28,728 nucleotides of DNA from a virus: IMG/VR virus record IMGVR_UViG_3300018868_001120, positions 1 through 28,728 of that record. One strand, given 5' to 3'. How positions within the stretch are numbered: position 1 is the first letter of the stretch; each line of letters starts with the position of its first letter. The notes below the pieces were generated by a model that was given only the letters and a program-made list of their open reading frames with translations, was not told the DNA's origin and did no database searches. The translations under genes and the position numbers were made by a program. Positions 1-28,728 of this stretch are shown here, piece after piece.

Positions 1-368
1 TACAGTGTGGTGTCATTGAACCCTCTGGAACAAAAAACCATGGGACTGCTCGCGGAACTATCTAGAATTTTTATTCCCCCTTTCAATACAACAGTGTTTT
101 CAAAACCTGCATAAGAGCTTGCAGTAATAAAATTTGTTTTCTGTCTGTTTGCTGAAATAACATCGCAGAATGTTGTTGCACTTAGAGTTACATTTCCCGC
201 AACATCAAGCCTACCCACAAGTGCCACATTATTCACGCTATCACGTTGCACTGCGTTAAGATCTTCAAACATAATGGTTTGGGTGCCATTGTCTGTCTGA
301 ATAATGAATAGATCTGTATTCACTATTTGCTGGGTGCGTGGCAAGTCGTTAATGTTTATATTTGACAT
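1..368 (-). CDS. Phage fibre/virion structural protein, N-terminal part
   Basis: An open frame starts at the ATG complementary to 366-368 and runs off the left edge, giving about 122 codons without a stop. The N-terminus (MSNININDLPRTQQI, then DLFIIQTDNGTQTI and FEDLN) resembles the opening of many T4-like fibre and virion proteins, where an 'IxDLP...D.F.lQTd..T..i.f.dL' segment precedes beta-rich repeats. The rest (LVGRLDVAGNVTLSATT, VVLKGGIKILDS) reads as short beta strands typical of fibre shafts. A perfect late box lies 6 nt upstream, as expected for a virion gene. It is divergent from the sugar-transfer island. Fibre is inferred from style; it could be another baseplate or whisker-like protein. 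The C-terminus is outside the window. Confidence 0.6.
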   Translation of the reverse strand, partial: MSNININDLPRTQQIVNTDLFIIQTDNGTQTIMFEDLNAVQRDSVNNVALVGRLDVAGNVTLSATTFCDVISANRQKTNFITASSYAGFENTVVLKGGIKILDSSASSPMVFCSRGFNDTTL

Positions 369-374
369 TGCTAA

Positions 375-382
375 TATTTATA
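375..382 (-). promoter_or_regulatory. T4-type late promoter TATAAATA
   Basis: On the minus strand the box reads TATAAATA, a perfect match to the T4 late consensus, followed by 6 nt and the ATG at 368. In T4 the start site lies about 5-6 nt after this box, so the transcript would begin at or next to the start codon. Confidence 0.7.
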
Positions 383-407
383 TTAAAATAACATGTAAAC
401 AACACAT

Positions 408-1223
408 ATGGACAAAATAGGAATAGGCATAGTTACATGCAATAGACCTGATTTTTTTAAGAAATGCATTGTCTCCATGCCTCGAGATCACATGGTAGTT
501 GTTGTCAATGATGGATCGCATGCTGTTGACGAACGTCCGTTTTCAAAATTTAAAGACATAACATACATAAAGAATGATGTTAATATAGGTGTTGGCAAGT
601 CAAAGAACAGGTTATTCAAGGCATTACTAGAAGCTAACTGCAAGCATATCTTCATCATTGAAGATGACATTATCGTTAAAAATCCTGATGTTTTTCAAGA
701 ATATATAAGAGCAAGAAATTTAACAGGTATTCAGCACTTTAACTTTGGATATCATGGCCCAGCAAACAAACGCGGCATATCCGGTGGAGCACCAGTGCCG
801 AGATATATTGTTGATTATGGTGACATAAAAATTGCAATTAATATGCATAGTGTTGGTGCATTCTGTTATTATACTGATACTGTGCTCAAGGAAGCCGGAC
901 TAATTGATGAGGATTTTACAAATGCGTTTGAACATGTGGATCTCGACTATCGCATAGCGCGCGCTGGTTTCTGTACACCATATTGGAATTGGCCAGATAT
1001 TGCTAACAGCTGTGATTACATTACAGAGATACAATGCTCAGAACATAGCAGTTCCATTCGACCGCGTGATGATTGGCAGAGCAATATAATGCATGGTGTG
1101 CAGTTGTTTAAAGAAAAGCATGGGTTCTTACCTGCATGGTCAGCTGCAGTACCTGATTCAACTGAAGAACAGGTTAAACAAATAATGAAAGACATACACA
1201 AGAAATATGCAAATAGATCTTAG
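408..1223 (+). CDS. Family 2-like (GT-A) glycosyltransferase
   Basis: A 271-aa soluble protein that probably transfers a sugar from a nucleotide sugar. The N-terminus IGIGIVTCNRPDFFKKCI is the usual GT2 first strand and helix (GI.tyNRp..l..ci). VVVVNDGS follows at about residues 30-37, and the DxD-like metal site is EDD at residues 85-87 (IFIIEDDIIV). FEHVDLDYRIARAG in the second half matches the acceptor/base region with its ED/D-R pattern. No membrane segment is seen. The ATG at 408 has no Shine-Dalgarno and only a poor -10 (TAAACA) at the 6-nt position. Its 3' end overlaps the next gene by 17 bp, so translation is likely coupled. Sugar and acceptor cannot be read. Confidence 0.8.
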   Translation: MDKIGIGIVTCNRPDFFKKCIVSMPRDHMVVVVNDGSHAVDERPFSKFKDITYIKNDVNIGVGKSKNRLFKALLEANCKHIFIIEDDIIVKNPDVFQEYIRARNLTGIQHFNFGYHGPANKRGISGGAPVPRYIVDYGDIKIAINMHSVGAFCYYTDTVLKEAGLIDEDFTNAFEHVDLDYRIARAGFCTPYWNWPDIANSCDYITEIQCSEHSSSIRPRDDWQSNIMHGVQLFKEKHGFLPAWSAAVPDSTEEQVKQIMKDIHKKYANRS

Positions 1224-2025
1224 TGATTTAACTTTCTTATTTCATGTACGTCTTGATACTGATGAACGTGTTAAAAATATACAGACTGTAGTTAATTTTT
1301 ACCGAAAACATTGCTTTAATTTTAAAATGGTGTTTATTGAGGATGATAAACAAGAATGTCTTTCAAAGCATATAACATTTACAAAAAACGATACACATAA
1401 ATTTTTTAAAAATGATGAAATATGGAACAAGTGCCTCTCGTTTAATCGTGGCATAGCGCTTGTAGAGACAAAATACATTGCGTTTCATGATCTTGATGCA
1501 ATATTACATCCAACACAGTTCGTTGAGTCAATACAAGAATTACAAAAAAATCCAACGTATGGGCTAGTATATCCATATAATGGCCTCTTTCTCTGTGTGA
1601 GCTTAGATATTAAGCATACTTTTAGTGAGACTCTCAATTATGCTGACCTAGCTAAATATTTTCCACAGACCATTCGCGTTAATGCATACGACGGTAATGT
1701 TTTAGTAGGCAGCACAAATAGTGTTGGTGGATGTGTTGTAGGCAACCGCGAGAATGTAATTAAAGCAGGTGGATACAATCCAAATTTTATTGGATGGGGT
1801 TATGAAGATAACGAATTCCCGAGAAGAGTCAATGCACTTGGATTTCCTGTAGTTAGGTTAACAGAACATCCCTTGTGGCATATGCCACATGATGGTCCAG
1901 GCAGTTCACCAAGAGAGAAAAATCCTTACTATGAACACAACAGACAGATTGTGACGTTTGTTGAACATCCAGACACAACAAAAGAACAATTACAAGAATA
2001 TATTAAAGGATGGCAAGTCATATGA
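1207..2025 (+). CDS. GT-A glycosyltransferase with GT7 (galactosyltransferase-like) C-terminal motif
   Basis: A 272-aa glycosyltransferase. FHDLDAIL supplies a DxD metal site at residues 95-97. The second half carries SVGGCVVGNRENVIKAGGYN and then FIGWGYEDNEFPRR (GWGYEDNEF at about 196-204), which is the hallmark of the GT7/beta-galactosyltransferase C-terminal domain (wGWGgEDdd...R). That domain binds the acceptor sugar and usually joins galactose or GalNAc to a GlcNAc- or Glc-type acceptor. The fold assignment is firm, the donor is inference. The start overlaps the preceding gene by 17 bp and the stop overlaps the next start as ATGA at 2022. Confidence 0.8.
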   Translation: MQIDLSDLTFLFHVRLDTDERVKNIQTVVNFYRKHCFNFKMVFIEDDKQECLSKHITFTKNDTHKFFKNDEIWNKCLSFNRGIALVETKYIAFHDLDAILHPTQFVESIQELQKNPTYGLVYPYNGLFLCVSLDIKHTFSETLNYADLAKYFPQTIRVNAYDGNVLVGSTNSVGGCVVGNRENVIKAGGYNPNFIGWGYEDNEFPRRVNALGFPVVRLTEHPLWHMPHDGPGSSPREKNPYYEHNRQIVTFVEHPDTTKEQLQEYIKGWQVI

Positions 2026-2801
2026 TACAATCGCGACTCAAAGGCGGCTTATGCAATCAAGCATTTCAAGTTGCAGCTGGCTATGCAAAGAGCTTAGAGC
2101 TCAATTGTAAATTTGGTATTAATTACAAGATTGCACATTATGGTCAACAAGGCAAACCGCATTATCATTACCGTGAGACGTTTTATAAGAATATTATAAA
2201 CACAGAGCATATGCCAAAGACAAAATATGATGAACCGCACTTTCATTATGCGCCATTACCTGATGATACTGATATGCTTCTAGATGGGTACTTTCAAACA
2301 GAAAAATATTTTCCTAAAATAAAAGCTGAGCTTGACAATTTATTCTTTTTTCCAGATGAAATAAAATTAAAAATTGATAAAGCTTTTGCAAGGATAGACA
2401 AACCAATTCTAGGCATACATGTACGGCTTGGTGACTATCTTGGAGCTTCATGCAAATCAGCCCACTTTATCTGCACAAAAGAATATTATACAAAAGCACT
2501 AGAGCATTTTAATTTAAAAGAATACACAGTAATAGTATGCACAGATGATCCAGCAAACTTATTTGATTTTTTTCCATATAAAGACGTAATCTTCAGTAAC
2601 AGCAAAACAGATCTCGAGGACCTCTATCTACTGTCACAATGCGATTCACATATCCTTACCAATAGCTCTTTCTCGTGGTGGGGTAATTATCTTGGCAAAA
2701 CAAAACAAAAGACAGTAGTTCCAAGCCGGTGGTTTGCAAAAGATGGGCCACAAGATTATCAGGATATATACAGGGACAGATGGATAAAAGCAGACGTATA
2801 G
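2022..2801 (+). CDS. GT11 family glycosyltransferase (alpha-1,2-fucosyltransferase-like)
   Basis: A 259-aa GT11-type inverting transferase. The N-terminus MIQSRLKGGLCNQAFQVAAG matches the family start (MIi.rl.GGLGNQmFQyAaG). The GDP-binding HxRxGDY motif is present as GIHVRLGDYLG, and the late SSFSWWGNYLG is the conserved 'SSFSwWgA.L' segment. I use the ATG at 2022, which forms an ATGA overlap with the upstream stop, and not the in-frame ATG at 2010, because family members begin at this methionine. Characterised members move L-fucose from GDP-L-fucose to galactose. No GDP-fucose synthesis gene is in the window but a GDP-mannose 3,5-epimerase is, so L-galactose is a possible donor sugar. Confidence 0.88.
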   Translation: MIQSRLKGGLCNQAFQVAAGYAKSLELNCKFGINYKIAHYGQQGKPHYHYRETFYKNIINTEHMPKTKYDEPHFHYAPLPDDTDMLLDGYFQTEKYFPKIKAELDNLFFFPDEIKLKIDKAFARIDKPILGIHVRLGDYLGASCKSAHFICTKEYYTKALEHFNLKEYTVIVCTDDPANLFDFFPYKDVIFSNSKTDLEDLYLLSQCDSHILTNSSFSWWGNYLGKTKQKTVVPSRWFAKDGPQDYQDIYRDRWIKADV

Positions 2802-2808
2802 CTATAAT
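2781..2808 (+). promoter_or_regulatory. Sigma70-like promoter before the GT10 gene
   Basis: TGGATA (2781-2786), a 16-nt spacer and TATAAT (2803-2808), then exactly 6 nt to the ATG at 2815. The -35 is imperfect, but spacer and -10 distance repeat those at 6887, 7498, 9610 and the dpdA promoter. Confidence 0.55.
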
Positions 2809-2814
2809 ATAACT

Positions 2815-3630
2815 ATGCTGCCAGAAATAAGCATTCTTGACGGTAACTTTGCACATCATCCTGAATCCATGACTCATGGTAAGAAGGCTCGTTACTTTAA
2901 ATGGAATAGAGAGAATAAAATAACAAGCAAGAGCTGTTTTATTACTGATAACTTTATTCATAAAGTTGACAAGTGTAATGCTGATAGAAAGATTGGAATG
3001 CTCATTGAACCGCCTGCTATTAATCCGTCAATATATGCTTTTGCTAAAGAGCATTATAAAAAGTTCGATTACATCTTGACCTTTGACAAAGAGCTGCTCG
3101 ATATGGGAAAAAACTTTCTTTTCTTTCCTTTTGGTGTTTGCTGGATTAAAGACTTTACAGTCCCAAAGAAGACAAAGATGTGTTCAATGATTGCTTCTGA
3201 TAAACGGTTCACACCCGGTCATGATTTTAGACAGCAGGTCATCAAGCGCTTTGCTGATAAAGTAGATCACTTTGGCAGAGGGTTTACATACATTGAGGAT
3301 AAGGAAGAAGGGTTGCGTGATTATCATTTCTCAATAGTTGTTGAAAATTCGAGATCTGATTATTATTTTTCAGAAAAAATTATTGATTGCTTTGCTAGCA
3401 GAACAGTCCCTATTTACTGGGGGAGCAATGTCGAAACCTTCTTTGATATGAAAGGCATCATAACCTTTGATACCATTGATGATCTGGAGAAAATTATTAA
3501 TAATCTGTCAGTAGAGCGTTATAACACCCATATCAAGAGTATAGAAAATAATTTTAACCGAATATGTGAAAAGGATTTTGAGATACCTGAGGATTGGATC
3601 TTTAAAAAATACCCCTTCTTAATCAATTGA
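2815..3630 (+). CDS. GT10 family glycosyltransferase (alpha-1,3/4-fucosyltransferase-like)
   Basis: A 271-aa protein with the GT10 donor-binding signature: YHFSIVVENSRSDYYFSEKI followed by IDCFASRTVPIYWGS. This matches the family pattern 'y.F.i.fENs...dYvTEKi.da...g.vPvywG' (about residues 180-212), including the ENS and EK residues that contact GDP-fucose. Upstream, KVDHFGRGF is the family's 'G.G' element. Length suits the short bacterial and viral members that lack a membrane stem. Known enzymes add L-fucose to GlcNAc or Glc, as in Lewis structures. It has its own promoter with TATAAT 6 nt before the ATG, so it may be made separately from the upstream transferases. Confidence 0.88.
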   Translation: MLPEISILDGNFAHHPESMTHGKKARYFKWNRENKITSKSCFITDNFIHKVDKCNADRKIGMLIEPPAINPSIYAFAKEHYKKFDYILTFDKELLDMGKNFLFFPFGVCWIKDFTVPKKTKMCSMIASDKRFTPGHDFRQQVIKRFADKVDHFGRGFTYIEDKEEGLRDYHFSIVVENSRSDYYFSEKIIDCFASRTVPIYWGSNVETFFDMKGIITFDTIDDLEKIINNLSVERYNTHIKSIENNFNRICEKDFEIPEDWIFKKYPFLIN

Positions 3631-3631
3631 T

Positions 3632-4384
3632 ATGAGTGAAAAGCTTTGCTTAATTAATCAACCTGCAGGTTTAGGAGATATTTTATTCCTATATAAAATT
3701 GCTGTAAAAATTATCACGCAAAATAAAGCGTCAAAAGTAATATGGCCAGTTGTACAAGAGTATAGCTACCTTCAACAGTACATCGGCACAAAGGAGATAA
3801 ATTTTGTTCCTCTGGAAAGTAATTTCCCACACCGCAATCTATACCATAGGTATCGGGAGATATATAATGACAGTGATGTACTATATCTCCCATTCCGCAT
3901 GGCTGATAGTTTGATTCCCTCAGTCCCCGCCACATCAAATCATCCCATGTATGTAAAATACGAGCTCATTGATGATGATTATAAGGATTGGAAAAAATAT
4001 GTAACTATTAACCGTGATCATGGACGTGAAAGGAAACTTAAAGATTATCTTACGCAGGGACGACAAGACAATTACATTCTGGTGAATAGAATGTACGGAA
4101 CACCTCCAGACGCTACACGTGGATTCATACCCCCGCTTAATAATGAAATAGAGGTAGACATCCGCGGTATTGAAGGGTTAAGAATATTTGACTGGTTGTT
4201 GTTAGCAGAGCATGCTAAAGAAATACATACAGTTGAAACAGGCTTTTGCTATTTGTTTGATATATTAAATCTTCAAAATGTTACAGTATACCCAAAATGT
4301 ACAACAGATAATATAAAGTTTGATTTTGGATATATTAAGAACATTTACAATCCAAGCTGGAAGTACTATAATGAAAAATCTTGA
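3632..4384 (+). CDS. GT-B (GT9-like) glycosyltransferase-like protein
   Basis: A 250-aa protein whose first motif, LINQPAGLGDILFLYKIA, looks like the 'r..GlGDil...p' glycine loop at the start of GT9/ADP-heptose transferase-type GT-B enzymes. The C-terminal half has IFDWLLLAEHAKEIHTVETG and a short VTVYPK strand, as in the nucleotide-sugar domain where a Ser/Thr and Glu bind the donor. It lies in a run of glycosyltransferases, 1 nt after the GT10 gene, and its end overlaps the next gene by 14 bp. There is no Shine-Dalgarno. The motif match is weak and enzyme activity is inferred from fold and context. Confidence 0.5.
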   Translation: MSEKLCLINQPAGLGDILFLYKIAVKIITQNKASKVIWPVVQEYSYLQQYIGTKEINFVPLESNFPHRNLYHRYREIYNDSDVLYLPFRMADSLIPSVPATSNHPMYVKYELIDDDYKDWKKYVTINRDHGRERKLKDYLTQGRQDNYILVNRMYGTPPDATRGFIPPLNNEIEVDIRGIEGLRIFDWLLLAEHAKEIHTVETGFCYLFDILNLQNVTVYPKCTTDNIKFDFGYIKNIYNPSWKYYNEKS

Positions 4385-5045
4385 ATCCGTAACACTATGC
4401 ATTGTTGATACTGTAAATACGAATGATGCATATAGAGTGTTACTTCATTCTATTAAGCATATAAATTTTGGTGATATTCTCTTTTTTACAGATAAACTTC
4501 CAACTATACAAATACCTGATGAGCCATGGGCATATAGAGCGAGACAAATACGAATTCATAAAATTGAACGGCAAGATTGGCATAGCTATAGTAACTTTGT
4601 TCTTTTTAATCTCGTCGATTATATTAGAACTGCACATGTATTAATCTGTCAAACAGATGGCTTTATTCTCAATCCACACCTCTGGACAGATGATTTCTTG
4701 CAGTATGATTATATTGGAGCAAAATGGAGACTGGAGCATCTGCAAGGCTGTGAATGGATATTCAACCATATCAAACAAACTGGAAACCTTAATACAGTTG
4801 GCAACGGTGGGTTTTCTTTGCGTAGTAAGAAACTATTACAATATGCAAAAGAGAGCGGGTTTGAATGCCCGGGTCCAGAGGATGCTTTTATCTGTAACAA
4901 CCATTACGACTACTTCGTGCAGAAGGGTATAAAATTTGCTCCGGAAAATATTGCTGACGTCTTCGCCAAAGAGCAAAATGAATCTTTAAAATATGAAGAG
5001 GTGTTCGGCTTCCATGGCAATAAACATCTTATTAATACAATATGA
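4371..5045 (+). CDS. DUF5672-like putative glycosyltransferase
   Basis: A 224-aa protein. The frame is open upstream to a TTG at 4320, but the ATG at 4371 (MKNLESVTLCIVDTVN) gives a natural beta-strand start and a short 14-bp overlap with the previous gene. Recognisable DUF5672 elements are HVLICQTDGFILNPHLW (a DxD-like QTDGF site), DYIGAKW, then VGNGGFSLRSKKLL and GPEDAFICNNH. In this family the QxDG and NGGFSLR segments form a GT-A-like donor site, and members sit in polysaccharide or LPS clusters. The protein is soluble. It ends in an ATGA overlap with the next gene. The family call is from memory of its motifs. Confidence 0.7.
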   Translation: MKNLESVTLCIVDTVNTNDAYRVLLHSIKHINFGDILFFTDKLPTIQIPDEPWAYRARQIRIHKIERQDWHSYSNFVLFNLVDYIRTAHVLICQTDGFILNPHLWTDDFLQYDYIGAKWRLEHLQGCEWIFNHIKQTGNLNTVGNGGFSLRSKKLLQYAKESGFECPGPEDAFICNNHYDYFVQKGIKFAPENIADVFAKEQNESLKYEEVFGFHGNKHLINTI

Positions 5046-5917
5046 AATGTCTTCTCTTTAATCATCACCCAGATTATTTCTATCATCTGTGGAGAGCGTT
5101 TACTGCTAATGGCATAACTGTACATTGTGCAACAAATCAATTAACAATTGCACAAGGAGCGCCGTACAGCTCATTAGATAATGAAAATAGATTTGAATTA
5201 GCTGGCAACTACTTTAATCATGCGGATCTCTTTCCTGACTTGCGCGATTTAGTATTTTCTAATACTCTAGAAGGCTATGATTTTTACTTTACTCACATGC
5301 GGCCTCTTGCTGAAGGATTTAACAGACAGAAACTTTTCTTTGGTGCTACTGTGGAGTGGGATTTGGATTTTTTAAAAACAGGCGTCACAAAAGTAACAAG
5401 CTTAAAAAATGCATATGAGCGGTTGCATGCTCTTTACATGCAATACTATGTACCCGAAAGTGAATTGGTGCATGATAAAAAATATATAACAGTAATTGCT
5501 GCCAATTGGGGCAACATAACATTTCTTAATGAGATTAGTATTTTGAAGGAAAAAGGTATACCTGTAATAATATCAGGCAATCAACAGGCACCAGATAAAT
5601 TTCAAAAAGATTCTGATATTTTACCGCAAACTGCATTGTTGGCGCATGAAAAATATTATGGTACCAATTGTAATAGTGTTTGTAAAGCTCTAGACAGAGG
5701 TATACCTGTATATACAACAAGAAAATCTTACGAAAAGCTAGGGTTCACAGATTTGCCTGAAACATTATTTTTCTTTAAAGAACAAATTTCCATAGAAGAT
5801 GCATATAGAGAAGCACTCACAAGCACTAATAATGCACTGATTCAAGAGACTTATCGTGACATACGGCCATTTAGCAAAACTGTTGAATGTGCAAAAGCTT
5901 TACTTAATTATTTGTGA
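5042..5917 (+). CDS. Putative GT-B-like protein of the sugar-transfer island
   Basis: A 291-aa protein I do not recognise as a named family. It begins MKCLLFNHHPDYFYHLWRAF, a Rossmann-type first strand and helix like GT-B transferases that start with a short strand and a histidine-rich loop. GTNCNSVCKALDRGIPVYT resembles the GT-B donor-domain pattern in which a small helix precedes 'a.a.G.pvv'. No membrane segments or signal peptide are visible. It is fully embedded: ATGA overlap with the preceding gene, and its TGA overlaps the ATG of the epimerase gene as TGATG. Context and fold suggest a glycosyltransferase; activity is unproven. Confidence 0.45.
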   Translation: MKCLLFNHHPDYFYHLWRAFTANGITVHCATNQLTIAQGAPYSSLDNENRFELAGNYFNHADLFPDLRDLVFSNTLEGYDFYFTHMRPLAEGFNRQKLFFGATVEWDLDFLKTGVTKVTSLKNAYERLHALYMQYYVPESELVHDKKYITVIAANWGNITFLNEISILKEKGIPVIISGNQQAPDKFQKDSDILPQTALLAHEKYYGTNCNSVCKALDRGIPVYTTRKSYEKLGFTDLPETLFFFKEQISIEDAYREALTSTNNALIQETYRDIRPFSKTVECAKALLNYL

Positions 5918-6903
5918 TGAAAACAGCTCTTGTACTTGGCGCAGGTGGATTCATTGGCAACCATCTTGTTAATAGGTTGAAGCTCGAAGGGTATTGGGTG
6001 AGAGGGGCAGATATTAAAGCGCCTGAATATTCAAAAAGCGCTGCTGATAACTTCTACTTTGGTGATCTTACTAAATTTGAAAATATAAAGGTCGCATTTC
6101 TACCTCCATCTTTTCCAGCCGATGACCCCTTTGATGAAGTATATCAGTTGGCTGCAGATATGGGCGGTGCGGGGTATATCTTTAGTGGAGAGAATGATGC
6201 AAATGTGATGCATAATTCTGCATTAATTAATCTGCACACAGCAAATCTTGCTGTAAAAACAAAAGCGAGGAAGGTATTTTTTAGTAGCAGCGCGTGCATG
6301 TACCCTGCACACAACCAGGAGGATCCTAATAATCCAAAATGTGAAGAGAGCAGCGCATACCCTGCTAATCCAGATAGTGAATATGGTTGGGAAAAACTCT
6401 TTAGTGAGAGGTTGTATCTCGCCTATGCACGAAACTATAAGCTAAATGTCCGTATTGGTAGATTTCATAATATCTTTGGCCCTCTCGGTTCATATGACAA
6501 TGGCAAAGAAAAAGCACCTGCAGCTGTATGCCGCAAGGTCGCAGCTGCACCAAACAACGGTAAAATAGATATCTGGGGTGATGGTAATCAAACTAGAAGC
6601 TTCCTTTATATTGATGAATGTCTTGACGGGGTGCGTAAGCTAATGGACTCTGATTTCACAGGCCCGGTTAATATTGGTTCAGAAGAAATGGTTACCATTA
6701 ATCAACTAGTTGCGCTTGTAAGCAAGATAGCAGGAAAAAATATTGGTATCAAGCATATTACTGGTCCACTTGGAGTTCGTGGCCGTAAATCTGATAATAA
6801 GCTTATTATGGAAAAACTAAATTGGGCACCCTCAATCCCCCTGCAGGATGGGCTAACAAAAGTCTACAAATGGATAAAAAGTCAGGTTGATAACAGCAAA
6901 TAA
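5917..6903 (+). CDS. gme: GDP-mannose 3,5-epimerase (GDP-L-galactose forming)
   Basis: A 328-aa short-chain dehydrogenase/epimerase whose closest recalled match is the plant-type GDP-D-mannose 3',5'-epimerase, which makes GDP-L-galactose (and GDP-L-gulose). The NAD loop GAGGFIG is at residues 8-14. The catalytic set is intact: Cys127 in SSSACMYP, Tyr156 and Lys160 in EYGWEK, and Lys199 in GKEKAPAA, equivalent to the Cys/Tyr/Lys/Lys of Arabidopsis GME. Other family signatures are IGRFHNIFGPLG, WGDGNQTRSFLYIDEC, PVNIGSEEMV and GPLGVRGRKSDN. I start at the ATG at 5917 (TGATG with the upstream stop) and not the GTG at 5914. It would feed the GT10/GT11 enzymes upstream from the host GDP-mannose pool. 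Confidence 0.85.
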   Translation: MKTALVLGAGGFIGNHLVNRLKLEGYWVRGADIKAPEYSKSAADNFYFGDLTKFENIKVAFLPPSFPADDPFDEVYQLAADMGGAGYIFSGENDANVMHNSALINLHTANLAVKTKARKVFFSSSACMYPAHNQEDPNNPKCEESSAYPANPDSEYGWEKLFSERLYLAYARNYKLNVRIGRFHNIFGPLGSYDNGKEKAPAAVCRKVAAAPNNGKIDIWGDGNQTRSFLYIDECLDGVRKLMDSDFTGPVNIGSEEMVTINQLVALVSKIAGKNIGIKHITGPLGVRGRKSDNKLIMEKLNWAPSIPLQDGLTKVYKWIKSQVDNSK

Positions 6904-6914
6904 GCAGTTACACT
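6887..6914 (+). promoter_or_regulatory. Sigma70-like promoter before the methyltransferase-like gene
   Basis: TTGATA (6887-6892), a 16-nt spacer and TACACT (6909-6914), then 6 nt to the GTG at 6921. The spacing is identical to the other non-structural promoters in the window. Confidence 0.5.
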
Positions 6915-6920
6915 AATAAA

Positions 6921-7511
6921 GTGAAATTAGACATAGACTATAAAAATGACAATCGCTGGGAAACCTTTGATAAAGACCATACACAGTTTGATATACCAAA
7001 CGTATTTGTTGATACGCTTATAACGTATGCACCAAAGATTAAGCATCTTAAAAAGATTAACCGTGCCATTGAAACTGGTACATATATGGCAAATACCACA
7101 GAATTCTTCGCTACACACTTTGATAAGGTTTATACAGTAGAGAAGAATCTTACAGATGAAAAGCTTGAAAGATACAAAGCAGTTCGAAGTAAATTTCCGA
7201 ATATTGATTTCTACCATGGTGCGTCAGATGTTGCATTGATTGATATTCTTAAAAGTGAACCAACCACTACGTTTTTCTTTTTACTTGATGCTCATGACTG
7301 TGAAATTTCTCCCCTGAGAGATGAACTGCAAAATATTAAGAAATATAGTAAGAAAAATGATCACGTGATTATAATTGATGACTGTGTAGATCTTGGATCT
7401 GGCACCTGGCCATCAAAAGAAGAAATGATGACTCTACTTAAGAAGATTAATCCGGATTATATTATTGAGAATACAGGTGTTGGTAGAGACATTTACATTG
7501 CATATGTGTAA
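6921..7511 (+). CDS. Class I SAM-dependent methyltransferase-like protein
   Basis: A 196-aa protein with GTG start. AIETGTYMANTTEFFATHFD followed by VYTVEKN is the motif I strand-loop-helix and the acidic motif II strand of class I methyltransferases (the E of VE would bind the SAM ribose). TTTFFFLLDAHD and VIIIDDCVD fit later strands, with LDAHD like the catalytic or metal-binding DAxH found in sugar O-methyltransferases of the TylF/FkbM kind. It closes the sugar island, so methylation of a sugar is a reasonable guess. There is no Shine-Dalgarno; a promoter places the predicted transcript start at the GTG. Substrate unknown. Confidence 0.6.
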   Translation: MKLDIDYKNDNRWETFDKDHTQFDIPNVFVDTLITYAPKIKHLKKINRAIETGTYMANTTEFFATHFDKVYTVEKNLTDEKLERYKAVRSKFPNIDFYHGASDVALIDILKSEPTTTFFFLLDAHDCEISPLRDELQNIKKYSKKNDHVIIIDDCVDLGSGTWPSKEEMMTLLKKINPDYIIENTGVGRDIYIAYV

Positions 7512-7525
7512 TTATAATCTATAAT
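7498..7525 (+). promoter_or_regulatory. Sigma70-like promoter before the DUF366-like gene
   Basis: TTGCAT (7498-7503), a 16-nt spacer and TATAAT (7520-7525), then 6 nt to the ATG at 7532. It probably drives the DUF366-like, gp62, GroES-like and following genes. Confidence 0.6.
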
Positions 7526-7531
7526 TAAGAT

Positions 7532-8119
7532 ATGATTTTAGATAATATTAAATGCTACGATGGTAAATTACTTCATGACAGATTTGCTTATAGGTTTTTT
7601 CGCGAGAAAACTTTACCCATAGGTAACATCATTGCATTCCGTGCGCCGATGCATGTTGAAGCTGAAGGAATGATCGACAGTGAGGACGTGCTTAATAATG
7701 ATTATATTTACAGTGATGACGCTATCAACTTCTTATGGGAAATACCTCATCTAGATGCATTTGGTGCAGTTGCTTGGCAGAGACTATTTAACACACAGAT
7801 TGCCAATAATCTTTCTCAGAATTATCTTAACGCACCAATCAATGTTGATGGTGATGATTTGATTGTAATAAAAGAACATACCCAAGGAGGGGTTACACAG
7901 ACTAAGGGTAAGTGTAGTGTAAGCATTACATACACAAAGAATGGTGTAGCGCTGGGCCATACAGGAATCAATATTGCTGCTGGCAAGAAGGCACCTGCTT
8001 ATGCATTCTCTACCAATCTGAATGATGAACAGGCTAACATGTTTATGAGAGAAACTATTTCTTCCTTTTATGCAATGAATGATGATATCTTTATTGCAAC
8101 ATCTAAAGTTATAAGTTAA
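7532..8119 (+). CDS. DUF366-like conserved protein
   Basis: A 195-aa soluble protein. The order of motifs agrees with what I recall of DUF366, a family of unknown function best known from archaea: PIGNIIAFRAPMHVEAEGMI, then DSEDVLNNDYIYSDDAINFL, a 'W.ip..D....v..qRl..' helix, VDGDDLIV, and KCSVSITYTKNGVALGHTGI near the end. The D/E-rich first half and the beta-rich second half are clear; catalytic residues are not known. Its TAA overlaps the ATG of the gp62 gene, so it is co-transcribed with replication genes. Assignment is from memory of the motif order and needs a profile search. Confidence 0.5.
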   Translation: MILDNIKCYDGKLLHDRFAYRFFREKTLPIGNIIAFRAPMHVEAEGMIDSEDVLNNDYIYSDDAINFLWEIPHLDAFGAVAWQRLFNTQIANNLSQNYLNAPINVDGDDLIVIKEHTQGGVTQTKGKCSVSITYTKNGVALGHTGINIAAGKKAPAYAFSTNLNDEQANMFMRETISSFYAMNDDIFIATSKVIS

Positions 8120-8484
8120 TGACAATTTTTGACTTTATTGCTCAAATACTTTTCAAGAGCAAATCGTCTGAATTAACAGCTGATGATGAAGCAGGGTTTG
8201 TACCATATATCTTTAACAGATGGTGCAGCATGTATTCTTCACAATTATGTCTCATATGCAATCAATTAGGTAAATATCTTCAAACGTTTGATAACAAACG
8301 TGATTTAATATCCCTTTACACCGCCATATTACCCAAGGTCCCATCAAAGAGAATTACATATTTTAAGCGAAAAAAAACGGAACCAGCTGATGACGAAGAG
8401 AATACAAATATAAAGCTACTTGCTAATGCACATGAAATTTCAACAAGAGAGATAAGAGAATATTTTAAGCTGTTGAATAATTGA
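8119..8484 (+). CDS. gp62: Clamp loader small subunit, T4 gp62-like
   Basis: A 121-aa protein that lines up with the conserved core of T4 gp62, the non-ATPase partner of gp44 in loading the sliding clamp. FVPYIFNRWCSMYSSQLCLI matches the T4 'F.v...ls.fpe......' segment, LYTAILPKVPSKRITYFKRK matches the T4 'LMAAVPRGKRYGKWAK' basic loop, and IKLLANAHEISTREIREYF matches T4 'IKLLAKRYQVNTNDAINY'. It is shorter than T4 gp62 (187 aa) because both ends are trimmed, as in marine T4-like phages. It is translationally coupled to the preceding gene (TAATG). A gp44 gene is not in the window. Confidence 0.65.
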   Translation: MTIFDFIAQILFKSKSSELTADDEAGFVPYIFNRWCSMYSSQLCLICNQLGKYLQTFDNKRDLISLYTAILPKVPSKRITYFKRKKTEPADDEENTNIKLLANAHEISTREIREYFKLLNN

Positions 8485-8487
8485 TAG

Positions 8488-8961
8488 TTGTTACTAAGTG
8501 TTCAAGTGAGCGTGAATATTGATGTACTACCAACAACAAAAAGCGTAATTGATCTTTCAGAACTACCAAAAAATTCATTTAATTCAGTTTTTTTTGGCTA
8601 TAATCTCAAATCATTACTAGATGATATTCTACTAGTAAAGTATACAGATGAAACGGAAGACGGGTCGTCAATTGTGCGTAATGGCATTCTTGTACCAGTT
8701 AATGCAGATACACGAGCCTGGCGCATAGGTGAAGTTGTGCTCTGTGGGCCCAATGCCAAGCTCGTAAAAACTGGCGATCATGTTTGCTTTCCAAATAATT
8801 TAGGCATTCCAATATCTAATATTGAAATTGATGGGTACGGAAACCTTAAAAAAGGAATCTTCTTAAATGAGCAAAGAATTTTTGGTATTTGCTCTCTTAG
8901 AAAAGACAATGAAAGTGTCGCAAGCTACGCTAAAAAATCTTCTACTAAGCAACGTAGTTGA
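8488..8961 (+). CDS. GroES/gp31-like co-chaperonin
   Basis: A 157-aa protein whose central part has the GroES beta-barrel order: DDILLVKYTDETEDGSSIVR, the mobile loop ending in NGILVP (residues 65-70), WRIGEVVLCGPNA, VKTGDHVCFPNNLG and LNEQRIFGI. The hydrophobic ILV in the mobile loop is what would bind GroEL. T4 gp31 replaces GroES so that the host chaperonin can fold gp23, and a phage with its own gp23 would use this protein the same way. The frame opens at a TTG at 8488; GTG codons at 8506 and 8512 are alternatives, and none has a Shine-Dalgarno. It overlaps the next gene by about 53 bp. Confidence 0.65.
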   Translation: MLLSVQVSVNIDVLPTTKSVIDLSELPKNSFNSVFFGYNLKSLLDDILLVKYTDETEDGSSIVRNGILVPVNADTRAWRIGEVVLCGPNAKLVKTGDHVCFPNNLGIPISNIEIDGYGNLKKGIFLNEQRIFGICSLRKDNESVASYAKKSSTKQRS

Positions 8962-9286
8962 GATAAAATTTGTACGCAGAAGACCAAAGCCTGGTCATCT
9001 TCCTACACGCAGAATGCTGTGTACAAACAATCTTGCATTGCTTAATAGCCCAGAAGGAAGATTAGCTTTAAATTACCGCCGCGCAATTTATTCACCAAAA
9101 TACAGTCCCACAGGAAAAAATTTAATTATAACATGGGATATATTCATGCAAGATTATCGCTGTATTAATATGGTAGCATGCAATCTGTTGAATGTAGTTC
9201 CAGCTGGTAAACCTTTTTGGGAATTTTTTAATAAAAAACTTGCAGGCATGTCTGCAGTACAAAAAATGAAATTTCAAGATACATGA
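8909..9286 (+). CDS. SH3-fold WYL_2/DUF2693-like phage protein
   Basis: A 125-aa protein if started at the ATG at 8909; an in-frame ATG at 8867 would overlap the co-chaperonin gene by 95 bp. The pattern VVEIKFVRRRPKPGHLPTRR followed by MLCTNN, and later KNLIITWDIFMQDYRCINMV, fits the small Sm/SH3-like barrel family found in many phages (WYL_2, PF10902), where 'v.f.k.dG..r.m.cT' is followed by 'l.vwD....gwR.f....'. These proteins are thought to bind nucleic acids or regulators; the role is unknown. It ends with an ATGA overlap into the next gene. Confidence 0.5.
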   Translation: MKVSQATLKNLLLSNVVEIKFVRRRPKPGHLPTRRMLCTNNLALLNSPEGRLALNYRRAIYSPKYSPTGKNLIITWDIFMQDYRCINMVACNLLNVVPAGKPFWEFFNKKLAGMSAVQKMKFQDT

Positions 9287-9636
9287 CATCAAGAGAACAC
9301 ATTGAATCGCTTTTGAGTAAATGCTTATTGGCAAACATTCGCATATCCTCTGAAACAAAGACATTGAAAGAAGGCAGGCTTCTTTTGTTTTGTGTAAAGG
9401 ATTTCTTTTGCATATTCACATTGGTGAGTTTAACCAACCCGACAAAAAAATTCATATATGAATTACCATATCCTTTTGATATAGCTAACATTGATAATAG
9501 GATTGTTCTTGACTACACTGTGAAGACATTCTGTATGTACAATAAGAATATTGACACACATCTCACAAAAATAAAGACGCAGAAAGCCTCAAAATTCTAT
9601 AATAAGAAGTTGTACATACAGAGAATTCCATTATAA
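9283..9636 (+). CDS. Hypothetical phage protein
   Basis: A 117-aa protein of unknown function. It has a helical start (MTSREHIESLLSKCLLANIR), a beta-rich middle (LLLFCVKDFFCIFTLVSL, KKFIYELPYPFDIA) and a very basic end rich in Lys and Tyr (about residues 85-117), which would suit nucleic-acid binding. There is no signal peptide or clear membrane helix. The start is fixed by the ATGA overlap with the preceding gene, and the stop lies just before the -10 of the helicase gene. It sits among replication and repair genes, so a role in DNA metabolism is possible but unproven. Confidence 0.6.
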   Translation: MTSREHIESLLSKCLLANIRISSETKTLKEGRLLLFCVKDFFCIFTLVSLTNPTKKFIYELPYPFDIANIDNRIVLDYTVKTFCMYNKNIDTHLTKIKTQKASKFYNKKLYIQRIPL

Positions 9637-9637
9637 T
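9610..9637 (+). promoter_or_regulatory. Sigma70-like promoter before the helicase gene
   Basis: TTGTAC (9610-9615), a 16-nt spacer and TATAAT (9632-9637), then 6 nt to the GTG at 9644. The -10 overlaps the stop of the preceding gene. Confidence 0.6.
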
Positions 9638-9643
9638 TATAGT

Positions 9644-11284
9644 GTGCTGACAAAATATTTATCATATTTTCCAAAAGGGTATGATCCAAGCCCCAGTCAG
9701 ATAAAGTTAATTAAGCGAGCTGAACAAGCTTTTAACTCTGGAAAAAAATTTGTAATCTGTTGTGCACCAACAGGCACTGGCAAGAGTTTTTTAAGCCGGA
9801 CAATTGCTGGTGCAGGCAGCAAGCCTTCTGAAAAATTTACACAATCAATTAATGACTATTCAGGATACAAGCAAAGCTATGAAGGGGACTTTGTTTCAGA
9901 AGAAGAACTCTTGCAAGAGCCGCCACATGGTACATTTGTCTTGACCATAACCAAAACACTACAAGATCAATATTTGGGCTTATTTCCAGAAACTGACATC
10001 TTGAAGGGTAAGACCAATTACATCTGCAATGTAGACAATAGCTATGACGTTGAAACTGCTCCATGTGTTTTCCTTGACGGATTAAAAGACACATGCTGGC
10101 AGACATCAAAATGCGCATATTATAATGCAAGAAATAAAGCTCTTTTATCAGAGTTTTCAGCTCTTAACTATAAGATGTTTCTGGCTCTTCCCAAGCATCT
10201 AAAAAGAAAGAACTTTATTATATGCGATGAGGCATCAGAGCTTGAGGACGAGCTTGTAAAACATTTTTCAGCAGAAATTAATTATGAGAGACTGCAGCGC
10301 GCCGGTATTGAGTGTAATGTATTGATCACGGACAATAAGCAACGAGCTTACACTTGGGTAGCTGAGCTAGGTTGCACAGTGAATGCAAATGTAGAAGATT
10401 TAAAAGAAAAATTTAGAAAAACTATAAAAAGAAAGGGACGTATAGCGCCAGCAGACCGCGCAAAATATCTCTACCTTAAGAACGTCTTTAATGCCTTGGT
10501 TAAGATTACTGAACTATGGACCAGCTGTGATTATGTTATTGAAAATAATTCTAAACAAGTCACCTTCACGCCATTGCGCGTAGATGGCTTGACAGATCAT
10601 ATATTTGATTATGCAGATCATGTGTTGCTTATGTCTGCAACTATTATTGATCATGCACATTTCGCCAAAACATTGGGCATAACAGACTATACATACATTG
10701 AAGTTGAGAGTGATTTTGATCCTAAAAGATCGCCCATATATGTTTCATCCAACAACAGATTAAACTACAAAAATTTAACAAATTTATTACCTGCCATAGC
10801 TGATCAAATCAAGACAATTGTAGCACATCATGAAACAGAGAAAGGCATAATACACACACATTCACATGAAATAACAAACATCTTAAAGAAAAAGCTTGAG
10901 GATGATAAACGCTTTCTTTTTCGTGATGAGTTTGCTAAGAATGATGAGATCCTGAGACGGCATTATGAAACAGACAGCCCCACAATTCTTGTTTCACCTT
11001 CCCTTGCATATGGTATTGATCTTAAAGATGATCTAGCAAGATTTCAAATCATTGTAAAGCTACCGTTCTCACCATTATTTAACAAGCGAATAAAACAGGT
11101 ATTTGAGAATGATAAAATCTGGTATGAGAATAAGATGTTAAATACGTTAGTGCAAGCATGCGGCCGAGCAACAAGAGGTAAGGATGATTTCTCGAGCACC
11201 TATATTCTTGATGGTAACATCGTTAATACACTCAAACGCACCAAAGATAAGCTTCCTAAGTATTTTATTGACCGTGTCTGCTAA
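9644..11284 (+). CDS. DinG/XPD-family Fe-S DNA helicase
   Basis: A 546-aa superfamily 2 helicase of the Rad3/XPD/DinG group, expected to unwind DNA 5'-to-3'. Walker A is APTGTGKS (41-48). Four cysteines lie where the iron-sulfur cluster sits, after KGKTNYIC: Cys128, Cys141, Cys151 and Cys157, the last in SKCAYYNAR. Motif II is DEAS (195-198) in place of DEAH. LLMSATII is motif III-like, IIHTHSHE starts the second RecA domain, and QACGRATRGKDD is motif VI with the arginine finger. It has a GTG start with TATAAT 6 nt upstream and no Shine-Dalgarno. The likely role is repair or recombination-linked replication, possibly in place of T4 UvsW or Dda; that substitution is inference. Confidence 0.85.
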   Translation: MLTKYLSYFPKGYDPSPSQIKLIKRAEQAFNSGKKFVICCAPTGTGKSFLSRTIAGAGSKPSEKFTQSINDYSGYKQSYEGDFVSEEELLQEPPHGTFVLTITKTLQDQYLGLFPETDILKGKTNYICNVDNSYDVETAPCVFLDGLKDTCWQTSKCAYYNARNKALLSEFSALNYKMFLALPKHLKRKNFIICDEASELEDELVKHFSAEINYERLQRAGIECNVLITDNKQRAYTWVAELGCTVNANVEDLKEKFRKTIKRKGRIAPADRAKYLYLKNVFNALVKITELWTSCDYVIENNSKQVTFTPLRVDGLTDHIFDYADHVLLMSATIIDHAHFAKTLGITDYTYIEVESDFDPKRSPIYVSSNNRLNYKNLTNLLPAIADQIKTIVAHHETEKGIIHTHSHEITNILKKKLEDDKRFLFRDEFAKNDEILRRHYETDSPTILVSPSLAYGIDLKDDLARFQIIVKLPFSPLFNKRIKQVFENDKIWYENKMLNTLVQACGRATRGKDDFSSTYILDGNIVNTLKRTKDKLPKYFIDRVC

Positions 11285-11290
11285 TAAATA
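11283..11290 (+). promoter_or_regulatory. Late promoter AATAAATA before gp15
   Basis: AATAAATA, one mismatch to TATAAATA, followed by 5 nt and the GTG at 11296. The box overlaps the stop region of the helicase gene and would start late transcription of the morphogenesis block. Confidence 0.6.
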
Positions 11291-11295
11291 ACATA

Positions 11296-12081
11296 GTGAA
11301 GGCTGAAACATTTCACTTTGAAATTAAAGATCTAATAACGCAATTTGTCTCTGCGTTTGATGATATCATCATCAAAAGATATAATGCTCAAAGAGAGGAG
11401 CAACAAAAAATTCAAGTAAGATATGTGTATGCACCGAAGCAGCGTGTTATCTATGATTTAGTAAACAAAGCACAAAACTTAACTGTTCCAGTTGTTGCAG
11501 TCAACATTACAAGTGTGCGGCGTGATGAAGCAAGAGTGTTCAATAAGGTTGGAGGGTTTTACTATCCAGGAGTAGCACAAGACAAACACTCTTCACCCAA
11601 AACAAATTTCTTTCGTGCACCAGTGCCTGTTAATATTGATGTGGCAGTTTCAGTAATTACAAAATTTCAAAGTGACATGGATCAAATAATATCAAATTTT
11701 GTACCCTACAGCAATCCATATATCATATTATCATGGAAGCTTCCAGAGAGTTTATTAATATCTGGCTCAACAAAAAAAATAGAAATACGTAGTGAAGTAT
11801 TATGGAATGAAAATATTACTTTAAACTATCCGACAGATATTAATTCTTCTGACAAATACCGTGTAACAGGAGACACAGGATTCACAATCAAAGGTTGGTT
11901 GTTTCCAGCTGAGAGTACTAGCCGTGCCATTAACAACATTTTTTACATTGACACCAATTTCACTGGGGTATCAGCAATGCCAGCGTCTTTAATAGATACC
12001 ACAGGTTACGAAACAGACACTGTCGGACTTTCAGGATATCCAGAGATTACAAACATAGATCTAGAGACAGGAGTCATATAA
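11296..12081 (+). CDS. gp15: Tail terminator / sheath stabiliser, T4 gp15-like
   Basis: A 261-aa protein aligning along much of T4 gp15, the hexamer that caps the tail tube and sheath and joins tail to head. The T4 order is kept: a start 'f..ii.kr', a VRYVYAPKQRV strand (T4 'VPITYASKEH'), PVNIDVAVSVITKFQSDMDQ followed by IISNFVPYSNPY (T4 'IKMIYELSIFTRYEDDMFQIVEQILPYFQP'), IKGWLFPAES (T4 'VNGWMYPPVD') and a YIDTNF strand (T4 'TYTDFH'). The assignment is from remembered T4 sequence. It starts with GTG 5 nt after a late box. Its TAA overlaps the next ATG (TAATG). Confidence 0.75.
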   Translation: MKAETFHFEIKDLITQFVSAFDDIIIKRYNAQREEQQKIQVRYVYAPKQRVIYDLVNKAQNLTVPVVAVNITSVRRDEARVFNKVGGFYYPGVAQDKHSSPKTNFFRAPVPVNIDVAVSVITKFQSDMDQIISNFVPYSNPYIILSWKLPESLLISGSTKKIEIRSEVLWNENITLNYPTDINSSDKYRVTGDTGFTIKGWLFPAESTSRAINNIFYIDTNFTGVSAMPASLIDTTGYETDTVGLSGYPEITNIDLETGVI

Positions 12082-12422
12082 TGCAATATGTGACAATCAC
12101 GCCAACAGTGACTGCTAATCTGATACTGCAGGGGTATCAGTTTAATCGTTTAGACTTTGTTTTACTTAGTTCAGCAAATACAAGTATTTTTCCATATCTT
12201 TGCAGCTACAAACTCTTCACACCACCGCATCGCGGTTCAACAAGGTTTCCTACTGTGAGCGGACATCCGTGGCCACATTATACAGTTATTAATAAAAATA
12301 CTGTAAAACTATCTCTAACTGCAGGTTATACACCGGGTGTTTACGATATTGTATTTGGAAACCAGGCTGGTTACACAAAGCTTTCAGACAAAAATTACTT
12401 GGTTTCAATTTTATCAGGTTAA
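12081..12422 (+). CDS. Small beta-sandwich (IPT/TIG-like) virion-block protein
   Basis: A 113-aa protein of unknown function between gp15 and the portal. The pattern TVTANLILQGYQFNRLDFVL, later YTVINKNTVKLSLTAGYTPG and then VYDIVFGNQAGYTKLS, resembles an IPT/TIG immunoglobulin-like fold ('i.G..f...d.v.ls ... n.tl.f.lP....G.YdI.v.N..G...ls'). Such folds are common as decorations on phage head and tail proteins. It is translated by coupling from gp15 (TAATG) and so is probably late-expressed. A tail or neck decoration role is inference; no direct T4 equivalent is evident. Confidence 0.55.
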   Translation: MQYVTITPTVTANLILQGYQFNRLDFVLLSSANTSIFPYLCSYKLFTPPHRGSTRFPTVSGHPWPHYTVINKNTVKLSLTAGYTPGVYDIVFGNQAGYTKLSDKNYLVSILSG

Positions 12423-12446
12423 CCTCTTTATTTATTTAAAAGCACT

Positions 12447-12454
12447 CATAAATA
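12447..12454 (+). promoter_or_regulatory. Late promoter CATAAATA before gp20
   Basis: CATAAATA, 6 nt before the ATG at 12461, in a 38-bp gap after the preceding gene. No Shine-Dalgarno is present. Confidence 0.65.
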
Positions 12455-12460
12455 ACATAT

Positions 12461-14278
12461 ATGGCAGATCCTGTAGATCCTAATCAAAACAGCGGGTTTG
12501 GTAAGAATCTAATGAACTTCTTGTCCTCGAAGCTGCCTTATCAGTCACTTGAAGTTGAAGATAAGATCAAAGAGCTCAACCCAAAATATGAAACCTTTTA
12601 CAACAAAGGTACAAAGCGTGAGGAAGCTTTAAGCCGCCAAGGTGTATCAACATCAATATCTACTGCTGATGATTTGTATGCAAATGTAACGCAAAAGAAA
12701 GATTACCATGAGTTCATGTATGCCAATTTGCAGCCTGATAAAGGAAAGCGTCTGCAAGACTATCGGGTCATGGCTGCTTTCTCTGAAGTAGCTGATGCAT
12801 TGGATGAAATTTGTGATGAATTTATTAACAAGGATGACAATGGTGAAATTATAAAAATTGAATTTAGAGAAACAAAATTATCTGATGAGCAGAAAACAAA
12901 AGTAAAGAAAGAATTTCAAAAATATATAGATTTTTTCGAGCTTGAGAAAAAAGGTTGGGAGTATCTTAGAACATTATTAGTTGACGCAGAACTGTACTTT
13001 GAACACATTGTGCACAAAAGCCATCCCAAAGCCGGCATATTGGGAGTTGTTTCTGTTCCATCTGATCTTATTGACCCCATCTTTCAGAATGTCCAGAATC
13101 AAGTTGTCCGCGGATACCTCTTGAAGAAAAATATTTACGATCCAAAAACACCTGGAAAAGTCCTTAAGATTGAATTTGTTCCTATGGATCTGAATCAAAT
13201 TACATACATTCAATCCGGAATTTGGAATGAAAATAAAACACTGCGTCTACCTTTCATTGAGAATTCAAGAAGAGCATATCGACAACTATCACTCATAGAA
13301 GATGCAATTGTAATTTACCGGTTAGTCCGCGCACCAGAGCGCTTGGTATTCAATGTGGATGTCGGTAACATGAGTCCGCCCAAGGCTGAAGCATACTTGA
13401 GAAAGCTCATGACCAATTATTGGTCCAGACGAACATATGATTCTGATCAAGGTGGCACTGTGCAAAAGTTTAATCCACAATCCATGCTTGACAGTTTCTG
13501 GTTTGCCAAACGCGCAGGATCTGCTGGTACATCAGTTGAAGCATTACCAGGTGGAGCAAATTTAGGCGAATTGACAGACTTGATGTATTTTGTCAAGAAA
13601 CTTTACAAGTCACTCAAGGTACCTGCAAGCAGATTGAATCCTGAAGAGGTGTTTCGCGATGGTACTGACATTCTGCGTGAAGAATTAAAATTCGCAAGAT
13701 TTATTATCAGACTGCAACAAAAATTTGCCTCTGGATTGAAGAACGGATTTGTTACACACTTAAAGCTTAAAGAGATTTGGAAAGAGCAAGAGCTCCATGA
13801 ATCAGATTTTGAGCTTGAGTTTAATGTGCCCACAAATTTTTATGAATTAAGAGAAAATCAAAAATTTCAGATCAAAGCAGAGAACTTCAATACAATCACA
13901 ACATCTGATCTTGTATCCAAAACATATGCTCAAAAGAAATACCTCGGTTGGTCAGATTCAGATATCATGGCTAATAGAGAATTTTTAAGAAAAGACAGGG
14001 AATTACTCTGGGAGCTTGACCAGATTACTAATGCAGGTCCAAATTGGCGTGAAGCCGGTGCAGCTCCAGTGGCTGGTCAAGGCGCTGAAGCTGGTGCAGC
14101 TGGTGGTGGGTTTGGTGGTGCATCAGCTTTCGGTGGAGGTGCAGAACGTACACCACCTGAATTTGGGCCTGCTCCTGGTGATGCCACTGGTGCACCAGCA
14201 GCTGGTGAGCCTGCTCCTGGTGGTGCCGCTCCTGCAGGTGGTGAAGCTCCCGGCGGGGCCGCTGCTAGCCAAGTATAA
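12461..14278 (+). CDS. gp20: Portal vertex protein gp20
   Basis: A 605-aa protein that forms the dodecameric portal through which DNA is packaged and ejected. Features of T4-like gp20 are the N-terminal clip/wing start, RLQDYRVMAAFSEVADALDE followed by ICDEFINKDDNGE (about 105-130), VPMDLNQITYIQSG, IEDAIVIYRLVRAPERLVF, and YLRKLMTNYWSRRTYDSDQG followed by the GT-rich tunnel-loop region near ALPGGANLGELTDLMYFVKK. LYKSLKVPASRLNPEE matches the crown/stem segment. From about residue 527 the protein becomes an Ala/Gly/Pro-rich tail (GAAGGGFGGASAFGGG, APAAGEPAPGGAAPAGG), not part of T4 gp20. It sits 6 nt after a late box, and its stop overlaps the next late promoter. Confidence 0.93.
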   Translation: MADPVDPNQNSGFGKNLMNFLSSKLPYQSLEVEDKIKELNPKYETFYNKGTKREEALSRQGVSTSISTADDLYANVTQKKDYHEFMYANLQPDKGKRLQDYRVMAAFSEVADALDEICDEFINKDDNGEIIKIEFRETKLSDEQKTKVKKEFQKYIDFFELEKKGWEYLRTLLVDAELYFEHIVHKSHPKAGILGVVSVPSDLIDPIFQNVQNQVVRGYLLKKNIYDPKTPGKVLKIEFVPMDLNQITYIQSGIWNENKTLRLPFIENSRRAYRQLSLIEDAIVIYRLVRAPERLVFNVDVGNMSPPKAEAYLRKLMTNYWSRRTYDSDQGGTVQKFNPQSMLDSFWFAKRAGSAGTSVEALPGGANLGELTDLMYFVKKLYKSLKVPASRLNPEEVFRDGTDILREELKFARFIIRLQQKFASGLKNGFVTHLKLKEIWKEQELHESDFELEFNVPTNFYELRENQKFQIKAENFNTITTSDLVSKTYAQKKYLGWSDSDIMANREFLRKDRELLWELDQITNAGPNWREAGAAPVAGQGAEAGAAGGGFGGASAFGGGAERTPPEFGPAPGDATGAPAAGEPAPGGAAPAGGEAPGGAAASQV

Positions 14279-14281
14279 ATA
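14274..14281 (+). promoter_or_regulatory. Late promoter TATAAATA before gp13
   Basis: A perfect TATAAATA overlaps the gp20 stop codon (TAA 14276-14278) and lies 5 nt before the ATG at 14287. There is no room for a ribosome binding site on a transcript started here. Confidence 0.75.
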
Positions 14282-14286
14282 ATAGC

Positions 14287-15354
14287 ATGGATTGCAATGC
14301 TATAACACCAATCTCTGCTTTTCAAAGTACTAATTTAAATAATAAAATCAGTACATTTACACGCTTAGGGGAGCGCATATCCAGATCTCTTGGGGCACCC
14401 ATGGTCAATGTAGAAATACATCAAGATCAACTGTTTGAAAATATTTCAATTGCATGTGAAATGTTCTCAAAGTATGCAGGTTATACAGAAGAATATCTTG
14501 TATTTGATTCTCTTCTTTATGAAAAAGACAAGGGTGTGAAGCTGGACGCCATCTTTAGCATATCACCACATTTCAATCGTGTGAATCAACCAAGCGGCAC
14601 TGTATATGCCGCAACATCATCAATACCCTTGCAATATTTTACATCATCAAATGCACTCTCATCAACATATGTCACAGGCATATTTCAGAACCAAATTCTT
14701 ACAACATCAGCATATTTGAGCGTTATTAATTTCAATGGACAACTTGCACAGCATTTTACCCCAAGTGGCACATCCCAAGCACAAGTAAACAATAGCTTTG
14801 ATTATGATGCCATGGACTATAGAAAAGTTATTGATGTCATAGAATTTGAGGAAGGCAGCACCACTGGTATCAACACACTGTTTACAATTGAACAAACCTT
14901 GGCTCAACAGACATATTTTAGTTATTCAATGGGCAATTATGGATTTGATTTGGTTAGTTGGTATGTGCTTAAAAATTGGCTAGAAGTTCGCGAAAAATTG
15001 CTCGCAACTCGACGATCAATATTATTTGATGATCGTACACAATACATGACAATGTATCCAGCTCCAACACCTAACACAAGATTCTATGGCGTCATATCAT
15101 GTTATGTTGAGAGAGCTTTGAGAGACATTATAAAGGAACAATGGGTGTATCAATATGCACTGGCCCTCAGCAAGATAACTGTTGGTCAGGTGCGCGGCAA
15201 ATATTCTGGCACACAATTATTCGGAGGTGGACAAGTCAATGGCACGGATCTGTTGAATCAAGGTCTGCAAGAAAAAGAAAAACTCGAGACTAAGCTGTAT
15301 GAAGGTGCACCTGGATTAGGTGATGCTGAACCTCCAAGATTTTATCTCGGATAA
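14287..15354 (+). CDS. gp13: Neck protein gp13
   Basis: A 355-aa protein matching both ends of T4 gp13, the head-completion/neck protein bound beneath the portal. Near the N-terminus, SLGAPMVNVEIHQDQLFENI parallels T4 '[20 protein letters not shown]'. At the C-terminus, WVYQYALALSKITVGQVRGK parallels T4 '[20 protein letters not shown]', then FGGGQVNGTDLLNQGLQEKE parallels T4 '[20 protein letters not shown]'. It is longer than T4 gp13 (309 aa) through the middle beta-rich segment (about 90-190). It is placed directly after the portal here, whereas T4 keeps gene 13 apart. Its TAA overlaps the gp4 start. Confidence 0.82.
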   Translation: MDCNAITPISAFQSTNLNNKISTFTRLGERISRSLGAPMVNVEIHQDQLFENISIACEMFSKYAGYTEEYLVFDSLLYEKDKGVKLDAIFSISPHFNRVNQPSGTVYAATSSIPLQYFTSSNALSSTYVTGIFQNQILTTSAYLSVINFNGQLAQHFTPSGTSQAQVNNSFDYDAMDYRKVIDVIEFEEGSTTGINTLFTIEQTLAQQTYFSYSMGNYGFDLVSWYVLKNWLEVREKLLATRRSILFDDRTQYMTMYPAPTPNTRFYGVISCYVERALRDIIKEQWVYQYALALSKITVGQVRGKYSGTQLFGGGQVNGTDLLNQGLQEKEKLETKLYEGAPGLGDAEPPRFYLG

Positions 15355-15812
15355 TGAACCCTTTACAACACAACAGTAAATTCAGACAAGGGGTGTTTAA
15401 ACCCAAAAATACCGACAAGTACAAAGGCAAAGGACATCCAGTGTATAGATCTGGTTGGGAGTTAAAATTTTTTCGATGGTGTGATGAAAGTATCAATGTT
15501 TTAGAATGGGCCAGTGAATCAGTTATCATACCATATACAAATCCTATTGATGGCAAAGTGCACAGATATTATACAGATGGTGTAGTGGCTATACGGGAAC
15601 ACACAGGTGTTGTCAAATATGTCATTGAAATAAAGCCAAGCAGTCAAGTTGCTTTGCCTGTAAAAGGGAATAAACGTTATTCCACATTAGTTTATGAAAC
15701 AAAGCGATATGCACAAAACCAAGCCAAATGGAATGCCGCAAAAGAATGGTGCTCCAAGCGAAACTATAAATTCCTTATACTCACTGAAAAAGAGCTTGGT
15801 ATTAATAAATAA
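15354..15812 (+). CDS. gp4: Head completion protein gp4 (endonuclease-like fold)
   Basis: A 152-aa protein, close to T4 gp4 (150 aa), which is needed to finish filled heads. It has FRQGVFKPKNTDKYKGKGHP and then VYRSGWELKFFRWCD at residues 31-45, followed by EWASESVIIPYTNPIDGK (51-68) and a PD-(D/E)xK-like set: Glu36 in GWELKF, Asp75 in YYTDG, Glu92 and Lys94 in IEIKPSSQ. This is the TnsA/Holliday-resolvase-like arrangement, so a nuclease core appears intact. The C-terminal helix KWNAAKEWCSKRNYKFLILT matches the family's 'kw.aa..wc...g..F.iiTe..l'. It begins by TAATG coupling to gp13, so neck and head completion are made together. Confidence 0.82.
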   Translation: MNPLQHNSKFRQGVFKPKNTDKYKGKGHPVYRSGWELKFFRWCDESINVLEWASESVIIPYTNPIDGKVHRYYTDGVVAIREHTGVVKYVIEIKPSSQVALPVKGNKRYSTLVYETKRYAQNQAKWNAAKEWCSKRNYKFLILTEKELGINK

Positions 15813-15826
15813 ACGTTATTCAAATC

Positions 15827-15834
15827 AATAAATA
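15827..15834 (+). promoter_or_regulatory. Late promoter AATAAATA before gp21
   Basis: AATAAATA ends 5 nt before the ATG at 15840, in the 27-bp gap after gp4. Confidence 0.6.
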
Positions 15835-15839
15835 TTAAT

Positions 15840-16517
15840 ATGGCAACATCTGCACTAAGACTATTGGTTGAAGCGCCAGCTCCTGAGGAGCAGTTTGAAT
15901 ATATCTTGGAAGAAAAGAATTCCAAGGAAGCTCCTAAGCTTTTTATTCAAGGCCCATACATGATGTGTGATTCCATTAACCGCAATCAGCGCATCTATGA
16001 GAAGTCTGACATGGAGCGAGAAGTGAACAGATATGTATCAGAAATGATCAACACAAAGCGCGCCATGGGAGAGCTCAATCATCCCACATCAGCTGAAGTG
16101 AACCTTGAGCGTGCTTGTCATATCACAACAAACCTCAAATTTGAAGGCAACCTTGTTGTTGGAAGATCACAGGTTCTTTCCACACCCATGGGACAGATTG
16201 TGCGTTCTCTTATCAATGATGGTGTCAAAGTTGGCATGTCCAGCAGAGCACTTGGCAAACTTTCTGAAGAAACAGGTGGCATTAACAGGGTGACAGACAT
16301 GAGACTTGTTGCCATTGATTGTGTGGCTGATCCATCGTGCCCCAAGGCGTTTGTCAATGGCATACTGGAGAGCAAGCAATATGTGATCAATCAAGATGGC
16401 ACTCATGAAGAAGTGTATGAAACATTCAGCAATGCACTTAAGAGTTTACCGAGAAAAAACATAGAAGACTTCTTGAAAGAGCAAATAGTTAGCTTTTTTA
16501 ATATGTTGAAAACATAA
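15840..16517 (+). CDS. gp21: Prohead core protease gp21
   Basis: A 225-aa serine protease of the T4 gp21/herpesvirus-assemblin type that cleaves scaffold and capsid proteins during head maturation. The catalytic histidine is His81 in GELNHPTS and the serine is in GMSSRALG (Ser134/Ser135), with the usual spacing seen in T4 (His85, Ser140). NRNQRIYEKSDMEREVNRYV is the typical substrate-side helix, and IDCVADPSCPKAFVNGIL is the conserved 'vDiv.dPS.p.Afv.gi' segment after the active site. The family cuts after (L/I)xE, and such sites are seen in the two following proteins. A late box sits 5 nt upstream. Confidence 0.93.
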   Translation: MATSALRLLVEAPAPEEQFEYILEEKNSKEAPKLFIQGPYMMCDSINRNQRIYEKSDMEREVNRYVSEMINTKRAMGELNHPTSAEVNLERACHITTNLKFEGNLVVGRSQVLSTPMGQIVRSLINDGVKVGMSSRALGKLSEETGGINRVTDMRLVAIDCVADPSCPKAFVNGILESKQYVINQDGTHEEVYETFSNALKSLPRKNIEDFLKEQIVSFFNMLKT

Positions 16518-16520
16518 ATA
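16513..16520 (+). promoter_or_regulatory. Late promoter CATAAATA before the glycine-zipper gene
   Basis: CATAAATA overlaps the end of gp21 (stop TAA 16515-16517) and lies 6 nt before the ATG at 16527. Confidence 0.65.
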
Positions 16521-16526
16521 TTTCAT

Positions 16527-17459
16527 ATGAAACAACAGTCACCCCTTTCGAAAAATAGCATTCAAGAAGGTATTCTCAAGAGAGGTGCAGTTGGCGCTGT
16601 CAAAGGTGCTGTAGGTGGTGCTCTCGGCGGTGCTGCTATAGGTGCACTTAAAGGTGGAATTCCAGGTGCCATAGTTGGCGCTGTTCCAGGCGCCGCTGTA
16701 GGTGCTGCCGCAGGTGGTGGAGTTAATGCTGCTGTTGGAAAAGATGAAGAAGAGAGTGTTGAAGTTGTTGTTAATGGAAAGAAACTTGTAGTTCCAAGAT
16801 CACATGCAGAAGAAATGATGAAAATTTATGGTGAAGGTGTCATTGGTGGTACTTTCAAAGGAATTGGAAAAGGCGCTGCCGGTGGGGCAATTGGTGGTGC
16901 AACATTGGGAGCCATAGGTGGCGCACTTCTGCCAGTTGTTGGTGGATTACCTGGCGCATTAGCTGGTGCTGGCGCTGGAGCACTAGCAGGAGCTCTTCCT
17001 GGTGCAGCCATTGGAGCTCCAGTGGGTGCCATAACAGACAAAGATGAGAATGAAGAAGACGCTTGTCATAAAATTGTAATTTCTGGATCAGATAATGATA
17101 TTCAAGGTGCAGTGCAATGCACAAAGCATGAATTGGATGTGCTTATGAATCTTGTGCAGAACCGTGAAAAGAGAAGGGCCAAGGGCGACCTGTTGGGCAA
17201 GCTTCAAGAAGACGAAGAAGCTAAGGCCAGTCTTTCACCGGCACAGAAAAAGATAGCTGCCATGGCACCCCCACATGACAAGATCACTGGCGCAGATTTT
17301 GCTGCCATGAAGAAGGTCAAAGAGAACACCAATATTAAATCATTTATTAAGAGTTTAACACAAAAAAATTACGCCGAGGCAAATAAATATTTAAAGGATA
17401 TAGTCGATTCTAAGATTAAATCAAAGATCGAAAGCGTCCGCAACGAAAAGATTTTTTAA
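16527..17459 (+). CDS. Glycine-zipper prohead core protein (gp67/68 position)
   Basis: A 310-aa protein of unusual build. Two long Gly/Ala-rich zipper blocks (about residues 20-71 and 105-170, full of GxxxG, for example AVGGALGGAAIGALKGG and GGLPGALAGAGAGALAG) are split by a charged segment (VVVNGKKLVVPRSHAEEMM). The charged C-terminus ends KSFIKSLTQKNYAEANKYLK then DIVDSKIKSKI, the pattern of small T4-like prohead core proteins ('i..k.y..An..l...v..ki..ki'). It lies between gp21 and gp22, where T4 has 67 and 68. Likely gp21 cut sites are SIQE|G (after residue 14) and KLQE|D (after 228). Glycine zippers insert in membranes in other proteins, so an internal head protein ejected with DNA is one reading; inference. 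Confidence 0.65.
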   Translation: MKQQSPLSKNSIQEGILKRGAVGAVKGAVGGALGGAAIGALKGGIPGAIVGAVPGAAVGAAAGGGVNAAVGKDEEESVEVVVNGKKLVVPRSHAEEMMKIYGEGVIGGTFKGIGKGAAGGAIGGATLGAIGGALLPVVGGLPGALAGAGAGALAGALPGAAIGAPVGAITDKDENEEDACHKIVISGSDNDIQGAVQCTKHELDVLMNLVQNREKRRAKGDLLGKLQEDEEAKASLSPAQKKIAAMAPPHDKITGADFAAMKKVKENTNIKSFIKSLTQKNYAEANKYLKDIVDSKIKSKIESVRNEKIF

Positions 17460-17460
17460 T

Positions 17461-18333
17461 ATGAGCAACATAACAGACACACTAAAAGCAGCAACAAAGG
17501 ACATTCTCACAGAGGATGTTCTCAAGGAAATTGAAGCATCATTTAACGCATCAGTTGATGAAAAAGTAAAATTGCATGTTGAAAAGGCTCTCCTTGAACA
17601 AGATGATGACTATGCTAAAAAGCTTGAGACCCTTGTTGAAGCTATTGATGCTGATCATACAGCTAAGCTCAACCAAGTTGTTGCAGCTATTGATGCAGAT
17701 CGTGCTAATAAGCTTGAGACTGTTGTTGCAAAATATGAAGAAGTATTAACAACTGAAGCTGTAAAATTTAAAGATGAAATGGTTGGCGAGGTAAGCAAGT
17801 ATCTCGAGCTATACGTTGAAGAAAAAATTCCTGTTGATGAAATAAAGGAAGCTGTTAAAAACAAAAAAGCAATACGCGTGCTGGAAGATGTACGACAAAT
17901 GCTGGCTGTTGATAACGCTCTCACACAAAGCAACATTCGTGATGCTATTGTTGATGGGAAAGACAGACTCGATGAAGCTGCAAAGCAGCTTGAAGCCTCT
18001 AATTCTGCTGTCAAGAAATTGACTGAGGACCTTAACCAGGTTAAAGCAGAGCTCGCTCTGGAGAAGAAAATGTCTTCTCTCGACAAAGAAACACAAGTAT
18101 ATATCAAGAAAATGCTCGGTGGTAAATCTGAACAATTTATCAAAGAGAATTTTGACTATACTGTGAAGCTTTTCGATAGAACAGAAGAGGAGAGGCTTGA
18201 CAATTTAAAAACAGAAGCAATTACTGAGACAGAAACAAAAGAAGTTGATCGTCCTGTAATTGAAGAGTCTGTCAAGCAGCCTGACATGGATCCAGCATTT
18301 GGAAACTACATGTCAGAGCTTGGTAAGTACTAA
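17461..18333 (+). CDS. gp22: Prohead scaffold protein gp22
   Basis: A 290-aa, highly charged, almost wholly helical protein that forms the core around which gp23 assembles and which gp21 then degrades. Signatures are the N-terminal KDILTEDVLKEIEASFNASV, the central coiled coils (about 50-210) and the C-terminal KSEQFIKENFDYTVKLFDRT, which matches the conserved 'f...nf...v..m.d.' of gp22 proteins. Ideal protease sites are LVE|A (after residue 60) and LTE|D (after 18). A triple 15-residue repeat covers 54-98. It follows the core gene by 1 nt with no late box or Shine-Dalgarno, so it is likely read from the upstream transcript. Confidence 0.9.
   Translation: MSNITDTLKAATKDILTEDVLKEIEASFNASVDEKVKLHVEKALLEQDDDYAKKLETLVEAIDADHTAKLNQVVAAIDADRANKLETVVAKYEEVLTTEAVKFKDEMVGEVSKYLELYVEEKIPVDEIKEAVKNKKAIRVLEDVRQMLAVDNALTQSNIRDAIVDGKDRLDEAAKQLEASNSAVKKLTEDLNQVKAELALEKKMSSLDKETQVYIKKMLGGKSEQFIKENFDYTVKLFDRTEEERLDNLKTEAITETETKEVDRPVIEESVKQPDMDPAFGNYMSELGKY
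17620..17754 (+). repeat. Triple 15-residue repeat in gp22
   Basis: Three in-frame 45-nt units encode KLETLVEAIDADHTA, KLNQVVAAIDADRAN and KLETVVAKYEEVLTT (residues 54-98). The first two are closest, the third has diverged at its end. The 15-residue period suits a coiled coil (heptad plus eight). Confidence 0.75.
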
Positions 18334-18370
18334 TTTTTAATTTTGTTGAGGCTATAACGCCTGAATAGTT

Positions 18371-18413
18371 TATAAACGGTCGACAATGTATTATTTTGGA
18401 GAAAAAAATAATT
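18371..18413 (+). promoter_or_regulatory. gp23 leader: TATAAACG late-like box and GGAG ribosome binding site
   Basis: TATAAACG (18371-18378) matches six of eight late-box positions. It is followed by about 35 nt before the ATG at 18414, with GGAG at 18398-18401. A T4-type start near 18384 would give a leader of roughly 30 nt. This is the clearest Shine-Dalgarno ahead of any gene here; its 12-nt spacing to the ATG is long. Confidence 0.5.
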
Positions 18414-19877
18414 ATGGCAAATAAAGTTCGTCCTACACAGGCTTACATCGATGAAAGTCGCGCCAGAGTGTTGCTTGAAAAGTGGAGTCCAGTATTGGAT
18501 TACTCTTCCAACAACGTCAAGGCGATTGAAGATGATCACACGCGTTTGAACACTGCTATTCTCTTGGAAAACCAAGAGAAGTGGTGCTTCGAAGCTAGCA
18601 ACACTGCTGGCGGCACGGGTGGCGTTTTTGGTAGTGTGGATGTTGGTGGTACTGGTGGCAGCTTCGGAAATTCCGATAGCTATGCTGCTGGTGATCAACG
18701 TCTACCTAAGATTCTCATTCCGATGATTCGCAGAACGTTCCCTGAGTTGATCACTAACGAAATCGTTGGTGTTCAGCCCATGAGCGGCCCCGTAGGTTTG
18801 GCTTTTGCGCTACGTTACAAGTACGAGAATGACGCTTTGGGCACATCCAATGGCAAGACCGATGGGTCTTACTCTGGTGGTGCACTACAGCCTCAAGATC
18901 AGTCGGATGCGGCTGAACTTGGGTATCACTATCTCGACACAAGATACACTGGCACATCTTCTGGCTCTTTAGCTGGAAATAGTGACTTTGAAATTCTTGC
19001 GTCTGATAGCGGTGTCGCTAAAGTACTCAAGGACTACGAATTAACTTCAGGAATTCCACAGATTGTAGTAAGTTTCGAAAAGACAGCCGTTGAGGCTGGT
19101 ACTCGTAGACTCGCTGCTAAATGGTCTGTTGAACTCGAGCAGGATCTTAAGAACATGAATGGTATCGATATCGATACTGAGCTCACAAACGCTATGTCGT
19201 ATGAGCTACAGGCCGAAATCGACCGTGAAATGATCATCAGAATGATTCAGACGGCTCTTAACGGTGGCTACGGCCGCGGTTATTCCATCTGGTCGCCTGC
19301 TTCTGCAGACGGTCGCTGGCTAGTCGAGAGAAATCGCGACTTCTATCAGAGACTGATCATTGAAGCTAATCGTATCGCCGTTCGTAACCGCCGTGGCTCG
19401 GCTAACTTCGTTGTTGCAACACCTCGTGTGTGCGCAATCCTCGAAATGTTACCTGAGTTTCAGTGGGTACCCGTACAGGGTAACGTCAACACTCAACCTG
19501 TTGGCGTAGCAAAAGTTGGATCACTTGGTGGCAGATTCAATGTTTATCGTGACACACGTACAGAAGCCCAGTTCGAGTTGAGCACCGGTGGTGCCTCAAA
19601 CTTCCCTGGGAATTCTCGTCGTACCGCGAGACTTGAATACGCTCTCTTGGGATACAAGGGACCTGAGTTTTATGACACTGGTATTATCTACTGCCCTTAC
19701 ATTCCTGTAATGGTGCAGAGAACAATTGGACCGAATGATTTCGCTCCTCGCGTGGGTCTTATGACCCGCTACGGGGTTGTCGACAATATATTTGGCGCCA
19801 ACTTGTATTACCACGTCATCATCCTTAAGGGTCTCGGTGTGGCGTTTACGCCTGGCACTCAATCAGTCTACTTCTAA
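18414..19877 (+). CDS. gp23: Major capsid protein gp23
   Basis: A 487-aa HK97-fold capsid protein. I start at the ATG at 18414 (MANKVRPTQAYIDESRARVL), 12 nt after GGAG, and not at the in-frame TTG at 18396. Conserved gp23 segments are RLNTAILLENQEKWCFEASN, LPKILIPMIRRTFPELITNE then IVGVQPMSGPVGLAFALRYK, IPQIVVSFEKTAVEAGTRRL followed by AAKWSVELEQDLKNMNGID, and VVATPRVCAILEMLPEFQW. Prohead protease should cut in the N-terminal 70 residues; WCFE|ASN is a candidate but does not match LxE exactly. Base composition is clearly richer in G+C than neighbours, with CGT/CGC, AAC, ATC and TTC codons, as expected for the most expressed phage protein. It is followed by a strong terminator. Confidence 0.96.
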   Translation: MANKVRPTQAYIDESRARVLLEKWSPVLDYSSNNVKAIEDDHTRLNTAILLENQEKWCFEASNTAGGTGGVFGSVDVGGTGGSFGNSDSYAAGDQRLPKILIPMIRRTFPELITNEIVGVQPMSGPVGLAFALRYKYENDALGTSNGKTDGSYSGGALQPQDQSDAAELGYHYLDTRYTGTSSGSLAGNSDFEILASDSGVAKVLKDYELTSGIPQIVVSFEKTAVEAGTRRLAAKWSVELEQDLKNMNGIDIDTELTNAMSYELQAEIDREMIIRMIQTALNGGYGRGYSIWSPASADGRWLVERNRDFYQRLIIEANRIAVRNRRGSANFVVATPRVCAILEMLPEFQWVPVQGNVNTQPVGVAKVGSLGGRFNVYRDTRTEAQFELSTGGASNFPGNSRRTARLEYALLGYKGPEFYDTGIIYCPYIPVMVQRTIGPNDFAPRVGLMTRYGVVDNIFGANLYYHVIILKGLGVAFTPGTQSVYF

Positions 19878-19939
19878 AGAGTAGTCGGAAGAGTCAACAA
19901 AGAAAATACTTTCACCTAGTCAGTCCTAGGAAATTTAAA

Positions 19940-19968
19940 AAAAGGCCTCTTGCGGGGCCTTTTTTTTT
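19940..19968 (+). terminator. Rho-independent terminator after gp23
   Basis: Stem AAAAGGCCTC (19940-19949), loop TTGC, stem GGGGCCTTTT (19954-19963), ten pairs with one T-G wobble, followed by an uninterrupted T run to 19968. It lies 62 bp after the gp23 stop and is the strongest terminator visible in the window. The 19878-20029 gap also holds a short repeat and the next late box. Confidence 0.92.
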
Positions 19969-20000
19969 GTATTAATGAAATTTTTTTGGTATTAATGAAA
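19969..20000 (+). repeat. Short direct repeat GTATTAATGAAA
   Basis: Two identical 12-mers, GTATTAATGAAA at 19969-19980 and 19989-20000, are separated by 8 nt of mostly T, right after the terminator. No function is apparent; slippage or a duplication is likely. Confidence 0.6.
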
Positions 20001-20016
20001 ATTAGCTAACGAGCAG

Positions 20017-20024
20017 AATAAATA
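20017..20024 (+). promoter_or_regulatory. Late promoter AATAAATA before the post-gp23 gene
   Basis: AATAAATA followed by 5 nt and the ATG at 20030, downstream of the terminator, so the next gene is probably transcribed independently of gp23. Confidence 0.6.
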
Positions 20025-20029
20025 TTTAA

Positions 20030-20383
20030 ATGCCATCATACATATTCGATTCAGAGGTTTCAAACCCAAGCACAACTGTACCAGGTTCATTAAATTTTTC
20101 ACTCACATCAGATAATGTAAGAGTAGATGCTTTTGGGACCAATGCAGATGCGTTGTTATTCAATAAAAAAACCACACTGAACAATGTTCTAGTTTCCTGC
20201 ACAGCTAACGGTACAAGCTTCAAAATTGATACTGCCTATCATAACACACTCTTTGCTGTTGCTTCTGGCAAAGCATCAAGCGTGTTTACAGCCAGCTCAG
20301 GTGGTGGAGCACAGACAACATCATTCAATGGCTTTGATTCTGTAGGTCCAGATGATCTCAGAAGATGGAACCTTAACGGTTAA
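20030..20383 (+). CDS. Small beta-rich putative virion protein
   Basis: A 117-aa protein of unknown function after gp23. The sequence is rich in Ser, Thr, Ala and Asn (SEVSNPSTTVPGSLNFSLTS, VASGKASSVFTASSGGGAQT) and looks all-beta, without signal peptide or membrane segment. Its own late box lies 5 nt upstream, and it sits next to the capsid gene in the slot where T4-like phages keep head vertex or decoration proteins. That makes a head decoration role plausible, but no motif proves it; at 117 aa it is far too short to be gp24. It ends 1 bp from the convergent queF stop. Confidence 0.6.
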   Translation: MPSYIFDSEVSNPSTTVPGSLNFSLTSDNVRVDAFGTNADALLFNKKTTLNNVLVSCTANGTSFKIDTAYHNTLFAVASGKASSVFTASSGGGAQTTSFNGFDSVGPDDLRRWNLNG

Positions 20384-21304
20384 TTACTGTCTTACTGTTT
20401 TAGTAAAGTACTTAAACTTATCCCACATGGCATGATTCTGTTTTAATAGCTCATGGCTACTGGCTCTAATGGGATTAATGTCAATGCCACCACGTCTTAC
20501 ATACAGACATGCCACCATCAGTTCCTCTGGCTTGACCAGATCATGCAACCGCTTGTAAATTGTTTCACAAATCTCTTCATGAAAATGACATTCATCTCGG
20601 AACGAAACTATGTATTGCAGCAAAGAGGTCTGATTCAACTCACAAGGTCCTTTGTAATGAATGTACACATCCCCCCAGTCCGGTTGAGATGTGACCCTGC
20701 AATTACTCTTTAATAGGGCTGAATGAAAGCGCTGCACTCTGCTTGTGTCACTCTGTAGCCATCCAAGTAATGCTGGATCCTCTTTGTAGCCTCTGGACTT
20801 AATGGACGTTACATCAATATTATTTTCCAATGTGGGATATGATGCACTTGGAAACAAAGACGGATAATGCATTGCATCATCAACTGCTTTTGTAAGACGA
20901 ACATAGACCTGCACATCAGCTTCTAATAGAGCAGATAGATCCTTGGCAATTGTCTGCTCCAGCTGTTGCAACACATTAACTATATTGCCGCTGTACTTCT
21001 CCATGTTAAAAGAATTCATGTACAGCTTTATGGATTTGGACTCCACAATGTATTTGTTTGTTGCAGGATATACACACTTGGCAATGGCAGAAATAGGCAT
21101 ACCTTCATTTGTTAAGCATGACACTTCATATGCATTCCACACATCATACCCCACAAAAGGAGGACTCTCATCAGATATGTTCAAATGCTTTCTGTTGTTC
21201 TGTCTTGGTTCGCGTACCAATAGTGAGGGATCATAGGTCGATATGTACCCAGTTATCTTACCAAGATGCTTTGATATGTTACTGTTATCTAATTCCGTAT
21301 TCAT
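20384..21304 (-). CDS. queF: 7-cyano-7-deazaguanine reductase QueF (preQ0 to preQ1)
   Basis: A 306-aa NADPH-dependent reductase turning preQ0 into preQ1, of the bimodular E. coli type (282 aa) with two T-fold halves. The QueF motif is YIVESKSIKLYMNSFN (Glu88-Ser89-Lys90-Ser91). The catalytic pair Cys202 and Asp209 lies in LLKSNCRVTSQPDWGD, and His242-Glu243 in FHEEICE matches the E. coli 'FHEQCVE' substrate site. RRGGIDINPIRAS is the conserved C-terminal signature. With Cys, Asp and Glu intact it should be a true nitrile reductase, not a QueF-like amidinotransferase. It is last in the minus-strand modification operon, overlapping the kinase gene by 20 bp. No preQ0 synthesis gene (folE, queD, queE, queC) is in the window. 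Confidence 0.93.
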   Translation of the reverse strand: MNTELDNSNISKHLGKITGYISTYDPSLLVREPRQNNRKHLNISDESPPFVGYDVWNAYEVSCLTNEGMPISAIAKCVYPATNKYIVESKSIKLYMNSFNMEKYSGNIVNVLQQLEQTIAKDLSALLEADVQVYVRLTKAVDDAMHYPSLFPSASYPTLENNIDVTSIKSRGYKEDPALLGWLQSDTSRVQRFHSALLKSNCRVTSQPDWGDVYIHYKGPCELNQTSLLQYIVSFRDECHFHEEICETIYKRLHDLVKPEELMVACLYVRRGGIDINPIRASSHELLKQNHAMWDKFKYFTKTVRQ

Positions 21305-21863
21305 TGAGTTTTATTTTAATTGCTTCCATGCGCTCTTCCACTGTTCCTTTTAAAATAGTTAACTTTCCCTTTAACCTCTCATCCTTAAGCCAACAATTTT
21401 CATACGAATCAATAATTGCATCTCTAAATTCCTTGTTAATGCTTCTCTCACCATCATCCTCCAGAGGCACATCATGAGGACTTGGATAAAAAATATGATC
21501 ATACTTGTGAATATAATTCACATAGTACATGAGACCCAGACTGTTGGACACAGGAAAATCTTTTAACCTATTATAGGCGAAATAACTTGTATATATCATA
21601 CCATCCATAATGCACCTATCATGAAGTGCACCTTCAAACTTACTCAACTTGTAGTCAAATAGTAAATTCTCAAATTCTTTATTCAATATTAGAGTTTGAG
21701 TCACATCGTTTGCTCCTGACTCATTTATATCAACTCCATACTCACGGCTAATTAACCTTGTGACTTCATCTACATACCATAACTTGGAACCATAAAACCG
21801 TTTGCACTCCTTGAGCAGCGTAGTTTTACCGGAGGATTGAGGGCCTGTGAAGCTGAATATCAT
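21285..21863 (-). CDS. P-loop kinase-like ATPase (AAA_28/NadR type)
   Basis: A 192-aa P-loop protein. Walker A is GPQSSGKTT (7-15), VDEVTR follows the second strand, and HDRCIMDGMIYT (about 81-92) has the Asp-Arg and Asp of the 'hDR...D' lid/Walker B region found in small nucleoside or nucleotide kinases and the NadR ribosylnicotinamide kinase domain (AAA_28). The size fits a stand-alone kinase. It starts in an ATGA overlap with the 45-aa gene and overlaps queF by 20 bp, so it belongs to the DNA modification operon. Phosphorylating a modified nucleoside or base precursor is a plausible but unproven role; NAD salvage is the main alternative. Confidence 0.7.
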   Translation of the reverse strand: MIFSFTGPQSSGKTTLLKECKRFYGSKLWYVDEVTRLISREYGVDINESGANDVTQTLILNKEFENLLFDYKLSKFEGALHDRCIMDGMIYTSYFAYNRLKDFPVSNSLGLMYYVNYIHKYDHIFYPSPHDVPLEDDGERSINKEFRDAIIDSYENCWLKDERLKGKLTILKGTVEERMEAIKIKLNEYGIR

Positions 21864-21997
21864 TTCTTGATCAGTCTCGTATAGTCTAATTCAATGTCAT
21901 ACAGAAGTTTTTTAAGCATCCTGATTTCTTCACGAAGTATTTTATTTTCGTTCAAAGCGCTTTCCAAGTCCTTTTTCATATTTTTTCCTTGCTTCAT
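21860..21997 (-). CDS. 45-aa coiled-coil small protein
   Basis: A small gene starting at the ATG complementary to 21995-21997 (a second ATG is 18 nt further on) and ending TGA at 21860, sharing ATGA with the kinase start. The peptide starts MKQGKNMKKDLESALNENKI and continues LREEIRMLKKLLYDIE, a clear single amphipathic helix with leucine/isoleucine heptads and many charges, so probably a dimeric coiled coil. The overlap, the absence of any other gene in the 154-bp gap, and the regular heptads argue it is real. Function unknown; it may tether or regulate a neighbouring enzyme. Confidence 0.65.
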   Translation of the reverse strand: MKQGKNMKKDLESALNENKILREEIRMLKKLLYDIELDYTRLIKK

Positions 21998-22017
21998 AAA
22001 ATTTAAAAAACTAAATA

Positions 22018-22365
22018 TTATTTCGCCCATTTATTATTATAAACTATCTCTGCAATAATGCAATACACTGCAGAGTCCTTGAACGCATCCATAACTGGTT
22101 CATTTGCAGTCTGAAATGTCTGCTTCTTGAGCACCAGATTTATAAGACGTTGTATTTTATCATTGAGTCTGACTACTATTGCAGAGATGGATGCAATTCT
22201 ATCTTCTTTTTTATTTAAATCAGATCCAAGAGAAATATTGCCTGGACCGTAATCAAATTGTTTCTTGCAAAACATCACATAATGTTCCTGCTGTATCTTT
22301 TTAAATTCCTTGACTGTTTCAGGAAAATTCTCTTCCACATATTTTATAACATCCTCTGTATTCAT
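22018..22365 (-). CDS. Nmad1 / DUF1599 nucleotide-modification-associated protein
   Basis: A 115-aa protein if started at the ATG at 22365 (MNTEDVIKYVEENFPETVKE); an in-frame upstream start would run into the formyltransferase gene. The signature HYVMFCKKQFDYGPGNISLG (K.qhDYGpgNI), then IVVRLNDKIQRLINLVLKKQ and NEPVMDAFKDSAVYCIIAEI, is that of DUF1599, named Nucleotide modification associated domain 1 because it clusters with phage DNA base-modification genes. The all-helical fold with D/N/E residues resembles MazG/dUTPase-type NTP pyrophosphatases, so it may remove an unwanted nucleotide. Here it lies 4 nt after the formyltransferase and in the dpdA/queF operon, which fits the family's name. 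Activity is unproven. Confidence 0.8.
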   Translation of the reverse strand: MNTEDVIKYVEENFPETVKEFKKIQQEHYVMFCKKQFDYGPGNISLGSDLNKKEDRIASISAIVVRLNDKIQRLINLVLKKQTFQTANEPVMDAFKDSAVYCIIAEIVYNNKWAK

Positions 22366-22369
22366 AATT

Positions 22370-22942
22370 TTACTCTTCCAAGATCTTGTATGCTGTAAAA
22401 AAACTTTTCCAGAGCTCAAGTGCAGTGACTCTCAATGCACCATATACATCATTAAGTGTCATGCCATCAATACCTATGCCTTGACTCATTAATATCTCTC
22501 CTTCATCTACACCTGGCGTGACCTTATGAATGACACATCCTGCGAGCTTGTACCCCTCTGTAAATGCTCTTTCCTGCGGATTGAATCCCTTCAGCGCAGG
22601 ATACTTGTTAATTAATCCTGGATGCAAATTATACATCTCATACCGCTCACAAACTTCTTTTGGTACTATCTTTAAGAAGCCATGCAGTGTTACTACAGGA
22701 TTTTTAAATTTCTCCAAAACATAATTATAATCAAAAACTGACAGTCGATTGGGAGGCATCTCATGCCATATCTCTTCATTTAATTTGCTTTCTCTAAATT
22801 TTGTTATGTCCCTTAGGTTAGAGTTAATTCTCATTGGAAAGATATTATTTGTTACTATTGCTGAGGGATACACACCTAGCGCATTGCTGAGATCATGTAT
22901 CTCAGTTCCAGTTTGACTGAAGAATGCAACCCACGGTCTCAT
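22370..22942 (-). CDS. PurN-like N10-formyl-THF formyltransferase
   Basis: A 190-aa formyltransferase of the GART fold. The catalytic triad is intact: Asn105 and His107 in YNLHPGLINKYPALKG, and Asp146 in VTPGVDEGEIL, equivalent to E. coli PurN Asn106, His108 and Asp144. The family's GCVIHKV strand is present. The N-terminal loop that holds the GAR phosphate (GNGSN in PurN) reads SQTGTE (residues 9-14), so the phosphate-binding Asn has become Glu and the acceptor is probably not GAR. The ATGA overlap with dpdA makes the acceptor likely to be a base-modification intermediate: the aminomethyl group of preQ1, free or in DNA, is a primary amine fit for N-formylation. That substrate is inference. 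Confidence 0.85.
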   Translation of the reverse strand: MRPWVAFFSQTGTEIHDLSNALGVYPSAIVTNNIFPMRINSNLRDITKFRESKLNEEIWHEMPPNRLSVFDYNYVLEKFKNPVVTLHGFLKIVPKEVCERYEMYNLHPGLINKYPALKGFNPQERAFTEGYKLAGCVIHKVTPGVDEGEILMSQGIGIDGMTLNDVYGALRVTALELWKSFFTAYKILEE

Positions 22943-23769
22943 CGTCTAATAATCCTCTTAAACATTGCAGTGTTATACTTCACAAGTTCAAGCTGATCAT
23001 CTGTTAGCTCATGTGTAATGAGATCAGCTAATTTTGCTGCAGGTTTATTTGACAACCCATAATCTGCATCATACTTCAATCCATGCATAGCAGCAACAAT
23101 GGGATTGCTGGTATCGCAACTAACAATATTGCTAATATTTCCATCCACATAATGTCTAAACTCTCTGGCCAGAGAACATCCTAGCAAATGATGAGGCTTG
23201 TTCCAATTCCATATGCCCGTACTTATTAAATCTGCAATGAAGTGTTGTCGACCTGAACACCATCTCTCGAGGGGGTTATTACCCTCACCTGTGATTTGAT
23301 AGTAACTAAAATCAAAGCTAATGGCAATCATGTCTGCATTATCGGACATGAACTTGTAACACTCCTTGAGCTCATGCCAATTCTTGCCCTGAATGGCTCC
23401 AATAGCTTTTGTTTGAAATGCGTTTCCTATACTGTTTCTCTTGTCACTAAACTCCCTGAAGCTCTGCACAGTGCCATGCTTGTCCTCTAGCACATCAGGT
23501 ACAATGTACATGTTCGGCTCAATATCTAGCACAGATTTATAAAATTCTGCTGGATCAAAAGCTTTACCAAGCTCAAATATGGAGTTGTCCAGCAGCACTT
23601 CACGATCATGCAGAGACCTACCAAATTTATAAAAATTATAATAGGCTAATTGTTCTGGTGAGCCTGTATTTTGATGCAAAAGGTGCACAAGGCAGTAGTC
23701 AAAATCATTATAGGTCTTTGAATATTCTAATAAGGATACAGGCGATTCATGAGATACTTTCATTAGCAT
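22939..23769 (-). CDS. dpdA: DpdA, DNA 7-deazaguanine transglycosylase (TGT-like)
   Basis: A 276-aa TGT-barrel protein of the short phage type. Motifs follow tRNA-guanine transglycosylase order: LLDNSIFELG (Asp61, base-contacting Asp), YIVPDVLEDKHGTVQSFREF, AIGAIQGKNW (123-131), HHLLGCSLAREF and VSCDTSNPIVAAMHG with candidate nucleophile Asp219. The C-terminal CxCxxC zinc site of tRNA-acting TGT is not seen. Family members exchange guanine in DNA for a 7-deazaguanine. With queF in the same operon, the expected base is preQ1. The start at 23769 lies 6 nt after a TATAAT with a TTGAAT at 16 nt, and the next gene overlaps by ATGA. A tRNA-acting role cannot be excluded by sequence alone. Confidence 0.8.
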   Translation of the reverse strand: MLMKVSHESPVSLLEYSKTYNDFDYCLVHLLHQNTGSPEQLAYYNFYKFGRSLHDREVLLDNSIFELGKAFDPAEFYKSVLDIEPNMYIVPDVLEDKHGTVQSFREFSDKRNSIGNAFQTKAIGAIQGKNWHELKECYKFMSDNADMIAISFDFSYYQITGEGNNPLERWCSGRQHFIADLISTGIWNWNKPHHLLGCSLAREFRHYVDGNISNIVSCDTSNPIVAAMHGLKYDADYGLSNKPAAKLADLITHELTDDQLELVKYNTAMFKRIIRR

Positions 23770-23775
23770 AACTAT

Positions 23776-23803
23776 ATTATACGTGTAAATATTATATATT
23801 CAA
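23776..23803 (-). promoter_or_regulatory. Sigma70-like promoter of the dpdA-queF operon
   Basis: On the minus strand, TTGAAT (23803-23798), a 16-nt spacer and TATAAT (23781-23776), then 6 nt to the ATG at 23769. It overlaps the leader and late box of the divergent gp5 gene. Confidence 0.65.
23784..23791 (+). promoter_or_regulatory. Possible late promoter TGTAAATA before gp5
   Basis: TGTAAATA, one mismatch to TATAAATA, 13 nt before the ATG at 23805. It is the one late box with a longer gap, and it lies inside the dpdA promoter spacer. Confidence 0.45.
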
Positions 23804-23804
23804 G

Positions 23805-26582
23805 ATGAGCGCGCAGAAATACTACGGAAATTATTTAGGTATTGTTGTTCAGAATAATGATCCGCTTAAGCGCGGTAGAATTAAAGTCTTTATTCCACAT
23901 ATTACACCCACAGCTTATAATAATTGGGTTTCAAGTCTTTCCGCTTCCGATAAATCATTTAAATTTATTGGTAAAAACATAGACAGCAGTCTTTCAACAA
24001 TAACTGATGAGCTTAAAAAAATTCTACCTTGGGCTGACATTGCAGCTCCATTAGTAGGTGAAAGCTCCAGTGGGAGATTTAATCAGCAATATGATTCAGG
24101 TACCATTAGTGACAGCAGCAACATACATTCAACTCTGTACAGCAATCAATCTGCAGTTCAAAACAAACTTACAAAATATAGTCAAAACATAGATAATATT
24201 GGTGAAAAGCCCGGTAATATTTTTGATATTGATTACTACAGGTTGAAGGATGCGTTTAGTGATCCAGTAGAAAACAATGTTAATAATGTCAATAAACTCA
24301 GCTTCAATTATACCCCTGAATGCTATAGTAATAGTGCCCGAGGTGCATTTCCTGTTATTAATGTTGGAGCGCATGTTTGGGTATTCTTTCATGCAGGTGA
24401 CCCGCTTACACCTGTTGTTTTTGCTGTAGCTCATGGTGCACAAGACTGGAGCAGTATTTTTCAAGCCGGAAGTGCATTTACTGCCTTTGATAATAATGTT
24501 GATAGAGTCGACGAGGGATTGGATTATCCTGGAACATATGAAAACAAAAAAAGCACTGACAAATTTAATTGCTGTGATGTTGACTCTTATAGAAACAAAT
24601 ATGTTATAAATCAAAAAGGCGGCACACTGGCGTTTATTAATTCTGATAAACGTGAAGCGCTCAAGCTCACACATTACTCTGGATCGTTCTTAGAATTTAA
24701 CAACCACGCCACAATATCATTAGCATCATCTAATGATCAAAAACTTGTCTTGAATGATCAATTTCTAACTGTGCAAGGGGATAAGAATACATTTGTTAAG
24801 AGAGATTTTGATACTGTTGTGCAGGGTGATTCCTACAGAAAAATTGGCAACCTCAAGGCTGGTCTACATAAACGATGGAAGATGATTATGCAGGAGATAG
24901 CTGATGTTAAGCAGTTGTTTGACATAAAGCGCGCCGAAAAACTTGACAGTGATCTCTTGAGACTTACATCATCCCTGCAATCTCGCTCTGGAGATTTCGC
25001 TGAATGTCCAGTATGCAGCACATCTAAGAACAATTATTTTTCAATGAACAATTCATTCAAGGATGGCTTCAAGAATGAAGTGAAGTCAACTGTCGCAGAT
25101 TCTGCAGGTGATCAAATTTATGCTACTGGGTTTGATGGACCAAGTGTGAAGTATGCGGGGCAACTTGGTCAACCTGAATTTAGTGCAGCAAGCAAATCAT
25201 TAAATCGATCAGTTGATGGATCTTCATATTCAGGTGGCAGAGGTAAGGTCATGGGCATAACCTGTCCTGCATGTGGTGGATCAGGAAAAAGTCCAAGCTC
25301 ACAAGATGGTAAGTGGAATACAGAGCAACGAAAGAAGAATCTAAGTAATATGTACAAGAGCAAACAGTCTGATTTGCTTGATATAGAGAGAAAAATGGGC
25401 ATGGGTGGTAGTGAGATTGTTGAAATAACAAAACATAAAATTGAAACAATAGGCCTAACTATGAATGATTTTGGATCTATCCGTGTTGATAGTAAAGGTA
25501 AGATGTATATTTCTGAAGTGCTGGTAGGTAAGTATGGGCCTATCTTCAACCGTACTCCAACGCCATTGGTAGAGCTAGTTCATGTTGATGACCTGCCAGG
25601 TGGCAATTACACTTTGAACGTTTGCAATCGGTATAATGTTCTAGTTGGAGCAGGAGGGTTGAATCTCAAATCATATGGTGTCGTTAATATATCTGGTTCA
25701 TTAACAAATATTGCTGGCGCACAAGTTAATATTGCCAGTGAGAATGAGGTAAATATTGATGGCGGAAAACGACTGTCATTAGTGGGAGATGTTGTAAGCA
25801 TAAGACAGCGTGATAGAAAGCAAGTAGTTATTGATGGTTCTCTTGGTGTAACAAACAATGTTACTATTGCTGGTGGGTTGCATGTTGAAGGTGAAATAAC
25901 TGGACATCATATCACAATACCAACTGAAATACAAGCAACAGAACAAGCCAAGATATTTGCTGCAGCATCGACATCACCAGCAAATACAAATGGTAAGATC
26001 ATTGGGTTTGGCGTACCAATGTCAAACTACGCAATGCCTATTAATGGCACACATTATGTAGAGAATGTTCCAAGCTTTACTGGCCCACCATACATGGGCT
26101 TCACTGATGCTGCACAAGTGTGTGGCAGAGTGGTAACAAATACTATAATTGGCTTTATTGATATTGGTCAAGTTCTATCACCATCCTCCCCGATGATACC
26201 TTGCGGTCAAGGTTGTTACCCAGGTCCTAACACCAGATATATACCAGTATATGCCTCTGCTTCAGGTACGCGTGGCGGTCCTGATGTGCCTGTGTTTGGA
26301 TCTGGTCTTGGTGGTGGTAATAAACTCGCCTCAGGGCCAAACAGGGGCTCTGTAAAGGGTGCAGATACAGGCACTGGTGGTGCGTTAGCTGCAAAAATGC
26401 CTATAATTGTATACGGTACAGGGAGAGATGAAGATAGTATAACTGTATATCCGCACAGCCACTTGTTCAAGGGCATTGCATCAACACAAGTTGATTCAAA
26501 TGCTCAAGTAAGAGGCATTGTCGAGGGTGCCCATAACTCTGCTGCGCTTAATAGCAATCCGCCTGTCAATGCAAAGAAATAA
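23805..26582 (+). CDS. gp5: Baseplate hub protein gp5 (no visible lysozyme domain)
   Basis: A 925-aa hub/spike protein. The N-terminus YYGNYLGIVVQNNDPLKRGR is the gp5/VgrG OB-fold start, completed by RGAFPVINVGAHVWVFFHAG then DPLTPVVFAVAHG (about 179-211). In place of the T4 lysozyme domain there is a helical region (about 345-395) and two CxxC knuckles, CPVC (401-404) and CPACGGSG (487-494), which could bind zinc. The stretch 600-700 (VVNISGSLTNIAGAQVNIAS, VVIDGSLGVTNNVTIAGGLH) is the beta-helix spike. The end carries HSHLF (His884, His886), a metal-like tip motif, after a Gly/Pro-rich loop (815-860). It is convergent with the next minus gene, with stops adjacent. Confidence 0.85.
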   Translation: MSAQKYYGNYLGIVVQNNDPLKRGRIKVFIPHITPTAYNNWVSSLSASDKSFKFIGKNIDSSLSTITDELKKILPWADIAAPLVGESSSGRFNQQYDSGTISDSSNIHSTLYSNQSAVQNKLTKYSQNIDNIGEKPGNIFDIDYYRLKDAFSDPVENNVNNVNKLSFNYTPECYSNSARGAFPVINVGAHVWVFFHAGDPLTPVVFAVAHGAQDWSSIFQAGSAFTAFDNNVDRVDEGLDYPGTYENKKSTDKFNCCDVDSYRNKYVINQKGGTLAFINSDKREALKLTHYSGSFLEFNNHATISLASSNDQKLVLNDQFLTVQGDKNTFVKRDFDTVVQGDSYRKIGNLKAGLHKRWKMIMQEIADVKQLFDIKRAEKLDSDLLRLTSSLQSRSGDFAECPVCSTSKNNYFSMNNSFKDGFKNEVKSTVADSAGDQIYATGFDGPSVKYAGQLGQPEFSAASKSLNRSVDGSSYSGGRGKVMGITCPACGGSGKSPSSQDGKWNTEQRKKNLSNMYKSKQSDLLDIERKMGMGGSEIVEITKHKIETIGLTMNDFGSIRVDSKGKMYISEVLVGKYGPIFNRTPTPLVELVHVDDLPGGNYTLNVCNRYNVLVGAGGLNLKSYGVVNISGSLTNIAGAQVNIASENEVNIDGGKRLSLVGDVVSIRQRDRKQVVIDGSLGVTNNVTIAGGLHVEGEITGHHITIPTEIQATEQAKIFAAASTSPANTNGKIIGFGVPMSNYAMPINGTHYVENVPSFTGPPYMGFTDAAQVCGRVVTNTIIGFIDIGQVLSPSSPMIPCGQGCYPGPNTRYIPVYASASGTRGGPDVPVFGSGLGGGNKLASGPNRGSVKGADTGTGGALAAKMPIIVYGTGRDEDSITVYPHSHLFKGIASTQVDSNAQVRGIVEGAHNSAALNSNPPVNAKK

Positions 26583-26870
26583 TTATTTTTTATTTGCTCG
26601 ATGGTGATACATAAAGTAATTTACAAGAGCACGATCAAAGCCAACATCATGGCCTTCTTTCTCACTCATGTACCATTTGTTCTCCAGAATGTTTGCTCTT
26701 GTTTCTGAGAATTTTTTATACAAATCAGAAAACTTTAAAAGCGGATCATTACTCTCCTGCACACAATTATTTAATCTTATCTGCACAGGGAAATACTTTA
26801 CACTAGTAATCTTCAAAAAGATTCCCACCAACCCACCCCTAGTGTAAGCTAAGTACAACTGCTCCTTCAA
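26583..26870 (-). CDS. Small conserved phage protein
   Basis: A 95-aa protein I cannot name. The frame opens at a TTG (26870); no ATG is available early in it. It is basic and soluble. The last third, ENKWYMSEKEGHDVGFDRAL followed by VNYFMYHH, looks like a motif I recall from T4-like phage hypothetical proteins ('...n.wylSE..G.dvG...a...w...H'). A late box AATAAATA lies only 4 nt before the TTG, so it may be late-expressed. The stop is adjacent to that of gp5 with no terminator visible between the two convergent genes. Start uncertain, function unknown. Confidence 0.5.
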   Translation of the reverse strand: MKEQLYLAYTRGGLVGIFLKITSVKYFPVQIRLNNCVQESNDPLLKFSDLYKKFSETRANILENKWYMSEKEGHDVGFDRALVNYFMYHHRANKK

Positions 26871-26874
26871 AAAA

Positions 26875-26882
26875 TATTTATT
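26875..26882 (-). promoter_or_regulatory. Possible late promoter AATAAATA, minus strand
   Basis: On the minus strand the box reads AATAAATA and is 4 nt from the TTG at 26870. The gap is one shorter than at the other late boxes, so this is less certain. Confidence 0.4.
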
Positions 26883-26904
26883 ATTTGCGAGCTATTTTTT
26901 AAAG

Positions 26905-27126
26905 CTATTCTGCTGCAAGCTTTTCTCTAAGGGTATCAAAAATACTTTTATATTCATCAAGCGCTTGTTTCTTTAAAACCTCAATAATTCTGAACACAAT
27001 ATCTTTTCGCAGGTACTTCAGGAAGTCACGCTTTGTGTCAAGCCAAGGCATAGTAGAAGCAACTATAAAATATAAAATAGAAATTTCATCCTCACTAAGT
27101 GAATCCAGCGTATGAGAAAAAATCAT
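26905..27126 (-). CDS. Small helical hypothetical protein downstream of nrdB
   Basis: A 73-aa protein with ATG at 27126 overlapping the nrdB stop as ATGA, so it is translated with nrdB. It appears all-helical: MIFSHTLDSLSEDEISILYF, a Trp-containing middle (ASTMPWLDTKRDFLKYLRK) and a charged C-terminal helix (VLKKQALDEYKSIFDTLREK). There is no signal peptide or catalytic motif. Coupling to ribonucleotide reductase hints at nucleotide metabolism or replication, but that is only context. I do not recognise the family. Confidence 0.55.
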   Translation of the reverse strand: MIFSHTLDSLSEDEISILYFIVASTMPWLDTKRDFLKYLRKDIVFRIIEVLKKQALDEYKSIFDTLREKLAAE

Positions 27127-28187
27127 AGTTTAATATTGTCAAAAGAATCTTCTGAGATGTTTGTATCTCTTGCACCAATTTTATAGGCAGAAATTTCTGT
27201 CTCTTGCGGTGCAACTTGTACTTTACTACTATCCAAATAACTGTCTAACCACCCTGAAATGGGGTTTTCTTTTTGATTAAAAATTTTCTTGTATCCCAGG
27301 GAGCGAAGTCTGTTGTCACATAACCATTTGGAGTAATCACCGAGTACAGTAGGATTTAGACCAAGTAAAGATCCCTTACTGAAAAGATACTGTGCCCATT
27401 CAATTTCATTCTTTGCAGCTTGCTCGTAACAAGCATATATTTTATCCTCACTCTTTTTTACAATGCTAGTAAACCCTTCCTTATCCTCATCACGTAATAT
27501 TTTTAATATATTCTGTGATATCGCAAAATGTTGCGATTCATCACGCTGAATAAACTTAATTATTTTTGCATTGCCCTCCATCTTACCGCGGTAACCAAAG
27601 TAAAACGAACAAGCAAACGAAACATAAAATACTAACCCTTCCATTACATTTGTAGCTAACACACAATCAAATATCTTTTGTTTTATATCTTTCTTATCAT
27701 CGTCGCCGAGAATTTTATCGTAATTTGATTTGATTAGTTCTGCACGCGTAACAATTTCTTTATCTTCCATTATGCTATCAAAAAATGCACTTGCATCCGG
27801 ATGTACATTGTTAAGCAGGTATGAATAAGAGTAGCTATGAATACCTTCAAATCTAGCCCATGTATTCATGCATATTTCTAATTCGGGATTTGTGACATAC
27901 TCTTTTAAGGAGTGCAATGATCTGGAGAGCATGCTATCACCAAGTGTTTGAAATCGTAAATTTGTATCAAACACAAAGCGCTCTTCTTTTGAAAGCTCTC
28001 TGTAATCACCTCTGTCTTTACCAAGAGCTATTTCATGTGGCCACCAAAAAAATTCTTCTTGTTTCTTAAACAATTCAAAAAATATTGGATATTTAAATCT
28101 ATCATACCTTTGTAAATTCAAATCTTCACCTAAAAACAAAGGCTGCTTTGTATAGTCTACACTCTTTGCATTTAAAACTGTTTTCAT
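27123..28187 (-). CDS. nrdB: Class Ia ribonucleotide reductase beta subunit NrdB
   Basis: A 354-aa R2 protein holding the diiron-tyrosyl radical that powers dNTP synthesis with NrdA. All metal ligands are visible: Asp84 in QTLGDS, Glu114 and His117 in FEGIHSYSY, Glu183 in NVMEGLVFY, and Glu217 and His220 in QRDESQHF. The radical Tyr121 is kept (HSYSY, matching E. coli Tyr122). The C-terminal tail needed for R1 binding ends NISEDSFDNIKL. It starts at ATG 28187, 22 bp after nrdA, with a possible TATATC 6 nt upstream that lacks a good -35, so it is probably co-transcribed with nrdA. It overlaps the next small gene by ATGA. Confidence 0.97.
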   Translation of the reverse strand: MKTVLNAKSVDYTKQPLFLGEDLNLQRYDRFKYPIFFELFKKQEEFFWWPHEIALGKDRGDYRELSKEERFVFDTNLRFQTLGDSMLSRSLHSLKEYVTNPELEICMNTWARFEGIHSYSYSYLLNNVHPDASAFFDSIMEDKEIVTRAELIKSNYDKILGDDDKKDIKQKIFDCVLATNVMEGLVFYVSFACSFYFGYRGKMEGNAKIIKFIQRDESQHFAISQNILKILRDEDKEGFTSIVKKSEDKIYACYEQAAKNEIEWAQYLFSKGSLLGLNPTVLGDYSKWLCDNRLRSLGYKKIFNQKENPISGWLDSYLDSSKVQVAPQETEISAYKIGARDTNISEDSFDNIKL

Positions 28188-28209
28188 TTACTTGATATAC
28201 ATTATAACA

Positions 28210-28728
28210 TCAAAGCTTGCAGGCTCCACTTGAACAATCAGTCTCTTTTGTCAGTGATTGCTCTTTATCACCATCGTCTGTGTTATTGTAGTAAATACTT
28301 ATCAATCCCATACTATACGCATACATTATTTCTTTCATCACCTTTGCATCTGGTAATATGTTATTTGGGTAGTGTTTATAGTTATAATATATGTTTGTGG
28401 AAATGGCCATGTCCAAATATTTCTGTATAACAGCATTTACATTTATAATGCCAGTATTATCCTGCATATCAAATGCGAGTTGATAGGCATATTTACCTAT
28501 TCCAGGAACTAATACTGGTAGTTTACCGGCTTTGGATGTTTTGTATGTCATCAAGGACCGCACAGGCTCAACACCATTAGTGGAGCTTTGTATTACAGAG
28601 CTTGATTCACATGGCATGCAGCATGAGAGTGTGGAATGACGTAATCCATGTTCCTTTACTCTCTCTCTCAAGTTCTCCCAATCAAGAGATAGCTTACGCT
28701 TCACAATACCATCAACACTCTTTTTATA
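28210..28728 (-). CDS. nrdA: Class Ia ribonucleotide reductase alpha subunit NrdA, C-terminal part
   Basis: The last 172 codons of NrdA, open through the right window edge; reading continues upstream of the GTG at 28704 with YKKSVDGI, so that GTG is not the start. GLRHSTLSCCMPCESSS matches E. coli 'GLRNSTLSALMPSETSS', followed by TNGVEPVRSLMTYKTSKAGK and VIQKYLDMAISTNIYYNY. The C-terminus ends CSSGACKL, the redox-active CxxxxC tail that passes electrons from thioredoxin or glutaredoxin. It precedes nrdB by 22 bp. The extra cysteines at CCMPC are unusual. It is edge-truncated, not a pseudogene. Confidence 0.96.
   Translation of the reverse strand, partial: YKKSVDGIVKRKLSLDWENLRERVKEHGLRHSTLSCCMPCESSSVIQSSTNGVEPVRSLMTYKTSKAGKLPVLVPGIGKYAYQLAFDMQDNTGIINVNAVIQKYLDMAISTNIYYNYKHYPNNILPDAKVMKEIMYAYSMGLISIYYNNTDDGDKEQSLTKETDCSSGACKL

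Follow-up and report, generated by a model that had tools for sequence, protein, structure and literature searches.

The locus described here bears on why some phages replace every guanine of their DNA, when other phages with a DpdA replace about one third. The window, a 28,728-nt stretch of viral DNA from a T4-like phage, contains a six-gene operon that runs from position 23769 down to 20384 on the minus strand. We consider that this operon is probably a DpdA3/formyltransferase cassette for guanine replacement, by which guanine in the phage DNA would be replaced with N-formylated preQ1 (fdPreQ1).

The initial annotation had described six genes on one strand with ATGA or 4-20 nt junctions, and all six open reading frames were found on the minus strand with this spacing. 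A 4-nt ATGA overlap joins dpdA to the formyltransferase gene, a 4-nt gap separates the latter from an Nmad1-like gene, and a 20-nt gap precedes a 45-aa ORF, which shares an ATGA overlap with a kinase gene; the kinase gene and queF overlap by 20 nt, an arrangement preserved in relatives. The 45-aa product (21860..21997, minus strand) appeared coiled-coil-like, was present only in some relatives, and may be dispensable. A single promoter had also been claimed. A promoter-like site (TTGAAT-16-TATAAT; 23776..23803, minus strand) directly precedes dpdA, but such sites were no more numerous in the region than in shuffled sequences, and neither the promoter nor the terminator scan of the region exceeded shuffles. 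The operon is located between the genes of the major capsid protein (18396..19877) and a gp5-like baseplate hub (23805..26582), both on the plus strand, as in most relatives. The neighbourhood search that the annotation had called for yielded 73 related IMG/VR loci, most of which agree with the window in gene order and location, a recurrence of the cassette far beyond chance.

The dpdA gene (22939..23769, minus strand) encodes a protein of 276 aa, a DpdA3-like guanine transglycosylase according to its family match, fold model and residues. This protein had no match in Pfam or NCBIfam, but matched phrog_19058 (E 1e-48), and the sole phage records matched were proteins of Flavobacterium phage immuto and Campylobacter phages (42-43% identity over 91-95% of the protein). 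A sequence-profile search against solved structures, TGTs included, returned nothing up to E 10, and a fold model was therefore used. In the AlphaFold (AF2) model (pLDDT 92), the top Foldseek matches were all TGT (2pot, E 3e-9, probability 1.00), and VIA aligned the model with the solved DNA preQ0 insertase DpdA 7ui4 with a Z of 18.1 over 235 residues. All five aligned positions equivalent to the TGT active site were conserved (D61, D92, Q127, G197, and D219), four of them being invariant in 63 out of 63 homologues and Q127 present in 61. As modelled, the TGT-type TIM barrel with its conserved catalytic aspartates places the protein in the TGT/DpdA transglycosylase superfamily, in agreement with the original dpdA assignment. 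Since the CxCxxC...H zinc site is missing (the CxCxxC motif was absent from all 63 homologues), we regard it as a TGT-fold relative rather than a canonical TGT. The barrel is also trimmed (276 aa versus 413 aa in 7ui4), and its pI is acidic.

By identity, this DpdA falls in the same subfamily as those of Firehammervirus and Immutovirus, which we take to be the proteins that define DpdA3. One member of the subfamily is the DpdA of Campylobacter Firehammervirus, phages in which dG is completely replaced (PMC10273834); replacement of guanine by the present phage is therefore probably extensive or complete.

The same fold, and the fact that preQ1 is the substrate of bacterial TGT, could also suggest that these genes serve the supply of queuosine to host tRNA and not the phage DNA. 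We find this scarcely credible: the protein has no sequence-profile match to solved TGTs, it lacks CxCxxC and falls about 90-140 residues short of their length, and the predicted product of the cassette, N-formyl preQ1, is not among the queuosine intermediates.

The preQ1 itself is expected from queF (20384..21304, minus strand), which encodes an NADPH-dependent 7-cyano-7-deazaguanine (preQ0) reductase of 306 aa. Both domains, PF14819 (E 7e-34) and PF14489 (E 1e-22), were identified, as were the ESKS motif and the catalytic residues C202, D209, H242, and E243, conserved in 53-54 out of 55 sequences with gaps in the remainder; the queF assignment was thus confirmed, with a TIGR03138 score (264.8 bits) somewhat below the cut-off of 293.5. 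The divergent QueF proteins of loci L028-L046 were considered as QueF-like amidinotransferases, a candidate that was rejected, as QueF motifs are retained. No preQ0 biosynthesis genes were found within the 28.7-kb window, which is a genome fragment. In a close relative, G001 (157 kb; DpdA 87% identical), FolE, QueD, QueE, and QueC are all encoded, and contig L332 exhibits the order queE, phosphoribosyltransferase-like ORF, queD, folE, dpdA, formyltransferase, kinase, queF, QueC-like, and MazG-like ORF, the non-profiled ORFs being named by eye. Because relatives carry these four genes elsewhere, the phage very probably makes its own preQ1: FolE, QueD, QueE, and QueC would convert GTP to preQ0, QueF would reduce preQ0 to preQ1, and DpdA would exchange preQ1 for guanine.

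The gene downstream of dpdA (22370..22942, minus strand) encodes a 190-aa formyltransferase, which we predict to be a DpdN-like dPreQ1/preQ1 formyltransferase. The annotation as PurN-like was correct at the level of the superfamily: PF00551 was matched (E 2e-15; 57.3 bits versus a cut-off of 26.1) and the N-x-H...D catalytic triad (N105, H107, and D146) was invariant in 49 out of 49 sequences. The protein might accordingly be a purine-synthesis PurN (GAR formyltransferase) that raises purine supply, with the cassette inserting plain preQ1; its closest solved relatives are GAR transformylases, it falls in the PF00551 and TIGR00639 family, and annotated purN-like genes exist in some phages (phrog_9240). 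We consider this improbable, however, as the score against the PurN equivalog TIGR00639 was only 51.6 bits (cut-off 150.1) and the phosphate-binding G-S-N of the GAR-phosphate loop is replaced, mostly by G-[ST]-E. Moreover, dpdA was located upstream in 72 out of 72 formyltransferase-anchored loci, and the formyltransferase is missing from some DpdA cassettes that retain QueF. Its counterpart in the dpdA-queF operon of phage immuto is 45.9% identical. This genomic association points to formyl transfer to preQ1: with 10-formyl-THF as donor, the 7-aminomethyl group would be N-formylated, either before or after insertion, giving 7-(formylamino)methyl-7-deazaguanine (fdPreQ1), with resistance to host restriction as the expected gain. 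The route of the initial annotation, from QueF through DpdA insertion to N-formylation, is thus supported in its genes, by the residues of QueF and the formyltransferase, the TGT fold and active site, the preQ0 pathway of relatives, and the dpdA linkage; we infer its chemistry from these. Dozens of formyltransferase and kinase sequences are now at hand for producing formylated 7-deazaguanine DNA.

On this reading, the operon joins an already published DpdA3/DpdN kind, and fdPreQ1 in phages was previously known. Cui et al. in 2023 reportedly described a DpdA3/DpdN/fdPreQ1 class, with a DpdA subfamily tied to complete replacement and a predicted dPreQ1 formyltransferase; the present operon resembles this class in its DpdA subfamily, predicted formyltransferase, and probable base. 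The kinase and guanine-nucleotide genes are not known to be part of that scheme. The operon of vB_FspM_immuto_2-6A (MW353175, genus Immutovirus) likewise has dpdA (DpdA 42% identical), a PurN-like formyltransferase (46%), a kinase, and queF on one strand, but adds folE, queD, queE, a phosphoribosyltransferase, and a MazG-like pyrophosphohydrolase, lacks Nmad1, and differs partly in gene order. In Firehammervirus CP220, the pair CPT_0056-CPT_0057 consists of a DpdA (43% identical) and an adjoining AAA_28 kinase; unlike here, no formyltransferase or queF is adjacent, a protein combining HD and P-loop parts is encoded upstream, and the product according to the literature is dADG, replacing all dG, and not fdPreQ1. 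Primary work on fdPreQ1 or Campylobacter phage DNA is cited in PMC6884629, PMC10273834, and PMC8713573. The DpdA1/DpdA2 phages (9g, CAjan, Rosebush, and nt-1; PMC6884629) share 7-deazaguanine exchange and queuosine-pathway genes, but have other DpdA subfamilies, carry dPreQ0 or dG+, and replace G only in part (about 30% in those that are well modified). DpdA is published to insert preQ0 and to confer protection against restriction, the modified share of G being about 28-32% for Rosebush and CAjan (PMC6884629).

The most constant partner of DpdA3 was the P-loop kinase (192 aa; 21285..21863, minus strand), an AAA_28/NadR-RNK/dNK/TMPK-like nucleoside or nucleotide kinase by PF13521 (E 2e-11; 44.8 bits versus a cut-off of 27), whose Walker A motif reads G-x-Q-[SC]-[ST]-G-K-[TS] and whose profile also reaches dNK and TMPK. 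The kinase gene was found downstream of DpdA in 48 out of 49 DpdA-anchored loci, and DpdA upstream in all 57 of the best kinase-anchored loci; the two genes adjoin or neighbour each other in immuto, CP220, and three out of three genome-contig loci. In a search of 50,697 phage records, no phages other than those of Campylobacter and Flavobacterium had kinase relatives, which is almost the set obtained with DpdA. Neither profile found the kinase in G010 (the L074 phage), either a real exception or an effect of fragmentation. The initial annotation had left the kinase unexplained.

The Nmad1-like protein (115 aa; 22018..22365, minus strand) is all-helical. Its annotation as Nmad1/DUF1599 is weak: 14 out of 26 family members matched DUF1599 weakly (best E 1.8e-4), but the window protein itself scored 15.5 bits, below the Pfam gathering score of 25. 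Foldseek gave no significant match, VIA hits (2p06, Z 7.5 over 87 residues; iMazG 2q73, Z 6.0) were not above helical-bundle background, and hhalign against DUF5664 was not significant (probability 0.7%). Since none of these gave a clear match, a nucleotide pyrophosphatase function is kept as a suggestion. AF_0060 and iMazG were on the VIA list at middling Z.

In loci L049, L063, and L065, the place of Nmad1 is occupied by DUF5664, a dATP/dGTP pyrophosphohydrolase family whose enzymes hydrolyse dATP and dGTP (PMC12884076). Elsewhere in contigs without Nmad1, DUF5664 was found only in G009, which is the L063 cassette itself. Guanine-nucleotide enzymes usually accompany the gene set. A GMP reductase-family gene was identified in about 23 cassettes and phosphoribosyltransferase genes in several cassette lineages; six DpdA-kinase-QueF cassettes contain no pyrophosphatase candidate. 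Some relatives have DpdA and the kinase without the formyltransferase or QueF, and the final base would therefore differ between relatives. The probable role of the kinase and the Nmad1-like protein is to process guanine nucleotides and so to keep normal dGTP from competing, a role that GMP reductase, a phosphoribosyltransferase, DUF5664, or inorganic pyrophosphatase would share in relatives.

A constant kinase, a swappable pyrophosphohydrolase-family gene, and GMP reductase raise the alternative that exchange occurs on nucleotides. A pyrophosphatase (Nmad1, DUF5664, or MazG) would convert dGTP to dGMP, DpdA3 would swap its guanine for preQ1 (or preQ0), and, after formylation, the kinase would carry the modified dNMP by phosphorylation towards a dNTP for the polymerase. 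This would make DpdA3 a nucleotide rather than a DNA transglycosylase, with a TGT fold but a mononucleotide as its substrate, and the whole genome would be synthesised without guanine. The trimmed, acidic barrel without CxCxxC is consistent with this route, a phage precedent for dNMP base exchange exists in DmtZ (PMC12884076), and a modified-dGTP path has been proposed for Campylobacter phages (PMC6884629). We nevertheless hold it to be possible rather than probable, given that known DpdA enzymes use DNA (PMC6884629), that the pyrophosphatase role of Nmad1 is tentative, and that six cassettes lack a candidate. In 2019, Crippen also reportedly saw no dADG phosphates in the pools of infected cells.

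Exchange on DNA after replication is somewhat more likely, and we lean slightly towards it; the kinase, Nmad1, GMP reductase, and phosphoribosyltransferase would then serve only to recycle the guanine set free or to trim dGTP. The dpdA of phage 9g modifies plasmid DNA, and modification disappears entirely from CAjan when dpdA is lacking (PMC6884629); the TGT fold and the phosphoribosyltransferase genes also fit. Alone, however, this reading accounts neither for a nucleotide kinase as the most constant partner nor for complete replacement, given that replacement stops at about 30% in phages whose DpdA belongs to another subfamily. The reciprocal DpdA3-kinase link and the swappable guanine-nucleotide enzymes single out specific proteins by which the level of exchange, DNA or building block, becomes testable, and either outcome is informative, explaining full genome recoding or defining helpers of a DNA-level enzyme.

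In Z-genome phages (DmtZ, DUF5664, and PurZ0; PMC12884076), one base is fully replaced, as is probable or nearly so here, and base exchange occurs beside DUF5664-type dNTP pyrophosphohydrolases, but by an NDT-fold enzyme on dAMP and with purine Z, in contrast to the modelled TGT fold and predicted 7-deazaguanine here. The nucleotide route would also be analogous to the logic of T4, in which a dCTPase, a dCMP hydroxymethylase, and a dNMP kinase lead to hydroxymethylcytosine.

The initial annotation described a run of six ORFs joined by ATGA overlaps or short gaps, and all were present on the minus strand, from 23769 down to 20384. They are bordered by genes for the major capsid protein and a gp5-like hub protein, both in the opposite orientation. 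Its assignments of QueF, the formyltransferase and the P-loop kinase were secure by Pfam; for Nmad1/DUF1599, the window protein scored under the cut-off, with weak matches in 14 out of 26 relatives. The window DpdA had no Pfam or NCBIfam match, but matched phrog_19058 at 1e-48. Among 50,697 phage records, matches to it were limited to Flavobacterium phage immuto and CP220-group Campylobacter phages (42-43% identity).

The gene set proposed for a neighbourhood search did recur: related DpdA was found at 73 IMG/VR loci, nearly all on T4-like contigs adjoining the same capsid gene, and in most cases the gp5-like gene as well. The commonest order was dpdA, formyltransferase, (GMP reductase-like), Nmad1, (small ORF), kinase, queF. 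Where at least 5.5 kb of downstream sequence was available (49 loci), dpdA was accompanied by the kinase (48), QueF (43), the formyltransferase (40) and Nmad1 (36). Reciprocally, with each partner as query, the best loci (closest 80 per query, contigs partly shared, distant kinase relatives falling outside) had dpdA upstream of the kinase in 57/57 cases, of the formyltransferase in 72/72 and of Nmad1 in 55/59. Kinase and QueF were also present at all three genome-assembly loci (DpdA ~40% identical); one of these runs, L332, included a profile-supported formyltransferase and ORFs resembling, as read by eye, queE, phosphoribosyltransferase, queD, folE, QueC and MazG.

The AlphaFold model of DpdA (pLDDT 92) matched tRNA-guanine transglycosylases (TGT; Foldseek E 3e-9) and aligned over 235 residues (Z 18.1) with 7ui4, the solved DNA preQ0 insertase DpdA, than which it is ~140 residues shorter. 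It is acidic and lacks a CxCxxC motif. D61, D92, Q127, G197 and D219 presumably correspond to the active-site residues D102, D156, Q203, G230 and D280 of the Z. mobilis TGT; Q127 was kept in 61 of 63 DpdA sequences and the other four were invariant. The most divergent IMG/VR DpdA (40%; L074:8869-10792) has His at Q127 and is immediately preceded by a radical SAM-like ORF; no kinase was found in its contig. The formyltransferase scored 51.6 bits versus a PurN cut-off of 150.1; N105, H107 and D146 were kept in 49/49, and the G-S-N that binds GAR phosphate in PurN was mostly replaced by G-[ST]-E.

The window is a fragment; its closest large relative (157 kb, DpdA 87% identical) carried QueC (81.3 kb), FolE (99.7 kb), QueD (101.5 kb) and QueE (103.2 kb); QueC occurred in 10/16 contigs, and FolE and QueD in 9/13, many contigs being fragments. 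With QueF, these enzymes can provide preQ1 from GTP. The QueF nucleophile, acid and binding motif were kept, including in the divergent L028-L046 subgroup (e.g. L042:12269-13177), whose QueF scored ~130 bits against the window protein (elsewhere 400-600).

The genes, folds, residues and associations observed here suggest that guanine would be replaced by preQ1, which would be N-formylated. In 2023, Cui et al. reportedly described 7-(formylamino)methyl-7-deazaguanine, defined DpdA3 and predicted a dPreQ1 formyltransferase, DpdN; the operon therefore appears to belong to a known kind of system. The general role of DpdA is supported by phage 9g dpdA, which modifies plasmid DNA, by CAjan, which without dpdA loses its modification and becomes restriction-sensitive, and by the ~28-32% of G modified in CAjan and Rosebush (PMC6884629). 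In Firehammerviruses, whose DpdA belongs to the same subfamily as that of the window, all dG is replaced (PMC10273834).

The kinase, whose profile extends to NadR ribosylnicotinamide kinase, a deoxynucleoside kinase and thymidylate kinases, was the most constant partner of DpdA, even in cassettes lacking QueF or formyltransferase; it accompanies dpdA in CP220 and immuto, as in the window. Base exchange on DNA would require no such kinase. Known DpdA enzymes work on DNA, and DNA-level exchange with pool trimming is the route we moderately favour. Exchange of guanine on nucleotides is a less probable route, which we retain given the constancy of the kinase, the neighbouring genes and the dNMP/dNTP precedents. 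Genes whose products would handle guanine nucleotides, or catalyse connected reactions, also recurred nearby: a member of the GMP reductase family (NF003966, 332 bits versus 344), DUF5664 in the position of Nmad1 in some cassettes, a MazG-like PRA-PH gene in immuto, inorganic pyrophosphatase in L054, and phosphoribosyltransferases. Both dATP and dGTP are hydrolysed by DUF5664 enzymes, and in Z-genome phages base exchange on dAMP is carried out by DmtZ (PMC12884076); MazZ of S-2L converts dGTP to dGMP (PMC8342488). For Campylobacter phages, a route through modified dGTP has been put forward (PMC6884629). Against nucleotide-level exchange, six DpdA-kinase-QueF cassettes showed no pyrophosphatase, and for Nmad1, a tentative candidate for that role, the fold comparison gave no significant Foldseek hit. 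To our knowledge, no dADG phosphates have been found in Campylobacter phage infections, which also counts against it. A limited literature search found no description of the near-universal kinase partner or of the exchangeable guanine-nucleotide genes; we do not claim priority.

No DpdA match was found in the record of Campylobacter phage CC_R7, where a DUF7487 protein and an unknown protein (L103:9732-12349) occupy the site of CP220 dpdA and kinase. Only the second, distant kinase copy is retained; as QueE and QueD are nevertheless annotated, this phage may use another insertion enzyme. The second CP220 copy lies between topoisomerase and dUTPase genes (L078:5407-5940). Elsewhere, a second AAA_28 kinase, weakly deoxynucleoside kinase-like, was located near queE/queD (L093:4973-5710, i.e. 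104973-105710 of the 157-kb relative G001; 57829-58578 of contig G006).

Five cassettes (L061, L064, L066, L070, L075) consisted of dpdA and kinase only, followed by phosphoribosyltransferase and ribonucleotide reductase genes; their final base is probably different. In one subgroup, kinase and queF are separated by the gene for a SPASM/radical SAM protein (L004:12566-13891, also L045), which possibly adds a further base modification. HIT-domain and ornithine cyclodeaminase/mu-crystallin family proteins were encoded within other cassettes (L051:5800-6165 and 9395-10321, also L053), and unrelated long, structural-protein-like ORFs lay between Nmad1 and kinase (L012:5398-6447, L025:2883-3287). 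Nmad1 relatives also occurred without dpdA, in phage replication modules adjoining the clamp-loader A subunit (L328:5893-6333, L077:7791-8345) and beside a cobalamin-independent methionine synthase (L316:5896-6330).
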